Assembly (NCBI RefSeq): GCF_964186625.1
Contig: NZ_OZ075108.1
Coordinates: forward strand, 3,237,001 to 3,301,000
Source: Asticcacaulis sp. MM231
GTDB lineage: Bacteria; Pseudomonadota; Alphaproteobacteria; Caulobacterales; Caulobacteraceae
Length of the DNA stretch: 64,000 nucleotides
Reading direction: 5' to 3'
Both the position numbers and the translations under genes were made by a program. This document shows, piece after piece, positions 1 through 64,000 of this stretch (positions are counted from its first letter, which is position 1; each line of letters opens with the position of its first letter). The notes beneath the pieces are model-generated. The model saw only the letters and a list, made by a program, of their open reading frames with translations, was not told where the DNA came from and made no database searches.

Positions 1-1
1 C

Positions 2-28
2 AAGTTCTCCGAAGTTGGCCTGCTGTAA
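2..28 (+). CDS. C-terminal end of an upstream gene, possibly cheY-like
   Basis: Only the last eight codons and the TAA stop are inside the window (KFSEVGLL). They lie upstream of cheB in the same direction, so the gene is probably part of the same chemotaxis operon. The short tail resembles the last helix of CheY-type response regulators, but eight residues cannot identify a family; the assignment is a guess from context. Confidence 0.3.
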   Translation, partial: KFSEVGLL

Positions 29-70
29 TCGCAAGCCAAACGACGGCTATGGCCGTGCACGATCATACCT

Positions 71-167
71 CCGGAAGCCATCGGGGCTTTCGGCAAGGCC
101 AAAGGCCGCCGCGCTCTTTCCTGTTCAGGGAATGATGCGTGTAAGCCCCGCGGCATTTGAGCTTAAA
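71..167 (+). repeat. Three-hairpin intergenic repeat, copy A (before cheB)
   Basis: The element starts with a stem (CCGGAAGCC pairing with GGCTTTCGG, one G-U). A small hairpin CAAGGCCAAAGGCC follows, then a variable hairpin region, then the tail GCGGCATTTGAGCTTAAA about 3 bases before the cheB ATG. The same order of parts occurs at 5777-5896 and 12218-12296. Compensatory stem differences between copies suggest that RNA or DNA structure is conserved. Its function is unknown; it could be a leader element or a dispersed REP-like repeat. Confidence 0.6.
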
Positions 168-169
168 AG

Positions 170-1378
170 ATGTCCCTGACCTCCAACACCGCCGCATCCC
201 TGCGGCCCCTGAAAATCATGATCGTCGACAATTCCGCGGTCGTGCGGGGGCTGATCTCGCGCTGGCTTGAGCACGAGCCCGACATGGTGCTCGCGGGCCT
301 CGCTATTGACGGCGCCAAGGGCGTCGAAAAGGTCAAGGAAGTCCAGCCGGACGTGCTGATCCTCGACATCGAAATGCCGAACATGGGCGGGCTTGAAGCC
401 CTGCCGAAACTGCTCGCCGCCAAGCCCGGCCTCAAGGTTCTGATGGCCTCGACGCTGACGACGCGCGGCGCCAATGTCACCATCCGCGCCCTCGAACTGG
501 GGGCCGCCGACTATGTACCCAAGCCGGATTCAAGCCGGATCGGCGGCGCTGACGGCTTCCGTACCGAACTGCTCACCAAGATCCGCGCCCTGTGCGGCCG
601 CACACGCTCCTGGCCTATGCCAGGTGCCGCGCCAGCAAACCCGGCACCAGCCAGTCCGACGCAGGGTGCTCCCGGTGCAGGTTCCTCGACAGCCGGCCCG
701 GGTGCTCTGGCGCGCACGCCTTTATCGCCCGCACGATCCGCACCACCGCCCCCCGCCGCGCCCATCCTGCGTCCGCGCAGCACAGGCCCCAAGCGCATCG
801 ACGCCCTTTTTGTCGGCGCCTCGACCGGCGGCCCGCCCGCTCTGCGCACCTTCCTGCTGGGCCTGGGGCCCGACTGGAAGCTGCCGATCTTCATCGTGCA
901 GCACATGCCCGCCACCTTTACCGCCATCCTGGCCGAGCACCTCGATAAGGCGCTGCCGATGACGGTGCTGGAAGCCAAGGACGGCATGCCGGTCACCTCG
1001 CGCCACGTCTATATCGCCCCCGGCGACTTCCACATGACCGTCAAAGGCCCGCTCGGCCTGCCCACGATCAAGCTCGATCAGGGCCCTCAGGTCAACTGGT
1101 GCCGCCCGGCGGTCGATCCCCTGTTCCAGTCCGCCGCCGCCCTCTATGGCAATCACGCGCTCGCCGTCGTCCTGACCGGCATGGGCCATGATGGCCGTGA
1201 CGGCGCCAGCGCCCTGGTGGCCGCCAATGCCTCTGTGTTGGTGCAGGACGAAGCGTCCAGCGTCGTCTGGGGCATGCCCGGCGCCGTAGCCGAAGCCGGC
1301 CTCGCTGAAATCATTAAACCTATCGATGGCCTGTCTGCGGCCTGTAAAGTATTTGCCCGTGGAGAACGGCCCCAATGA
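170..1378 (+). CDS. cheB: Chemotaxis protein-glutamate methylesterase CheB
   Basis: This is a response regulator that, when phosphorylated by CheA, removes methyl groups from (and deamidates) methyl-accepting chemotaxis receptors in the cytoplasm. The N-terminal receiver domain spans about residues 14-135, with the acidic site at D20 (MIVDNS) and the phospho-acceptor D66 in LILDIEMP. A proline/alanine-rich linker of about 60 residues follows. The C-terminal methylesterase domain (about 212-400) shows the serine motif GASTGGP, the histidine in VQHMPATFT and the aspartate in LTGMGHDG, so the catalytic triad is intact. The 402-aa length is slightly long because of the linker. Its 3' end overlaps cheR by 4 bases (ATGA), so the two are translationally coupled. 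Confidence 0.96.
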   Translation: MSLTSNTAASLRPLKIMIVDNSAVVRGLISRWLEHEPDMVLAGLAIDGAKGVEKVKEVQPDVLILDIEMPNMGGLEALPKLLAAKPGLKVLMASTLTTRGANVTIRALELGAADYVPKPDSSRIGGADGFRTELLTKIRALCGRTRSWPMPGAAPANPAPASPTQGAPGAGSSTAGPGALARTPLSPARSAPPPPAAPILRPRSTGPKRIDALFVGASTGGPPALRTFLLGLGPDWKLPIFIVQHMPATFTAILAEHLDKALPMTVLEAKDGMPVTSRHVYIAPGDFHMTVKGPLGLPTIKLDQGPQVNWCRPAVDPLFQSAAALYGNHALAVVLTGMGHDGRDGASALVAANASVLVQDEASSVVWGMPGAVAEAGLAEIIKPIDGLSAACKVFARGERPQ

Positions 1379-2217
1379 ACCCCGAAGACATCGAACACCT
1401 CGCCGCCACGCTGAAAGCCCGCTCGGGCCTCATTCTCGGCTCGGACAAGACCTACCTGATCGAAAGCCGTCTGTCGCCCGTGGCGCGACGCGAAGGCTTC
1501 GCCAATGTCTCGGCCCTGCTCAGCGCCCTGCGCACCAAGCGCGATGAGAAGCTGATGGCCAGCGTCACCGACGCCATGACCACCAACGAGACCTTCTTCT
1601 TCCGCGACAAGGCGCCGTTTGATCAGTTCAAGAGCGATATCCTGCCGGCACTGGCCAAGGCCCGCCTGTCGGGCGATCTCAAGGTCTGGTGCGCCGCCTG
1701 TTCCACCGGCCAGGAGCCCTATTCTCTGGCCATGCTTATGGACGAGGCCAAGCCCCAGTTCCCGCGCATCAATCTCGATATTCTGGCGACTGACATTTCC
1801 GACCGTTGTCTGGAAAAGGCCCAGGCCGGCCTCTACACCCAGTTCGAGGTCCAGCGCGGCCTGCCGATCACCATGATGGTCAAGCATTTTGAGAAGGTCG
1901 ACGAGATGTGGCGCATCTCGCCAAAGCTGCGCTCGAGCATCCGTTTCAAGAAACTGAACCTGCTCGAAGACCTGCGCAGCGTCGGCCGTCAGGATGTCAT
2001 CTATTGCCGCAACGTCCTGATCTATTTCGATATCGAGACCAAGAAGCGCGTGCTCGAACAGATGGCCACCCTGCTGGCCGATGACGGCTGCCTGTTTCTG
2101 GGTGCCGCCGAGACCGTGCTGGGCATCACCGATGCCTTCAAGCCCATGCCCGGTATGCGCGGCCTCTATATCAAGAACGCCGCCTCCGCCCAGACCGGTG
2201 CGCGCCGAACCGCTTAA
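1375..2217 (+). CDS. cheR: Chemotaxis protein methyltransferase CheR
   Basis: SAM-dependent methyltransferase that methylates glutamates on chemoreceptors, opposing CheB. The N-terminal CheR helical domain is at about 1-75 (SRLSPVARREGF), followed by the SAM-binding fold with VWCAACSTGQEPYSLAM (about 105-121) and the conserved CRNVLIYFD (about 206-214). The 280-aa length is normal. It starts inside the end of cheB and is followed by a rho-independent terminator, so it is the last gene of this chemotaxis operon. Confidence 0.96.
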   Translation: MNPEDIEHLAATLKARSGLILGSDKTYLIESRLSPVARREGFANVSALLSALRTKRDEKLMASVTDAMTTNETFFFRDKAPFDQFKSDILPALAKARLSGDLKVWCAACSTGQEPYSLAMLMDEAKPQFPRINLDILATDISDRCLEKAQAGLYTQFEVQRGLPITMMVKHFEKVDEMWRISPKLRSSIRFKKLNLLEDLRSVGRQDVIYCRNVLIYFDIETKKRVLEQMATLLADDGCLFLGAAETVLGITDAFKPMPGMRGLYIKNAASAQTGARRTA

Positions 2218-2241
2218 GGCAGACTTGGCCCTTATGACTTT

Positions 2242-2276
2242 AACCCCGTCGGTCCCTGACCGGCGGGGTTTTCGTT
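2242..2276 (+). terminator. Rho-independent terminator after cheR
   Basis: The hairpin AACCCCG...CGGGGTT has an inner GTCGG/CCGGC extension and is followed by TTCGTTT, starting 24 bases after the cheR stop. Confidence 0.8.
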
Positions 2277-2374
2277 TACGGATCAACCCTCACGCTTTTT
2301 TCGTTTCCAGGTCATCCAAAAGCGGTAACAGTGGACATTAAGGCCAAGGTTCACTCTTAAAAAGGCGTCGCCTC

Positions 2375-2803
2375 ATGTCTCCCGCGCAACAGCAGGCCGC
2401 TTCGCTGGCCTGGCAACATGCCCATCCCTTGCTGATGGTGCTTATCTCCACGGCCATCACCCTGATCGTGGTCACCCTGATCGTGCTGATCCGCTGGCTG
2501 GTCAGCCAGTCGGCCTGGCGCTATCACCCCGACGGTGCCAGCGGCTTCATCAAGGATGAGTTTGTCCGTTGGGGCGCGATCCTTGTGCCCTATCTGGCGC
2601 TCTCCATCGGCTTTAAAGTCTTCGTCTACGACCTGCATCCGGAATACAACAAGCCGGAGATTTGGATGGGCTTCGCGGTGGTCGCCATCGCCTTTCGTCT
2701 GTTTTTGCGCCGCCTGCCCTTCGTAAAAGCGATGGGGCGCCATATCGATGCCGCCAAGGCCCAGGCCAAGGCAGAGGCCAAGGTGACGCGCGCCGCCCGA
2801 TAG
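2375..2803 (+). CDS. Small integral membrane protein, unknown function
   Basis: I do not recognise a family. The 142-aa protein has a hydrophobic segment at about 18-44, a second at about 69-85 and a third at about 98-112. The C-terminal tail is basic and alanine-rich (AKAQAKAEAKVTRAAR), as in small inner-membrane proteins. It stands alone between the cheR terminator and the aldo/keto reductase. Codon use is like that of its neighbours, which supports it being a real gene. No motif suggests a reaction. Confidence 0.7.
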   Translation: MSPAQQQAASLAWQHAHPLLMVLISTAITLIVVTLIVLIRWLVSQSAWRYHPDGASGFIKDEFVRWGAILVPYLALSIGFKVFVYDLHPEYNKPEIWMGFAVVAIAFRLFLRRLPFVKAMGRHIDAAKAQAKAEAKVTRAAR

Positions 2804-2870
2804 GGTAACATTCTGCGTGAAGCCTTTCCACGCGCGGGCAGCCACCCCACATATGCCGGGCTTTCTGTGA

Positions 2871-3872
<1,002 letters not shown>

Positions 3873-3892
3873 GCTCAAAAGCTATCCGCCAC

Positions 3893-3927
3893 AAAAAATC
3901 CCCCGGACGCGAGTCCGGGGGATTTTT
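3893..3927. terminator. Bidirectional terminator
   Basis: A perfect 16-bp stem (AAAAAATCCCCCGGAC / GTCCGGGGGATTTTTT, GCGA loop) with A and T tracts on both sides lies between the convergent aldo/keto reductase and the DUF4142 gene. It can serve both strands. Confidence 0.9.
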
Positions 3928-3974
3928 TCGCCCGCGATCAGGACGAGGGCACATCCCGATCCATGGATATTGGG

Positions 3975-4634
3975 TTAGTTGCCGCCCTGAGCCACGGCAT
4001 CGAGTGCATCGCCATTGGCGTTGAGCACCGGCAGGGTGTTGGCGGCGAAGGTCTTCACGGTTTCATCCGTACCGCTGGCGGCATAGGACTTGAAAACGCT
4101 CTCGGCCTTGTCGTTCACTTCGCCCTGGGCCGCGACATACTTGGCGTCGAAGTCGGCACCCTTGGCGGCCTTCAGCTCACCCAGCTTGGTCTGGTACTCA
4201 GGGGTGTAGTTCTGGTCGAAGTGCATGTCGGTCGTGGCACCCTGAATGGCGGCGACCATGCCGTCACGGGTCTTGAGGCCGTTGTCGAGCACAGTCTTGG
4301 CGGTCGCCTTCACTTCGGCGCTTTCGCCTTGCGTGGCGGCGAGCTGTGCCGCGGCGATGCTGAATTCATTGGCCATGTAGGCTTCGCGGATGAAGTCCTT
4401 GGCGGCACCGCTATCGGTGGCCATGGCCGGCGCGGCAGCCGGGGCCATCGCGGTTGTTGCCTGATCGATCGGCGGGGTGGCCGGCACGGCGTCAGGCGCC
4501 GTGGTCGTGGCGGTTACCGGCGGCACGGTAGGGTTGGCGGGCGCGGTTGCGTCCTGGGCCGAAGCGCTCAGGGCGGTGGCGGCCATGATGGCGACAACAG
4601 CGCCGGTGATCTTATAGGAAAGTTTAGTTTTCAT
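3975..4634 (-). CDS. DUF4142 domain secreted protein
   Basis: A Sec signal peptide (MKTKLSYKITGAVVAIMAAT, cleavage near SASA-QD) is followed by an Ala/Pro/Thr-rich linker of about 50 residues. A DUF4142 helical bundle then runs from about residue 75 (DFIREAYMANEFSIAAAQLA) to 200, so the protein should be periplasmic or envelope-associated. DUF4142 proteins have no established reaction. The ATG at 4634 is preferred over the in-frame ATG at 4643 because the AGAAAGAGG ribosome site abuts the first ATG but sits about 9 bases from the second. Confidence 0.85.
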   Translation of the reverse strand: MKTKLSYKITGAVVAIMAATALSASAQDATAPANPTVPPVTATTTAPDAVPATPPIDQATTAMAPAAAPAMATDSGAAKDFIREAYMANEFSIAAAQLAATQGESAEVKATAKTVLDNGLKTRDGMVAAIQGATTDMHFDQNYTPEYQTKLGELKAAKGADFDAKYVAAQGEVNDKAESVFKSYAASGTDETVKTFAANTLPVLNANGDALDAVAQGGN

Positions 4635-4860
4635 AACGTCCATCCTCTTTCTGAATATAAGCCCCCGATTGAGTGGGTGCGGTCTGAGGTGAATGACAAT
4701 AATGACACGGTTGGCCAGAAATACGGCTGTTTAAGCAGGATCAGGTATGAGGGCGTTGCTCAAAAAATAAGAATATCATCAGAATAGAGTGACAGGTCTC
4801 AAATCTTGTCTTGATAGTGGCAAAGGACCGGCCTTTTGGCGACCCGAAACACTTCCACAT

Positions 4861-5208
4861 CTATAGAATTTCGAGAACCCGTTCTGGCGGACGCGCCAGC
4901 AGCGTGCCCTTGTCGCTGACAACGATGGGACGTTCGACAAGAAGCGGATGCTTGACCATGGCGGTCAGGAGGTGCGCCTCGCTGACGGCAGGATCGGTCA
5001 GGCCCAGCGCTTCCGCCGGCGTGCCTTTGATGCGCAGGAGGTCGCGCGGCTTCAGTTTCATGGCGTTAAAAAGTGCCACGAGCTGATCCTTCGTCCAGCC
5101 GGCCTGAACGTAATCGATCACCACCGGCTCGATGCCGTGAGCGCGAATAAGGGCCAGCACCTTGCGCGACGTGGCGCACTGCGGACGATGATAGAGGGTG
5201 ACGGTCAA
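4861..5208 (-). CDS. arsC: Arsenate reductase, glutaredoxin-coupled (ArsC/Spx family)
   Basis: Thioredoxin-fold enzyme expected to reduce arsenate to arsenite with glutathione and glutaredoxin. The catalytic cysteine is C11 in RPQCATSRK, followed by the arsenate-binding region, with R94 in the VERPIVV segment (about 92-98). The 115-aa length is typical. It starts 2 bases after the stop of an ArsR-type regulator, so the two form an operon. The cis-Pro region and the LLRIKGTPAEALGL segment match the ArsC branch better than Spx. Confidence 0.9.
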   Translation of the reverse strand: MTVTLYHRPQCATSRKVLALIRAHGIEPVVIDYVQAGWTKDQLVALFNAMKLKPRDLLRIKGTPAEALGLTDPAVSEAHLLTAMVKHPLLVERPIVVSDKGTLLARPPERVLEIL

Positions 5209-5210
5209 GC

Positions 5211-5555
5211 TCAGACCTTCGCCACCGGACGGTTCTTGAAATAGGCGTGCAGCGATGTGGCGGCCTCGGCATTGCTCTCGGTGACGTCTTCGAGCAGGAA
5301 GCCCATCAGGTCGGCATAGTGGGCGAAATTGGCGCGATAGATGATCGAACGACCGTCACGATAGGCGGTGAGCAGGCCGGCGCCGGTCAGGATGCTGAGG
5401 TGGGTCGAGGCTGTGTTGGCCGGTATGCCATTGCTGGCCGCGATCTTGCCCGCCGCCATACCATCGGGCCCGGCCTGGACGATCGTGCGGAAAACATTCA
5501 GACGGCCGGGATGGGCCAGGGCAAACAGATTAACCACCGCATCTTCGCTGATCAT
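5211..5555 (-). CDS. ArsR-family winged-helix repressor
   Basis: Small DNA-binding regulator with a winged helix (recognition region ASNGIPANTASTHLSILTGAGLL, about 40-62). It probably represses the operon with arsC until metalloid binds. The N-terminal segment LFALAHPGRLNVFRTI is typical of the family. The classic ELCVCDL cysteine pair is absent, so its inducer site must differ or it senses something else. The ATG at 5555 is chosen because AAAAGG lies 8 bases upstream; the in-frame TTG at 5579 has no such site. Confidence 0.88.
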   Translation of the reverse strand: MISEDAVVNLFALAHPGRLNVFRTIVQAGPDGMAAGKIAASNGIPANTASTHLSILTGAGLLTAYRDGRSIIYRANFAHYADLMGFLLEDVTESNAEAATSLHAYFKNRPVAKV

Positions 5556-5579
5556 AATTCGGCCTTTTGGAAACGCCAA

Positions 5580-5894
5580 CGCCCGTAGAACTATATAAAG
5601 AGCGCAACTGACTGGGGAGGGGCTTTCCTATTACGGAACTAAGGAAACATAAAGGCAGGCTCCGGCCTTGCCCACAAAATTCCCCGTGATCGCAACATTT
5701 TAAGGCGATTTAAAAAAATGGCGCGCCGCCGTGGGGCTGGCAGCGCGCCGTAGGTTCAGGGAGGACGGGTTTCATTCCGAGATGCGATGGCTTCAACGCA
5801 TCTCGGCAAGGGCAAGAGCCCGCTGCGCCCATTCTTTCAGGAAAAATGGTGCGCGTGAGCCATGGGGGACGCCCAGTCCAGCGCTTGAGCTAAA
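5580..5894. other. Gene-free stretch between arsR and the ArsC-like gene
   Basis: The 315 bases hold the likely arsR promoter close to 5580-5640, an AT-rich patch around 5695-5720, and one copy of the three-hairpin repeat at 5777-5896. No convincing coding sequence was seen; the short reading frames here have no ribosome site. Confidence 0.6.
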
Positions 5895-5896
5895 TC
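5777..5896 (+). repeat. Three-hairpin intergenic repeat, copy C
   Basis: A perfect stem CCGAGATGCG/CGCATCTCGG is followed by GGCAAGGGCAAGAGCCC, a third hairpin GCGCCCATT...AAATGGTGCGC, and the tail GCGCTTGAGCTAAA. The order of parts is the same as before cheB and fliJ. Unlike those two copies, it is not followed by a gene on its own strand: the next gene downstream runs the other way. Confidence 0.6.
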
Positions 5897-6428
5897 AAGC
5901 GGCGAAGCGTAAGGTCTCTCCGCCCATGCGTTCGAGGCGCTGCGTGATACCGGCGCTTTCCAGCATCTCGATCGGCAAATTGGCCATGGCGTCGAGGCGC
6001 GCCGCCAAGTGATTGAAAATATCGGAATAGGCGGCAGCAATGGCGCCGGACGAGCCCATCATGTCGGACGGATCGGGCATGTGCCAATCGATCATGACCG
6101 GCTGACCGAGAAACTGCGGCATACGACGCTGTCCCTCCTGACGGGTGCGGCGATCGGGCGACAGGCGGATAATGAAATCATAGCCGGGATCCTCTGCGCC
6201 GATCACGGCCGGCATCGCCTTGGCGGACAGGCGATCGGCCTGATAGTTGATCTTGTTCAGCAGCGCCAGCGCATAAGGACTGATGTCCGGCGCCGGATCG
6301 AAACCGGCCGAGCGCGCTTCAAAACGGCCGGCGCCCAGTCGGTTGAGCAGCGCCTCGGCGAGGATGGAACGCGCGGCATTATGCGCGCTAAGGAAGAGAA
6401 CGTTGAATGTGCGAAAACCTGTCGTCAT
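5895..6428 (-). CDS. LMW protein phosphatase/ArsC-like protein with Ser in place of catalytic Cys
   Basis: The fold is that of low-molecular-weight tyrosine phosphatases and thioredoxin-type arsenate reductases. The P-loop C-x5-R-S reads S14-AHNAA-R20-S21 (codon AGC instead of TGC), so the nucleophilic cysteine is missing. The general-acid region WHMPDPSD (about 115-122) is kept. From family knowledge a Cys-to-Ser change abolishes catalysis while often keeping substrate binding, so it may be a sensor or binding protein. It lies upstream of arsR-arsC on the same strand but is separated by 315 bases. The ATG at 6428 lies just before the conserved beta strand NVLFLSAHN. Confidence 0.8.
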   Translation of the reverse strand: MTTGFRTFNVLFLSAHNAARSILAEALLNRLGAGRFEARSAGFDPAPDISPYALALLNKINYQADRLSAKAMPAVIGAEDPGYDFIIRLSPDRRTRQEGQRRMPQFLGQPVMIDWHMPDPSDMMGSSGAIAAAYSDIFNHLAARLDAMANLPIEMLESAGITQRLERMGGETLRFAA

Positions 6429-6581
6429 AGCCAGCCCCTGCGCAGGAAACGGCCAGCGACATGCTGGCGGCTTCGATACGAGATCAGGCTACCACCTATT
6501 GTTTATTCTTGAATTTACGAAATGGGTGAATGAATTGATAATAAAAACTGACCCCGTCTGGCGGGCGCATGAAAAGCGCAC

Positions 6582-6616
6582 AAAAAAGCCTGCCGAGAGA
6601 GGTCGGCAGGCTTTTT
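6582..6616 (-). terminator. Rho-independent terminator after ctrA
   Basis: A perfect stem AAAAAGCCTGCCGA / TCGGCAGGCTTTTT with a GAGAGG loop lies about 30 bases past the ctrA stop. A and T tracts on both sides allow termination in both directions. Confidence 0.85.
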
Positions 6617-6644
6617 CGATACTCGTAAAGACGCGGCGCGCGGA

Positions 6645-7346
6645 TTAGGCGGCGACCGTCGAACCTTGTTCGTGCGGATCGCGCAGCACATAGCCACGGC
6701 CCCAGACGGTTTCGATGTAGTGGTTGCCATCGGCGGCCACGGCCAGCTTCTTGCGCAGCTTGCAGATGAACACGTCGATGATCTTCAGTTCGGGCTCGTC
6801 CATACCGCCGTAGAGGTGGTTGAGGAACATTTCCTTGGTGAGCGTCGTGCCCTTGCGCAGGCTCAGAAGCTCAAGCATTTCGTATTCCTTGCCGGTCAGG
6901 TGGACGCGGTTGCCGGAAACTTCAACGGTCTTGGCATCCAGGTTGACGACGATGTCGCCGGTGCGGATAACCGATTGGGCGTGGCCCTTGGAACGACGGA
7001 CAACGGCGTGAATGCGCGCGATCAGTTCGTCCTTGTGGAAAGGCTTGGTCATGTAGTCGTCGGCGCCGGAGCCGAGCGTCTTGACCTTGGTGTCGATTTC
7101 CGACGTACCCGACAGGATCATGATCGGGGTGTTGATCTTGCCGACGCGCAACTGGCGCAGCACTTCCAGACCGGACATGTCCGGCAGGCTCAGGTCGAGC
7201 AGGATCAGGTCGTAATCGTAGATCTTGCCGAGATCGATACCCTCTTCGCCGAGATCGGTCGTATAGACGTTAAAGCCTTCCGACTTCAGCATCAGCTCGA
7301 TGCTTTGCGCTGTCGCGCTGTCATCTTCAATCAATAGTACGCGCAT
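6645..7346 (-). CDS. ctrA: Cell-cycle response regulator CtrA
   Basis: Master OmpR/PhoB-type regulator that controls replication initiation, flagellum, pili and division genes in Caulobacterales. The receiver domain covers 1-120, with acidic pocket E7-D8-D9, phospho-acceptor D51 ([10 protein letters not shown]) and K104 region ([12 protein letters not shown]). The winged-helix domain covers about 125-230 and ends in [13 protein letters not shown]. The protein ends in Ala-Ala, the known ClpXP degradation signal of CtrA. The ATG at 7346 gives 233 aa, near the 231 aa of Caulobacter CtrA, and has GGGAGG 8 bases upstream; the longer frame to 7400 is not credible. Confidence 0.98.
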
Positions 7347-7690
7347 ATAAGCCCCTCCCGGCTTGTGGGTAACGAAAGAGCGGCCGCGATATGCGGACAC
7401 CGTTAACCTTCATGCTAAACAGGAAATCCCTTAAGATTCGTTAAGCTTAACAACTCAGTTTAAAACTAAGTCTAAAGGACTAGGGTGATTTGCGAATCGG
7501 GCACAAGAGTTCGCGAGTCAACAATTCTCTTTATGCACAGGATTTTCACCGTCCTTTTTGGTGAGTGAGTCATTTGAATCACACACTGAGAGGAAATCCG
7601 GGCACGAAAGAGTCCGGAAAATAAAAATGCGGTATTGAGGCGGCTGTGAAGCTCACGCCCGCATCGCACATTGCGCGGACTCACACGGGA
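7347..7690 (-). promoter_or_regulatory. ctrA upstream control region with GANTC cluster and TTAA pairs
   Basis: The AT-rich region contains six GANTC sites (7435, 7494, 7515, 7567, 7576 and 7610), the target of the CcrM methyltransferase and of GcrA control. It also contains TTAA half-site pairs, such as 7431-7444 (spacing 6), compatible with CtrA autoregulation. In Caulobacter, ctrA has two promoters with a GANTC site in P1 and CtrA binding at P2; the mapping of promoters here is inferred. No coding sequence is visible in the stretch. Confidence 0.75.
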
Positions 7691-7999
7691 TTAAACGGTC
7701 TCGGCCATGCTGTGGAGGATATCGGCATAGCGCAGATCGTTCTTTTCCGACGCCAGGGCCGCCTTGACCAGTCGCATCCGCGCTTCCTTGGGTTCCAGCG
7801 CGCCGGTTTCGACCCGTTCGATGATGCGCGTCAGATAGACCGAAAGATCGGATGAATCGTGGCGGGCGGCGCCTTCAAAGTAGCGTGTAAGGCCTTCGCG
7901 TGCCTGCTCACGATCCAGAATGCCGCTGCGAAACATCTCCAGCACGCGGCCAATATTGATATCCAATACCTGTGACGCCGCATCTTTCATAAAGAACAT
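7691..7999 (-). CDS. Small helical protein upstream of ctrA, unknown function
   Basis: I do not recognise a family. The 102 residues are mostly predicted helix with charged repeats (GRVLEMFRSGILDREQAREGL, EKNDLRYADILHSMAETV) and no signal peptide or membrane segment, so it should be cytoplasmic. A GGAG ribosome site lies 8 bases before the ATG at 7999. It is co-directional with ctrA, but 344 bases of regulatory DNA lie between them, so it probably has its own promoter. Confidence 0.7.
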   Translation of the reverse strand: MFFMKDAASQVLDINIGRVLEMFRSGILDREQAREGLTRYFEGAARHDSSDLSVYLTRIIERVETGALEPKEARMRLVKAALASEKNDLRYADILHSMAETV

Positions 8000-8100
8000 G
8001 GTCAGGACTCCTCAAAAACCCCGCCTCGGACAGGGATTATAGCATGAGAGGCCACTAACCGCCTGATCAATATTTTGGGAACACAGAAGAGATAGGGCCA

Positions 8101-8382
8101 TCACCTGAATTTGGCGTCTATGTTTTCACTATGATGGAAGATCAGCGTGATTTTGATGCCCTCATCTATCGGTTCGTAGAAAATAATATGCTGATTATGC
8201 TGGTGACGGCGAAATTCATGAAATTGCCGGCCGATTGATGGTGACTGAACCAGCCGTTCGAATGTTTCGTGGAGGGACATATAATAGGCATCCGCTTGCC
8301 GCTCTCCGAAATTAAGAAGCGAATATTCGTATATGTCGATCAATTTGGCCTGAGCCTGCTCAGAAAGCTTATAGACGGCCAT
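8101..8382 (-). CDS. parE: ParE-family toxin (type II toxin-antitoxin)
   Basis: This is a 93-aa RelE/ParE-fold protein. ParE toxins usually poison DNA gyrase. Family features seen are SEQAQAKLIDIYEYSLLNFGERQADAYY (helical hairpin), the SIGRQFHEFRRHQHNQHIIFYEP strand region (about 50-71), and the C-terminal KITLIFHHSENIDAKF (about 76-92). The start overlaps the end of the antitoxin gene by 14 bases, the usual ParD-ParE arrangement. RelE-type ribonuclease activity cannot be excluded from sequence alone. Confidence 0.9.
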   Translation of the reverse strand: MAVYKLSEQAQAKLIDIYEYSLLNFGERQADAYYMSLHETFERLVQSPSIGRQFHEFRRHQHNQHIIFYEPIDEGIKITLIFHHSENIDAKFR

Positions 8383-8620
8383 CGGCTTTCAGACGCTCTT
8401 TAACCTCGCGCATGATGTCCGGAAGCGTTCTGTCACTCACCCCACTGGCACTGGCCGCTCGCAACTCTGCCAGCAATTGATCCTCGTTCATCAAACGCTC
8501 CTGATCGCGGCGCACCAGATCTCGGATATATTCGCTCTCATTATGATAATCGCCGCCTTCAACACGCGATTTGATAAAGCCGCGCATCTTGTCGGACAGG
8601 GATACACTCATCGACGGCAT
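8369..8620 (-). CDS. parD: ParD-family antitoxin
   Basis: The 83-aa antitoxin has an N-terminal ribbon-helix-helix DNA-binding domain (SMSVSLSDKMRGFIKSRV, then YHNESEYIRDLVRRDQ) and a flexible C-terminal tail that would neutralise ParE. It also probably represses its own operon. A GAGG ribosome site lies 6 bases before the ATG at 8620. Its gene precedes and overlaps the toxin gene, as is usual for this family. Confidence 0.9.
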   Translation of the reverse strand: MPSMSVSLSDKMRGFIKSRVEGGDYHNESEYIRDLVRRDQERLMNEDQLLAELRAASASGVSDRTLPDIMREVKERLKADGRL

Positions 8621-8661
8621 GGCAACCTCACACGTTTATTTTATGATCAAATAATATTAGA

Positions 8662-10617
8662 TCACATACTCAAAGCCCGCAAGCCGCAGTTTTGCAGGAA
8701 CGCCCACGTCTCATCATAGAAGCTTTTGGGGCGGGTCGGATCGGCGTCATCGCCCGGGGGCACGAAGATCACCATGCCCTGCCGTGCGCGGGTCAGCAGG
8801 ACGCGATAGGCGTTTTTCAGATAGAGCCGGCGCATATCGGCACTCACCTTCTGCCACTTCGTGCCCTTGAAATTCCACGCCTGCCATTCACCATCGATAA
8901 AGCGCCAGTCGGCGTCCCAACAGATACCGGTGAAATCCAGTTCCAGACCCTGCACGTCGAATTCGCTGGCGACCTCTTCCATATAGAAGGACGAGCGCAC
9001 ATCACTGCGATCATTCAGAAACCAGTTGGGCGGATCGATCGCCGCCTTGATATAGATACCCTCCGGCCGCAAGCGCTGTGCACCCGATGACGCCACCAGA
9101 CCATAACGCTCAGACCCGCGCGCCTGATGGCGCAGCCAGGCCTTAGCGACCGCCAGATCCCGCGTCAGAAAGATGGGGTAGCTTTCGAGCTTTTCGTGCG
9201 CCTGACACGCCGCGGTCGCATCGCCGTTGAGCAGGTGAGAGATAAAGTCCGACAGGGTTTCGGCGCGGAAGGAGCGCATCGAAACACCGAGATGCAGATC
9301 CTCGTGCAGACGGACCTGCTCGGTGGCGATAAAACGCTTCGCCTCGCGGTTCAGGTCGTAATCTGGCTGGACGATCTGCGCCGAGGCATAGACCTGCCAG
9401 TGCGGGAAACGATCACGGATCGCCGCCATCCATTCGGACAAGCCCGCCTCGCCGGTATTGATTTCCTGGCCACCGCCGATCAGGCACACCACCGTGCACC
9501 AGTCGGCGTGACGATCCATGACGCTGAGCAGGAATTCCGGCTCGGACATGTCGAAATCGGCGACACCGCGTTTCGACTGCATGAACTTCGACGCCTGATG
9601 TTTCGTCCAGGCGCGCTGGGCCTCGTCAAACACCACCACATGATCAGACGGAACATCATTATTGCGAGCATAATCATCTCTGAATGTATGAATGTTTTGA
9701 ACGAAAGCATTCACCTTTCGGCTTACATTTGATTTTGTTCCCTTTTTAGGGTCGTGCTGATCACGAGTAAGCGCCTCTCTCAAAACGGCCACAAGCGGGC
9801 CGTTCCCCGATAGAAACGTGGCATGTTCATCTTTAGTTTTGTCGCTTCTCAATGTCGCAACATGAAGTCCCGCCAGTGTTTTTCCCGCACCCGGCACACC
9901 TGTGACAAAACAAACTGCTTTTCTATGTTCCAGCTTTGCCGTCGCAATAACTTGGCTAAGTTTAGTCTGTGTCCGCCCCATGTTGATTGCGCCAGCATCA
10001 TTGCGTGCAATATCTTCAACTTCATGCCGAGCAAAAAGAGCACACGAAGCTTCGATGATCGTTGGCGTTGGCCGATAACCGCTGGCCGCCCACGCGCCGG
10101 CATCGAACGGTGTCTTGTGATGAGCCGCGATCATGCGGATCACCGCGCCAAGATCGGTCACCGCCAGACAGAGGGGGGCTGCCACCTGATCGAGCGCCAG
10201 TTCCAGTTGGATATCGCGCGAGGCCGCCGCCTTCGTCGCCACCAGAATCGGCACGATCGACAGGTCATGACTGCCCTGATGGAAGTTCTTGAGATCGAGC
10301 GTGTAATCTTCCACCTGCTCGATAGCATGACGATCGAAGGTGGCGCTGCCGACCTTGAACTCGATAACGAAAATACAGTCGCCAATCACCACCACGGCAT
10401 CGGCGCGCTTGCCCATGCGCGGAATGGAAAACTCGAAATAGAGGGTAAAATCCGGTGCGTCTTTCAGGGCCCCGCGCAGGATATTGATCTGCTGCAACCA
10501 CGCGCCTTTTTGGTTCTCTTCAAGATCATGGCGATGGCGCAAGGTCAGTTCACCGATGATATGCGCATCCGTGTCACTGAAAAATTTCGGCCGCTCAGCG
10601 GTATAATAGGCGCGCAT
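8662..10617 (-). CDS. PD-(D/E)XK nuclease-like domain fused to DUF2075 helicase-like ATPase
   Basis: The 651-aa protein has two parts. Residues about 55-130 look like a PD-(D/E)XK nuclease core (D73, then E86-F-K88 in FVIEFKVG). From about 235 a DUF2075/SF1-type ATPase follows, with Walker A GVPGAGKT (240-247), Walker B VVVFDEAQ (327-334) and a C-terminal motif [17 protein letters not shown] like SF1 helicase motif VI. DUF2075 proteins occur in defence and accessory loci. The function here, DNA or RNA cleavage linked to unwinding, is inferred. The ATG at 10617 has GGGGGA just upstream. Codons for residues about 200-325 are visibly more AT-rich than the rest. It lies downstream of no other gene and ends 41 bases before parD. 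Confidence 0.85.
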
Positions 10618-10674
10618 TCCATCCCCCTGCGCATTTAGACCAGGTGCAATGCAGGCGGTCAAGTCGTGTAGAAA

Positions 10675-10758
10675 GCAAGATACCCCACCACCAACGCGCT
10701 GACGCGCTTCGGTCCCCCTCCCCGGCAAAGCCGGGTAGGTACAAGATCATTATACCTC
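10675..10758. repeat. Dispersed palindromic repeat (CCCCACCACC type), copy before fliI
   Basis: It begins with GATACCCCACCACC, has an inner GCGCTGACGCGC palindrome, then GGTCCCCCTCCCC and a small CCCGG/CCGGG hairpin, and ends near TATACCTCCC. Matching copies occur at 16820, 23043, 51455, 53790, 53920 and, in part, 54412. Confidence 0.75.
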
Positions 10759-10818
10759 CCAAAAAGCGAAGCGTTCGCAAAATGGTGCTGGGGTTTCTTG
10801 CTTTCTTAGCGTGCCCGT

Positions 10819-10832
10819 TAACCTTTCTTAAG
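10819..10832 (+). promoter_or_regulatory. CtrA-box-like TTAA pair upstream of fliI
   Basis: TTAA-CCTTTC-TTAA ends 24 bases before the fliI ATG. The spacing is 6, one short of the textbook 7, so binding is plausible but not certain; fliI is a CtrA-controlled early gene in Caulobacter. Confidence 0.45.
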
Positions 10833-10856
10833 CTCTCATTTACCATACTCGCCGCC

Positions 10857-12188
10857 ATGCAAGATCTCGTCGACATGGTGAAAAATATCGAACCCTTGCG
10901 CGTTTACGGGCGCGTGGCGGTGGTCAACGGCCTGTTGATCGAGGCCAAGGGTGGCCTAAGCTACATGCAGGTCGGGGCGCGCTGCGAGATCATACGCCGC
11001 CACGATACCCCCCTGCCCGTCGAAGTCGTTGGGTTCCGCGAAGACCGCGCGCTAATGATGCCGTTCGGGCCGGTCGAAGGCGTCACCCCCGGCGCGGAAA
11101 TCCGCATTTCCGCCGAAGGCGCCAAGGTCTACCCCACCACCGCCTGGCTCGGCCGCATTGTTGATAGTTTCGGTCAGGCCATTGATGAATTCGGCCCCCT
11201 GCCACAAGGCAAGGAAGGCTATCTGCTCAAGGCCGCCCCACCGTCGGCGCACAAGCGCGCGCGTGTCGGTGAGCGGCTTAATCTCGGTGTCCGCGCCATG
11301 GACGTTTTCACCACCTGTTGCCGCGGCCAGCGTCTCGGCGTCTTCGCCGGCTCCGGCGTCGGCAAGTCGGTGCTGCTGTCGATGCTGGCTAGAGAGGCCA
11401 CCTGCGATGCCGTCGTGGTCGGGCTGATCGGCGAACGCGGCCGCGAAGTGCGCGAATTTATTGAAGAAACACTCGGACCTGAAGGCCTGAAACGCGCCAT
11501 CGTCGTGGTCGCCACCTCGGATGAGCCGGCGCTGAAACGCCGTCAGGCCGCCTATATGACGCTGGCCTTATCGGAATTCCTGCGCGATCAGGGGCTGGAA
11601 GTGCTGTGCCTGATGGATTCGGTGACGCGCTTCGCCATGGCCCAGCGCGAGATCGGCCTGGCCACGGGCGAGCCGCCGACGACCAAGGGCTATACCCCGA
11701 CCTGCTTCGCTGAATTGCCGAAACTGCTCGAACGCGCCGGCCCCGGCCCGGTGCGCGAAGACGGCACGCAAGGCGGGCCGATCACCGGCCTCTTCACTGT
11801 GCTGGTCGATGGCGACGATCATAACGAACCGATCGCCGATGCCGTGCGCGGCATTCTGGACGGCCATATCGTCATGAGCCGGAGCATCGCCGAACGCGGT
11901 CGCTTCCCCGCCATTGACGTGCTGAAATCGATCAGCCGGACCATGCCCGAATGCCAGTCGATACCCGAACGCGAGGTCGTCAGACAGGCGCGCAAGGTGA
12001 TGGCCAGCTACTCGAACATGGAAGAATTGATTCGCATTGGCGCCTATCGTTCCGGCGCCGATCCCGATGTCGACCGCGCCATTATCCTCAGCCCTGATAT
12101 CGAACAATTTTTGCGTCAGAATAAGGATGAATACACCCCTCTTGACGAGTCCTTTACCCTTTTGGCAGAGATTCTCGGTGGGGCTTAA
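10857..12188 (+). CDS. fliI: Flagellar export ATPase FliI
   Basis: F1-ATPase-beta-like ATPase that powers loading of flagellar type III export substrates at the inner membrane. The N-terminal domain covers 1-90, and the Walker A AGSGVGKS is at 164-171. [10 protein letters not shown] and Walker [21 protein letters not shown] follow, then the conserved [11 protein letters not shown]. The 443-aa product from the ATG at 10857 matches Caulobacter FliI (about 444 aa); the longer reading frame reaching upstream to 10644 includes the repeat element and is not credible. It is followed by fliJ. Confidence 0.97.
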
Positions 12189-12217
12189 AATCTATAGGCC
12201 ACAGTATAAAATGGGCT

Positions 12218-12296
12218 CCGAAAGCCAAGGCTTTCGGCAAGGGCAAGTGCCCGCCCGAGCTGATGCGAGGAAGCTCGCGCGGCGTTTGAGCGCAAA
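12218..12296 (+). repeat. Three-hairpin intergenic repeat, copy B (before fliJ)
   Basis: A perfect stem CCGAAAGCC/GGCTTTCGG is followed by GGGCAAGTGCCC, the hairpin CGAGCT...AGCTCG, and the tail GCGTTTGAGCGCAAA, ending 9 bases before the fliJ ATG. The AAAGGA in the tail forms the fliJ ribosome site, so the element is part of the fliJ leader within the fliI-fliJ operon. Confidence 0.65.
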
Positions 12297-12305
12297 GGAT
12301 AAATC

Positions 12306-12719
12306 ATGACCAAATGGGCAAAATCACTAATCCGTCTGTCCACCTTCGAGGTCGAAACCCTGCAAAAGCGCCTGGCCGAAGTGGTCACCCGCCGCACCCA
12401 CGCCGAAATGAAGCTGGCCACGCTCGATGCTGAATACGAGCTGGAATGTGTGCGCGCCTCGCAAGATCCGATGATGTCGCAGAGCCTGACCGCCTATAAG
12501 CGCGGGTTCCAGATGCGCCGCGAGGCCGTGGTGAGCGATCTCGACCTGATCGTGCAGGAAGAAGAAGGCGTGCGCGATTCACTCGGCATGGCCTTTGAAG
12601 ACCTCAAGAAATTCGAACACGTCGCCGAGGTGACCCACCTCAAGCGCGTCGCCAATGACAAGCGTCTGGAAGACGCGGCGCTCGACGAAGCGGCGCTGCG
12701 CATGAAGCGTCCGGCTTAA
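12306..12719 (+). CDS. fliJ: Flagellar export protein FliJ
   Basis: A 137-aa, almost entirely coiled-coil protein (heptad-rich from about 10 to 130), as expected for FliJ. FliJ is the central stalk-like partner of the FliI ATPase in flagellar export. Sequence identity in this family is always low; the call rests on length, coiled coil and position directly after fliI. The ATG at 12306 is supported by AAAGGA 7 bases upstream, within repeat copy B. Confidence 0.85.
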   Translation: MTKWAKSLIRLSTFEVETLQKRLAEVVTRRTHAEMKLATLDAEYELECVRASQDPMMSQSLTAYKRGFQMRREAVVSDLDLIVQEEEGVRDSLGMAFEDLKKFEHVAEVTHLKRVANDKRLEDAALDEAALRMKRPA

Positions 12720-12721
12720 AC

Positions 12722-13774
12722 ATGCATCGTCGCGGATTGCTGGCGGGTGGTGCGGCCCTGGCCCTGAGCCAGAGCCTGCCCGCCGATGCCGAAGCGGCCT
12801 ATGGCGATATTCCGCCGCTCAAATCCGTTACCCCCTATCCCCTCGGCGTCGCCACCAGCGCCACCAAGGTCTCCGATCCCGCATGGTCGGCCCTGGCGGC
12901 GCGACAATTCTCGCGCCTGACGGCGGAATGGGAAATGAAGATGGAGTACGTCCTGCAAGCGGACGGCTCTCTGAAGCTTGATCGCGCCGATAAAATGGTT
13001 GGTTTTGCCCGCCGCAACGGCATGACCGTGCATGGCCACACCCTGATCTGGTATGCACAGGACGGCGAATATTTCCAAAAACTGAGCGCCAAGCCTGACG
13101 CCTTTCTCAACGCCTATGTCGATTATATCGCCGGCGTGATGGGGCGCTACAGGGGCGTGATTCCGAGCTGGGATGTGGTCAATGAGCCCATCTGGAACGA
13201 CGGCCGCGGTTTGCGTCCGTGTCTGTGGCAAAAGGTGTTGGGCGACGATTATATCGGTCTGGCGTTGGAAGCGGCGCACCGCGCCGATCCTCAGGCCCTT
13301 TTGTTTATCAACGACTACAATCTCGAACTGACGCCGAAAAAGCGCGTCACCTTCCTGAAGCTGATCGAGACCCTGCTGAAGAACGGCGCCCCGCTGCACG
13401 GCGTCGGCACCCAGACCCACATCGACGCCGGAATCACGCCGGGTTTGATCAGGAGCGCGATCGCCGATATCGCTTCACTCGGTTTGAAAGTGCATATTTC
13501 CGAGCTGGATATCTCCTTGCGCGAAGATCATCCGACGCCGGTGGCGCAACCGCGCATCGATCAGGTGCGGACGCTGAATGAACTGCTGGAGGCCTATCAC
13601 GATGTGCCGGCCAACCAGCGTTACGGCCTGACGATATGGGCCTTGCGCGATTCCGATTCCTGGCTGAATACGCCGCAGGGCGGGAAGTCGCTGATCCCGG
13701 ACGAACCGGTGCTGTTTGATCGCTTAGGACGCCCGAAACCGCTGGCGCAGGCTTTTGTGAACGCAGTGAAGTAA
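12722..13774 (+). CDS. GH10 endo-1,4-beta-xylanase, probable Tat signal
   Basis: Secreted glycoside hydrolase that cleaves beta-1,4-xylan. A twin-arginine-type leader (MHRRGLLAGGAALALS, cleavage near ADAEA) is followed by a GH10 TIM barrel. The acid/base glutamate is E155 (WDVVNEP) and the nucleophile is E261 (HISELDI); the substrate region HGHTLIW (104-110) is intact. The 350-aa length is normal. It starts 2 bases after the fliJ stop with no clear ribosome site, implying translational coupling to the flagellar genes, an unusual setting for a xylanase. Confidence 0.95.
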   Translation: MHRRGLLAGGAALALSQSLPADAEAAYGDIPPLKSVTPYPLGVATSATKVSDPAWSALAARQFSRLTAEWEMKMEYVLQADGSLKLDRADKMVGFARRNGMTVHGHTLIWYAQDGEYFQKLSAKPDAFLNAYVDYIAGVMGRYRGVIPSWDVVNEPIWNDGRGLRPCLWQKVLGDDYIGLALEAAHRADPQALLFINDYNLELTPKKRVTFLKLIETLLKNGAPLHGVGTQTHIDAGITPGLIRSAIADIASLGLKVHISELDISLREDHPTPVAQPRIDQVRTLNELLEAYHDVPANQRYGLTIWALRDSDSWLNTPQGGKSLIPDEPVLFDRLGRPKPLAQAFVNAVK

Positions 13775-13779
13775 GCCTG

Positions 13780-13947
13780 ATCCTCCCTTGCGAAGCGGGG
13801 GAGGTGTCGCCGCGTAGCCGGCGACGGAGGGGGCTTCTTTGCTGACTTGGGGGTCGCCCCCTCCGTCAGCGACACCAGCCCTTCGGGCCTCGCCCTGAAG
13901 AAATGGGCGCTGATACCTCCCCCGAACGCTTCGCTACAGGGGAGGAT
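13780..13947. repeat. Composite CCTCCC/GGGGGAGG hairpin repeat
   Basis: This stretch holds CCTCCCTTGCGAAGCGGGGGAGG, then a pair of inverted arms around GACGGAGGGGGC and GCCCCCTCCGTC, and finally CCTCCCCC...GGGGAGG. It lies between the convergent xylanase and DUF4282 genes and may end transcription from both sides. Similar pieces occur at 20578, 27366 and 47571. Confidence 0.65.
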
Positions 13948-13953
13948 AAAGAC

Positions 13954-14469
13954 TTAAAACTCACGCTTTTCAAAACGCGGACGGAAGAACGGGTCTTCAA
14001 GCAGGTTCTTTTCCGGATCGCTGACGGTCGGCGCAGGCGCATCGGCCACCGGTGGTGCCGCTTCCGGAGCCGCCGCCTCAGCCGTTTCCGGCGCCGCATA
14101 GGCGCGCGGCTCGGGCTGGACGAGCTTTTCCTGATACTGGCGCAGATGGCGCAGATCGTCGGCGATGCTCATGACCGCCAGATAGAATTCGCAGAACCCC
14201 CGCCACAAAAGCACACCGACCAGAATCGAGAGCATACCGACGATGAAAAACGGCAGGGCCAGCAGCACGCCCCAGGGCAGACCTTCCTTGATCACCGTGC
14301 CGACCGTGATACCGGCCACGGCGAAGGCGGCGATGATGAGCAGGCCCAGGCCGACCCAGTAGACGATATGGACGATGGGCTTGGTGACCAGACGTTCGAA
14401 GGTGAGCAGGTCGCCCCAGATTTCCTTGGGGCGCGTGGTGCCGAATACCTGTCTGATGATACGCTTCAT
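13954..14469 (-). CDS. DUF4282 membrane protein
   Basis: The start MKRIIRQVFGT... leads into FERLVTKPIVHIVYWVGLG, the typical DUF4282 entry. Two membrane segments follow (about 32-60 and 66-91), then the conserved WRGFCEFYLAVMSIADDLRHLR. The C-terminal tail, rich in Ala, Pro and Glu (about 118-171), should be cytoplasmic. The family has no assigned function. It follows flhA on the same strand after a 118-base gap, so it could be read together with it. Confidence 0.8.
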   Translation of the reverse strand: MKRIIRQVFGTTRPKEIWGDLLTFERLVTKPIVHIVYWVGLGLLIIAAFAVAGITVGTVIKEGLPWGVLLALPFFIVGMLSILVGVLLWRGFCEFYLAVMSIADDLRHLRQYQEKLVQPEPRAYAAPETAEAAAPEAAPPVADAPAPTVSDPEKNLLEDPFFRPRFEKREF

Positions 14470-14587
14470 GCCACTTCCCCGAAAAAACTCGCCCGATGGA
14501 CGAATTTCGCGCTCCGTGCCCTAGCTAAAAGGCGTTTAGGTCTGTGTTGTCAAGTGCTTCTTGGCAGGTGTGGTTAAGAGCAAGCTG

Positions 14588-16678
14588 CTACACCTGCCCC
14601 ACGGTCTTGAGCTTCACCTTCGGGTGGATTTCGTTCTGGCTCATCACCACCGTGTTGGCGCGGAAGCGTTCGATGATCGAGCGCACGAACGGGCGGATAT
14701 TGGGCGAGGTCAAAAGCACCGCCACCTCGCCGTTCATCGACACGCGCTCAAAGGTATCGCGCACACCACGGATGAACTCCTGCAAGGCCGATGGCGCCAT
14801 GGTGAGTTGGCGATCCTCACCCTGCCCCACCAGAGATGACGAGAAGGCGCTTTCCCAGTCATGCGACAGGGTGACGATCGGCAAGCTTCCATCATCCGAG
14901 CGGTTTTGCCAGCACAGTTGCCGCGCCAACCGCGAGCGAACGTGCTCGACCATCTGGGTAATCGACTTGGTGTGTCCGGCCGCTTCACCGAGGGCTTCAA
15001 GGATCGCCGCCAGATCGCGGATCGACACGCGCTCCTTCAGCAGGGCCTGCAGCACGCGTTGCAGTGTGGCGGTCGAGACCACCTGCGGGATCAAATCATC
15101 GACCAGCTTCTTCTCATCGGACGGCAGGTCGCGCAGCAGCTTCGATAGTTCCGAATAGCTGAGCAGGTCGGCCATATTATCCTTGAGGATTTCGGTCAGG
15201 TGGGTGGTGATGACCGTGGCCGGATCGACGATGGTGTAGCCGAGGAAGGTGGCCTCTTCGCGCAGGGCGTTGTCGATCCAGGTGGCCGGCAGACCAAACG
15301 CCGGCTCCTTCATGTGCTCGCCCGGCAGCTCAACCTGACGGCCGGTCGGGTCCATGGCCATCAGCGAACCAATGCGGACCTCGCCCTCACCGGCTTCCAT
15401 TTCCTTGATGCGGACGGCATAGCCCTGATTATTGAGGCGCATGTTGTCGAGGATGCGCACCGACGGCATGATGAAGCCGTACTCCTGCGCCAGCGTGCGA
15501 CGCAGCGCCTTGATCTGGTCGGTCAGCTTGCGGCCGTCGAGATCGTTGATCAGGCCAAGCAGACCGAGGCCCAGCTCGATCTTGACGTCATCAATGGCGA
15601 GCGCCGCCGAGATTGGCTCATCGACCGGCTCGACCGGCGTCATGGCGGCGACCTGCGCGGGCGTGGGCGGCGGCGGGGCGCGGCCGATCTTCCAGGCCAG
15701 GGCGCCCGCAGCCAGCGAAATGACGGCGAAGGGGATGATCGGCATGCCGGGCACCAGACCGAGCACACCGGCGGCGGCCGAGACCATGCCTAGCGCGACC
15801 GGATTGGTGGCCAGTTGCGCCACCAGCGCCTTGTCGGCCGAACCATCGACGCCGGCCTTCGACACCAGAAAACCGGCGGCCATCGAGATGATCAGGGCGG
15901 GTATCTGCGTCACCAGACCGTCGCCGACCGTCAGTTCGATATATTTGCTGGCGGCTTCACCAATCGGAAGCTGGTGGCTGAACATGCCGATCAGGATACC
16001 GCCGACGATATTGATCGCCGTGATGACGAGACCAGCCACGGCATCGCCGCGCACGAACTTCGAGGCACCGTCCATGGCGCCGAAGAAGCCCGATTCCTGT
16101 TCGACCTCCTTGCGGCGCTTTTTGGCTTCGTCCTGATCAATCAGGCCGGACGACAGGTCGGCGTCGATGGCCATCTGCTTGCCCGGCATCGAATCGAGGG
16201 TGAAGCGCGCCGCCACTTCGGCGATACGGCCCGAACCCTTGGTGATGACCACGAAGTTGATCAGGATGAAGATGGCGAACAGCACCAGCCCGATGATGAA
16301 ATTACCCTGCATCAGCAGATTGCCGAAGGCCTTGATGGTGGCGCCGGCGGCGGCCTCGCCTTCGTGACCGTGGTTGAGGATCAGGCGCGTTGAGGCCACG
16401 TTCAGCGACAGGCGGAACATGGTGGTAACGAGTAGAACGGTCGGGAAGGCCGAGAATTCGAGCGGCTTCTTGATCAGCAGGGCGGTCATCAGGATCAGGA
16501 TGGCGGTCATGATTGACAGCGACAGCAGGATATCAAGCAGGATGCTGGGGATCGGGATGATCAGGAAGACGATGATCAGGATGACGCCAAGCGCCATCAC
16601 CACTTCACCGCGCTTCAGCCAGCCAAAGATCTCACTGGCCTTGAAGGGAATAGGAATCGCTGCCGCTGCAGTGGCCAA
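14588..16678 (-). CDS. flhA: Flagellar biosynthesis protein FlhA
   Basis: Core membrane component of the flagellar type III export gate, thought to couple proton flow to export. The N-terminal half (about 20-330) has about eight membrane segments and the FHIPEP-family signature TTMFRLSLNVASTRLIL (about 84-100). The cytoplasmic C-terminal half (about 350-696) is the substrate- and chaperone-docking domain. The 696-aa length matches the family. It is read away from the ogt gene, with a TTAA pair about 95 bases upstream. Confidence 0.97.
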   Translation of the reverse strand: MATAAAAIPIPFKASEIFGWLKRGEVVMALGVILIIVFLIIPIPSILLDILLSLSIMTAILILMTALLIKKPLEFSAFPTVLLVTTMFRLSLNVASTRLILNHGHEGEAAAGATIKAFGNLLMQGNFIIGLVLFAIFILINFVVITKGSGRIAEVAARFTLDSMPGKQMAIDADLSSGLIDQDEAKKRRKEVEQESGFFGAMDGASKFVRGDAVAGLVITAINIVGGILIGMFSHQLPIGEAASKYIELTVGDGLVTQIPALIISMAAGFLVSKAGVDGSADKALVAQLATNPVALGMVSAAAGVLGLVPGMPIIPFAVISLAAGALAWKIGRAPPPPTPAQVAAMTPVEPVDEPISAALAIDDVKIELGLGLLGLINDLDGRKLTDQIKALRRTLAQEYGFIMPSVRILDNMRLNNQGYAVRIKEMEAGEGEVRIGSLMAMDPTGRQVELPGEHMKEPAFGLPATWIDNALREEATFLGYTIVDPATVITTHLTEILKDNMADLLSYSELSKLLRDLPSDEKKLVDDLIPQVVSTATLQRVLQALLKERVSIRDLAAILEALGEAAGHTKSITQMVEHVRSRLARQLCWQNRSDDGSLPIVTLSHDWESAFSSSLVGQGEDRQLTMAPSALQEFIRGVRDTFERVSMNGEVAVLLTSPNIRPFVRSIIERFRANTVVMSQNEIHPKVKLKTVGQV

Positions 16679-16772
16679 GAGAGGCTCCGGATACTAAAAC
16701 GCACTGCCGTCTGGGCATAGCTCCGCCCGCCGGAACTAGGCAAAAATTACCCTCTGTCTGGTGAAGAAGTGG

Positions 16773-16788
16773 TTAATAGGTGTGTTAA
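16773..16788 (-). promoter_or_regulatory. CtrA-box-like TTAA pair upstream of flhA
   Basis: On the minus strand the site reads TTAA-CACACCTA-TTAACC. The spacing is 8 rather than 7, so this is a candidate only; flhA is CtrA-activated in Caulobacter. Confidence 0.4.
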
Positions 16789-16819
16789 GAGTTGAGGGCC
16801 GGGGAGTATAAAACAATCT

Positions 16820-16890
16820 TATACCTCCCCAACGTGTTGGGGAGGGGGACCGCACGATGCGCGTCAGCGCGAGATGCGGTGGTGGAGGGC
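16820..16890. repeat. Dispersed palindromic repeat, copy before ogt
   Basis: TATACCTCCCC-AACGTG-TTGGGGAGG forms a hairpin, followed by GGACCGCACGATGCGCG and GGTGGTGGAGGG. It is the inverted equivalent of the 10675 copy. Confidence 0.7.
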
Positions 16891-16963
16891 TTACTTTGCA
16901 CCTGCTGCCACAAAATGCCACATCCTGCCTGTAAACAAGTGCTGCCCTTACGTGAACCCCATC

Positions 16964-17467
16964 ATGACCATTGCCCATCTGCATTATCCCTCGCCTGTCG
17001 GCCGGCTCAAGCTGGTGGCCCGCCAACACGGTCTGATGGCCATTCTATGGGAAAACGACGACCCGAAGCGCGTGCGTCTCGGAGAGACTGTGGAAGATGT
17101 CAACCACACGATCCTGCGGGAAACCGCGCAGCAACTGGATGACTATTTCGCCGGCCGTCGCACGAGCTTTTCCCTGCCGCTGGCCTTCAACGGGACCGAC
17201 TTCCAGAAACAGGTCTGGCTGGCACTGCTGGCGATCCCGTTCGGCGAAACCCGCACCTATGGCCAACTGGCGGCGCAACTCGGCAGACCCTCCGCCTCGC
17301 GCGCGGTCGGGGCCGCCAACGGCAAGAACCCGATCTCGATCATCGCGCCCTGCCACCGCGTTATCGGCGGCAACGGCAAGCTGACGGGCTTCGCCGGCGG
17401 CCTTGAAGCCAAGGCTTATTTGCTGGGACTGGAAGGCCACAGCAACTTCCTCTTCCCCACTGCGTAG
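16964..17467 (+). CDS. ogt: Methylated-DNA--protein-cysteine methyltransferase (Ogt type)
   Basis: Suicide DNA-repair protein that removes alkyl groups from O6-alkylguanine. The active-site cysteine is C130 in IIAPCHRVIG; the DNA-binding helix region TYGQLAAQLGRPSASRAVGAANGKNP precedes it. The 167-aa length fits Ogt without the Ada N-terminal domain. The ATG at 16964 starts just before the conserved N-terminal strand; an in-frame GTG at 16952 is possible. The longer frame back to 16874 would read through the repeat element. Confidence 0.94.
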   Translation: MTIAHLHYPSPVGRLKLVARQHGLMAILWENDDPKRVRLGETVEDVNHTILRETAQQLDDYFAGRRTSFSLPLAFNGTDFQKQVWLALLAIPFGETRTYGQLAAQLGRPSASRAVGAANGKNPISIIAPCHRVIGGNGKLTGFAGGLEAKAYLLGLEGHSNFLFPTA

Positions 17468-17533
17468 GGAGGAGGAAAAAGAGCAATTCTGTCCATATGC
17501 ACTCGCCCGGCGCAACCTGGATCAGTATAGTCC

Positions 17534-17830
17534 TTAAGCCGGCTTGACGCCATCGACCAGCAGGACGCGATAGTCAGCGCCCAGATGGCGGTGCTGCATC
17601 GCCGCCTGATAGGCCGGAGAGTTGTGCCATTTGCGGGCATGATCCATATCGTCGAATTCCAGGATAACGATGCCGTCGGCCTCGGGGCCTTCCAGTGCCA
17701 CCTTATCCCCGTAAAAAGCCAACGGACGCGGCGGATGGTCGCCACGCGCCTTTTTGGCCATCTCGGCATAGATGGCCATTTCTTCGGGGTTGGTGATCCG
17801 GTCGCGGATCAAGATGACATAGGCGGTCAT
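17534..17830 (-). CDS. DUF1330 domain protein
   Basis: A 98-aa dimeric alpha/beta-barrel-type protein (MTAYVILIRDRITNPEEMA..., central EGPEADGIVILEFDDMDHARKWHNSPAYQAA). DUF1330 proteins resemble small monooxygenase-like folds but have no assigned reaction. The ATG at 17830 has AGGAGA 9 bases upstream; the much longer frame back to 17995 overlaps the neighbouring gene. The start sits next to the stop of the DUF4031 gene, indicating an operon. Confidence 0.9.
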   Translation of the reverse strand: MTAYVILIRDRITNPEEMAIYAEMAKKARGDHPPRPLAFYGDKVALEGPEADGIVILEFDDMDHARKWHNSPAYQAAMQHRHLGADYRVLLVDGVKPA

Positions 17831-17831
17831 T

Positions 17832-18203
17832 TCAGGTCTCTCCTGTTGAACTCTTTTGCGCGCGCCGCCAGCCAGCATACCAGCGCACAGCCTCTTCCGG
17901 CGCGCCACACCGGCCTTCGATCTGCCGGCGGCGGCGCATCGCCCCGCACTGGCGCCAGGTGACAGCCACCGCGCCCAACGCCCGCGCCTGATCACGCCGT
18001 GTCAACGGCACATCGTAATGATCGCCCTGATACCATTCGCGCTTCATGCCGATGCGAGCCGCCAGGGCGTGCAACTCAGCGTCGGTATCGGCGATCATAT
18101 GCGACATCTGCATACCGCGAAACTGGCCGATCGCGTACCTGTACATGTCATCGATAAAAACGGTCATGCCTGCCAAGATAGGTGTCTTTGCGTTTATTGC
18201 CAT
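17832..18203 (-). CDS. DUF4031 domain protein
   Basis: Conserved small protein with the family signature MTVFIDDMYRYAIGQFRGMQMSHMIADT and a later WYQGDHYDVPLTRRDQARALGAVAVTWRQ. Function unknown; the acidic IDD pair could bind metal, but that is a guess. The family normally begins at the internal ATG (18167), while the AAGG ribosome site favours the ATG at 18203, so the start is uncertain by 12 codons. The tail beyond the domain (about 100-123) is variable. Confidence 0.8.
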   Translation of the reverse strand: MAINAKTPILAGMTVFIDDMYRYAIGQFRGMQMSHMIADTDAELHALAARIGMKREWYQGDHYDVPLTRRDQARALGAVAVTWRQCGAMRRRRQIEGRCGAPEEAVRWYAGWRRAQKSSTGET

Positions 18204-18269
18204 AACACCTTGTCAGAAACCTGAGGGCGGCATAGCCTCACCTGACTTTGTGTGTGGAAGGGGATGAAT

Positions 18270-19571
18270 ATGACAATAAAATATGGTGTGGCGACGCTTG
18301 CTCTGATGATGGCGCTCGCGGGGAGCGCGTCCGCGAAGGATCTCGTGATCCACGCCGGCACCCTGCTCGATGGCGTCTCGGCCACGCCGCAGAAGCAGGT
18401 GTCGATCCTGATCCACGATGACCGCATCACCGGCGTCAAGGCAGGCTACATAACCCCCGCCGGCGCCGAGGTCATAGACATGACGACGCAGACCGTCATG
18501 CCCGGCTTTATCGACTGCCACGTCCACATCGCCGCTAACCTGCCTAGCCGCACCAACGCAACCGAATACGCCTTCACCCATTCCGAAATTGACCGCGCCT
18601 TTGATGGCGCGCTCTACAGCCGCCAGATGCTGCAGCAGGGCTTCACCAGTGCGCGCGATGTCGGCGGCGGCGATGACACGGTGGCGGTGCGGAACGCCAT
18701 CGACGCCGGCAAGATTTCCGGTCCGCGCCTGTGGGTGGCCCTGGAACCGCTCGGCCCCACCGCCGGTCATGGCGATGGTCGCAGCGGGCTTGATCCGGCG
18801 CTCAGCCATCCCGGCTGGGATAATGGCATCGTAGATACGGTCGATCAAGCGCGCATCCGCGTGCGCGAACACAAGCGCCGCGGCGCCGACCTCATCAAGA
18901 TCATGCCGTCGGGCGGCATCGCCTCGACCGGTGACGATCCGCGCCAGCAACTGATGACCGATGATGAAATGCGCACCGTGGTCACCACGGCGCACGCACT
19001 GGGCATGAAGGTGGCGGCCCACATCTATCCGGCCGGCGCCATTGAAGCCGCCGTCGATGCCGGGGTGGATTCGGTCGAGCACGGCTCCTTCGCCACCGAC
19101 CAGACCTTTGCCAAGATGAAGGCGCATGGCACATATCTCGTGCCGACCCTGACCGTGTTCGAGGTGTTCTACCGCGTGGCGCACGATCATCCGGAACTGC
19201 TGACGCCGGGCACGGCGGAAAAGGAACTGGCCAACGATCTGTTGCCCAAGCAGAACTTTCCACGCGCCCTGAAATCGGGCGTGAAGATCGCCTACGGCAC
19301 CGACCTCGGCGAGGGCGATCACAGTATGGAATTCGGCCTGATGATCGGCGAAGGCATGAAGCCGGTCGATGCCCTTTTCGCCGCCACGCGCAACGCCGCC
19401 GACCTGATCGGCAGCCCCGATATCGGCACGATCCAAACCGGGCGCTATGCCGATATCGTCGCCAGCAAAGGCGATCCGCTGGCCGATCCGGCGCAGTTTG
19501 CGCAGGTCGATTTCGTCATGAAGGGCGGCGTGGTCTATCGTCAGGCCGGCGCGGCGACGGTGGGGCCATAG
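18270..19571 (+). CDS. Secreted amidohydrolase family protein
   Basis: Metal-dependent hydrolase of the imidazolonepropionase/Xaa-Pro dipeptidase-like branch. A Sec signal peptide (MTIKYGVATLALMMALAGSASA) puts it in the periplasm. The HxH metal motif is in GFIDCHVHIA; the metal lysine is in ADLIKIMPSGG; later metal histidines lie in AAHIYP and VEHGSF; the late Asp is in AYGTDLGEG. The 433-aa length is typical. Substrates are often dipeptides or cyclic imides, not resolvable here. The ATG at 18270 is 6-8 bases after GAAGGGG; the upstream GTG at 18252 is less likely. Confidence 0.9.
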   Translation: MTIKYGVATLALMMALAGSASAKDLVIHAGTLLDGVSATPQKQVSILIHDDRITGVKAGYITPAGAEVIDMTTQTVMPGFIDCHVHIAANLPSRTNATEYAFTHSEIDRAFDGALYSRQMLQQGFTSARDVGGGDDTVAVRNAIDAGKISGPRLWVALEPLGPTAGHGDGRSGLDPALSHPGWDNGIVDTVDQARIRVREHKRRGADLIKIMPSGGIASTGDDPRQQLMTDDEMRTVVTTAHALGMKVAAHIYPAGAIEAAVDAGVDSVEHGSFATDQTFAKMKAHGTYLVPTLTVFEVFYRVAHDHPELLTPGTAEKELANDLLPKQNFPRALKSGVKIAYGTDLGEGDHSMEFGLMIGEGMKPVDALFAATRNAADLIGSPDIGTIQTGRYADIVASKGDPLADPAQFAQVDFVMKGGVVYRQAGAATVGP

Positions 19572-19948
19572 TGCACTTGCGTCTTCCTTACGCGCTGGCA
19601 GCGCTGGTCGTTTTCGTCACCGAAATCGGCATCGCGCTGTATGTGCATGACGCGGTGATCCGTCCCTATATCGGCGACAGCCTCGCGGTCGTTCTGGTTT
19701 ACTTAAGTTTGCGCGCGGTGACGCCGATGTCGGTGTTTCAGGCTCTGTCCGGCGCGCTGGTGTTCGCCTTCGCCATCGAATTCGGCCAGATGTTCCATCT
19801 GATCGACCGGCTTGGCCTGCGCGGCAACCGCATCGCCGGTTTTATCCTTGGCGGCTATTTCGATATGAAGGATCTGGCGGCCTATGTGGCGGGGGCTGTA
19901 GCGGCCTTGCTGGTTGAAAGCTTGCGCAAACAACGGACAACCTCGTGA
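19571..19948 (+). CDS. DUF2809 membrane protein
   Basis: The 125-aa protein has four hydrophobic segments (about 5-25, 38-52, 55-75 and 103-118) and the DUF2809 pattern IEFGQMFHL...GGYFDMKDLAAYVAG. It starts with GTG sharing one base with the stop of the amidohydrolase gene, so the genes are coupled. Function unknown. Confidence 0.8.
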   Translation: MHLRLPYALAALVVFVTEIGIALYVHDAVIRPYIGDSLAVVLVYLSLRAVTPMSVFQALSGALVFAFAIEFGQMFHLIDRLGLRGNRIAGFILGGYFDMKDLAAYVAGAVAALLVESLRKQRTTS

Positions 19949-20568
19949 CGTTCTTTCCGCGTTATATAGCACCAATCGCTTTATGGGCCGCCGCGGCGAT
20001 TGCGGCTTTTGTGGCCTATAATCCACCGCCCATGGTCGCCGTCGAGATACCCGTGGAATTGATTCAGGGGCTAACTCACACCGTCGATTTCACGGCCGCC
20101 TATGATACTCAATATGACGTCGCCGTGGAAATGGACCAGAAGCAAGCCAAGCGACTGTTTCCTTGCACCACCGACCCAAGCCGGTTTACAGCAGGCCCGT
20201 GCGAGGAAGTCTTTCCGGTTGACCTTAACCTCAAACTTTCAGCCGATCGCCTCGATGTCTCGGATTTGCTCACGCCAGCCGGCACAGGAGCCGGCGGAAG
20301 TTACGGCGGTAATGACACCTATATGCGCGTAGTGGCTTCTGTGTCGCTCCAGCCAGGCAGACACTATCGTCTGACGTGGACGTCTTTAAAGGATGGCTCG
20401 GTCCTGTCTCGTGCACACCCGAAGCTTGTCATCAATTCCACCACGCGCATCAGTAAAACCAACGCGATAAAATGGCTGATGTTTATGGCGCTGGCTATCG
20501 TGCTTGTCATTACAGGTGTGGTCTTGGCGACTATTCTTTATATCAGGCGTCGCAGGACTAAAGGATAA
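19945..20568 (+). CDS. Membrane-anchored protein, unknown function
   Basis: I do not recognise a family. An N-terminal membrane segment (about 7-26) is followed by a 145-residue extracytoplasmic region with two cysteines (FPCTTDP and GPCEEVFP) that may form a disulfide. A second membrane segment (about 177-199) ends in a basic RRRRTKG tail. A GTG start overlaps the stop of the DUF2809 gene by 4 bases. The last gene of this three-gene operon is followed by a CCTCCCC hairpin. Confidence 0.7.
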   Translation: MTFFPRYIAPIALWAAAAIAAFVAYNPPPMVAVEIPVELIQGLTHTVDFTAAYDTQYDVAVEMDQKQAKRLFPCTTDPSRFTAGPCEEVFPVDLNLKLSADRLDVSDLLTPAGTGAGGSYGGNDTYMRVVASVSLQPGRHYRLTWTSLKDGSVLSRAHPKLVINSTTRISKTNAIKWLMFMALAIVLVITGVVLATILYIRRRRTKG

Positions 20569-20577
20569 GGACCTCCA

Positions 20578-20602
20578 CCCTCCCCTGTTTCGCAGGGGAG
20601 GA
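20578..20602. repeat. Short CCTCCCC hairpin between convergent genes
   Basis: CCCTCCCCTG-TTT-CGCAGGGGAGG forms a strong hairpin between the converging membrane-protein gene and flbD. It lacks a U-tract but could hinder readthrough; related pieces occur at 13780, 27366 and 47571. Confidence 0.6.
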
Positions 20603-20611
20603 TCAATTGGC

Positions 20612-21982
20612 TTACGCCGCCGACGCCCCGCTCTGCGGGGCGGGGACCATCACGCCGGCGTCGCCATATTCTTTTAGCTTGTTGCGCAGGGTGCGGATCG
20701 AGATGCCAAGGATATTGGCGGCGTGCGTGCGGTTGCCAAAGCAATGGCTCAGCGTATCGAGGATCAGCTTTTGCTCGACCTCGGCGACCGTGGAGCCAAC
20801 AAAGGTGCGCGCGGCCAATTCCGCCGCCAGCGAGATGCGCCCGACATAGTCCGAACCGATCGGGGCCACCGGATTGAGCGGCTGGCCATCGGGCAAACGA
20901 ATGGCTTCGGCGTCGATTTCAGCCCCCGACGATAGCAGCACGGCGCGGTGCATGGCATTTTCCAGCTCACGCACATTGCCCGGCCACGGATGGGCCTGCA
21001 AGCGGCGCTTGGCTTCAAGCGAGATCGGCTTCAGCGCGATGGCGTTGGCCTCGGAGTATTTCTTGGCGAAGTGCTCGGACAGCGCCAGAATATCAGCCGG
21101 GCGTTCGCGCAAGGGCGGCAGGGCCAGGTTGATGACGTTGAGGCGATAGAGCAGATCCTCGCGGAAGGCGCCTTCCTTGACAGCCTGAACCAGATTGCGG
21201 TTGGAGGTGGCCAGCACGCGGATATTGACCGGCACGGGGCGCGCGCCGCCGACGCGATCGATGACGCGTTCCTGCAGGGCGCGCAGCAGCTTGGCTTGCA
21301 GGCGGGTGTCCATTTCCGAGATTTCATCGAGCAGCAGCGTGCCGCCATCGGCCTCTTCAAACTTGCCGATGCGGCGCGCCATAGCGCCGGTGAAAGCGCC
21401 CTTCTCATGGCCGAACAGTTCGGATTCGAGCAGGTTATCGGGGATGGCGGCGCAGTTGACCGAAATGAACGGCTTTTGCGCGCGCTTCGATTTTTCGTGA
21501 AGGTAGCGCGCCATCACTTCCTTACCGACGCCGCTCTCACCGGTGATCAGGATGGAGGCATCGGAGGCCGCCACCTGATCGGCCAGTTTCAGCACCGCCT
21601 GCATCGACGGATCGACCGTGACGAGCGGGCGCGAGTCATCGGAAACAGCAGCCAGGACGGCGGCGATCAGCTCGGCATCGGGCGGCAGGGGGATGAATTC
21701 CTTGGCACCCTGATTGATGGCGAAGGCGGCCTTGCGTGGATCGGGATTGACGCCGCAGGCGACGACCGTGACGAAGATATGCTCGCGCTCGTTGGCCTCG
21801 ATCAGCGATTTGATATCGAGTTCGTAATCCACCATCAAAAGATCGGCGCCCTGGCCTTTCAGAAGTGCTGCGGTGGCGGCGGTGCAGGTCTCGACATGCG
21901 CCACCTTGGCGCCGGTTTCCATCGCCATCTTGACCGCGACCGAGAGCTGCCCGCTCAATTTTCCAACAACGAGTAATCTCAT
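20612..21982 (-). CDS. flbD: Sigma-54-dependent flagellar regulator FlbD
   Basis: NtrC-type activator that turns on late flagellar genes with sigma-54 and represses the early fliF promoter in Caulobacter. The N-terminal receiver-like domain (1-115) is degenerate, as is known for FlbD. The AAA+ domain shows Walker A GESGVGKE, the sigma-54 contact motif GAFTGA, and LLLDEISEMD (Walker B). The C-terminal Fis-type helix-turn-helix is THAANILGISIRTLRNKLKEYG. The 456-aa length is typical. It is the last gene of the fliF operon, 4 bases after fliN. Confidence 0.95.
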   Translation of the reverse strand: MRLLVVGKLSGQLSVAVKMAMETGAKVAHVETCTAATAALLKGQGADLLMVDYELDIKSLIEANEREHIFVTVVACGVNPDPRKAAFAINQGAKEFIPLPPDAELIAAVLAAVSDDSRPLVTVDPSMQAVLKLADQVAASDASILITGESGVGKEVMARYLHEKSKRAQKPFISVNCAAIPDNLLESELFGHEKGAFTGAMARRIGKFEEADGGTLLLDEISEMDTRLQAKLLRALQERVIDRVGGARPVPVNIRVLATSNRNLVQAVKEGAFREDLLYRLNVINLALPPLRERPADILALSEHFAKKYSEANAIALKPISLEAKRRLQAHPWPGNVRELENAMHRAVLLSSGAEIDAEAIRLPDGQPLNPVAPIGSDYVGRISLAAELAARTFVGSTVAEVEQKLILDTLSHCFGNRTHAANILGISIRTLRNKLKEYGDAGVMVPAPQSGASAA

Positions 21983-21986
21983 CTGA

Positions 21987-22319
21987 CTAGTTCCCTGCGT
22001 CTTCGGACTTGATGATTTCCGTCATGGTCACACCCAGACGATCATCGACCACCACCACTTCGCCGCGCGCGACAAGGCGGTTGTTCACATAAATATCAAT
22101 GGCTTCCCCAACCTTACGGTCGAGTTCGAGCACGCTGCCCTGCCCCATTTTCAGCAACTGCGACACCGACATGTAGCTCTTGCCCAGCACCGCCGATATA
22201 TTGACCGGGACATCAAATACGGGGGCGAGATCGGCGGCGGACTTATCGCCCTCGTCCTCGGCCGTATGCGCCGGCATATTCTCGCCGAAATCTTCCAAAC
22301 CTAAATCATGCTCGGCCAT
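21987..22319 (-). CDS. fliN: Flagellar motor switch protein FliN
   Basis: C-ring component that binds phosphorylated CheY and export cargo. The SpoA domain is at about 34-105 (VPVNISAVLGKSYMSVSQLLKMGQGS, then VNNRLVARGEVVVVDDRLGVTMTEII). The acidic N-terminal tail is variable in the family. The length of 110 aa is normal. GGAGG lies 7 bases before the ATG. Confidence 0.96.
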   Translation of the reverse strand: MAEHDLGLEDFGENMPAHTAEDEGDKSAADLAPVFDVPVNISAVLGKSYMSVSQLLKMGQGSVLELDRKVGEAIDIYVNNRLVARGEVVVVDDRLGVTMTEIIKSEDAGN

Positions 22320-22376
22320 CTGTTGGCCTCCTTACCTGCGTCTTGACGCAAAAATTGTGGGGCGCGAAGCGTCTGT

Positions 22377-23027
22377 CTAATGCCCGTCATGGTCACGGGC
22401 GCGGGAATTGTGGAAGACCTCGGCGTCCATCGCCTCGGCCAGGGCTTGTTCGAGCACATCAAAAACGTGCTGCGGATTGTAGTCGGCGCGGCCATCGCTC
22501 CACACCACCTCGAAGGCGCCCGTGGGCATCGACGGGTTGTCGCGGAACTGAATGGCGCCGGTGAAGCCGGCCATCATGGCGGCTTCCTGAGCGGCGGCTT
22601 TGAGCTCGTCGCTCGGGTTGCTGACGTGGAGCACCAGCCGCGTCGTCTGTTCGATTTCCTGACCGAGCGCATCGAGCGCGGCCATCAAGGGGGCCTGCGG
22701 GAAAAGCTCCAGCGCCTCGGCGGCGATCTTCTGCGCGCAGACCAGCGCCAGTTTGACCCCGGCTTCCTTGTTGGCGTGGATCGAGTTGGTCAGGGCGCCG
22801 AGCCCTTGCTGCGCGGCGTCGGCCAGGGTTTGCAGGGCGGCGGACTGCGCCATCTGGGCGCGCGCCATGGCTGAGTTCTCACCGGCGGCATGGGCGGCCT
22901 TGCGGACCTCCTCGACCTCTTCGGGGGTGAAGAACTTTTTGGCTGCCGGCGCGGGTCTGGAGACGATGTTGCCAGCGTCGCCAAAGACGGTGCCGAACTC
23001 GAAGCGCTTGTGAACGGTTTGGGTCAT
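22377..23027 (-). CDS. flbE: FlbE/FliH-type flagellar export regulator
   Basis: Counterpart of FliH, the partner of the FliI ATPase; called FlbE in Caulobacter, where it occupies the same operon position between fliG and fliN. It has a coiled-coil N-terminal half (about 30-95, TPEEVEEVRKAAHAAGENSAMARAQ) and a C-terminal FliH-like domain (about 100-215). The ATG at 23027 gives 216 aa with AGGAG 9 bases upstream; the frame extending to 23069 runs into a repeat element. Confidence 0.88.
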   Translation of the reverse strand: MTQTVHKRFEFGTVFGDAGNIVSRPAPAAKKFFTPEEVEEVRKAAHAAGENSAMARAQMAQSAALQTLADAAQQGLGALTNSIHANKEAGVKLALVCAQKIAAEALELFPQAPLMAALDALGQEIEQTTRLVLHVSNPSDELKAAAQEAAMMAGFTGAIQFRDNPSMPTGAFEVVWSDGRADYNPQHVFDVLEQALAEAMDAEVFHNSRARDHDGH

Positions 23028-23042
23028 GCGCAGGCTCCTGAA

Positions 23043-23133
23043 AGCAAGTAAGAAACCCCACCACCGCATCTAGCGCTGACGCGCGTCGTGCGGACCATGA
23101 GCGAAGCGCCTGGTGGTGGGGTATCTTGCTTAC
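23043..23133. repeat. Dispersed palindromic repeat inside the fliF operon
   Basis: Inverted ends AACCCCACCACC and GGTGGTGGGGTAT flank GCGCTGACGCGC-type inner palindromes. The element fills the gap between fliG and flbE, so it is part of the operon transcript. Confidence 0.75.
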
Positions 23134-23141
23134 CAAAACCC

Positions 23142-24168
23142 TTAATAAATAAGCTCATCATCGCCTCCTTGACCGGCCAGCATGATTTCGCCCTTGGCGG
23201 CCAGATCCTTGGCGACCTGCACCATGGCCATCTGCGCCGTATCGACATCCTTGAGGCGCACCGGCCCCATCGAATCCATATCGTCACGCATGATCTTGGC
23301 GGCGCGTTCCGACATATTGGACATGAACATATCGCGCAGGGCGTCCGAAGAGCCCTTGAGCGCCAGCGCCAGTTGATCCTTTTCGACCGCGCGCAGCAGG
23401 GTCTGGACCCCGCCCGGATCGAGCTTGTTCAAGTCCTCGAAGACGAACATCAGGGCGCGGATGCGTTCGGCGGATTCGCGGTTGCGCTCTTCCAGCGCCG
23501 CCACAAAGCGGCTCTCGGTCTGGCGGTCGAAATTGTTGAAGATTTCGGCCATCAGTTCGTGCGAGTTCGCGCTTGGAGGTGCGCGCCAGGTTCGACATGA
23601 ATTCGACGCGCAGGGTCTGCTCGATCTTGTCGAGGATTTCGCGCTGAACCGGCTCCATACGCAACATGCGCTGCACGCATTCGAGCGCGAAATCTTCCGG
23701 CAGGGACGACAGCACACGCGCGGCGTGATCGGCCTTGATCTTGGACAGGACGACGGCGACGGTCTGCGGGTATTCATTCTTCAGGTAGTTGGCCAGCACC
23801 GCCTCGTTGACGTTACCGAGCTTGTCCCACATGGTGCGGCCGGCGGGGCCGCGGATTTCTTCCATCAGGGCCTCGACCTTGTCGGCCGGCAGGAAATTGC
23901 CGAGCAGGCGCTGGGTCTGCTCGAACGAGCCCATGATGGTGCCGGAATTACTCATACCGGACACAAACTCAACCAGCAGGTCTTCCACCACGTTCGACGA
24001 GACCGTGCCGAGCGCCGACATGGCCTGGGAAATTTCCTTGATCTCTTCCTCATCCAGCGCCTGCCAGAGCTGGAGGTGATCCTCGCCCAGGGCCAGCAGC
24101 ACCACAGCGGCTTTTTCTACCCCGCTGAGGCGCTTCGGATCGTCGATGATGTTTTTACCCTTGGCCAT
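23142..24168 (-). pseudogene. fliG: fliG, flagellar motor switch protein, single-base frameshift as given
   Basis: FliG is the rotor protein that interacts with the stator and sets rotation direction. Residues about 1-200 are in one frame ([31 protein letters not shown]..., to [12 protein letters not shown]). The rest, from [17 protein letters not shown] to the end, lies in another frame, switching at about 23562-23570. One extra base in GAACTCG explains it: deleting one base gives a 341-aa protein, matching Caulobacter FliG (about 340 aa). As written, the first frame would end in 294 aa with a nonsense C-terminal third, losing the torque-generating domain. A sequencing error is more likely than true loss, because the rest of the operon is intact. 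The start abuts the fliF stop. Confidence 0.9.
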
Positions 24169-25866
24169 TTAGCTATCGTGCAACCAGCTACGCAGGATCG
24201 ACACCAACTCTTCGGGGTGGCGATCGACAAATTCAGACACCTTTTTGACCGAGGACGCCTTCACCTGGCCCTCGATGCGGGCGATATCGATACCCGACGT
24301 CTCGGCCACCGATGGCACCATGCCACCACCGCCGCCGGCGATCTGCGGGAAATTACCATCCGGCCCCGCCACACCGGGCATAGCCCCGGCGCCGGCTATG
24401 GCCACGCCGCCCGGACCGGTCACCATGCCGCCATTGGCCGCCACCAGATAGTTGGGCGTGCCGTTGATGAACTTGACCAGTGGACGCGCCACGAGGAAGA
24501 TGACGAGGAGCGCCACGAGCAGGAGCACGCCGACTTCGGCAGCGCGCATGATGTCGTTCTTGTCAAAATCGAACATCGACGCCTTGGCCTCGGTGCCGGC
24601 GACATCGAGCGTGCCATGATTGAAGCGAATATTGGCCACCTGTACCTGATCGCCGCGCGGCTCATCGTAACCCATAGCCGCCTTGACCAGGGTCTCGATC
24701 TTCTGCATGTCCTCGGCCGAACGCGGCGCATAGGCCGGCGGCGCCTTGCCGTCCTTGGAGGGCGTCAGCACGCCATCGACCACCACGGCCACGGCCAGTT
24801 TCTTGACCTCGCCGGGGGCGGTGACCGAGGTCGTCTTGGTCGTCGAGATTTCAAAATTGGTGATTTCCGAGGTCGTCTTGCTCGAATTGCCGGCGGTGCT
24901 GATAGACGGCGCCTGCTGGGTGCCGTTGGGTATGTTGGCGGTCGCCGTCGTGGCGCCGGCCGAATTGGGATCGGACGTTTGCTCATTACCTTCGTCGGTG
25001 CGGCTGGAGCGCACGACCTGGCCGTCCGGATTGTATTCGACCTGCTCTTTCGTTGTCGAGGTCTGATCGAGAGCGGCGGTGACGGTGACGCGGGCGGCAC
25101 CTTGCCCCACAACGCCTTCGACGATATCGGTGATGCGCTTGCGCAGGGTATCCTCGACCTCGCTCTTGCGCGCCGAGCCCATGCCGTTCAGGCTGTCTTC
25201 GCCCTCACCACCCGCCGCCAGCAGGTGGTTGCGGTCATCGACCAGGGTAACGCTGTCAGGCTTCAGATTGGGCACGGCGCTGGCCACCAGATTACGGATG
25301 GCACGGATCTGATCGGGGCCAAGATCGGAACCGGACAGGCCCACCACCACCGAAGCCGTCGGCGACTGGGCGGTATCGCTGAACAGGGCGCGATCGGGCA
25401 TGACCAGATGGACGCGCGTCGAGGAAATACCCTTGAGCGAACTGATGGTTCGGGCCAGTTCGCCTTCGAGGGCCCGCTTGTTGTTGAGATTCTGCACGGA
25501 TTCGGTCTGCCCCAGCACCGGCGCGGTGTCGAATAGCTCGTAACCGACCGAACCGCTGGTCACCAGCCCCTTGCCGGACACCAGGAGGCGGGTGGAAGCC
25601 ACCTTGTCGCGGTCGACCATGATGGTCGAGCCATCGCCCTTGACCTCATACTTGATGCCGGCCTGGTCGAGCGCCTGGGTGACTTCCGAGGCCTCCTTCA
25701 GGTCGAGATTGGCATAGAGCAGGGATTGCGGCTGGGCCGAGATATTCAGGATAATGGCCGCCATCACGGCCGCCGCGCCAGCGGCGGCGCCCAGAATAGC
25801 GGTCAGCCGGCCGACGCCAAACTTCTGTAAACCTGCAAAAAATGAATCCACGCGCCGACGCCCCAT
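24169..25866 (-). CDS. fliF: Flagellar MS-ring protein FliF
   Basis: Builds the membrane ring on which the flagellum is assembled. There are two membrane segments (about 22-46 and 440-460) with a large periplasmic region between, including the RBM1-type part SLLYANLDLKEASEVTQALDQ and the conserved RALEGELARTISSL...RVHLVMP. The cytoplasmic C-terminus binds FliG (ASSVKKVSEFVDRHPEELVSILRSWLH). The length of about 565 aa is normal. The start is uncertain: ATG at 25866 and GTG at 25869 or 25851 are in frame. It is the first gene of the fliF-fliG-flbE-fliN-flbD operon. Confidence 0.95.
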   Translation of the reverse strand: MGRRRVDSFFAGLQKFGVGRLTAILGAAAGAAAVMAAIILNISAQPQSLLYANLDLKEASEVTQALDQAGIKYEVKGDGSTIMVDRDKVASTRLLVSGKGLVTSGSVGYELFDTAPVLGQTESVQNLNNKRALEGELARTISSLKGISSTRVHLVMPDRALFSDTAQSPTASVVVGLSGSDLGPDQIRAIRNLVASAVPNLKPDSVTLVDDRNHLLAAGGEGEDSLNGMGSARKSEVEDTLRKRITDIVEGVVGQGAARVTVTAALDQTSTTKEQVEYNPDGQVVRSSRTDEGNEQTSDPNSAGATTATANIPNGTQQAPSISTAGNSSKTTSEITNFEISTTKTTSVTAPGEVKKLAVAVVVDGVLTPSKDGKAPPAYAPRSAEDMQKIETLVKAAMGYDEPRGDQVQVANIRFNHGTLDVAGTEAKASMFDFDKNDIMRAAEVGVLLLVALLVIFLVARPLVKFINGTPNYLVAANGGMVTGPGGVAIAGAGAMPGVAGPDGNFPQIAGGGGGMVPSVAETSGIDIARIEGQVKASSVKKVSEFVDRHPEELVSILRSWLHDS

Positions 25867-25941
25867 CACCTTAACGGCGGGCGGCGCGCCTTGTTCCGAC
25901 GCGCCACCTGCCTCACTAGGCAGTAATTTCCCAGTGCGGGG

Positions 25942-25956
25942 TTAATTTGACATTAA
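25942..25956 (-). promoter_or_regulatory. CtrA box of the fliF operon
   Basis: On the minus strand the site reads TTAA-TGTCAAA-TTAACC, an exact TTAA-N7-TTAA match about 76 bases upstream of the fliF start. The fliF operon is CtrA-activated in Caulobacter. A GANTC site (GATTC at 26020) lies further upstream. Confidence 0.75.
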
Positions 25957-26134
25957 TGGGTGAGGTAAAATGTGGCCTTTTTATCCACAGACGGTGCGCA
26001 ACCGCCTTGTTTTACTGAGATTCACAGTAGCAGAATTTATTAACGGACGCAAGTTTTACGCTTGAGAGGCGAAGGCGATGCCCGCACTTTTTCCCGCAAC
26101 GCGTGAATTGCGCCACGGTATTGAGGCCGCGCGG

Positions 26135-27310
26135 CTAAAATGCGCGGGTACTGGCGATAAAACCGCCGCCCAATACACGACCGTCATCGGCAACATCATA
26201 CAGCACGCAGGCCTGGCCCGGTGCCACGCCCTCTTCGGCACCGTCAAACTCGACCTCGATGCGGTCATCAGCAGCGACCAGACGCGCCAGTACCGGCGGG
26301 CGTGTCGAGCGCACACGCGCCAGCACCGGCTTGTGCGCGCGGGCGGCATCAAGCAACTCGCTTTCATCACCCAGCCAGTTGGTTTCTTTCAGGGTCAAGG
26401 CGCGGGTCAAGAGGGCCTCGCGCGGGCCGACGATGACTTCGCGGGCGTCGGCGTCGATGCGGGTGACGAACAGGGGCTCACCGACAGCGATATTAAGGCC
26501 GCGGCGCTGGCCGATGGTGTAGCCGGTGATGCCGTCATGGTGGCCCAGCACCCGGCCATCGATATGACGGATATCGCCCTTTTCGCGCCCTTGCGGTCGC
26601 AGGCGGTCGATCAGGGTGGTGTACTTGCCTTCCGGCACGAAGCAGATGTCCTGGCTATCCGGCTTGTGGGCGATTTTCAGCCCCAACTGCACGGCGATAT
26701 CGCGGACCTGTGGCTTCGGTATCCCAGCCAGCGGAAAACGCAGAAAATCGAGCTGCGCCCTTGTGGTGGCGAAGAGGAAATAGCTCTGGTCGCGGGATTG
26801 ATCGGCGGCGCGGCGTAACTGCCCCTCTTCGGAGCGCTCGACATAGTGCCCGGTGGCCATGGCCTCTGCGCCAAGATCGCGGGCGACATCAAGCAGGTCA
26901 TGGAACTTAACGCTTTGATTGCAGCGGATGCACGGCACCGGGGTTTCACCGCGCAGATAGCTGTCGGCAAATTCCTCGATCACCGAGTTGCGGAAACGGC
27001 TTTCATAATCGAGCACATAATGGGCAATACCGATCTTTTCGGCCGCCATGCGGGCGTCGTGGATATCCTGGCCGGCACAGCAGGCGCCGGTCTTTTTCAG
27101 CGCCGCGCCGTGATCGTAAAGCTGGAGCGTGACACCGATGACCTCATAGCCGGCCTGATGCAGCAGGGCGGCAACCACGGTGGAATCGACCCCGCCCGAC
27201 ATGGCGGCGACCACGCGTGCGCCTTGCGGCAGCCCCACGCTCTTGCGGGTGGCTTCGATGGCGGCATCAAGATCGGCCGATTGGATAAGGGGAACTGCGC
27301 AGACGGTCAT
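26135..27310 (-). CDS. mnmA: tRNA-specific 2-thiouridylase MnmA
   Basis: Adds sulfur to U34 of tRNAs for Lys, Glu and Gln, using ATP and a sulfur relay. The PP-loop is [12 protein letters not shown] (about 35-46), and the two catalytic cysteines lie in TPVPCIRCN and QDICFVPEG. The GHYVERS and YTIGQRRGL motifs are conserved. The 391-aa length is slightly longer than E. coli MnmA. It stands opposite to no partner gene and reads toward the fliF promoter region. Confidence 0.96.
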
Positions 27311-27365
27311 GGGCGCGTAAATAGGGCAAAACCGAGTAAATTGCTAGGGTATGGAACGCGTTTTC

Positions 27366-27495
27366 TTCCTCCCCTGTAACCCCGCGCTCGGGGAAGGTGC
27401 CTCTTCTGACTTTAGGGTTGCTCCCTCCGTCTCGACACGCCGCGCCTAAAGGCGCCGCTTGCTCGCTACCTCCCCCGATACATCAGGGGAGGATG
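27366..27495. repeat. Composite CCTCCCC/GGGGAGG repeat
   Basis: CCTCCCCTG...CTCGGGGAAGG, an inner GGCGCC region and CCTCCCCCGATACATCAGGGGAGGA occupy the gap between mnmA and the outer-membrane-like gene. It is related to the 13780 repeat. Confidence 0.55.
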
Positions 27496-27503
27496 AAGGG
27501 GCG

Positions 27504-28856
27504 TTACTGCCGGTAGCCCCAGGTGAGCATCCAGCGGTCGATGGCGCTGAGCGAAGTCAGATCCTTGCCCTTGTCGTATTCGAGCGCGAAGACGTAGTGG
27601 CTCTTCGGCGTCGGGTAATAGGCAGCGCGCGAGATCAGGCGGGTGGCGGTGGCGCCTTCATGGCTCAGGTCATCGCGGCGGCTGTATTGCAGGTTGAGGC
27701 CAAAGCCGGGCTTATCCTTGCCGCGGTTGAGGCGGACATCCCAACTCGCGTCGAAACCCAGGCGGGCATATTGCGGCAGATCGAGCAGGGCCAGCTTGGC
27801 GCCGGGATCGCTGACATCGACATAATCGCTGACCAACGTCATATTGGCCGTCTGGCAGAGTACACATTCAACCGATGCATTGCCGGGGAAGGTGCGTTCG
27901 GTCCAGGCCTTGAGCGGTAGACCAAGCGAAGCCTCGAAGCGGGTCAGGGAGGACTGCAGGCGGTCGTCGGTCTCGTAGGCCGCGGTCAGGCCGCCAATAT
28001 AGGCCTCCTTGCCATCGTTGCGGGCGAAGCGGAAATGGCCACGCAGGCCGACGTCGAGATTGTTGACCTCATTGCCGATATTGAGACTCGAAATACGCTC
28101 GTAGCCGACAAAGGGACGGATATCACCGAAACCTTGGGTGGCCACCTTCTGATCGCCCCAAGTCAGGACGGCCGGTGCGGCGATGACCCCCTTGGCCGAG
28201 ATGACCGGCGCGTTGTCGGAGGCATTATCAACGTAGGACAGTCGAGCCGGGTCGCGACTGGTGTAGTCGTCCTTCTCTGTCTCGTTGACGGTCGAGGCAA
28301 TGCGCCAGTGTGAAACGACGCGGCGCAGGCCGGTCTTCTCCTTGCGTACGATCTCTGGAACGACCTTAGGATCAGCGGGCGCCGTGGCGATAACGGGCGG
28401 CGGCGGTGGCGGCGTCAGGCATTGCAGGACGTAGGTATCGCGTGACAGGTCAAAGAAGGCGGCGACCTGTTCGGGGCGGGTGGCGGGCTCCGGACCCTGA
28501 CCGGCCCAGCTCAGGCGCAGGCGACCGTCATCGCGCGTCGACAGCATGGCGGTAACAGCGCGGTTGAGCGCCGCCAGGCTGCCGTCGGTTTGGCAGGCTT
28601 CATCGGCGCAGGCCTTCGCCACGCGCTGCGCCAGCGGCACGGGCGGGGCGCTGAAATCTGCGACGTCCATGACGATCGGATAACGCGCCAGAAGCTGGGT
28701 AATAGCGTTTTGCCGTGGCAGACGCCGGGCATCACCGTCGCCTTCGCACGCGACGGTATCCAGCCCCGAAAGACCGGCGGGCGACGACGTGGTGGCTGCG
28801 CTGGCGGCAACCACAAAACTGGCCAAAAGACTGATCAAGGGCAGAGCTCCTCCCAT
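27504..28856 (-). CDS. Probable outer-membrane beta-barrel protein, unknown function
   Basis: An N-terminal signal sequence (about 1-20) precedes a low-complexity linker with six consecutive prolines (TPPPPPPVIA) near residue 155. The C-terminal half (about 200-450) has alternating hydrophobic strands and ends in an aromatic residue pattern (RWMLTWGYRQ), suggestive of a barrel. Cysteines occur at CEGDG, ACADEACQ and VECVLCQ. The ATG at 28856 is itself inside a GGGAGGAG sequence; a TTG at 28838 is 8 bases from this site and could be the real start. I know no function. Confidence 0.7.
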   Translation of the reverse strand: MGGALPLISLLASFVVAASAATTSSPAGLSGLDTVACEGDGDARRLPRQNAITQLLARYPIVMDVADFSAPPVPLAQRVAKACADEACQTDGSLAALNRAVTAMLSTRDDGRLRLSWAGQGPEPATRPEQVAAFFDLSRDTYVLQCLTPPPPPPVIATAPADPKVVPEIVRKEKTGLRRVVSHWRIASTVNETEKDDYTSRDPARLSYVDNASDNAPVISAKGVIAAPAVLTWGDQKVATQGFGDIRPFVGYERISSLNIGNEVNNLDVGLRGHFRFARNDGKEAYIGGLTAAYETDDRLQSSLTRFEASLGLPLKAWTERTFPGNASVECVLCQTANMTLVSDYVDVSDPGAKLALLDLPQYARLGFDASWDVRLNRGKDKPGFGLNLQYSRRDDLSHEGATATRLISRAAYYPTPKSHYVFALEYDKGKDLTSLSAIDRWMLTWGYRQ

Positions 28857-28999
28857 AAGCGGGCCTGAACCAAGCCCTTCATGGATGCGCCAGTAACAAC
28901 AGCGCTATATCCCCCATAACAGCCGCAGATGAACGGCTGATGACTTAGCATAGCAAGCACGCAAGACGGATAAAACCCAAATAAGGAATAAAAACAGGG

Positions 29000-31685
29000 T
29001 TACGCTTTCAGCGCAGGCATGTACTTGCCGATCAGGTGTTCAAGCTGGGCGGGGTTGAACGGCTTGGACATGTAGTCATCCATACCCGCCGCCAGGCATT
29101 TTTCGCGGTCCCCGACCAGCGCATTGGCCGTCACGCCGATGATCGGTATGTGCCCGCCCGGGCCAGACGCCTCCCCCTCACGGATCAGGCGCGTCGCTTC
29201 ATAGCCGTCCATTTCCGGCATCTGCACATCCATCAGTACCAGATCAAACCCGCCGGCACGGAAAGCCTCAACCGCCGCCTTGCCGGTGCGGGCCACGATA
29301 ACGTCATAGCCCTGCTCCTCCAGCATGGCCTGGGCCACGATGATATTGCCCTCGTAATCCTCGGCCAGCAGAATATGGCCGCGCGCATCCGTTCTCGGGG
29401 CTGCGATCGGTTCGATCTCCGGCGGCAGGTCGTCGTGCGCGGCGTTCTCGACCGGCAAGGTGACGGTAAACCGGCTGCCCAGCCCTTCACGGCTGGAAAC
29501 GGCAAGGGTGCCGCCCATCAGTTCTGTCAGTTGCTTTGTGATGGCCAGACCAAGCCCGGTGCCGCCGAAACGGCGCGATATGCTGGGATCGGCCTGGATG
29601 AACTTGTCGAAGATGCGCTCGGTCTGTGCGTGGCTCATGCCGATGCCGGAATCCACCACATCGATGACCACCTGGCGGCCAGCGCCTGGCAGGGCTTCGG
29701 CCTTGACCAGAATATTGACAAAGCCCTCGTCGGTGAACTTGACGGCGTTGCTGACCAGATTGGTGATGATCTGTTGCAGGCGCACGGCATCGCCCATGAT
29801 GTTCAGTTCGGTGCGGGCGGCGCATTTGATATTGAGCATCAGGTTCTTTTCGGCCGCGCGCACGCTCATGATCGAGCCGACCTCGGAGACTATATCGGCG
29901 ATATTGAGCGCATGCAATTCGAGCACAAGTTCGTGGCTTTCGATCTTGGCGACATCGAGCAGATCATTGATCAGATTGAGCAGCGAGTTCGGACGACAGA
30001 CGCAACACGCTGAGCAGTTTTTTCTGACGCTCATCGAGCGGCGATCCGCGATCGAGCAGGCTGACAATTCCCGTGATGGCGTTCATCGGCGTGCGCAGTT
30101 CGTGACTCATATTGGCGAGGAATTCGCTCTTGGCCACATTGGCCTGCTCGGCCGTCAGGCGTTCGCCTTCAAGCACGACCTGCACGATGTTCTGCGCCGT
30201 CTCGGTGTCCTCGCGCGTCCATGGCCGGGAGCGGTTCCTGACGGTTTCCTTCCACAACTCGAACGAACTGCGCGGCATCAGGCGGTAGCCGGCCTTGGTC
30301 TGCTCGGGCACTTTTTCAGGCGTTCCGGCCCAGTTGACCTGCTGGCGCACGCTGGTGCGGAACCAGATCATATAGTCGCTCTTAGTGTGGCTGACCGGCG
30401 CGGCCAGCAAACCACCCGTCAGGCCCTCAAGCCCTTCGACGCCGGAGAAGGTCATGTCGCTTTCCTGAGTGCTGAAAATACCGGAGCTATGCTCTGACAA
30501 CCAGGCGATCAGACGCTTTATCGTCTTTTCAGGGGGCGTAATGCCAAAGCTCAGGGTCCGTTTTCGCGTCATCACCGCCAGCCCCTGAGAATCCATGGCG
30601 CTCAGCGCCAGACCCTGACGGCCCGACAAAAGTTCGGCCAGATTGAAGTTGGCCTTTAAACCGGCCGACAGGCGCTCGACAATCAGATTACGCTTTTCCT
30701 GTTCGTCCTTGTCGCGCAGGCCTTCGAGGGAGGACAACTGCGCCGAAAAGATATGGCCCATGATCTCGGAGACCATACGGACGCGATAGGGTACATGGTA
30801 GCCGACATTGTGGTGGCAGGCGACCAGCCCCCACAGCTTGCCATCCTGAATAATGGAAATCGACATCGAGGCGTGAACGCCCATATTGACGAGATACTGG
30901 ACGTGGATGGGTGAGACGCTGCGCAGCACGCTCAGGGACATGTCAAGCGGCTTGTCCGTATCCGGGTGACACGGCGGCATGATCGGTACCGGCGCGTATT
31001 TCACATCGGCGATCTGGCGGATATAGTTGGTGGTGTAAAGTTTGCGCGCCTGTTCAGGGATGTCGGACGCCGGAAAATGCAGGCCGCGATACGACGGCAT
31101 GTATTCCGCTTTATTTTCACCGACCACCTCACCGTTCCAGTTCTCATCGAACCGGTACAGCTTGACGCGATCGAAGCCGGTGATGTCGCGGATTTTGGCC
31201 GTCACAAAATCGAACAGGTCCGGCAGGGTGGTGGCGTTGCGCAGGCCGACCGCGAAGTCACGCAGTTCGTCGTAAAAGAAATCGCGGACAAGAGATTTCT
31301 TGTCGTCGATGATCTCAAGTTCCACCACGACATTCTCGTCAACTCGGTGCGCGACGGCGTCAAACCAGTGGTCATCTATACGGATAATGGTCGAGCGCAT
31401 TGGCATGAGGCCGCGTTCGACCACGATGAAACGGATCTGCTCTGCCTGTTCGGCGCCGATGATGTCCGCCAGCGTCTTGCCGAGCACACCTTCAAAGGTC
31501 TGTTGCGGCAACCATTGCCCGACATTGTCACTGACCTGAATGATGCGATGATCGGCACCCTCGAGAACGAACAGCATGCCGTAGGGCTGAATCGAGCCAG
31601 GTATGTGGATAGGCTCTTTGGCGCATGCTTTGAGCGCCTCTTCCAGCTCCGTCTCTGTCAGTTCCTGCCTCGGTTCAAGCTTCAT
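29000..31685 (-). pseudogene. bphP: Bacteriophytochrome hybrid histidine kinase, frameshifted as given
   Basis: Red/far-red light sensor kinase using biliverdin. The order of domains is: N-terminal PAS with chromophore Cys C21 in [19 protein letters not shown] (about 140-310) with [16 protein letters not shown] (about 330-500); HisKA with phospho-accepting H528 in [11 protein letters not shown]; HATPase (VSNAVKF, DSGIGM, FGGTGLGLAI); and a C-terminal receiver with ILLAEDYEGN and LVLMDVQMPEMDG. The frame switches in the HisKA helix at about 29983-29990 (GAACTCG). Deleting one base gives a continuous 894-aa protein ending LSS(D/E)[11 protein letters not shown], the normal HisKA sequence. The ATG at 31685 overlaps the heme oxygenase stop by 11 bases. 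Confidence 0.88.
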
Positions 31686-32262
31686 GAGCGATCTCAATCG
31701 GCCATGGCATAAGCAGGGTCATAGCGTCGCAAAAATAGCAAATATTTTCAAAAGACTGTTGGGCAGCGGTTACCACCTCGGCTTCATCAAGACCCAAGGT
31801 CTCCAACGTGGCAACGAACTGTTTCCACTGCGCGCCGTTGTCGTGATAACCGGCGAAGAACCATTGGTCGAGATGGGGTATCAGCGCCAGTTGCCGTTCG
31901 AGATGCTTGCTGATGACGTGGCCGCCCAGGGTCGAGCCCTGCTTGGTATAAAGATAGCCGGCCAGTTTCGACGGCGTATCGAGCGGCGCATAATGGAAAT
32001 CGAAGCGGTCACTCCAGCTTTCCAGACCCTGCTGGGCCCTATCACTGGCCAGCCACGTCAGCACAGGCGCATTGGGCGCGTAATCTGGCCAGTCGGCCAG
32101 GCACGCCGCCTCGGCATGGGTATAGTAGGCGTCGAAAGCCAGAACGATGCGGTGAAAGTCCGCCAGCGTGATCGGGTTTGACAGCCCTATAAGAAGCGGA
32201 TGCTGGTGGAGCGCCTCGTGCTGCCGGCGCGTGTGGTGGCGAAGGACGTCAAGCAGGGGCAT
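31675..32262 (-). CDS. bphO: Biliverdin-producing heme oxygenase
   Basis: Cleaves heme to biliverdin, the chromophore of the neighbouring phytochrome. The proximal heme histidine is H15 ([14 protein letters not shown]), and the distal helix region is [19 protein letters not shown] (about 104-122). The 195-aa length fits bacterial HmuO/BphO. It overlaps the phytochrome start by 11 bases, so sensor and chromophore enzyme are made together. Confidence 0.93.
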
Positions 32263-32367
32263 AGAGTAAGAAAGAACCGTCGAAAATTATGCTGCCCGTA
32301 CAGTTAGCCGTAATAGATATAAATTATAAATGTGGGTTTGTGGGACAAGGCACCGGCTTTGCCCCGT

Positions 32368-33294
32368 CTATTTCAGCAGGTTGAGCAGGCTTGATGACGA
32401 CAGGTTCGACAACACCTGCGCCGATGCCTGCACCGCCACCTGGGCCTGCTGCATGTCGGTATAGGCCTTGGACATATCGGCGGCCGTGCGGCTCTCGACC
32501 AGATTGCTGAGCGAACTGGCCTGCCCCTTCAGCGACGTCTGGGTGTTCTCGACACGCGTCTGCATGGTGCCGTTGAGCGAGCTTTGCTGCAGGATATCGT
32601 CATAGGCGGCCGAGAACTCCTGCGATTTGGTCGACAGGAACTCCTTTTGCGCATCGGTCAGGCTGGCGCCAAAGGGACCGGTGGCCGGATCGTCATTATA
32701 GTTCTGAATCTCCTTGAAGATCGTCATCACCTTGGTTCCGAGATCCGAGGCCAGCATCCCGGTCTGGATGTTGGTATTGGCGTCGATCTGCGAACTTTTC
32801 TTGACCGTGCCATTGGTGAAGGCATCGCTGACCGAGGTCAGGCCGCCCAGTTCCGCCAGGCTCTTGGTCGTCACGGGCGCGCCATTATCGCTGCCGCCGG
32901 CGAAGAGGAACTGGCCGTTATGCTGGAAGTTGAGGCCCGAAAGCGTGGCTGCAAAGGAGCCCTGCATATCGACCATGATGGTGGTGCCGTCGGCATTGGC
33001 CAGGGCGCTCATGAGCTGATCCTTGGCACCGGTGATGGCATCACCGGTGGTGGTGAGCGCGATATTCTGGCTGTCGAGGCGGTCGCTGACCGTCTGGGTG
33101 ACGTCGATATAGGCGTTGGTGCGCGACAAAGAGGATTGGTAGGACGCGATGATCTCGGAGGTCCGGCCATAGCCCATCAGGTCGGTGGCGACCTTCTGGC
33201 TGGAGACCTGATCATTGGCCGTGTTCTGACGCTCCTGCGCCAGCATCAGGTTGCTCAGGGCGTTGGACCAGGTTGCAGATGTCGAAATGCGCAT
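32368..33294 (-). CDS. flgL: Flagellar hook-filament junction protein FlgL
   Basis: A 308-aa flagellin-like protein that joins the hook-associated FlgK to the filament. The N-terminal helix RISTSATWSNALSNLMLAQE and the C-terminal helix AYTDMQQAQVAVQASAQVLSN...SLLNLL are the typical D0/D1 ends. It follows flgK by 13 bases on the same strand. AAGG lies 10 bases before the ATG. Confidence 0.94.
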   Translation of the reverse strand: MRISTSATWSNALSNLMLAQERQNTANDQVSSQKVATDLMGYGRTSEIIASYQSSLSRTNAYIDVTQTVSDRLDSQNIALTTTGDAITGAKDQLMSALANADGTTIMVDMQGSFAATLSGLNFQHNGQFLFAGGSDNGAPVTTKSLAELGGLTSVSDAFTNGTVKKSSQIDANTNIQTGMLASDLGTKVMTIFKEIQNYNDDPATGPFGASLTDAQKEFLSTKSQEFSAAYDDILQQSSLNGTMQTRVENTQTSLKGQASSLSNLVESRTAADMSKAYTDMQQAQVAVQASAQVLSNLSSSSLLNLLK

Positions 33295-33307
33295 GGATAC
33301 AGACCTT

Positions 33308-35464
33308 CTAGACCATGTTCAGCAGGATGTCATACATGTCCTTGGCCGCCTGTACGAGGCGACCCGCGGCGCTGTAAGCCTGCTGGTAGGTGGTGAGATT
33401 GACAAGTTCTTCGTCGAGATTGACACCCTGATAGGCGTCGCGGCGCGAGCCGGCTTCGGAAAGGAGGGCAGCATTGCTCTCCTTGTTTGTCTTGGCGTTG
33501 GCCGCGAGATTGCCGACCTGGCCGGCGAGATCAGAGGCATAGCGCTCAAGCGTCGATAGCCCCCCCGAATTAAGGCCCGCCGAATTAAAGGTGGTGGCCT
33601 TGCTGCCCACCGCCGCCATGGCCAGGGCCCCCTTGCCATCGCCCGCATTGAGCGCGTTAAGGCCGGAGGCGGCGCTCAGGTCGACCTGCGCCAGCGCCAT
33701 CTTTTTCGGATCCTTGTTGATCCGGTCGGCAATTGACAGGCTGCTGGCGATCGAGCCGGCGCTGTCGCCCAGGCCAAAGAATTTGCTGAAGGACGCACCG
33801 GTGCCGTTGCGCGAGGTATCGTCCGAATTCACCGACAGAGTATTGGCAGGATTGCCGAAACCCTTAAAGCTCAAGGTCCCGCTGCTATCGAGCGAGAAGG
33901 TGCCGTAGCGGCCAAGCCCAGTGGAGGTGTCGTTGAGCGAGGTCACCATGCTGGTCATGTCGCCGCCGGTCATGCTGACATTGACCGTGGTGACCGTGGC
34001 GCCAGCCGCCGATTTCAGCGTGAACCCAACCGTGCCGGAAGTAAAGCCGCTGGTATCACCTGCGGACAGGCCGGTCTTGTAGGTGGTCGGGTTCGGCGAG
34101 GTGATGATGTCGTTCAGACCGAAAAACTGCGAGAAGCCTTGGCCAAACTTGCTTGACGGCGTGGTACCGGTCGTAGTGTCGGTGGCGGAATCGACGATGG
34201 CGATACCATCATTGCCGCTGGTACCATCGGCTGTCAGCGTCATCACGCCATCGGTGTAATCGAGCTGAGCGCCGATCAGCCCGCCATTGATATCGCTGAC
34301 GAAGCTGGATGCGCTGAAACCAATCGCGCCGCCGCCATCGACGGCATAGCTGCCATTGCCGCTGCCATCGGCGTCGAAGGTGATCTTCATCGTGTGGGCG
34401 ATATTGCCGGCGCTATCGAGCGTGACGATGTTGGTCTCGCCGGTGAAGCCCTTGATGGCTTCGCCTTCGGTCAGGCTGGTATTCTTGCCGGTCAGGCTGG
34501 CGGGGGCCGGCACGGCGCTTGAGGCATTGTGAGCGGCGTTGATCTGGGCCGCAAACTGCGTGACGTATTCATTGAGCTGGGCATTGACCGCCACCGATGT
34601 CTTGTCGCGGATATCGAGCAGCCCCTTGATCTCGCCGGAGGTCAGACTGTCGGTCAGGTCACGCGTTTCGCCGGTGACGCCGGTGACGCTGATGGGGCCA
34701 AAGGTCGTGCTGGCGTTGACTCCCGTGGTCGGCTTGTAGCTCAACGTGGCGTAGTTTGTGTCATCGGCCAGCAACAGGCCCGACTGAGTGCGGACGGTGA
34801 CGCCGCCGTTGGTATTTTGCGTCACATTGACATCGACCAGTTTGGAAAGCTGGTCGATATAGGAAAGCTGGGTGGTTTGCGCGCCAGTGGCATCATCGCC
34901 GGTGACGGTGGCCGTCGAGATGGCGGCGTTGAGCTCGCTGATGCTCTTGAGCAGGTCGTTGACCGAATTGACGTCCGAACCAATACGGGCGTCGGCGTCG
35001 CCACGCACGGTCTGGATTTTCTGAGAAATGCGGTCGCCTTCGGACAGAAAGCTCGACAGGTAGCTCAGGGCCTGCTGACGGCTCGCGCTGGAGGTCGGGT
35101 CTTCGCCGAGCTGGGCGAACGACGACAAGGTAGAACTGGCCTGGTTGAACAAATTGTTGCTGTCGGTGATGTCGCCAAACTGCGCCTGGATCTGATCAAC
35201 CAGTTCATAGCTGACATCGGAGCGGGCCGAGGCCGAGGTGGCCTTCAGCGCTGCAGCCTGCAGATATTTGTCGGCGGCCAGGGTGACCTGATCGGAGCGC
35301 ACCCCCATGCCGACGCCGGCGGTGACGATGCTCGACTGGTGCGCGACCTTACGGATATACCCCGGTGTATTGACGTTCGACATGTTGTCGGAGACGACAC
35401 GCAACTGATCCTGCGCGGTCATCAGGCCCGAAACGCCGATATTCATGATCGAGGTTAGTGACAT
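33308..35464 (-). CDS. flgK: Flagellar hook-associated protein FlgK
   Basis: First hook-filament junction protein. The rod-type N-terminus is MNIGVSGLMTAQDQLRVVSDNMSNVNTPGY, and the C-terminal motif is GVNLDEELVNLTTYQQAYSAAGRLVQAAKDMYD, both diagnostic. The 718-aa length is long because of a Ser/Thr/Gly-rich variable centre (about 250-600) with repeated strand-like segments. It heads a flgK-flgL operon. Confidence 0.95.
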   Translation of the reverse strand: MSLTSIMNIGVSGLMTAQDQLRVVSDNMSNVNTPGYIRKVAHQSSIVTAGVGMGVRSDQVTLAADKYLQAAALKATSASARSDVSYELVDQIQAQFGDITDSNNLFNQASSTLSSFAQLGEDPTSSASRQQALSYLSSFLSEGDRISQKIQTVRGDADARIGSDVNSVNDLLKSISELNAAISTATVTGDDATGAQTTQLSYIDQLSKLVDVNVTQNTNGGVTVRTQSGLLLADDTNYATLSYKPTTGVNASTTFGPISVTGVTGETRDLTDSLTSGEIKGLLDIRDKTSVAVNAQLNEYVTQFAAQINAAHNASSAVPAPASLTGKNTSLTEGEAIKGFTGETNIVTLDSAGNIAHTMKITFDADGSGNGSYAVDGGGAIGFSASSFVSDINGGLIGAQLDYTDGVMTLTADGTSGNDGIAIVDSATDTTTGTTPSSKFGQGFSQFFGLNDIITSPNPTTYKTGLSAGDTSGFTSGTVGFTLKSAAGATVTTVNVSMTGGDMTSMVTSLNDTSTGLGRYGTFSLDSSGTLSFKGFGNPANTLSVNSDDTSRNGTGASFSKFFGLGDSAGSIASSLSIADRINKDPKKMALAQVDLSAASGLNALNAGDGKGALAMAAVGSKATTFNSAGLNSGGLSTLERYASDLAGQVGNLAANAKTNKESNAALLSEAGSRRDAYQGVNLDEELVNLTTYQQAYSAAGRLVQAAKDMYDILLNMV

Positions 35465-35640
35465 GGAACGGTTTCCACTTCTGCCTGTGCGCGCGCATTC
35501 TGCCGCTTATCCGGCAAAGCCTGCAGGCAACCCGGCAAAAATGACCGGGTTATCTGACGGGGCGATTTTAAAAAACATATGTTTTTCATAAAGTTAGCGT
35601 TTTGCTCATGGCGGGGTTGGTCGTAACTTAGCGTAACAGT

Positions 35641-35656
35641 TTCAAGTCGCGTGCCA
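35641..35656 (-). promoter_or_regulatory. Possible sigma-54 promoter for flgK-flgL
   Basis: The minus strand reads TGGCAC-N5-TTGAA about 180 bases upstream of flgK. The -24 element is perfect, but the -12 has GA instead of GC, so it is a weak candidate. FlbD would be the activator. Confidence 0.4.
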
Positions 35657-35837
35657 GATAGTTCGCGCACGCATGCGCCTGAGCACACGCACACAGGCGC
35701 GCGAAGACGTCTACCCGGTCAAAACCGCCACCAAAGCGCCGTCAGACTAGGCAAATTTCGCCCGGAAAGCCGGTAAAAAGGTAATTTCACCACCGGCTTA
35801 ACCACCTTAAAGTTAGATAATTCAGTTGGTTATGAAT

Positions 35838-35853
35838 TGGCCCGTGGATTGCA
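35838..35853 (+). promoter_or_regulatory. Sigma-54 promoter of fliK-flgD-flgE
   Basis: TGGCCC-GTGGA-TTGCA is an almost ideal -24/-12 element (GG-N10-GC), placing transcription start near 35865 and a leader of about 90 bases before the fliK ATG. FlbD, encoded in this window, is the expected activator. Confidence 0.8.
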
Positions 35854-35953
35854 TGGGCTATCCGGATCAGATGCGCAAAATGCGTTGACCTCGTTTGTGA
35901 CCTGCCCGCCGCAAGATGCAACGGGCCGATCGGTTGGTTTTTCGCGGATACGC

Positions 35954-37981
35954 ATGTCCCTCGACCTCACCTCTCTGTTGACGACAGCCACCGGCACGGC
36001 CGCGGGTCAAGGGATGGCCCTGGCCGGTGGCGCCGCTACGTCGGATGGCCAGAGCGCTGAGACGGGTACGGTTTCGTTCGAGAGCCTGCTGACGGCGCTG
36101 ACCGGCGATGCACCGGTTCAGGATACGTCCTTAGCGCAGGCTGTGGATCCGCAGGTAACGACCGCGCAGAGCGATGCCGCCGCCACTCTGATGGCCGCGC
36201 AGACGACAGCCCTGACAACCGAAACCGTGCAGGCGGATGTTACCCAGTTCCCGGTCGCGGTTAAGACTGAAACTCTGGCCCAGCCCACTGAGGATCAGAT
36301 GCAGACCCCGGTTCTGGTGACGGTTTTGGCAGACATACAGACTCAGCCTGCGGTCGAGGCCGGGGCGTCCGCGGTCCAGCCGCGAGCCCCTGCCGTTGAT
36401 GCGTCCGCCGCGACCGTGGCTGCACCTGCCGCCCAGTCCGCGCAGGATGCGCTGTCAGAAACTTTGGCGGTCGCTCCGGTGGTGCCCCTCAAAGCCGAAA
36501 CGTACGAAGCCCCGAAAGCGGTTGAGACGCAAGTCGCTGCATGGGTTGAAACCCCTGCCGCCAAGACGCCAAGCCCTGAGGTCGATGTGCCTGCGGCACC
36601 GATCGTGGTTGCAACCCCCATAGCCCAACCGCAAGCCGTTGCGATTGAAGCCGCTACGGTCATTGTGGAAGCGACCGTAACGCCGGTTGTCGGCCAGCAA
36701 GCGACTGCCAACCCGGTCAAGACGACGAAGGTCAGCGATGACACGACAGCAGACAGCAAAGTTATCACCGACAAGACTTCAAATGAGACCGTCGCGTCGG
36801 AGCTAATGGCCAGTCTGCTTGCTCAGGCTCCGAAAGCGCCTGTAGCCACGCCTGCTGCTCCGGTGCCGACCGCTCCTCCGCAAGCTAACACACCGACACC
36901 TGTCGCGCCGCAAATGCCGCAGGATCAGGCCAGGCCGCCGGTTGATGATCAAGGTGCACCGCAAGCCAGAATGTCGGCCGATGCCGCGGCGCCGGCTCAA
37001 CCCACCACGGCCAAGGCCGCCGATTTCGCAAGCCTGTTGAGGGCAACCGACCCTAAAGCAGCAGCCGCATCCGCGAAAACGCCGGAAACCCAGACACAAC
37101 AGGTTCAGACACAACAGGTTCAGGCCACCGTGACGGAAACGATGGCGCCGCCAGTCCGCAGCGTTCAAGCGCCGGTGCCGGTCAAGGCCTCTGTTGAACC
37201 GCAAACGGCCAGTGCCAGTGTCCCGGCAGAGAGCGCCATCGTCGTCGCCCCCGTCGTCACTTCGGAGGCATCCTCAGCTTTCACCCTGATCTCGGCGCAG
37301 ACGCAAGGCCAATCGACCTATAGCGCCAGCCCGGCCGCCGCGACGGTCGCTACTCAAACCGCCCTTTCTCAAACGGCGGTCGATAACCTCAACGCGCTCA
37401 GTGTGCAGATCAACAAGCGTCATGCCGAAGGCGCCACCAAGTTCACCATGGAACTGCACCCGGCCGATCTTGGCCGTGTCGATGTGGCTCTGACCATCGC
37501 CAAGGATGGCAAGCTGACGGCGCATATGAGCTTCGATAGCGCCGTCACCGCCGAAACCTTCAGCGCCCATGAATCCGACCTGCGCAAACAACTGAGCGCA
37601 ACGGGTCTGGCTCTGGCCGACGACGCCCTGACTTTCACCTCACGCGCCAAACCTGAGGCGATCGTGGTCGCCGCGCAAAGCCAGAATTCGACTGGGAACC
37701 AGAACCCAGGTGGTCAATCGACGCCGCAGGATGCGCGCACCCAGGACAGCCTGTCACAACAAAATTCCAACTCGCAGCAGAATTCGCAGCAACAACAGCA
37801 GGCCCTGTTCAACGACCAGCAGGGCCAGAACCGCCACAATGCCCAACAGGCAGCGCGTGCCCTCGCCCAGGCCGAGCAGATCGCCCCGGACAGCGACATG
37901 GACGCCACGCTCGATGCGGCCATGGCCAGCCTGAATTACCGCCAACCCGATGCGCGCCTCGCGCTCAACCTGATCGTCTAG
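35954..37981 (+). CDS. fliK: Flagellar hook-length control protein FliK
   Basis: Secreted molecular ruler that stops hook growth and switches export to filament proteins. A long Ala/Val/Thr/Pro-rich, low-complexity N-terminal region (about 1-470) precedes the conserved C-terminal domain (about 480-580), with KFTMELHPADLGRVDVAL and LRKQLSATGLALADDALTF. A Gln/Asn-rich tail (SNSQQNSQQQQQ) follows. The ATG at 35954 is chosen because the upstream in-frame TTG lies in the sigma-54 site. The length of 675 aa is within the wide range of the family. It is followed by flgD after 10 bases. Confidence 0.9.
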   Translation: MSLDLTSLLTTATGTAAGQGMALAGGAATSDGQSAETGTVSFESLLTALTGDAPVQDTSLAQAVDPQVTTAQSDAAATLMAAQTTALTTETVQADVTQFPVAVKTETLAQPTEDQMQTPVLVTVLADIQTQPAVEAGASAVQPRAPAVDASAATVAAPAAQSAQDALSETLAVAPVVPLKAETYEAPKAVETQVAAWVETPAAKTPSPEVDVPAAPIVVATPIAQPQAVAIEAATVIVEATVTPVVGQQATANPVKTTKVSDDTTADSKVITDKTSNETVASELMASLLAQAPKAPVATPAAPVPTAPPQANTPTPVAPQMPQDQARPPVDDQGAPQARMSADAAAPAQPTTAKAADFASLLRATDPKAAAASAKTPETQTQQVQTQQVQATVTETMAPPVRSVQAPVPVKASVEPQTASASVPAESAIVVAPVVTSEASSAFTLISAQTQGQSTYSASPAAATVATQTALSQTAVDNLNALSVQINKRHAEGATKFTMELHPADLGRVDVALTIAKDGKLTAHMSFDSAVTAETFSAHESDLRKQLSATGLALADDALTFTSRAKPEAIVVAAQSQNSTGNQNPGGQSTPQDARTQDSLSQQNSNSQQNSQQQQQALFNDQQGQNRHNAQQAARALAQAEQIAPDSDMDATLDAAMASLNYRQPDARLALNLIV

Positions 37982-37991
37982 GAAATCCGAC

Positions 37992-38648
37992 ATGGTTACG
38001 ACCGTAAGCAACACAGCCAGTACGACCACCAGTTCCTCGACCGCCGCCAGCGCGTCGTCGGTGACCAGCGACTACACCACCTTTCTCAACCTGCTGACGG
38101 CGCAGATCAAGAACCAGGATCCGCTGTCACCGATGGACACCACCGAGTGGACCAATCAGCTCGTGCAGTATTCCTCGGTTGAGCAGGAAATAAAGAGCAA
38201 CCAGTATCTCGAGGCGCTCACCAATCAGAGCACCCAGAGCAATATGAATGCCGCCGTCAGCTATATTGGCAAGACCGTCACCGCCGATCAGGACGTGGCT
38301 GCGCTCAAGGACGGCACGGCTGAATGGCAATATGCGCTGGGCGCCACCGCCACCAAGGCGACGATGACCATTTCAGACTCAGACGGGACGGTTGTCTGGA
38401 GCGGCGATGCCCCCGACATGACCTCGGGCAGCCATGCCTTCACCTGGGATGGCAAGGACAGCAACGGCAATAGTCTGGCCGATGGCGAATACACCCTCAG
38501 TATCAAAGCCAGCAATGCGGCCGGAGATGTCGAAGCTGCAGCCGGGATCACAGGAATCGTCACCTCAGCCTCCAATTCCGATGGCACCATTCTTCTTAAG
38601 GTCGGCAACACCTCGGTCGATCTGACCGCCGTCACCTCCGTATCTTAA
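37992..38648 (+). CDS. flgD: Flagellar hook assembly (cap) protein FlgD
   Basis: Scaffold at the tip of the growing hook. The N-terminal region has the FlgD signature DYTTFLNLLTAQIKNQDPLSPMDTTEWTNQLVQYSSVEQ (about 27-65). The C-terminal part (about 100-215) is the FlgD Ig/tudor-like domain with FTWDGKDSNGNSLADGEYTL. The 218-aa length is normal. Confidence 0.95.
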   Translation: MVTTVSNTASTTTSSSTAASASSVTSDYTTFLNLLTAQIKNQDPLSPMDTTEWTNQLVQYSSVEQEIKSNQYLEALTNQSTQSNMNAAVSYIGKTVTADQDVAALKDGTAEWQYALGATATKATMTISDSDGTVVWSGDAPDMTSGSHAFTWDGKDSNGNSLADGEYTLSIKASNAAGDVEAAAGITGIVTSASNSDGTILLKVGNTSVDLTAVTSVS

Positions 38649-38705
38649 AATTCCCACTCTTTTTTCTTTCACGTTTAACGCCGCACGTATCAGGAGTTTC
38701 ACACC

Positions 38706-40163
38706 ATGAGTATCAACAGCGCCATGCAATCGGGCGTCACCGCCCTGGCCGCGAACTCGACCGCTCTCGCCACCATCTCGAACAACATCGCCAACTCCAA
38801 CACCACCGGCTACAAGCGCATCCTGACCAACTTCACCGATCTGGTGTCGGGTTCGGCCAGCAAGTCGTCGTTCTCGTCAGGCGGCGTTGTGGCGGTCAAT
38901 CGCCAGACCACGACCAATCAGGGCGAACTTAACAACAACACCTCGGGCTACAGCCTCGGCATCGACGGGCAAGGTTTCTTCGTGGTGTCGGATTCGGCGG
39001 AAGACCTGACCTCTGGCAGCTCGCTTCTGTTCACGCGCGACGGTTCGTTTACGACCGACACCAAGGGCAACCTCGTCAACGCCGGCGGTTTCTATCTCGA
39101 AGGCTGGCCGGCCGATTCGAGCGGTAATATCAACACCTCGGCCACCGACATCAACATGCTGGCGCCCATCAACGTGGCCGCGCTCTCCAAGGCCATTGAA
39201 GCCACCACCAAGGTGACCTTCAAGGCCAACCTGAACGCTGAAACCAAGGTTTCCGATCTGGTCGCCAACTATGACCCGACTGACGCAGCCTACGCCATGT
39301 CGACTTATGACGCCGCCACCGGCACCGGCACCAAGCCCAATTCGACCATATCGAGCACGATTTCGGATTCGCTGGGTCAGCAGCATAATATCACAATCTC
39401 GCTCATCAAGAAGGGTATCAGCACCACGGCGCCGACCGTGGGTGAAACCGAATGGGCTTACGAAATCTCGTCCAAGGACATTATCAGCGGCGGCACACCA
39501 GACCTGCACCAGATTTCGACCGGCTCACTGTTTTTCAAACAGGACGGCTCGCTCGACATCGGCGACGCGGCCAACAGTGTCGCCTCACCCTCGACCGGCG
39601 GCCTGATGGACCCGACCCTGAATGTGGTCGGCGCCTCGGGCGATACCGCCGCCACCGTGCGCTGGGCTGACAGCGTCGGTGCTCAGGCCCTGCCCTCGCT
39701 GACCTTCGGCTATGATGTCAACAGCGTCACCAACAATGCCAGCTCGCTGACCCAGATCACAGGGGATTCCACCACTGACACGGTCAAGGCCAACGGTACG
39801 GAATTCGGCACCCTCGCCAAGGTCGAGATCGGTAAGGACGGCATCGTCAAGGCGATCTACAATAACGGCAACTCGCGCACCCTGGCGCAGGTGGCCCTGG
39901 CCACCTTCCTGAACGCCAACGGCCTGACGCCTGTCACCGGCAACGCTTACGCGGTGTCGACAAAATCAGGCGCCTTCCTGCTCAAGACGCCCGGCCAGAC
40001 CGGCTCCGGCACTTTGGAAGCTGATACGCTTGAAGCCTCCACCGTTGATCTGGCGCAGGAATTCACCGGCCTCATTACCACCCAGCGCGCCTATTCGGCA
40101 GCCTCGAAGATTGTCACAACGGCAGATGAAATGCTGCAGGAACTTCTGGCCATAAAGCGTTAG
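38706..40163 (+). CDS. flgE: Flagellar hook protein FlgE
   Basis: Structural subunit of the hook. The N-terminus MQSGVTALAANSTALATISNNIANSNTTGYKR and the C-terminus AQEFTGLITTQRAYSAASKIVTTADEMLQELLAIKR are the classic rod/hook family ends. The inner SLGIDGQGFFVVSD is also conserved. At 485 aa it is shorter than the Caulobacter hook protein (about 590), mainly in the surface domain. A CAGGAG ribosome site precedes the ATG. Confidence 0.95.
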   Translation: MSINSAMQSGVTALAANSTALATISNNIANSNTTGYKRILTNFTDLVSGSASKSSFSSGGVVAVNRQTTTNQGELNNNTSGYSLGIDGQGFFVVSDSAEDLTSGSSLLFTRDGSFTTDTKGNLVNAGGFYLEGWPADSSGNINTSATDINMLAPINVAALSKAIEATTKVTFKANLNAETKVSDLVANYDPTDAAYAMSTYDAATGTGTKPNSTISSTISDSLGQQHNITISLIKKGISTTAPTVGETEWAYEISSKDIISGGTPDLHQISTGSLFFKQDGSLDIGDAANSVASPSTGGLMDPTLNVVGASGDTAATVRWADSVGAQALPSLTFGYDVNSVTNNASSLTQITGDSTTDTVKANGTEFGTLAKVEIGKDGIVKAIYNNGNSRTLAQVALATFLNANGLTPVTGNAYAVSTKSGAFLLKTPGQTGSGTLEADTLEASTVDLAQEFTGLITTQRAYSAASKIVTTADEMLQELLAIKR

Positions 40164-40287
40164 TAAGATGAGACTAGCCAATTAACTAAGTATTTGTTGG
40201 TTATCTTCATTTTATACTTACAAATAACAGAATTATTAATTCAGGCTGAACTTGAAAGCGAAAAGCTAACGCATACTAAACAAAGCA

Positions 40288-40349
40288 TTAACGATACCTT
40301 AGCGCCAATTTTACCATATATTTACTATGGCAATTAAGCTGATGTTTAA
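40288..40349 (+). promoter_or_regulatory. CtrA-type TTAA sites upstream of sciP
   Basis: In an AT-rich 235-base gap, TTAA-CGATACC-TTAG (40288-40302, spacing 7) and TTAA-N8-TTAA (40334-40349) precede sciP. In Caulobacter sciP lies in the CtrA regulon, which fits, but the second site has non-standard spacing. Confidence 0.5.
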
Positions 40350-40398
40350 GGAAGGCGTGTAGGATGCTGGTATGTGATGGTAACAAAGGCAAAACGCC

Positions 40399-40680
40399 AT
40401 GCTTCAAGAGCAACGCCGCGATAACAAAGGCGAAAAATACGTGATTGGTCCTACCGGGGCAAAACTGACACTCAACGACCTGCCGCCAGCCGGCACGGAA
40501 CGTTGGGTCATACGCCGCAAGGCAGAGGTGGTGGCAGCCGTGCGCGGCGGTCTCCTGACCTTTGACGATGCGTGCGAGCGCTACAACATTACCTCGGAAG
40601 AGTTCCTGGGTTGGCAAAAGGCCATTGAGAATCATGGCATGGCCGGCCTGCGCACCACGAGAATCCAGTCTTACCGCTAA
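40399..40680 (+). CDS. sciP: CtrA inhibitory protein SciP (DUF1153)
   Basis: Small protein that binds CtrA and blocks its transcriptional activation in swarmer cells. The 93-aa sequence is a full DUF1153 domain: KYVIGPTGAKLTLNDLPPAG, then the helix-turn-helix GGLLTFDDACERYNITSEEFLGWQ, ending LRTTRIQSYR. The length equals known SciP. Its place just after flgE is the same as in Caulobacter. It ends with a strong terminator. Confidence 0.95.
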   Translation: MLQEQRRDNKGEKYVIGPTGAKLTLNDLPPAGTERWVIRRKAEVVAAVRGGLLTFDDACERYNITSEEFLGWQKAIENHGMAGLRTTRIQSYR

Positions 40681-40720
40681 GCCAGTCTTACTGAGGGCGG
40701 AGCCGGATACCAAATACATG

Positions 40721-40764
40721 AGCGGCCACGCCTGAGAGATCAGGCGTGGCCGCTGGTGCTTTTG
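40721..40764 (+). terminator. Rho-independent terminator after sciP
   Basis: A perfect 15-bp stem AGCGGCCACGCCTGA / TCAGGCGTGGCCGCT with a GAGA loop is followed by GGTGCTTTTG. It lies between sciP and the convergent HxlR gene. Confidence 0.85.
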
Positions 40765-40816
40765 CTCAATACAGAAACGCCTCCCCCTTTTTATAGGGGA
40801 AGCGTGGGAATCTGGC

Positions 40817-41317
40817 TCAATCCACCTCTTCAGCAATAAACCGGCGCTTGCCAAGTTCAGCCAGAGATATGGCGTCCGGGTTCTGCTGCACGCCAAGTTC
40901 GCCCATCTGCACGCGCTGTTCACAGTGCGCACAGTGCGTCACCGGCGACAGGCTGTGGCCACAGGTATGGATCGTCTCGTAAATCGCGCGCTCCTCGCCA
41001 TAGACATGCTTCTGGCCCCAGTCCTGCATGAAGAGGATCATCGGGCGCAGTTCGCGGCCCTTGTCGGTCAGCAGATATTCATAGCGGCGCGGACGCTCGC
41101 AATAGAGGCTTTGCTCAAAGACGCCGTGCGCCACCAGGTGCTTGAGCCGCGCGGCCAACACATTGCGCGCCAACCCCAGCGCTTCCTGCCATTGCTCGAA
41201 GCGGCAAAGCCCCGAGAAGGCGTCGCGGATAATCAGGAGCGTCCAGGGCTCACCGATAATATCCAAACTCGCCGCAAGGGCGCACTTTTCTTTACTATAG
41301 TCTGCTGATCGGCCCAT
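40817..41317 (-). CDS. HxlR-family transcriptional regulator
   Basis: Winged-helix regulator with the family start CALAASLDIIGEPWTLLIIRDAFSGLCRFEQWQEALGLARNVLAARLKHL (about 12-60) and the wing YEYLLTDKGRELRPMILFMQDWG. A C-terminal extension has cysteines in TCGHSLSPVTHCAHCEQ, which may bind a metal (inference). The target is unknown; no obvious partner gene is adjacent. Confidence 0.9.
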   Translation of the reverse strand: MGRSADYSKEKCALAASLDIIGEPWTLLIIRDAFSGLCRFEQWQEALGLARNVLAARLKHLVAHGVFEQSLYCERPRRYEYLLTDKGRELRPMILFMQDWGQKHVYGEERAIYETIHTCGHSLSPVTHCAHCEQRVQMGELGVQQNPDAISLAELGKRRFIAEEVD

Positions 41318-41518
41318 CGTCGTAACACTCTTATTTTATGTCGAAGCGGTCTTTGACCGCCATTATTTCCCGCAGGCTACGCAAAAAGATTTTAACAAGA
41401 TATGCACAGTGCAAGATATTGCAAAAGTTTAATGCGGCACGTCAATACCCAAACGCGTCCCAGCAAGGAAGCCGCTGTCATGGCGTATAAAATGTTCAGA
41501 AAGTCTTACGAAAAAGGC

Positions 41519-42040
41519 TTAACGGTTGAGGGCGTAAAGCGCCGAGAAGGCGTGCGCCATTGCCGCCTCGTCACTACGCACGAAATCCTGTTCGAAATGA
41601 TCGCCCTGCCAGTGCAGGAGGAGACCGGTAGCGCCATCCAGCCCCAGCATCAGACTGTCATGCGCAGCATTGATTCCGGCCGTGGCGCAATCGGAGGTGA
41701 AGGTGCCACATTCGGCCTGATAGCGGCCGGCCTTGACCACGCGCAGATCCGGCGCAGTAGCGCCGCCATCGAAGGCGGTGACGCGGATATCCTGCGTGCC
41801 GCTAACCCTATTGAGGTGAATATGGACAGCAATGCGACCGGTATCGGCTTCGCTTACCAGATAAAGGTCGTCACGGCGGCCATCACCATCGAAATCGCCG
41901 TCGCGCGAGAGGGTATGATCGGTCACGGAGGGCCGGCTGAGATCAGGCGTCAGGGTCGAGGCCTTCGCCAGGGTCGAAATCGCCACGCCCCCCAGCGCGA
42001 TCAGCGCCGTCAGCACACCCAGAACATAAGCCCGTACCAT
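41519..42040 (-). CDS. Secreted protein with an FG-GAP/EF-hand-like calcium motif
   Basis: A signal peptide (MVRAYVLGVLTALIALGGVA) precedes a domain with RDGDFDGDGRRDDLYLVSE, resembling FG-GAP/VCBS calcium-binding loops (DxDxDG). Later a cysteine pair (ECGTFTSDC) could form a disulfide. I do not recognise a function. Three tandem ATGs make the start ambiguous (42046, 42043, 42040); the last is best spaced from AAGGGTAGG. Confidence 0.65.
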   Translation of the reverse strand: MVRAYVLGVLTALIALGGVAISTLAKASTLTPDLSRPSVTDHTLSRDGDFDGDGRRDDLYLVSEADTGRIAVHIHLNRVSGTQDIRVTAFDGGATAPDLRVVKAGRYQAECGTFTSDCATAGINAAHDSLMLGLDGATGLLLHWQGDHFEQDFVRSDEAAMAHAFSALYALNR

Positions 42041-42179
42041 CATCATCCTACCCTTATATTGGCTTGAAGGGCGAGGTTGTGTCCTTTCAGGACATCCTGG
42101 CACCTTTTGCGCACTCTTCACGCAAGGCCGATGCCAGCATTGCCACAGGTGGGCGATTATGACAATAATATTTTGTTAA

Positions 42180-42377
42180 CTATTTAGGTGATTGTAATGT
42201 CGGGGAAAAGTCATAGGCGCCCCCCTCGTCAGCCGGTAGACGCATAACGCTTTCCGGGCCATATAAAAGCCAGGACAGGTCTGGCGCAGCCGGATGCGGA
42301 CGATCGCCAGCCGTGCTGGTACAGCCCGTTTGCAGTAGGGCGATAAGGGCTTGTGGCCCAAGGCTCAGTAAAACCAT
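42180..42377 (-). CDS. Possible small exported or lipoprotein-like peptide
   Basis: A 65-residue frame with GGAG 6 bases before the ATG at 42377. The hydrophobic N-terminus (VLLSLGPQALIALL) runs into QTGCTSTAG, which resembles a lipoprotein signal, though the -3 residue is not typical. The C-terminal part is polar (LPADEGGAYDFSP). The sequence is not recognised; a real gene is possible but not proved. Confidence 0.4.
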   Translation of the reverse strand: MVLLSLGPQALIALLQTGCTSTAGDRPHPAAPDLSWLLYGPESVMRLPADEGGAYDFSPTLQSPK

Positions 42378-42549
42378 CTGCGACTCCACAATTTACATTA
42401 ATTGAGAATAATTCGCATTATCGAAATAGCAAGCGCCATTTCGTCACAATCGTTTGATGGGCTGCGGGCGGCAGAAAGAACCAGAGCAAAACCCGCAGAA
42501 GCGTGGCGTCGGGCTTGTCATTTTGCAAAGGGTGTGCAAATTCTTATTC

Positions 42550-42966
42550 ATGACCGATGAAGACGTTAAAACCGCGAACATGCCCCACGCCACAGACCTG
42601 CACGTCGGCGACGTTGTCAGAAAGCGCCGCAAGGAACTGAAATTCAGCCAGGCCGAACTGGCGAAGGCCGTCGGGCTGACCTTTCAGCAAATTCAAAAAT
42701 ACGAACGCGGCTCGAATCGCATTTCGGCGTCAAAACTCTATGAGATCGCGCACTTTCTCAACATACCCATCGCTTATTTCTTCGATGGCTTATCCGCTGA
42801 AGAAGAAATTCGCGCGCCCTTTAAGGAAGGCAATACCGATGCTTTCCTCGCCAGCATCGAAGGACAGTCTTTGGCCAATGCCTTCGTGAAACTGACGCCC
42901 GCCAAGCGCAAGGGCGTTATGGCCCTGGTCCGCGCCATAGTGGCCGACGAGCGGCCCCCCTCTTAA
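42550..42966 (+). CDS. XRE-family helix-turn-helix regulator
   Basis: Cro/C1-type DNA-binding domain at about 20-75 (VGDVVRKRRKELKFSQAELAKAVGLTFQQIQKYERGSNRIS). A short regulatory tail follows (FFDGLSAEEEIRAPF..., LTPAKRKGVMALVRAIVADERPPS). It resembles SinR/PraR-like single-domain regulators of alphaproteobacteria. The ATG at 42550 lacks a strong ribosome site; ATG 42580 is also possible. No partner gene is directly coupled. Confidence 0.88.
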   Translation: MTDEDVKTANMPHATDLHVGDVVRKRRKELKFSQAELAKAVGLTFQQIQKYERGSNRISASKLYEIAHFLNIPIAYFFDGLSAEEEIRAPFKEGNTDAFLASIEGQSLANAFVKLTPAKRKGVMALVRAIVADERPPS

Positions 42967-43041
42967 AATCGTACCTCTGGCCTATTCCCGATATTTTCGT
43001 TACCCTTGGAAACGGGTCGCAGATCTTGAGGGGAAACAATA

Positions 43042-43698
43042 ATGATACCGGTGAGTTTGCTGAGCGTCGAACTGTTATCAGAACGACAGAAAGAAATTCT
43101 GCGCCTGGTGGCGAAGCACTATCAGGCCAAAGAAATCGCGCGAATTCTCAATATCAGCGAGCATACGGTCAAGACCCACACCGACGAAGCGCGCCGGCGC
43201 CTCGACGTGCCGACAAGCCGTCAGGCGGCCCGGCTTTTGGCGGAATATGAAGGGGTTGCCGGCCTCCCCCTTGACGAGCCTCCCCCCGCAACGGGGATGC
43301 CGTCATCGCCATCAGAGCGGGCAGTGTGGGCGCATGAACAAGCCATTTCTCCCCCGCGACCAATACATGACGATCAGCTTTCAGGAACTGGAAACAGTCT
43401 GGGAAATGCTGGCGGCTCACAACAAGAACGACGACATCAGGGATTCGGTGGAAACCGTACGCCTGTTGAGCAAATCGTGCAGCCCCATGAAGGCGCTGCA
43501 TACCTTGCTGGTAACAACAGCCTGGCTGGCGGACGATGGGATGGGTTCACAGGACGGCTGAAGACACTCAGCCTGCCGCAGTGGCTCGGCCTGATCGTCC
43601 TCGTCAGCATACTTTTCCCGCTGATGCTGGGCATGCTGGTCCAGGCCGCTACGAACGCGCTGAGTGTCTTCCAGACTTTACACGCTTCCGCCGGGTAA
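43042..43698 (+). CDS. LuxR-type HTH protein with C-terminal membrane segment
   Basis: The N-terminal LuxR/FixJ helix-turn-helix is at about 10-70 (LSERQKEILRLVAKHYQAKEIARILNISEHTVKTHTDEARRRL). It is followed by a disordered Pro/Gly-rich region (75-165) and a single membrane segment (about 180-203, WLGLIVLVSILFPLMLGMLV). This suggests a regulator held at the inner membrane with its DNA-binding domain in the cytoplasm. No sensor domain is visible. It is followed by two unknown genes in the same direction, possibly one operon. Confidence 0.8.
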   Translation: MIPVSLLSVELLSERQKEILRLVAKHYQAKEIARILNISEHTVKTHTDEARRRLDVPTSRQAARLLAEYEGVAGLPLDEPPPATGMPSSPSERAVWAHEQAISPPRPIHDDQLSGTGNSLGNAGGSQQERRHQGFGGNRTPVEQIVQPHEGAAYLAGNNSLAGGRWDGFTGRLKTLSLPQWLGLIVLVSILFPLMLGMLVQAATNALSVFQTLHASAG

Positions 43699-43750
43699 CC
43701 GTCCCCCGTCGAGCGTTCATCGGCCACGCGTTCGGCTAGGGGATATGAAC

Positions 43751-44098
43751 ATGAAAAGAATCGAAATGGTGCGCCACGGCGCCCAACAGCTTACTGTTGC
43801 CGAAAATGCAGTTGAAACGGCGCTTGTCGAGGTTTCCACCCTGCTGAGCCAGCTTGGCCGGATGCGTCTGGACTCCAATCTGTCCCCGGTATTAGGTCAG
43901 GAAGCGATTGCCACCCTGGTTGAGTCTGTTACCCTGTTATCCAACGCACGCGGCAAGATGGTGGACGCGCATGAACACCTGAATGGCGTGAAAACCCAGA
44001 TCGGCTGCGGCGCCATCGCGGCCGGCACGCTCGACAAGGGCGAAGACAAACCCGTCCCGCACGTTTCTGTTGTGGGAGGCACAAGGACAGCGGCTTAA
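43751..44098 (+). CDS. Small helical protein, unknown function
   Basis: About 115 aa, helical throughout, with the segment ENAVETALVEVSTLLSQLGRMRLD and a short polar tail; no signal peptide or membrane segment. I do not recognise it. The ATG at 43751 is 8 bases from AGGGG; ATG 43745 is too close to it. It sits between the membrane-tethered LuxR protein and a four-helix membrane protein, the latter starting 3 bases after its stop. Confidence 0.65.
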   Translation: MKRIEMVRHGAQQLTVAENAVETALVEVSTLLSQLGRMRLDSNLSPVLGQEAIATLVESVTLLSNARGKMVDAHEHLNGVKTQIGCGAIAAGTLDKGEDKPVPHVSVVGGTRTAA

Positions 44099-44101
44099 GG
44101 T

Positions 44102-44557
44102 ATGACCCTAAATCAGGCATGGCAAATCAGCGGCGTCGTTATCGCTATTGTTTGTTGTGCCTGGGCGTGGCGTTGCGGCGGTCCTGCGGAACGTCGCGGC
44201 GCCATCTATATTTTGACCGCCTGGCTTTTGTCGGTCATTTTCCAGTCGCATCAAGCCAGCGGCCCCGGCGTGTGGGTCAACATCATCGACATTCTGCTGC
44301 TGGCCGCCCTCGTTCATCTCTCCGTGCAATCGCGCAAGCCCTGGACGCTTTTTGCCGCCGCCTGTCAGCTCGACACCATCGCCTCACATATGTCGCAGGT
44401 CTTTTCAGGGTTCAGCCAGTGGGCCTATGTGGTCATTCTGGGCATCTGGGGGGGCTATGGCCTGCTGATCTGCCTGGCGATCGGCACCTACAATCATCAG
44501 CGAGAAACGCGGCGCATGAGGGACACGGTGGAAAAGCCCCCTACGGCGTCAGCTTGA
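44102..44557 (+). CDS. Four-helix membrane protein, unknown function
   Basis: The 151 aa contain about four hydrophobic segments (8-24, 35-50, 58-77 and 107-129). There are two Cys in CCAWAWRCGG near the first segment and a basic tail (NHQRETRRMRD). It is directly coupled to the preceding small gene and ends in a 17-base convergent overlap with the next gene. It may act with the LuxR-type protein upstream, but this is only context. Confidence 0.65.
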   Translation: MTLNQAWQISGVVIAIVCCAWAWRCGGPAERRGAIYILTAWLLSVIFQSHQASGPGVWVNIIDILLLAALVHLSVQSRKPWTLFAAACQLDTIASHMSQVFSGFSQWAYVVILGIWGGYGLLICLAIGTYNHQRETRRMRDTVEKPPTASA

Positions 44558-45806
44558 TAACCCCCACCAGAGCCGGCTCGACCGTCTCTGCGCGCGGATT
44601 GCCCTGATCATCGAGATGGCTCCACTGGCTCTTGGCGACGAACACAAAGAAGTCATCGGCCACAAGCCCTTGTGACGGCTGGGCCAGCAGCTTTTCCGAG
44701 CGCAGCAGCGTCTCGACCAATTCCGCCTGCGTCCAGTCCGCCGACATATGGATGCGCAGCACACGGTTGGGCTTGAAGCCATTCTGGATGGCGATCAGGT
44801 CATGGCCATAGCGCGCGATCGACGACAGACCGAGCAGATTGCCGTCGGCCGGCGCCAGCAGGCGCGTCATGCTGCCGGCCTTGAGGTCGACGCGGTAAAG
44901 CCCGGAGGTGAAATCGCTGACGATCAAAAGCGACCCGTCCTCATTTTCGGCCAGGCCTTGCGGTGAATCCATATAGCCTTCGGGCACCAGCACTTCGAGC
45001 GTTTCGCCATAGCGGGTCAGGCGCAGAACCTCGCCGTGGTTGTTGTCGATAACGTAGAGATCGTCCTTGCCCGCCAGCAGGTGCCCGAACTCGCGCGCCA
45101 CCTTGGCGTCCGTCATCGTGGTGATCACCGCGCCATCGGCCGGATTAATGGCGACGATCTTCGACGTCACCGGCTTGGAAGCGTCATACCCTTCGGTCTG
45201 GCGGCTTTGCGCCGTGGAGGCCCACAGCTTGCCATCATGCAGTCCCAGACCAAAGGCGGCAATGCCCGGCCCTAATTTGATAACCTCGCGTTCGCCGCCC
45301 GGCTCTTCGGCCAGGATATTGCCGCCGCGGATGCCGCTGACATAGACCACCTGCGCATTGTGCGGCTCAAAGGCCAGCGCCTCGGCGATGACGAAATCCG
45401 GCAGGGCCGCCGCCACGCGGATAGCGCCAAACGGCGCCTCATTGGCCTGAAGCTGGTCCTCCAGCGCGCTGTCCCAGAGGGTGGTGAAATCGCTGTTTTT
45501 GGCCAGATCGAGCACATTGCCGCGCTTGAGATAATCGATCAGCACCGCCTTGGCGTCATCGGTGCGCTTTTGCTGCATATAGACCTGCGCCTGCAACAGC
45601 GCGATCGACGGAGAATCCGGCAGGATAGCGCGCGCCTTGTCGAAGGTTTCGAGCGCCTTCGCGGCATCGCCCTGCTGCAGGGCGGTCATGCCGTCACCGC
45701 GCAGGGTGCGGAACTGGCCGAGATCGGAGGCCGGATCGACCGTCTGGGCATGCGCACCAGAGGCGAGCCAGAGCCCCGCCAGCGCAAGCTTCACGACATG
45801 ACGCAT
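44541..45806 (-). CDS. Secreted TPR plus beta-propeller protein
   Basis: A signal peptide (MRHVVKLALAGLWLASGAHA) is followed by a short TPR-like helical repeat region (about 30-100, ALQQGDAAKALETFDKARAILPDSPSIALLQ). Residues about 130-420 look like an NHL/SMP-30-type beta-propeller (KIVAINPADGAVITTM, DLYVIDNNHGEVLRLT, GLYRVDLKAGSMTRLL). Such proteins often bind or hydrolyse small ligands in the periplasm, but no catalytic residues can be assigned. It overlaps the Lrp-type regulator stop by one base and could be co-transcribed with it. Confidence 0.8.
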   Translation of the reverse strand: MRHVVKLALAGLWLASGAHAQTVDPASDLGQFRTLRGDGMTALQQGDAAKALETFDKARAILPDSPSIALLQAQVYMQQKRTDDAKAVLIDYLKRGNVLDLAKNSDFTTLWDSALEDQLQANEAPFGAIRVAAALPDFVIAEALAFEPHNAQVVYVSGIRGGNILAEEPGGEREVIKLGPGIAAFGLGLHDGKLWASTAQSRQTEGYDASKPVTSKIVAINPADGAVITTMTDAKVAREFGHLLAGKDDLYVIDNNHGEVLRLTRYGETLEVLVPEGYMDSPQGLAENEDGSLLIVSDFTSGLYRVDLKAGSMTRLLAPADGNLLGLSSIARYGHDLIAIQNGFKPNRVLRIHMSADWTQAELVETLLRSEKLLAQPSQGLVADDFFVFVAKSQWSHLDDQGNPRAETVEPALVGVIKLTP

Positions 45807-46324
45807 TACTTTCCTCCGGCCGTTTTTGTCTCTTTTGGTGCGTCCTTATCGAGCACCAGGCTGATCGGCACCGCCGTGGTCTGGCGGACGCTGCGCATGA
45901 TGATACGCGATTCAACGCCGGACACCAGATCGGAGGCCAGCAGCTTGTCGCGCAGGAAATCGTCATAGGCGTGCATGTCACGCGTCATCACGCGCAACAT
46001 ATAGTCCTCGTGGCCGGTGACGGTCTGGCAACTGACGACCTCGGGCCAATTTTCCAGCCGCGCCTCGAAGGCCTCCAGATTGGCGCGCGACGGCAGGGAG
46101 AGTTTCACCGAGACATACACCTCGAAACCAAGGCCCAGCCGGTCGGGATCGAGCACGGTGACACGCTTGAGGATAACCCCTAGGTCTTCCAGCCGCTTGA
46201 TGCGACGCCAGCAGGGCGAAGGCGACAGCCCCACGCGCTCGGCCAGATCGGCCACGGAAAGGGAGGCGTCTTCCTGGATCAGGTTCAGAATACGCGCATC
46301 GAGCTCATCGATCAGATCAGACAA
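45806..46324 (-). CDS. Lrp/AsnC-family regulator
   Basis: The N-terminal helix-turn-helix is DELDARILNLIQEDASLSVADLAERVGLSPSPCWRRIKRLEDLG, followed by the C-terminal RAM domain (about 68-150) with CQTVTGHEDYMLRVMTRD. This group often controls amino-acid metabolism. A lysine- and threonine-rich tail extends the protein to 172 aa. It overlaps the downstream propeller gene start, so the two are coupled. Confidence 0.93.
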   Translation of the reverse strand: MSDLIDELDARILNLIQEDASLSVADLAERVGLSPSPCWRRIKRLEDLGVILKRVTVLDPDRLGLGFEVYVSVKLSLPSRANLEAFEARLENWPEVVSCQTVTGHEDYMLRVMTRDMHAYDDFLRDKLLASDLVSGVESRIIMRSVRQTTAVPISLVLDKDAPKETKTAGGK

Positions 46325-46616
46325 AACTTACCCTCGGAACGCCAGAAATTACACCGCGCGGCCAGTAGTGACAACATTTTGTGAAAATTCCATCCCTATC
46401 TGCAAATTTCTCCGTCGAGTGCGCTTTTTGAGGCGAAATCGTCGGTGCGCGGGGTGTTAAAACAGCGTTTCGTGGATAGCTCAGGAGAAATTGCGCAATT
46501 TTCTCCGCCGAGGCTTGAACCCCGCCGGCTTATTGGCTATAGGCGTGCGCTCCGCGACACGCTTGCGGATCGCGCCACGCTTTTCAAGCGCCGGCGCCAC
46601 GACAAGGCCCTGGTTT

Positions 46617-46693
46617 GGTTGGGTAGCTCAGTTGGTTAGAGCGGTGGATTCATAACCCACAGGTCGGCGGTTCGGATCCGCCTCCAACCACCA
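46617..46693 (+). tRNA. tRNA-Met (CAT), CCA encoded
   Basis: The cloverleaf folds: acceptor GGTTGGG with TCCAACC (last pair G-U), D arm GCTCAGTTGGTTAGAGC, anticodon loop TTCATAA with anticodon CAT at 46651-46653, and T arm GGCGG-TTCGGAT-CCGCC. The CCA end is encoded at 46691-46693. The elongator Met type fits best; a tRNA-Ile with lysidine-modified CAT cannot be fully excluded. The initiator form is unlikely because pair 1-72 is matched. Confidence 0.92.
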
Positions 46694-46763
46694 GGTTTCT
46701 TGCGAGTTCCGTTCACCATCGGCTTGCTGGAACACACTCCGATTTGTTAAGCGAAGAGCCATA

Positions 46764-47564
46764 TTGCCCGCCGATGACTCCACCCCTTCCCTGCTGACCA
46801 TCCGAAACGCCCATGTGGTGCGCGGCCAGCACACCCTGCTCGATGGGCTCAGCCTGACGCTCAACGCCTGTCAGCACACCGCTATTCTCGGCCCCAACGG
46901 TTCGGGCAAGTCCACCCTCGTCAAGCTGATCACGCGCCAGCTTTATCCGCTGGCCGGCGGCTACGTGTCGCTGTTCGGCCACGCGCGCTGGAACGTCACC
47001 GACCTGCGCAGCCTGATGGGCATTGTCTCGTCCTCGATGCAGCTCGATTTCGACGCCCATCCGCCGCTGGAGGTCTTCGATTGTGTCGTCTCCGGCTTCT
47101 TCGCGGCGCGTGGGCTATGGAAGCAGCACGCGGTCAGCGACGACATGCGCGTTCGCAGTCAGGAAGCGCTGGAACAGACCGGCGCCAGCCATCTGATCGG
47201 CCGCGACATGTCGAGCTTATCGACCGGCGAGGCCCGGCGCGTGCTGATCGCGCGGGCCCTGGTGCACCGACCCAAGGCGCTGCTGCTCGATGAACCGTGC
47301 GCCGGACTCGATCCGGCGGCGCGGCGTGTCTTTCTGGAAGGTTTGCGCAGACTAGCTCAAGGCGGAACGACGCTTATTCTGGTCACCCACCATATCGAGG
47401 AAATCCTGCCGGAGATCGGTCATATCGTCATGCTGCGCGATGGCCGCGTGCTGCATGAGGGCGACAAATCCGCCCTGCTCGATAGCGCTCACCTGACCGA
47501 GCTTTTCGGCATGCCGGTCGAGGTCGAGCCGCGCGGGGCGTGGTTTGGCGCGAGCGTGGATTAA
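46764..47564 (+). CDS. ABC transporter ATP-binding protein
   Basis: A single-domain 266-aa ATPase: Walker A GPNGSGKST (about 44-52), a modified signature LSTGEARRVLIARAL instead of LSGGQ, Walker B ALLLDEPCAGLD, and the H-loop LVTHHIEE. It is closest in style to ModF/YlmA-like stand-alone ATPases. No permease gene is adjacent, so the transported substrate and even a transport role are unknown. The start is a TTG with a weak AAGAG site; no better in-frame ATG lies near. Confidence 0.85.
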   Translation: MPADDSTPSLLTIRNAHVVRGQHTLLDGLSLTLNACQHTAILGPNGSGKSTLVKLITRQLYPLAGGYVSLFGHARWNVTDLRSLMGIVSSSMQLDFDAHPPLEVFDCVVSGFFAARGLWKQHAVSDDMRVRSQEALEQTGASHLIGRDMSSLSTGEARRVLIARALVHRPKALLLDEPCAGLDPAARRVFLEGLRRLAQGGTTLILVTHHIEEILPEIGHIVMLRDGRVLHEGDKSALLDSAHLTELFGMPVEVEPRGAWFGASVD

Positions 47565-47570
47565 AGCATC

Positions 47571-47601
47571 TTATCCTCCCCTGCGAAGCGGGGGAGGATA
47601 A
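47571..47601. terminator. CCTCCCC/GGGGGAGG hairpin between convergent genes
   Basis: TTATCCTCCCC and GGGGGAGGATAAG flank TGCGAAGC, forming a stem of about 12 bp between the ABC ATPase and the glycine-rich gene. No U-tract is present, so its terminator role is inferred from position. Confidence 0.6.
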
Positions 47602-47609
47602 GCTATAGC

Positions 47610-48377
47610 TTAGCCCGCTTGCCCGACAAGCTGGCCCTTATTATCCAGCGTCACCGGATTTTCGTTGGTGCGGATAGCGAAGCCCTCACCGCCGCCCATG
47701 CGTGACAAGGATTGGCCTGCCTGACCGGCATTGCCACCGTCGCCACCGGGCGTACCGCGCTGACCGCCCTTGCCGCCGCCGCCGGGGGTGCCGTAATAGC
47801 CGCGATTGCCGGCCACGATGATGCCGCCGTCGCCCTGCAAGGCGCTGCCGCCTTCGCCGCCCTTGCCATTGGGAAAACCACCGCCCCCGCCCGAACCGAT
47901 GCCATCCGCGCCCGCCCCGCCGCCGCCGCCGGCCTTGATCGAGCCCTTTGGTTGTATGGCGATGGCCAAGGGCGCGCGGACATAGACCGCATCGCCGCCA
48001 CGACCACCATCACGCACCAGCGGGGTGTCGCCACCATCGGCACCATTGCCGCCACCACCATAGACATGGCCCTTGACCACGAGGGCGATAAAGGCGTTCT
48101 CCGGCCATTCGCCGGTATCAATCGCTGTGCCGCCGCCCTGTTTGCCTATCACGTTCTTGCCCTTGGGCACGACGAAGGCATAGCTGACGGCCGAATGGCC
48201 ATCGTAGCCCGCCTTATCGGCCAGAGCGCGCAGATTGGCGGCTTCGGTGACCTGAAGAACAATCACCGGCGCGTCATCCGCTGCCGCGCTGGCGGGCGCA
48301 GGAACATCCTGAGCCATGACAGACAGTGGCACAGTCAGCACAACGGTGAGCAAGGCGGTACACAATAGCTTTTTCAT
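47610..48377 (-). CDS. Secreted glycine-rich protein
   Basis: A signal peptide (MKKLLCTALLTVVLTVPLSVMA) precedes a short alpha/beta region (about 36-100). A run of Gly-rich blocks follows (GGGGNGADGGDTP, GGGGGAGADGIGSGGGGG, GTPGGGGKGGQRGTPGG) over residues about 105-215, ending in FAIRTNENPVTLDNKGQ. The pattern resembles glycine-rich tail-fibre tips and surface adhesins and may be a rigid polyglycine-type domain. Surface location and function are inferred. The ATG at 48377 has GGAGGGG 4 bases upstream. Confidence 0.7.
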   Translation of the reverse strand: MKKLLCTALLTVVLTVPLSVMAQDVPAPASAAADDAPVIVLQVTEAANLRALADKAGYDGHSAVSYAFVVPKGKNVIGKQGGGTAIDTGEWPENAFIALVVKGHVYGGGGNGADGGDTPLVRDGGRGGDAVYVRAPLAIAIQPKGSIKAGGGGGAGADGIGSGGGGGFPNGKGGEGGSALQGDGGIIVAGNRGYYGTPGGGGKGGQRGTPGGDGGNAGQAGQSLSRMGGGEGFAIRTNENPVTLDNKGQLVGQAG

Positions 48378-48531
48378 CAACCCCTCCATGTATATGGTAT
48401 ACAAATAACAGTCTCAGATGGTAGCGACAAGCGACAATTTCAAAGCTGAAACAGAACGCTTGACTTTAATTGTTATTTAAATTTATATACACCTAGGATA
48501 AAGAACTTAACCTCTTATCGGGGCATAGCAC

Positions 48532-49023
48532 ATGTCGAAACCCTTTATACCTCTGCACACACTGAGCCTCCTCACCAAGATCGCCGTCGGCGTGCTCACC
48601 TTCACCCTGATCGTCGGCCAGAGCGCCACCATCACGGCCATGGTGCTTGAGTTGAACAGCCCGTCTTATAAATTCTCGATAATCCCGGCCTTCTGGGTGG
48701 GCCTGATGGCGCCGGGCTTTTACCTGTGCGCGCTGTGGGCGGCCTCGAACGTCTTTACCCGCATGGACAAGGGTGATGCTTTCGGCGAGGCCACGGTCAA
48801 GGGGCTGAAAGAGGTGGGGAGCAACCTGATCTGGGGCGCTGCGGCGGCCATCTTCATCGCTCCCACCCTGAACCTACTGATCGAGACCGATTTTCAGCGC
48901 CTGACAGGGCTGAAATATGACTTTGAGATCGAGAGCCTGACCATAGGCCTGATCGGTTTCACGCTTTATCTGCTGGCCCAGCAAGGCCAGAGCCTTAAAT
49001 CGGAACTCGACCAGATCGTTTAG
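48532..49023 (+). CDS. DUF2975-like membrane protein (first copy)
   Basis: The 163 aa contain four membrane segments (about 14-36, 48-70, 98-116 and 134-152). The loop ASNVFTRMDKGDAFGEATVKGLKEVGSNL is typical of DUF2975. It ends with LKSELDQIV, nearly the same as the ending of the next gene, which suggests an old tandem duplication. Function unknown. Confidence 0.75.
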   Translation: MSKPFIPLHTLSLLTKIAVGVLTFTLIVGQSATITAMVLELNSPSYKFSIIPAFWVGLMAPGFYLCALWAASNVFTRMDKGDAFGEATVKGLKEVGSNLIWGAAAAIFIAPTLNLLIETDFQRLTGLKYDFEIESLTIGLIGFTLYLLAQQGQSLKSELDQIV

Positions 49024-49032
49024 GAGACAATC

Positions 49033-49521
49033 ATGACACGCTTTATGAAACACGTCTCGTCCGCCTTTATCGCCTTTGGCTATCTTGCCGCGACCATGAT
49101 CTTCAAGATGAACGAAATTCTGGACGCCAAGCCCGACATCTATCCCAATCTTTTCGATCTTTTCCTGCCAAGACCCATCCTGCTGGTTTATGGCGTAGCC
49201 CCCCTGCTCATCGCCATCGCCATCTATCAGCTCTACGTCTTCACCCTGGCCGGACGCGATCCGCTGACCGGCAATTTCACGCCGGAGGGTTTGCGGCACT
49301 TGGGCCTGTCCGGCCTGTTTCTTTCCGCCGGCGGCATCATGTTCATGGGGTTCGAGACGATTCTGAGCCAGCTTGTCGGCGCCGAAATCCTGCCGTTCAA
49401 TTCGGGCACCGGCCTGCCCTTCATGATCATCGGCTTCGCCTTGGCCACCATGTCGCGCAACGGCGGCGTGCTTGCGTCCAAGGCCAAAAAACTTCGCTCT
49501 GAACTGGATGACATCGTTTAA
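49033..49521 (+). CDS. DUF2975-like membrane protein (second copy)
   Basis: A 162-aa four-helix membrane protein with the loop TLAGRDPLTGNFTPEGLRHLGLSGL and C-terminus LRSELDDIV, parallel to the preceding protein. It begins 9 bases after its neighbour and shares one base with the HTH gene that follows, so the four genes 48532-50587 look like one operon. Confidence 0.75.
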   Translation: MTRFMKHVSSAFIAFGYLAATMIFKMNEILDAKPDIYPNLFDLFLPRPILLVYGVAPLLIAIAIYQLYVFTLAGRDPLTGNFTPEGLRHLGLSGLFLSAGGIMFMGFETILSQLVGAEILPFNSGTGLPFMIIGFALATMSRNGGVLASKAKKLRSELDDIV

Positions 49522-49754
49522 TGCCCATTCGCGTCACACTGGATGTCATGCTGGCCAAAAGAAAGGTGCGCGCCAAGGATCTGGCGGCGCGCATCGGCCT
49601 GTCCGAAACCCAGCTCAGCCTTTTGCGCACCGGTAAGGTGAAAGGGATGCGTTTCGAGACACTCTCGAAGATTTGCCTGATTTTAGAGTGCCGGCCGGCC
49701 GATATTATGGAATATGATCCGGACGATAACGATCTCAATACGGGTGAAGACTGA
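49521..49754 (+). CDS. YozG-like XRE-family regulator
   Basis: A 77-aa single helix-turn-helix domain (AKRKVRAKDLAARIGLSETQLSLLRTGKVKGMRFETLSKICLILECRPADIMEY), as in B. subtilis YozG. A DUF2975 membrane protein followed by this short regulator is a widely seen pair. It overlaps the gene on each side by one base. Confidence 0.9.
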   Translation: MPIRVTLDVMLAKRKVRAKDLAARIGLSETQLSLLRTGKVKGMRFETLSKICLILECRPADIMEYDPDDNDLNTGED

Positions 49755-50587
49755 TGCGTATAGCCATAACCACCGGCCTGGCATTGCTGCTGGCCACCTC
49801 CGCCGGCGCCGAAACGGTGCGGCTGATGAGCTACAATATCCGCGTTGATGTCGAAGGCGATAATCCGCGCTGGGCCGAGCGCCGCGATCCGCTGGCCAGG
49901 CAAATTGCCTTTACAGGGCCGGATGTCTTCGGCGTGCAGGAAGCGACGCAACCCGCCGTGGCTGACCTTGCCAGCCGCCTGCCGGCATACGGCCATTACG
50001 GCATCGGCCGCGACGACGGCAAGGACGGAGAAACCACCACCCTGTTCTACAACAGCGCCCGCTTTACCCTGGTGAAGGCCCAGACCCAGTGGTGCTCGAA
50101 AACACCGGACGTGCCTGGCAAGGACGCCGATGCCGCCCTGCCGCGCACCTTTACGCGCCTGATCCTGCGTGAGCGCAAAAGCGGCCGCCTGCTCGATATC
50201 CGCAACGCCCATTTCGATCATATCGGCGTTGTGGCGCGGGAAAACTGCGCCCGCCAGATCGAGGCCCTGCCGCGCTGGCCGGGTGCGAGCGTGATGGTGA
50301 TGGGGGATTTCAACTCTGGCACCGACAGCGCCCCCTATAAGCTGCTGAGCGATGACACAGGCCTGAACCTGAAGGACGCCCGCAAAGGCGCTGCCATCGA
50401 TTTTGGCCCCACCGGCACCTTCAACGGTTTCGATATTCGCCAGACCGACGGGGACGCCATCGACCATATCTTTGTCGATCGCGCCCTCAAGGTGACGCGC
50501 TTCGCCGTGCTGACCGACAGCTTTGGCGGTCGGGTGATCTCGGATCACTTCCCCATCGTCGCCGATGTCGAACTGAAAAAGAAATAG
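49754..50587 (+). CDS. Secreted endonuclease/exonuclease/phosphatase-family hydrolase
   Basis: A signal peptide (MRIAITTGLALLLATSAGA) precedes an EEP-fold hydrolase. The metal and catalytic motifs are all visible: MSYNIRVD, GVQEA (metal Glu), RNAHFDHIG (His), VMGDFNSG (Asp-Asn) and the final SDHFPIV. The family acts on phosphodiesters from DNA to inositol phosphates; the substrate is open. The 277-aa length is normal. It is co-transcribed with the YozG-like gene by a one-base overlap. Confidence 0.9.
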   Translation: MRIAITTGLALLLATSAGAETVRLMSYNIRVDVEGDNPRWAERRDPLARQIAFTGPDVFGVQEATQPAVADLASRLPAYGHYGIGRDDGKDGETTTLFYNSARFTLVKAQTQWCSKTPDVPGKDADAALPRTFTRLILRERKSGRLLDIRNAHFDHIGVVARENCARQIEALPRWPGASVMVMGDFNSGTDSAPYKLLSDDTGLNLKDARKGAAIDFGPTGTFNGFDIRQTDGDAIDHIFVDRALKVTRFAVLTDSFGGRVISDHFPIVADVELKKK

Positions 50588-50638
50588 GCGCCCCTGCTCC
50601 GGTCAGAAGCGCCCATCATCTATCTCTGTATCGAAAGA

Positions 50639-50941
50639 CTAGCGACGGTCGCCGCGGATCAGCAGCGCGCCGAGCACGAAGCCGACGCCGAGCGCGATCA
50701 GAGTCGAGGGGATCGGGTTTTCCTCGATCTTGTGCTTGGCCTGGCCACTATAGCGCTTCACGTCGTCGCTGGCGTGATCGGCGAAACCGCGCAGCTTGGC
50801 CTCGGCCTCCTTGGCGCGTTCGGACAGGACGTGGGTGGCGTGCTCGACCTCATGACGGATCATGTCGGAGATGGTCTCAACGTCCTCCTCGTCGAACGAT
50901 TTGACCTTGTCGGCGGCAGCCTTGGCTTTGGAAGATAACAT
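50639..50941 (-). CDS. DUF883 (ElaB/YqjD-like) membrane-anchored protein
   Basis: A 100-aa, highly charged coiled-coil protein (FDEEDVETISDMIRHEVEHATHVLSERAKEAEAKLRGF) ends in the membrane anchor PIPSTLIALGVGFVLGALLIRGDRR. In E. coli, ElaB/YqjD tether ribosomes to the membrane and respond to stress; the same role is inferred. The ATG at 50941 has GAGGAG 8 bases upstream. Confidence 0.87.
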   Translation of the reverse strand: MLSSKAKAAADKVKSFDEEDVETISDMIRHEVEHATHVLSERAKEAEAKLRGFADHASDDVKRYSGQAKHKIEENPIPSTLIALGVGFVLGALLIRGDRR

Positions 50942-51050
50942 CAGAAGCTCCTCAGATTGTGCATGGGTGTTAAGGCATACTATAACCAATATGGTGATGA
51001 ATCCGTGTGGTTTACGCGCCGAATTGTAATTTTTTCATGAGGGCCCGCCC

Positions 51051-51116
51051 TTGACTCCGCAGCACCCCGGCACTACTTCAAGAGCGCTGTTGGCACTCAC
51101 ACGGTGAGACTGCTAA
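51051..51116 (+). promoter_or_regulatory. groESL promoter with CIRCE element
   Basis: A CIRCE-like inverted repeat TTGGCACTC-N9-GACTGCTAA (51090-51116; two mismatches to TTAGCACTC-N9-GAGTGCTAA) lies 35 bases before groES. It is the HrcA repressor site. Just upstream, TTGACT (51051) and TACTTC (51073) with 16-base spacing could be the -35/-10; a heat-shock sigma site is not clear. Confidence 0.7.
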
Positions 51117-51150
51117 CAAGGCAATCAATCTAACGAAATGGAGACATCCC

Positions 51151-51441
51151 ATGAGCTTTCGCCCGTTAGGCGACCGCGTTCTGGTCAAGAGAGTTGAAGA
51201 AGAAGCCAAGACCAAGGGTGGCATCATCATCCCCGACACCGCCAAGGAAAAGCCGCAAGAAGGCGAAGTCGTCTCGGTCGGCCCCGGTGCACGCAATGAC
51301 AAGGGCGAGCAAGTCGCTCTCGACGTCAAGGCCGGCGACCGCATCCTGTTCGGCAAGTGGGGCGGCACGGAAGTCAAGATCGACGGCGAAGACCTGTTGA
51401 TCCTGAAGGAATCCGACGTTCTGGGCGTCATCACGAAGTAA
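51151..51441 (+). CDS. groES: Co-chaperonin GroES
   Basis: The 96-aa lid of the GroEL chamber: [42 protein letters not shown] includes the mobile loop (about 16-34). The end is [14 protein letters not shown]. The length is typical. A GGAG site precedes the ATG. Confidence 0.98.
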
Positions 51442-51454
51442 TTGACGCCCCACC

Positions 51455-51531
51455 TTTACCTCCCCGCTTGCCGGGGAGGGGGACCGCACGACGCCGCGAA
51501 GCGGCTAGATGTGGTGGTGGGGTATGTTGCT
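51455..51531. repeat. Dispersed palindromic repeat inside groES-groEL
   Basis: TTTACCTCCCCGCTTGCCGGGGAGG forms a hairpin, followed by GGACCGCACGACG and GGTGGTGGGGTAT. It occupies most of the gap between groES and groEL and is therefore transcribed with the operon. Confidence 0.75.
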
Positions 51532-51569
51532 TCGGGTCAAGCACCCATCTCTAAAACCTTTCCAATTAA

Positions 51570-53243
<1,674 letters not shown>

Positions 53244-53273
53244 TCCATCCCCTCAGCCTTCTGCTGAAAATGG

Positions 53274-53304
53274 AAAGAGCGGGTCTTGCGACCCGCTCTT
53301 TTTT
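53274..53304 (+). terminator. Rho-independent terminator after groEL
   Basis: The stem AAAGAGCGGGTC / GACCCGCTCTTT with a TTGC loop is followed by a T tract, 31 bases after the groEL stop. Confidence 0.9.
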
Positions 53305-53385
53305 ATGGTGCATATCCTAATGCGCTGCGTGATAGTCTATTGCGAACGTCGCCGCCTCTTGCGCCTGACGGTGAAGGTCGTCGCA

Positions 53386-53778
53386 ATGAAAAAATGCCTT
53401 CTGTTGTGCCTTTGGGTCTTTTTTGCTCCGTCGGCAGAGGCGAAACCCCAATCATCAGCGAAGCCGATCAAAGCGTTACGTCCTCTGACCAACTCAGAAA
53501 TCAAGGCCCGACTATCTGATGTCTATGCTGGCCCTAAATGTTGCGATATGGAAGAACAGTTCCATAGCGATAGCGCCTATGAACTTTACGGCATTGGGCT
53601 CTTTCGCGGACATTATGTCATTCGCAAAGGCATGGTTTGTGTAACGACAGAAATGCATCCTGAAAAATGCCGGCGGCTGTTCTCTGATCGCTGGGGAAAT
53701 ACCTATATTGCTGCGCCTGCTGGTGACCCCAAAGAGACAATGGCCGATCCGTTTGAAATCCGCCCTTTCAAACGCTAA
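53386..53778 (+). CDS. Small secreted protein, unknown function
   Basis: The 130-aa frame starts with a signal peptide (MKKCLLLCLWVFFAPSAEA). The mature part has two Cys pairs (GPKCCDMEE; VCVTTEMHPEKC) and a central SAYELYGIGLFRGHYVIRKG. No family is recognised. The ATG at 53386 has AAGG 9 bases upstream; the frame further upstream reads through the groEL terminator. Codon use is less GC-biased than that of neighbours. Confidence 0.65.
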   Translation: MKKCLLLCLWVFFAPSAEAKPQSSAKPIKALRPLTNSEIKARLSDVYAGPKCCDMEEQFHSDSAYELYGIGLFRGHYVIRKGMVCVTTEMHPEKCRRLFSDRWGNTYIAAPAGDPKETMADPFEIRPFKR

Positions 53779-53789
53779 AGTCCACATCC

Positions 53790-53880
53790 TTATACCTCCC
53801 CGACTTGTCGGGGAGGGGGACCATGAGCGCAGCGAAACGTAGTTTCGCGCAGCGAATGGTGGTGGGGTATCTGGCTTTCT
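53790..53880. repeat. Dispersed palindromic repeat, copy after the small secreted gene
   Basis: TATACCTCCCCGAC-TTGTCGGGGAGG, GGACCATGAGCGC, an inner GCGAAACGTAGTTTCGC palindrome, then GGTGGTGGGGTAT. Confidence 0.75.
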
Positions 53881-53919
53881 TCCCTGTAGGCAGGGCAAGT
53901 CCATCATGTGCATTTTAAA

Positions 53920-53990
53920 GTCAGAAACCCCACCACCCCGCCGCAAGCGCGGCTCGGTCCCCCTCCCCATCGAAGATGGGGAGGTATAAG
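53920..53990. repeat. Dispersed palindromic repeat, inverted copy
   Basis: AACCCCACCACC, CGCCGCAAGCGCGGC, GGTCCCCCTCCCCATC-GAAGATGGGGAGGTATAA. It faces the copy at 53790-53880, so the two form a large inverted pair separated by about 40 bases. Confidence 0.75.
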
Positions 53991-54030
53991 CGGAGTGTTC
54001 GCTGCGACCTCCCGACAAAAGTTAGGCGAA

Positions 54031-54402
54031 TTATTTTAGGCGCTTTGCCCGCTCCAAAGCCATCAGGCGGATACCATCAGCGACGCCCTCTATGTCGCGG
54101 TAAACCTCAGCCGCGGGTAGCCGATAGACTTCCAGACCTTCGCGGCGCAGGTCAGCATCGCGTTTTGCATCTTTTGCGATGCGCGCGTCCTCACTGTGAA
54201 ATCCGCCATCGACCTCGATCACCAGTCGTGCCTTGAAGCAGTAGAAGTCGAGAATATAGGGCCCAAACGCATGTTGGCGCTTGAAGACCAGACCGTCGTC
54301 CAGACGCCGTTCCAGTCGCTCCCAAAGAAGCCATTCCGGTCCGGTCAGAGCTTTGCGCATCTGGCGGGCAAGCGCGATTTTGCGTTTTGGTGCGTCGGCC
54401 AT
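54031..54402 (-). CDS. DUF559 (Vsr-like PD-(D/E)XK) nuclease-fold protein
   Basis: The 123-aa protein shows the DUF559 pattern: RQMRKALTGPEWLLWERLERR, then FKRQHAFGPYILDFYCFKARLVIEVDGGFH with the Asp and Glu-x-Asp core of a Vsr/restriction fold, and RDADLRREGLEVYRLPAAEV. Such genes are often found scattered near repeats; activity is unproven. The ATG at 54402 is preferred over the upstream in-frame start, which lies in a repeat fragment. Confidence 0.85.
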   Translation of the reverse strand: MADAPKRKIALARQMRKALTGPEWLLWERLERRLDDGLVFKRQHAFGPYILDFYCFKARLVIEVDGGFHSEDARIAKDAKRDADLRREGLEVYRLPAAEVYRDIEGVADGIRLMALERAKRLK

Positions 54403-54411
54403 GGGTATGAG

Positions 54412-54465
54412 AGTAAGATACCCCACCCCCACCGCGCAAGAGCGCGTCGGTCACCCACAACGGCC
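54412..54465. repeat. Partial copy of the CCCCACCACC repeat
   Basis: AGATACCCCACCCCCACCGC, AAGAGCGCGTCGGTCACCC: the left end of the dispersed element with the right hairpin missing. Confidence 0.55.
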
Positions 54466-54478
54466 GCCCGTCAGGCAT

Positions 54479-54507
54479 AAAAAAAGCCTCCGTTTCCGGA
54501 GGCTTTT
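54479..54507 (-). terminator. Rho-independent terminator after nrdB
   Basis: AAAAAGCCTCCG-TTT-CCGGAGGCTTTTT directly next to the nrdB stop, with A/T tracts on both sides. Confidence 0.85.
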
Positions 54508-54509
54508 TG

Positions 54510-55565
54510 TTACGCGATAATATTACCCTTGGTCGCTTCCGACCGCTTCTTGAGCAGGGTATCGAACGCCCCCCAGACGCCCTCTTCGCCGGTCCATTGC
54601 CCCTTGGTGGCGGCCTTGGAATATTCGGTGGCGCGGGCCTCGAAGAAGTTGGCGTGCTCAACGCCCGACAGCAGAACCTGCAGCCACGGCAGCGGGTTTT
54701 CCTTCACGCCGCCATAGACTTCCGGCAGTTCCAGTTGGCGCAGACGCCAGTCGGCGATGTAGCGGATATAGGCCTTGATATCTTCCGGGGTCATGCCCTG
54801 GACCGGCCCCTGCTCAAAGGCCAGGTCGATGAACTTGTCCTCCATCGTCACCACGGTCTTGCAGCAATCGATGATGTCGTCGGCCACCGACTTGGTGACG
54901 GCGCGCGTTTCGCGGTTGAAGGTATGGTAGAGCTTGATGATGCCCTCGCAGTGCAGGCTTTCGTCACGAACCGACCACGACACGATCTGGCCCATGCCCT
55001 TCATCTTGTTGAAGCGCGGGAAGTTCATCAGCATAGCGAAGGAGGCGAACAGTTGCAGGCCTTCGGTGAAGCCGCCGAACATGGCAAGCGTGCGGCAGAC
55101 ATCGGCTTCGGTCTCGACGCCGAAGGTGCCCATATAGTCGTGCTTGTCGCGCATGGCCTGATAATCCATGAACGCGCCGAACTCGCTTTCCGGCATGCCG
55201 ATGGTTTCCAGCAGCAGCGCATAGGCGGCGATGTGCACGGTTTCCATATTGGTGAAGGCCGACAGCATCATCTTGACTTCGGTCGGCTTGAAGACGTGGC
55301 TGTAACGTTCCAGGTAGTTGTCCTGGACCTCGATATCCGACTGGGTGAAGAAGCGGAAAATCTGCGTCAGCAGGTTGCGCTCGGAATCGCTGAGCTTGGT
55401 CGCCCAGTCCTTGCAATCCTCGCCGAGCGGCACTTCTTCGGGGATCCAGTGGACCTGCTGCTGCTTGCGCCAGAACTCAAAGGCCCACGGATAGCGGAAC
55501 GGCTTGTAGGAATGGCTCGGGGTCAGGAGACCTGCGGAGGACTTGGACAAAATCAGTGAGCTCAT
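54510..55565 (-). CDS. nrdB: Ribonucleotide reductase beta subunit
   Basis: Class I small subunit that holds the metal/tyrosyl radical cofactor used with NrdA to make deoxynucleotides. Metal-ligand motifs are visible as QSDIEVQDNYLE, FTNMETVHIAAY and SVRDESLHCEG. The ATG at 55565 gives 351 aa, a normal length, and fits the conserved start SLILSKSSAGLL; the reading frame back to 55748 is unlikely. nrdA is not in the window. Two palindromes upstream are candidate NrdR sites. Confidence 0.95.
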   Translation of the reverse strand: MSSLILSKSSAGLLTPSHSYKPFRYPWAFEFWRKQQQVHWIPEEVPLGEDCKDWATKLSDSERNLLTQIFRFFTQSDIEVQDNYLERYSHVFKPTEVKMMLSAFTNMETVHIAAYALLLETIGMPESEFGAFMDYQAMRDKHDYMGTFGVETEADVCRTLAMFGGFTEGLQLFASFAMLMNFPRFNKMKGMGQIVSWSVRDESLHCEGIIKLYHTFNRETRAVTKSVADDIIDCCKTVVTMEDKFIDLAFEQGPVQGMTPEDIKAYIRYIADWRLRQLELPEVYGGVKENPLPWLQVLLSGVEHANFFEARATEYSKAATKGQWTGEEGVWGAFDTLLKKRSEATKGNIIA

Positions 55566-55610
55566 AAAAATTCCCAAATCGTTACTAAAGCCAAGAGACA
55601 GGCCTATATC

Positions 55611-55657
55611 ACCACAAATTGTGGTTAAGGCCAGATTAACATCTACATATGGTATGT
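55611..55657 (-). promoter_or_regulatory. Candidate tandem NrdR boxes upstream of nrdB
   Basis: Two palindromes, ACCACAAATTGTGGT (55611-55625) and ACATATGGTATGT (55645-55657), have centres 33 bases apart, about three helical turns. Paired boxes at this phasing are typical of NrdR repression of ribonucleotide reductase genes. The match to the NrdR consensus is partial. Confidence 0.5.
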
Positions 55658-55777
55658 GGTTTTTGGGGATAATTTTCAATCCCGACATTTTGCCGCACCG
55701 CGACGCCTTAGTGACACTAGCACGGCGGACATCGGCGCGCAGCCGCAAAAGTTAACAATTAACAATTGGTGATCGGG

Positions 55778-56743
55778 TCACACCTGTTCCAGCGACACGT
55801 CCTCGGCGCCGCGCAGACGGGCCATGTCGGTGATCGGCGGCGCACCAAAGAGCCTGGCATATTCGCGGCTGAACTGCGATGGGCTTTCATAACCCACCGT
55901 ATAGGAAGCGCTTTCGGCCTTGAGATGACCGGAGAGCATCAGCCGGCGCGCCTCGACCAGCCGTAACTGCTTCTGGTATTGCAGCGGGCTCAGGCTGGTG
56001 ACCTGCTTGAAATGCTGGTGGAAGGTGGAAGGGCTCATGCGCGCCTGTTCGGCCAGGGCCGGCACGCTGAGGGGCCTGGCGAAATCTTCGCGCAAGGTGC
56101 GCAGCACGTCGGCGATGCGGTTCATGGGCGAGCCGTTGACCGCCATCTGGCGCACGGCCTCGCCCTGATCGCCATTGAGCAGCAGGTAGTGGATCTCGCG
56201 GATGACCAGCGGCGCCAGGGCCGGGATATCTTCCGGCGTATCGAGCAGCCGCACCAGCCGGTGCACGCTCTCCAGCAGGCGCGGATCGGTGCCGCTGGTG
56301 AAGATGCCGCGCCCGGAAGACCGCGCCGGCGCCACGGCCAGCCGGCTGAGCGGCAACAGATCGCACAGCAGGGCGCGATCGAGACTGAGCTTGAAGCCGA
56401 GATAGGGCTTGGCGGCCGTGGCGTCGATCACCGCGCCGCACAGGGGCAGGTCGACCGAGACGACCATGTGCTGGCCGGCGCCATAGGTATAGATCTCGTC
56501 ACCCAGCATGACGCGTTTGTTGCCCTGCACGATGATGCCGAGCGCCGGATCGGCGATATTGCCGACCATATGGTGCGAGGTCGAGTTTTGTGTGAAGGCC
56601 ATGCCGGGCACAGGCGTGTCAAAATGGCCATCACCACCGCGCGCGCCGGCGTAACAGGCAATGACGTCGCCAAGCTGGCGGCAGGTGTCGGCGACGGCAA
56701 GTGACGGATGGAGAGCAGGCAAGGCAACACCTTTGAGGATCAT
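55778..56743 (-). CDS. AraC-family transcriptional regulator
   Basis: The 321-aa protein has an N-terminal AraC_N cupin-like domain (about 20-190, TSHHMVGNIADPALGIIVQGNKRVMLGDE). The C-terminal double helix-turn-helix (about 215-310) contains RPLSVPALAEQARMSPSTFHQHFKQVTSLSPLQYQKQLRL and VGYESPSQFSREYARLFG. The effector and target genes are unknown; the divergent gene at 56881 is a possible target. Confidence 0.92.
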   Translation of the reverse strand: MILKGVALPALHPSLAVADTCRQLGDVIACYAGARGGDGHFDTPVPGMAFTQNSTSHHMVGNIADPALGIIVQGNKRVMLGDEIYTYGAGQHMVVSVDLPLCGAVIDATAAKPYLGFKLSLDRALLCDLLPLSRLAVAPARSSGRGIFTSGTDPRLLESVHRLVRLLDTPEDIPALAPLVIREIHYLLLNGDQGEAVRQMAVNGSPMNRIADVLRTLREDFARPLSVPALAEQARMSPSTFHQHFKQVTSLSPLQYQKQLRLVEARRLMLSGHLKAESASYTVGYESPSQFSREYARLFGAPPITDMARLRGAEDVSLEQV

Positions 56744-56880
56744 AAGCCCCTATCATAGCGGCCGCATGGGCATAGGCGCAAGGCCACATTCCGGAGGATC
56801 AGGCAAGAAGGTCCGAGATTTGGGTATGGCGGCAAGGCCTTTCGTCCGACATATTGGTGACTGCGCAAAGGAGGCCCCGC

Positions 56881-57249
56881 ATGACACACCTCACCCCTTA
56901 TATCACGGGCAAGGCCCTTCCCGACAACAGAGCGGCCGCCTTGTGCCTGCCGCTCAGCGCTGCGCTTGGCCATGTGCTGCGGCTCTATTTCACCCGCCTG
57001 ATCGAGTCGGACGGTGGCTTTGATGATCTCAACGCCCATCTGACCGGCCTGGACAGCCAGTTTGAGGCCTGTTTCCGGCGGGCGCAGGATAAGGGACACC
57101 TGTCGGCAACGCACGATGCGCAGGCGCTCAGCCAGTTGACCACGGCGCTGATCACCAATCTCGACCTGCGACGTCGCGGCGGCGCATCGGATGCGGACCT
57201 GCACCGCATTGCCGAAGCCACGATCGCTTTCCTGCTGGATGGCGCGTGA
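56881..57249 (+). CDS. TetR-like ligand domain without a DNA-binding domain
   Basis: The 122 aa resemble only the C-terminal half of a TetR-family regulator (AALGHVLRLYFTRLIESDGG..., FEACFRRAQDKGHLSATHDAQALSQLTTALITNLDLRRRGGASDADLHRIAEATIAFLL). No helix-turn-helix is found in frame upstream. AGGAGG lies 6 bases before the ATG at 56881, so it seems to be made as a short protein rather than being a decayed gene. It might regulate by heterodimer formation, which is speculative. Confidence 0.65.
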   Translation: MTHLTPYITGKALPDNRAAALCLPLSAALGHVLRLYFTRLIESDGGFDDLNAHLTGLDSQFEACFRRAQDKGHLSATHDAQALSQLTTALITNLDLRRRGGASDADLHRIAEATIAFLLDGA

Positions 57250-57274
57250 TATTCAGAGGGGCGCTGCATCAGGA

Positions 57275-57814
57275 CTATTGGCTGGCGCTGCTTTGCGCTG
57301 CGCTGGCCGCAACCTCTTCCCAATAGTGTTCTGTTTCGAGTTCGCAGTGCATTTCCGGCGCTCGCTGATGCGCTTCACGGATAGGGCCAATATAGGCATG
57401 GCAGTCCACGACCTTGCCTGGCACCCCGCTGCCAATCACCGTCACCACAACCCAGGTCTCGCCTTCGATGGTCTGGGACAGCTTTTTCGTGTCGATCTTG
57501 CCCGCGTACATATGTATGCGGCGCGAGGTGGGCGCATAATCCCACCTTTCACGCCCCAGATAGATACGGTGAAGCGTGTCGGCTCCGCTGACAAAGGCCG
57601 GCTTGGCATGACCATAATAATAGGCATCAACATACCAGCCCTCAGAGCTTTTCAGCGCCGCCTCAGCCTTAGGCGAGGTCTTGAGGATCAGATCGTAGGC
57701 ATAGGGCCCGTCCTTGGGCTTCGGATTGTGAATGGCTTCGATCAGGTCGCATTGCGTCAGGCCGAGCACGATCGGCGCTAGCCCCAGATACTTGATAAGA
57801 TTGATAAGTTTCAT
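57275..57814 (-). CDS. Lipoprotein-like protein, unknown function
   Basis: The N-terminal hydrophobic segment ends in VLGLTQCDLIEA, so it could be a lipoprotein, although Gln before Cys is unusual. The 179-aa mature region has strand-like segments (GPYAYDLILKTSPKAEAAL, RRIHMYAGKIDTKKL, TWVVVTVIGSGVPGK). No family is recognised. The ATG at 57814 has GGGGGA 5 bases upstream. Confidence 0.7.
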   Translation of the reverse strand: MKLINLIKYLGLAPIVLGLTQCDLIEAIHNPKPKDGPYAYDLILKTSPKAEAALKSSEGWYVDAYYYGHAKPAFVSGADTLHRIYLGRERWDYAPTSRRIHMYAGKIDTKKLSQTIEGETWVVVTVIGSGVPGKVVDCHAYIGPIREAHQRAPEMHCELETEHYWEEVAASAAQSSASQ

Positions 57815-57916
57815 GGCTTCCCCCCATTTTATACGGTAATTTAACATAAGAGTTGCCGCGTGGCAATTCTTACATAATGTTCTTTATTTGTTCTATATTG
57901 AGATTACGGTGGAGCC

Positions 57917-59032
57917 ATGCCCGCGCCACCGCCCAACACCCGCACAAAAAACTCCGAAGGCCTGCCCGACCTGCCGCGAAAAGGGCGCGGCGCCGTCTCC
58001 AACCGGCCGAGCCACCGTTTTGAAAACCCCGACCGTTACGACATAGACGACGGCTGGAGCGATCACGAACGCGCCGAATGGGCCAAGGCCCGCCGCGATA
58101 CCCTTCTGGGTATCGATACGGTGCGGCGGATCATCAGCCGCAATACCTCGCCCGATGTCGGTTTCAACACCTCGATCAACCCTTACAAGGGCTGCGAACA
58201 CGGCTGCATCTATTGCTTTGCCCGTCCGACACATGCCTATCTTGACCTGTCGCCCGGCATGGATTTCGAGACGCGCATCTTCCGCAAGCCCGACGCCGCC
58301 CGCCAGTTGCGCATCGAGCTTTCCGAGCGCAATTACAAGCCCGCCCCTCTGGCGCTCGGCATCAATACCGACGCCTACCAGCCGACCGAACGCAGCGAGA
58401 AACTGACGCGCAGTCTTCTGGAAGTGCTCTATGAGTTCCGCCATCCGGTCCACATCGTTACCAAGTCGGCCCTGATCCAGCGCGATCTCGATATTCTGGC
58501 GCCGATGGCGGCCCTGCGGCTGTTCAAGGCGTCGATCTCAATCACCACCCTGGACCGCGACCTCGCCCGCGTGATGGAGCCGCGTGCCGCCACGCCGGGC
58601 AAACGCCTGGATACGGTCCGGGCGCTGAGCGCTGCCGGCATCCCGGTCAGCGTCATGGTGGCGCCGATTATCCCCGGCCTGACCTGTCATGAGATCGAAA
58701 AAATATTGAAGGCCTCGGCCGAGGCCGGCGCGCGCTCGGCCGGCCATGTGCTGATCCGGCTGCCGCACGAGGTGCAGGTTTTGTTCGAGGAATGGCTGCG
58801 CAGCCATTTCCCCGACCGCGCCGACAAGGTGCTCAACCATATCCGCCAGTGTCGCGGCGGCAAGCTCTACAACGCCGCTTTCAACACCCGTATGACCGGC
58901 ACCGGCCCGATCGCCGACCTGATCCACCGGCGCTTCGCAGCGGCGGTCCGGCGCTATGGTCTCGACGGCCCGCGCACGCCTTCGGACTTTTCGCAATTTC
59001 GCGGCGGCGATCCGCAGATGAGTTTGTTTTGA
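57917..59032 (+). CDS. PA0069-family radical SAM protein
   Basis: The 371-aa radical SAM enzyme has its [4Fe-4S] cluster motif in YKGCEHGCIYCFARPTHAYLDLSPG (CxxxCxxC). Features such as GFNTSINPYKGC, ALGINTDAYQPTER and the C-terminal RRYGLDGPRTP are diagnostic for this DNA-photolyase-related family. The substrate is unknown. The gene stands alone; the region after it carries unusual repeats. Confidence 0.92.
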   Translation: MPAPPPNTRTKNSEGLPDLPRKGRGAVSNRPSHRFENPDRYDIDDGWSDHERAEWAKARRDTLLGIDTVRRIISRNTSPDVGFNTSINPYKGCEHGCIYCFARPTHAYLDLSPGMDFETRIFRKPDAARQLRIELSERNYKPAPLALGINTDAYQPTERSEKLTRSLLEVLYEFRHPVHIVTKSALIQRDLDILAPMAALRLFKASISITTLDRDLARVMEPRAATPGKRLDTVRALSAAGIPVSVMVAPIIPGLTCHEIEKILKASAEAGARSAGHVLIRLPHEVQVLFEEWLRSHFPDRADKVLNHIRQCRGGKLYNAAFNTRMTGTGPIADLIHRRFAAAVRRYGLDGPRTPSDFSQFRGGDPQMSLF

Positions 59033-59384
59033 AAGAATTGAGGAAAGAGGGGAACACGGATGACACGGATAAGGCACGGATATCTTTTTGCGTGACACCG
59101 GCCCACGCAGCGCCTGATTTTAGCACGTTTTCTACGATGAAGAGGTTCCCATTCGATCGCAAACCCTTGTCGCAAAAGCGAATATCCGTGTTCATCCGTG
59201 TCGCATCGCTATCGATGCGCATCCGTGCCTTATCCGTGTTCCCGCTTAGCCTTCCTATTCTGACCTAACTGCCGCTATACCTGCATGGGCATGAGCCCAG
59301 AAAGTTTTTGCCCCCGCTAACTTGCACGCCGAAATCCCCCGGCGCATAGTCAGGAAAGGGGCATACCACTACAGGACTTCCGGA
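59033..59384. other. Gene-free stretch with CACGGAT inverted repeats
   Basis: The left arm (about 59050-59082) carries AACACGGATGACACGGAT and GGCACGGATATC. The right arm (about 59175-59245) carries the reverse complement in two blocks (ATCCGTGTTCATCCGTGTCGC and GCATCCGTGCCTTATCCGTG). The centre (about 59083-59170) is non-repetitive. The rest holds the MFS leader. No coding sequence is credible here. Confidence 0.7.
59050..59245. repeat. CACGGAT-rich inverted repeat
   Basis: The heptamer CACGGAT occurs three times in the left arm and its complement ATCCGTG four times in the right arm. Similar CACGGAT/ATCCGTG runs are known as intergenic repeats in many unrelated bacteria; origin and role are unknown. 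The whole would form a long imperfect hairpin with a loop of about 90 bases. Confidence 0.7.
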
Positions 59385-60834
59385 TTGACACCTGCCGAAC
59401 CCAGTGATGACCGCCTCCCCGAAACGACCCGCCGTATCCTGCCCTGGCTCGTCGCCGTTGCCTTCTTCATGGAAGCGCTCGACACCACCATTCTAAACAC
59501 CGGCGTGCCGACCATCGCCAAGTCGCTAGATGTCACCGCACTCAGTATGAAGGCCGTGCTCTCCAGCTATACTCTAAGCCTTGCTGTCTTCATTCCGATC
59601 AGCGGCTGGATGGCCGATCGCTTCGGCACGCGCCGCGTCTTCGCCGGCGCCATTGCCCTGTTCACCCTGGGATCGCTTTTGTGCGGACTATCGACCAACA
59701 TTCACATGCTGGTGGCCTGCCGCATCCTGCAGGGCATGGGCGGCGCCATGATGACGCCCGTCGGTCGGCTCGTCATGGTGCGCACCTTTGCCAAGTCCGA
59801 TCTGGTGCGCGCCATGAGCTTCGTCGCCGTGCCCGCCCTGATAGCGCCGATGCTGGGGCCGCTGGTCGGCGGCCTGATCGTTGACTACCTGCACTGGCGG
59901 GTCATCTTCTTCGTCAATATTCCGGTCGGCATCCTGGGCTTTCTGCTCGTCTGTTTCAACATGCCGGACTACCGCGAAAAAGCCGCGCGTCCGCTGGATG
60001 TGCTGGGCCTCATCCTGTTCAGTTCTGGCGTGGCGCTCTTGTCCTATGTGCTGGAAATCTTCGGTGAACATCGCCTCGGCACCGGCGGCATAGTGGGGCT
60101 TCTGGCCATCTCGCTGCTTTTGATCCTCGGCTACGGCCTTCATGCTGCCAGCACCGCCTTTCCGCTTCTGAACCTGACCCTTTTCCGCATCCGCACCTTC
60201 GCTATCAGCGTCTGCGGCAGTTTCATCACCCGGCTGGGCATCGGCGGCGCACCCTTCCTTGCCCCTGCTCTATCAGGTCGGTCTCGGCCTGACGCCGGTG
60301 CAGTCGGGCCTGCTGATCATGCCGCAGGCGCTCGCCTCCATGAGCACGAAATTCCTGCTGCCGCGCGTGCTGGAACGCTTCGGTTACCGCAATGTGCTGA
60401 TCTGCAACACCCTGGCGCTCGGCGGCATGCTGATGCTGTTCGGCACCATCAGCCGCGCCACGCCGATCTGGCTGATCATCGTACAGGCGCTGTGTTATGG
60501 CGTACTGACGTCGCTGCAATTCACCAGCATGAACACCTTGGCCTATGCCGATGTGCCGCGCGACCAATCGAGCGGCGCCAGCACCATCACCAGCACCTCG
60601 CAGCAGCTTTCGGTCAGCTTTGGTGTGGCGGCGGCGGGGCTGACAACGGTGTTTTTCCTGCCGACGGAAGCTACCGCCCCGCCGGCTCTGATCATCGACG
60701 GGCTGCACAAGGCCTTCTTCGTACTCGGCGGCTTCACCATTCTGTCGGCGCTCGTCTTCAGTCGCTTGAAAACGAGCGACGGTGGTGACGAGGCCGGAGA
60801 AAAAGACCTGCATATCGAAGAGGCAAAGAGCTAA
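59385..60834 (+). pseudogene. MFS multidrug transporter (DHA2 type), frameshifted as given
   Basis: A 14-helix-type drug:proton antiporter of the inner membrane. The motifs LDTTILNTGVPTIAKSL, ISGWMADRFGTRRVF, RILQGMGGAMMTPVGR and GGLIVDYLHWRVIFFVNIPVGI are in the first frame. From PLLYQVGLGLTPVQSGLLIMPQALA onward the other frame is used. The switch lies near 60251-60261; the expected join is PFL(L)PLLYQVGLG, so either two bases are missing or one is extra. Corrected, the protein would have about 482-483 aa. The TTG at 59385 has AGGA 8 bases upstream; no early ATG exists. Confidence 0.8.
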
Positions 60835-60956
60835 AAGCTTTATACGCACCGACAGCGTAAAGCTTCAGCTTTGAGGAGAGTGCTAGCCGGCTAGCGGCGC
60901 GGGTAAATTTATACCCGCTAGTGACGACTGCGACGCAATCGTCCAAAGATGGCGCT

Positions 60957-61991
60957 TTACCAGGGCTTAAAATGTTTGGAGAGCTTTAGCCCCTGCTTCT
61001 GATAGTTCGAGCCTAACTGGCCATAGAGCTTATCAGGCCGGGCGGTCAGGGGTTCATAGACCAGCCGCGCCACGGTCTGGCCGTCTTCAAGCAGGAAGGG
61101 CGTTTCGTGGCAGCGCACTTCGAGCACGCCTTTGGAGCCGGTGCCGGCGGCCTCGGCCGTGCCGAAACCGGGATCGAAGAAACCGGCGTAGTGGACGCGG
61201 AACTCACCGACGCCCGGATCGATCGGCAGCATTTCCGCTGCCTCCATGGCCGGAATTTCAACGTCGGTCTTGGAGGCCAGGATATAGAATTCACCCGGAT
61301 CGAGCAGCAGTTCGCCGCCCGCCTGATAGAGCGGTTCCCAGAATTTCTTCGGGTCGTGGCCATCGATATGATCGAGATCGATGATACCGGCGTGGCGGCG
61401 GGCACGGAAGCCGACCAGATCGCCGGTCAGGTCAACACCGCAATCGGTCGTGTAAAGCTTTGGCGATACGCCGCGTTTGAGGCGCAACTGATTGAGGCGG
61501 GTGCCGGAACGCGCCAGCACCGAGAAGGTTTGTGGGGCGATTTCGATATAGAGCGGGCCGGAATAGCCCTCGGCCACATCATCGAAGGCCACGCCGTAAT
61601 CGGTTAGCAGGCGCACAAAGACATCGACACGGCCGGTCGAGGATTTCGGGTTGGCGCGGGCGCTGATACCGGCCGGCAGATTAAGGGATTCCTTCAGTTC
61701 GGCGATATAGACGCAGCCGGATTCAAACACCGCGCCGCGCGTCAGGTCCATCTCATGCATCTGCACGTCGCGCAGACGATCGGCGACCGTGCGGCTACGC
61801 GGCAGATAGGAGGCGCGCACGCGCCAGGCGCGGTCACCCAGGCGCAGATCGATGCTGGCCGGCTGGATCTGGTTGTCATCGAGCGCCGAGGTGCTCAGCA
61901 CCGCGCCTTGGTCGACAAGCGCCGCCAGGCTCTGCATAGGCAGGATACCCTGGGGTTCGGACAGTTCAGTCGGGACGGGCTTCAGCGACAT
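60957..61991 (-). CDS. dcd: 2'-deoxycytidine 5'-triphosphate deaminase (long form)
   Basis: Deaminates dCTP to dUTP for thymidylate synthesis. The 344-aa protein is a fused double-domain DCD of the type common in alphaproteobacteria: the N-terminal half has QIQPASIDLRLGDRAWRVRASYLP and NPKSSTGRVDVFVRLLTDYG, the C-terminal half a second jelly-roll with LYQAGGELLLDPGEFYILASK and HYAGFFDPGFG. It is a single-gene unit. Confidence 0.93.
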   Translation of the reverse strand: MSLKPVPTELSEPQGILPMQSLAALVDQGAVLSTSALDDNQIQPASIDLRLGDRAWRVRASYLPRSRTVADRLRDVQMHEMDLTRGAVFESGCVYIAELKESLNLPAGISARANPKSSTGRVDVFVRLLTDYGVAFDDVAEGYSGPLYIEIAPQTFSVLARSGTRLNQLRLKRGVSPKLYTTDCGVDLTGDLVGFRARRHAGIIDLDHIDGHDPKKFWEPLYQAGGELLLDPGEFYILASKTDVEIPAMEAAEMLPIDPGVGEFRVHYAGFFDPGFGTAEAAGTGSKGVLEVRCHETPFLLEDGQTVARLVYEPLTARPDKLYGQLGSNYQKQGLKLSKHFKPW

Positions 61992-62070
61992 GGGCGCGGT
62001 ATTCTCTTTTCTTGATCGGGCTCACCATTTAAGAGAGCTTATCAGAATCAGCAAGTTTTAAAGCCGGGTC

Positions 62071-62469
62071 ATGTTCTATCAGCACACCAGTCACGATATC
62101 ACGATCCGCGTCGAGGTCGATTACGTCCCGCCCGAAGACGATTATACCGGCGCCCCACGTTACGTCTGGGCCTATCACATCACCCTGATGAACGGTGGCG
62201 ATGAAACCGTGCAGCTCAAGACCCGCCATTGGACGATCATGGATGCGCGCGGCCAGATCGAGCACGTCAACGGCCCCGGTGTCGTCGGCGAAACGCCGAT
62301 CCTCAAGCCGCACCAGACCTATACCTATTCGTCCGGCTGCCCGCTTGGAACGCCCTCAGGTTCGATGAGCGGTTATTACATGTTTGAGGACGAGCACGGC
62401 CGACCGCTCAAGGTCATCATCCCGACCTTTTCGCTTGATCTACCGAATGTAAAACGCACATTAAATTAA
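62071..62469 (+). CDS. apaG: Co2+/Mg2+ efflux-associated protein ApaG
   Basis: The 132-aa single-domain protein with an immunoglobulin-like fold: ITIRVEVDYVPPED, YVWAYHITLMNGGDETVQLKTRHWTIMDA, the motif GPGVVGETPILKPHQTYTYSSGCPLGTPSGSMSGYY. ApaG is linked to Co2+/Mg2+ resistance; its reaction is unknown. It is divergent to dcd and converges with gcrA at a shared terminator. Confidence 0.96.
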   Translation: MFYQHTSHDITIRVEVDYVPPEDDYTGAPRYVWAYHITLMNGGDETVQLKTRHWTIMDARGQIEHVNGPGVVGETPILKPHQTYTYSSGCPLGTPSGSMSGYYMFEDEHGRPLKVIIPTFSLDLPNVKRTLN

Positions 62470-62511
62470 AGACTTACACATTCGTAAGAACGTGTCACTT
62501 CCAAAAAACCA

Positions 62512-62547
62512 GAAAGCCCCGCGATCGTATCGATCACGGGGCTTTCA
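62512..62547. terminator. Bidirectional terminator between apaG and gcrA
   Basis: GAAAGCCCCG and CGGGGCTTTC close a stem with inner GATCG/CGATC, between the two convergent genes. Confidence 0.8.
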
Positions 62548-62567
62548 TGTTGGTTTTACGTTTGTGC

Positions 62568-63113
62568 TTACAAGTAGCGACGCAGGTTACGCGACAGATC
62601 GGCGCCGCCGTCACGCTTCTTGGCTTTTTGCGACGGCTGGTAGGCGACGCGGCCGTGTTCGACGCAATAGGGGGTGCCGTCGTCCGAGCGACGACCACAG
62701 AAGGAGAAGCTGTCCGACGACGGATCGCCGATTGGCCACTTGCACATCTTGGCGCCGAGGGTGAGGACCGTGGCCGTACCCGGCTCTTCGATATAGGGCA
62801 CGATGGGCTGGCTGATCACCGGACGCGACAAAACCGGGGCACTGGAGCGCAGGCTTGGCTGCGTATGCTGAACGGTGCGCTCAGGCGCGGCATGAGAGGC
62901 CGTCGACACCGCCGGACGGGGCGGTCGCGCAGGCTTATAAAGCGGACGGGTGGGCTGCGAGGGCGCCGCACGGCCTGACAGGCCCAAGCGGTGCACCTTG
63001 CCGATCACGGCATTGCGGGTCACGCCACCAAGCTGCTTGGCGATCTGGCTGGCGGAATGACCTTCCTGCCAAAGCTTCTTCAATGTCTCAACGCGTTCGT
63101 CTGTCCAGCTCAT
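62568..63113 (-). CDS. gcrA: Cell-cycle regulator GcrA
   Basis: Binds sigma-70 RNA polymerase and GANTC-methylated promoters to drive S-phase genes, including ctrA. The N-terminal domain MSWTDERVETLKKLWQEGHSASQIAKQLG-type helix-turn-helix (1-45, with VTRNAVIGKVHRLGLSGR) is diagnostic. A Pro/Ala-rich linker (48-120) leads to the C-terminal sigma-binding domain with CKWPIGDPSSDSFSFCGRR and PYCVEHGRVAYQP. The ATG at 63113 gives 181 aa, close to known GcrA (about 173). Confidence 0.97.
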   Translation of the reverse strand: MSWTDERVETLKKLWQEGHSASQIAKQLGGVTRNAVIGKVHRLGLSGRAAPSQPTRPLYKPARPPRPAVSTASHAAPERTVQHTQPSLRSSAPVLSRPVISQPIVPYIEEPGTATVLTLGAKMCKWPIGDPSSDSFSFCGRRSDDGTPYCVEHGRVAYQPSQKAKKRDGGADLSRNLRRYL

Positions 63114-63450
63114 ACTCTCACTCTCCCATGATCCCTGATAACTTGCGGAATGAAAGCCTTTTAACCACAAGATATAGATATGTCCAAAGGGACTTGCTCC
63201 CCAGCCATCCACAGATGGTAAACGAAATGTTAAAAACCGCAATATATGGTATGAGGGGAATTCCAACTGTCCACACATATCTAGATGTTGTGTCTAAAAA
63301 ATCCACACATGTGGATAATTGCGCCAGCAAGCGGTTCGCTTCGCATTTTGCGGAAATGAGCGGCGGCTTCGCGCACCGTGCAACAAAAAGGGCCACTCGA
63401 ATGAGCGGCCCATTGATAGCATATAGGTTAGAACGTTCGTTTTACAAGCC
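63114..63450 (-). promoter_or_regulatory. gcrA upstream region with a DnaA box
   Basis: The AT-rich 337-base gap contains a perfect DnaA box (TTATCCACA on the minus strand, 63310-63318). A facing ATCCACA (63301-63307) lies 2 bases away and further CCACA motifs occur around 63210 and 63270. In Caulobacter DnaA activates gcrA, so this is a likely control site. No coding sequence is supported here. Confidence 0.65.
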
Positions 63451-64000
63451 TCAGGCGCCGAGCGTGGCCATATCAATGCTGAAACGATAGCGCACGTCCG
63501 ACTTCAGCATCCGCTCATAGGCAGTGTTGATGTCCTTGATATCAATGACCTCGACATCCGAGGTGATGCCATGCTCGGCGCAGAAATCGAGCATCTCCTG
63601 CGTTTCGGCGCCCCCCCCTATGCCCGAACCCGCCAGCGAGCGACGCCCCATGAGCAGGGAGAATGCCGCCACCGGCATGGGATGCTCAGGCGCGCCAACC
63701 AGGCAAAGCGTGCCATCACGCTTCAACAGGTTGAGATAGGCATTGATGTCGTGCTCCGCCGACACGCAATCGAGAATGAAATCGAACGAGCCGCCATGAG
63801 CCGCCATTTCATCGGCGTTTTTCGACACCACGACCTCATCAGCGCCGAGGCGCTTACCGTCTTCGATCTTGGAGGCCGAGGTGGTGAACAGCACGACATG
63901 GGCGCCAAGCGCATGGGCGAACTTAACCCCCATATGCCCCAACCCGCCAAGGCCGACGATGCCGACCTTCTGGCCCGGCCCGACCTTCCAGTGGCGCAGC
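63451..64000 (-). CDS. NAD(P)-dependent zinc-type alcohol dehydrogenase, C-terminal part
   Basis: The gene runs off the right end of the window, so its N-terminal catalytic half is not visible. The seen part has the Rossmann fold with VGIVGLGGLGHMGVKFA (cofactor-binding GxGxxG), IEDGKRLGADEVVVSKN, and the C-terminal segment FSLLMGRRSLAGSGIGGGAETQEML. These match the YahK/CAD-type aldehyde/alcohol reductases, which usually prefer NADPH. The end is normal. Confidence 0.88.
   Translation of the reverse strand, partial: LRHWKVGPGQKVGIVGLGGLGHMGVKFAHALGAHVVLFTTSASKIEDGKRLGADEVVVSKNADEMAAHGGSFDFILDCVSAEHDINAYLNLLKRDGTLCLVGAPEHPMPVAAFSLLMGRRSLAGSGIGGGAETQEMLDFCAEHGITSDVEVIDIKDINTAYERMLKSDVRYRFSIDMATLGA

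Follow-up and report, generated by a model that had tools for sequence, protein, structure and literature searches.

REPs of the CGTC super-family are short palindromic intergenic repeats present in many copies per genome in Alphaproteobacteria (Di Nocera, De Gregorio and Rocco 2013, PMC3733652). According to that account, REPs are palindromes of 20–40 bp that carry a GTAG or CGTC tag, TGTC and CCTC being frequent variants of the latter, and lie close to gene 3′ ends; those of the CGTC kind often form head-to-head dimers with heterogeneous stems, and no dedicated transposase is known for them (PMC3733652). A second source describes the CIR elements of Caulobacter and Brucella as intergenic, hairpin-rich units of about 110 bp, having two long arms and, at a loop, a site of GANTC methylation, and the MITEs (Correia/NEMIS, ERIC, RUP) as elements of which most families have terminal inverted repeats and target duplications (PMC2229807). 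The element analysed here, found in the window (the whole 64,000-nucleotide stretch of Asticcacaulis sp. MM231 DNA that was analysed), is probably a dispersed, non-coding, REP-like intergenic repeat built of four hairpins in fixed order, whose shape is kept over the sequence of its stems.

A covariance-model search confines the element, among the 73 genome matches listed, to three places within the window, all on the + strand (Table 1). Two models are cited there: R1, built from seven seeds of which copy 3 is itself one, and R2, built from 61 matches in the window genome (G000). Direct reading and the covariance model both bear out the preliminary description in that the three copies share one layout; its assignment of copies to loci has been corrected, the copy at 5777 being that of the 'ars' region and the one at 12218 that of fliJ. 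Both motility copies had been said to end within 10 bases of a start codon, which is right for cheB, where 7 bases separate the last C of the tail from the ATG, and wrong for fliJ, where 14 do, unless the A-rich end is counted. Copy 3 has the tandem G-A form of H3 described below. The stop codon of the LMWPc-family gene begins 4 bases past the tail of copy 2. The fliI-type ATPase ORF has as its neighbour a − strand ORF (window 8662–10728) in which Pfam recognises a Schlafen group 3 helicase domain (SLFN-g3_helicase, E 1.9e-81).

Table 1. Positions and hairpin composition of the three window copies, their neighbouring genes, and contigs carrying inverted pairs of the element.
Feature	Position	Strand	Layout	Basis
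Copy 1, upstream of cheB	69..162	+	CTCC, H1 (CCGGAAGCC/GGCTTTCGG), CAAG, H2 (GGCC/GGCC), long H3, H4 (GCC/GGC), tail GCATTTGAGC	cmsearch R1 39.1 bits, R2 51.4 bits; direct reading
A-rich stretch from copy 1 tail to cheB ATG (170)	163..169	+		sequence
Copy 2, flanked by two − strand genes	5775..5890	+	H1 (CCGAGATGCG/CGCATCTCGG), H2 (GGGC/GCCC), long H3, H4, tail GCGCTTGAGC	cmsearch R1 38.9 bits, R2 41.9 bits; direct reading
Copy 3, fliI-fliJ gap	12216..12291	+	H1 (CCGAAAGC/GCTTTCGG), H2 (GGGC/GCCC), H3 (CCGAGC TGAT GCGAGG), H4 (GCT/GGC), tail GCGTTTGAGC	cmsearch R1 90.7 bits, R2 80.4 bits; direct reading
cheB, neighbour outside element	170..1378	+		Pfam CheB_methylest + Response_reg
LMWPc-family (low-molecular-weight phosphatase-like) gene, neighbour	5895..6428	−		Pfam LMWPc, E 2.1e-6
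fliJ, neighbour	12306..12719	+		Pfam FliJ E 5e-5, 23.9 bits, short of the 28.4 curated cut-off; adjoins FliI-type ATPase ORF
IMG/VR contigs with inverted pairs: L509, L510, L514, L519, L531, L532, L535, L538, L543				

Read 5′ to 3′, the element comprises YTCC, hairpin H1, CAAG, hairpins H2 and H3, the AGCC..GGC hairpin H4, a GCNTGAGC tail and an A-rich stretch. Over 196 copies the consensus starts with cTCC and ends with tTGAGC, and the length, mostly 75–110 bases, has a median of 77 (range 56–119). The outer pairs of H1 are CC/GG and the rest of this stem is nearly free in sequence; H2 usually has four pairs and a loop AAGN or GACN; H3 occurs in two forms, one CCGAGC NNNT GCGAGG, which encloses two tandem G-A mismatches, the other an ordinary GC-rich stem. 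Three hairpins had been counted at the outset, and there are in fact four, the tail region containing a GCC..GGC hairpin (H4) that covaries like the others and can enclose an additional one, as in copy 2, where it is enlarged by a GGAC..GTCC hairpin. The version of the G000 copy L228 in the related genome G017 (locus L444) has about 65 extra bases in the loop of H4, in which two hairpins can be made out by eye. H4 seems to be an insertion-tolerant loop. RNA free-energy folding of four copies returns H1 in all four, H2 in three, H3 as drawn in two and H4 as drawn in none, with modest z-scores (−1.65 to −2.73), and when six strands were folded as DNA, every one formed H1 and the three + strands formed H2. 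The evidence for H3 and H4 is therefore their covariation, to which the recurrent G-A form adds in the case of H3.

Covariation is found in three sets of copies, and supports the earlier suggestion that compensatory changes reflect conservation of structure; the models were built stepwise from their own matches, so that the alignments lean towards the structure in each of the values that follow. In the 61 copies of the window genome, 18 of the 20 base pairs have changed on both sides, 91.9% of cells pair, and the covariation score of 0.454 compares with a shuffled mean of 0.118 (s.d. 0.008; reached by 0 of 500 shuffles) and with 0.029–0.056 for slid-structure controls. The score is 0.502 against 0.124 shuffled for 65 copies from other Asticcacaulis genomes, and 0.511 against 0.114 for a mixed-genera set of 61 copies, 11 of them from Asticcacaulis, in which the number of additional pair types does not exceed that of the shuffles (reached by 40 of 500). 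Covariation is seen in H2 just as in H1, and in H4 too; pairing in H3 extends to just 72–75% of cells because of the tandem G-A form. The test that had been proposed for these stems, a covariance model followed by a search for covariation, thus finds stems that covary.

It is noteworthy that wobble pairs are scarce, making up 28 of 1144 cells in the window genome, 19 of 1294 in other Asticcacaulis genomes and 8 of 1145 in the mixed-genera set. RNA families have several times more. Such scarcity is what would be predicted of a fold that acts as DNA or is needed on both strands. Over H1 (187 of 196 copies parsed, nine being left out) and H2 (175 of 196, with 21 left out), wobbles of the G-T and A-C kinds stand at 36:14, a mild lean towards the + strand of the element, to which the G-A form of H3 also points because it would be C-T on the opposite strand. 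These observations bear on the rather doubtful alternative of a selected RNA element, in which hairpins at mRNA ends, working on either strand and inherited vertically, would stabilise 3′ ends, block exonucleases or limit read-through, with spreading only incidental. Few wobbles would fit a need to pair on both strands, and the G-T:A-C ratio leans as such selection would have it, with 14:2 where both flanking genes lie on the element's strand and 7:7 where both are opposed (p=0.046). However, this is a weak test, and pure RNA selection should have reversed the ratio, which 7:7 does not show; nor is the strand-specific G-A form of H3 linked to the direction of transcription (33/56 versus 40/80, p=0.38).

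In the window genome, scoring 150 of 3556 candidates with R2 yields 67 matches at E≤1e-3, a list from which others may be missing and whose weakest members may be chance matches; the window elements are best read as three of about 65 copies of a dispersed intergenic repeat. The largest replicon (3.46 Mb) holds 65 of the 67 (49.9 expected, p=7e-7). On the smaller replicons, C2 of 0.62 Mb and C3 of 0.57 Mb, there are two of the 67 and none, respectively, far below a length-based prediction.

The search of related genomes advocated in the preliminary description returned further copies rather than none. With R1, 23 of 25 Asticcacaulis genomes have matches, from 0 to 99 each, a spread within one genus that sits poorly with vertically inherited 3′-end hairpins; G000, G017, G019 and G022 have 53–61 each. 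No match was obtained in the 174 genomes of other Caulobacteraceae, in which the best 24 candidates per genome were scored. Among 384 other alphaproteobacterial genomes, R2 matches 17, some with 9 to 12 matches among those listed; the 11 examined share the layout, and CCGAGCTTATGCGAGG and GGCGTTTGAG occur in several. A third model (R3), whose E-values are poorer than those of R2, matches six of 397 other genomes in a phylum-wide sample, all of them Alphaproteobacteria and two already among the 17. Scoring was limited to the top 150, 24 or 12 candidates of each genome, and the larger searches applied stricter filters; match numbers and presence are therefore lower bounds, and the 135 copies taken from outside the window genome are a set of high-scoring loci rather than a census.

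Two Sphingobium plasmids have a copy between their 16S rRNA and tRNA-Ile(GAT) genes (L498 1984–2075; L499 1955–2092). Lying inside the 16S–23S rRNA spacer just before tRNA-Ile(GAT), it is presumably transcribed and could affect rRNA processing, a location that would suit an element acting as RNA. When copy L220 was compared with plasmids, 11 weak matches were obtained (best E 0.2), and the two examined were both Sphingobium rRNA spacers; a blastn comparison of the same single copy with 50,697 phage records gave none. No Rfam 15 family matches the window elements, five loci searched at E≤5 or five other loci, consistent with the initial impression that this is not a described RNA family. Searches of CC-licensed literature listed no description of the element, which may nevertheless be described elsewhere, and no paper was found when stretches of H3 letters served as the query.

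Genes were called with a codon-score finder built for this analysis, so distances to genes are approximate. Only six of the 196 copies lie inside a called gene. The next downstream gene is on the element's strand for 30 of 58 copies in the window genome (p=0.90) and for 59 of 132 in other genomes (p=0.26): the direction of the element is random relative to genes. Its position is not, and stop codons crowd both of its sides. Of 77 copies that face the end of their upstream gene, 29 start within 2 bases of its stop codon, against 8.6 expected under uniform placement in the same gap, and of 101 that face the end of their downstream gene, 37 are within 5 bases of the stop (17.6 expected). No comparable crowding is seen at gene starts (5 of 109, 4.9 expected; 2 of 85, 5.3 expected). 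Crowding of stops on both sides is what hairpins selected at mRNA ends would produce.

The same figures bear on a regulatory RNA leader of motility and other genes, the preliminary description having raised such a leader as one possibility, a reading suggested by the two window copies that end shortly before the start codons of cheB and fliJ. A same-strand copy lies upstream of fliJ in only three of 25 Asticcacaulis genomes (G000, G017 and G003, that of G003 being without tail), G007 and G008 having instead a copy downstream of fliJ on the opposite strand, and a copy upstream of cheB exists in only two of the 25, G000 and G017. FliJ of G017 is identical over 137 residues, yet the entire fliI-fliJ gap differs and the copy within it has another H2 and H3. 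With agreement between element and downstream gene strand at chance level, no enrichment at gene starts, copies at gene 3′ rather than 5′ ends and no Rfam match, a leader function is rejected for the element by its direction and its non-conservation at fliJ and cheB, and we give it next to no probability. Single REP-like copies may have been recruited later as leaders at fliJ or cheB. An intrinsic terminator is also unlikely, since by eye no T-run follows the hairpins.

Random orientation with respect to genes and the concentration on the largest replicon are features that chromosome-organising sites might show, that is, hairpins or cruciforms to which a nucleoid or segregation protein binds. 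Such sites are an improbable explanation: the copies favour neither the leading nor the lagging strand, whether the terminus is put at 1.9–2.0 Mb (36 of 65, p=0.46) or at 1.75 Mb (38 of 65, p=0.21), and any system of this kind would not be essential, since two congeners and the 174 other Caulobacteraceae genomes have no match.

The fate of single copies was followed by comparison with G017, in which sites were located for 23 of the 61 window-genome copies. Seventeen keep an alignable copy, one (fliJ) has a different copy and five (L227, L233, L244, L282 and L287) are without the element, proportions that favour presence because the G017 pool consists of 800 kb of unselected sequence together with loci chosen for elements, fliJ or cheB. 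Neither a clean empty site nor a target-site duplication was seen at those five sites. At the site of the G000 copy L244, the gap in G017 (locus L474) contains a short repeat of unrelated sequence (CACAGATT-like) instead.

Between close relatives (14 pairs, with two left out), 111 of 112 H1 pairs are unchanged. Between less close species (30 orthologous pairs used, which are not independent, and four left out), 169 H1 pairs are unchanged, 52 double-changed, 5 changed via a wobble and 6 broken, so that 52 of 63 altered pairs have changed on both sides, with a mean identity of 0.70 in H1 and 0.84 in the rest; the split between H1 and the remainder is better in this test than in the paralogue and flank comparisons below. 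In the orthologues L241/L326, double changes occur in H1, H2 and H3 alike. The orthologous H1 is kept by double changes, and its shape is therefore maintained at the site over species time, as would also be the case for a selected 3′-end RNA. Resident copies are thus either useful in place, most simply as mRNA-end hairpins, or repaired as palindromes.

Repair could in principle maintain the shape without any selection, if old and inert repeats had one arm re-copied onto the other by fold-back template switching. The few wobble intermediates and the symmetric changes of H1 length between orthologues (L235/L311, L093/L085) are what such copying would leave. It is nonetheless a very improbable account of the whole, as the joints CAAG, AGCC and GCNTGAGC are conserved in sequence across genera, which arm copying cannot explain, and the short H2 and H4 (3–4 pairs) covary too.

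Comparisons among paralogues, for which H1 was split off crudely so that its lengths of 8–16 (up to 19 of 196) are suspect, give a top identity outside H1 of 0.91 among 1830 copy pairs of the window genome and of 0.96 in G021 and G022. The likeness of H1 is independent of that of the rest, paralogues that are near-alike outside H1 having unrelated H1 stems; with identity outside H1 reaching only 0.91 and H1 unrelated, there is no sign of recent jumping in the window genome. That H1 is copied from the insertion site was rejected, the longest match of H1 with its own flanks averaging 5.94 against 5.92 (s.d. 0.07) with the flanks of other copies, by the same crude split. Some copies are arranged in tandem with a unit spacing of 86–90 bases: G010 has three units with near-identical H1, G015 three of which two are near-identical, and at L248 the second copy is without a full H1. 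Inverted head-to-head pairs 0–36 bases apart occur in nine IMG/VR (viral-collection) contigs, phage or host (Table 1), and two looser inverted pairs, about 90–100 bases apart, in Asticcacaulis loci (L325 and L329).

A Y1 (RAYT-type) transposase was found neither in the window genome nor in G017, G019 and G022. Y1_Tnp is present in four of 25 Asticcacaulis genomes and in five of 12 element-bearing genomes of other genera, and elements lie near the Y1 gene at one of 15 loci examined. Downstream of the Y1 gene of G010 (L325 1501–1797 and 2223–2508) stand two opposed elements, the sole case among the 15 loci. Mobilisation by RAYT is not supported, Y1 genes not having been found in these four copy-rich genomes and lying near elements at only that one locus.

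A REP-like repeat family, the mobile alternative raised in the preliminary description, fits the random direction, the placement at stop codons, the copy number and the patchy distribution. The differences in presence between near relatives, the tandem units and inverted pairs, and the few wobbles also speak for it. Against this reading count the failure to tie a transposase to the element among the genomes searched, the want of any target-site duplication or clean empty site in the comparison with G017, the lack of signs of recent jumping in the window genome, the upkeep of shape at orthologous sites, which is not expected of dead mobile copies, and the bias towards the largest replicon, which freely moving DNA would not show. 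As a REP-like repeat, the element would spread as DNA: one strand, when single-stranded, would fold into a hairpin array, and a putative trans-acting enzyme, not detectably a RAYT, would recognise the shape together with the unpaired motifs YTCC, CAAG, the H2 loop, AGCC and GCNTGAGC. New copies would settle at gene 3′ ends as the place of least harm. Once resident, their shape might be kept because hairpins behind stop codons are useful or tolerated in either direction, for example by shielding mRNA 3′ ends, and fold-back repair of palindromes might help to preserve it. A bolder version, which we put forward tentatively as possible rather than probable, is that the element represents an undescribed alphaproteobacterial class of four-hairpin single-stranded DNA signal. 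Its H1, with hardly any sequence requirement, would be renewed through double changes as a perfect palindrome, and an enzyme guided by shape and short joint motifs, with a preference for gene 3′ ends, would carry the element from genome to genome.

Specialists would find two features unusual, a first stem almost without sequence constraint and the scarcity of wobbles. Detection of intergenic repeats commonly goes by sequence. The element is unified by its shape while part of its sequence drifts freely, so that such detection would split or miss it. With dozens of natural replicates per genome, it lends itself to three questions: whether it is as DNA or as RNA that bacterial hairpins are maintained, what brings repeats to stop codons, and how REP-like elements for which no transposase is known are mobilised.

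Integron attC sites are likewise shape-conserved, sequence-variable hairpins read as single-stranded DNA; their anatomy differs from that of the element. MITEs, as characterised in the source cited above, resemble it in being small, non-coding and dispersed, and their hallmarks, terminal inverted repeats and target-site duplication, were not seen in the flank table or at the five G017 sites. CIR elements share its intergenic, hairpin-rich and alphaproteobacterial character. An identity with CIR was rejected, given that eight of 196 copies contain GANTC, with 8 occurrences where shuffling predicts 54, and that none of the 174 Caulobacteraceae genomes outside the genus matched, Caulobacter presumably being included among them. 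The closest resemblance is to REPs. Unlike the 20–40 bp REP palindrome, the element has a median length of 77 and four covarying helices, it begins with YTCC and ends with GCNTGAGC instead of carrying a GTAG or CGTC end tag, and its H1 is almost free in sequence within the outer CC/GG; unlike GTAG REPs, it does not as a rule flank a RAYT gene (one of 15 Y1 loci). Like REPs, however, it is intergenic and multi-copy, lies beside gene 3′ ends and has heterogeneous stems, and, like those of the CGTC kind, it is not tied to a transposase. The inverted pairs in the IMG/VR contigs look like REP dimers, those noticed in Asticcacaulis loci being looser.
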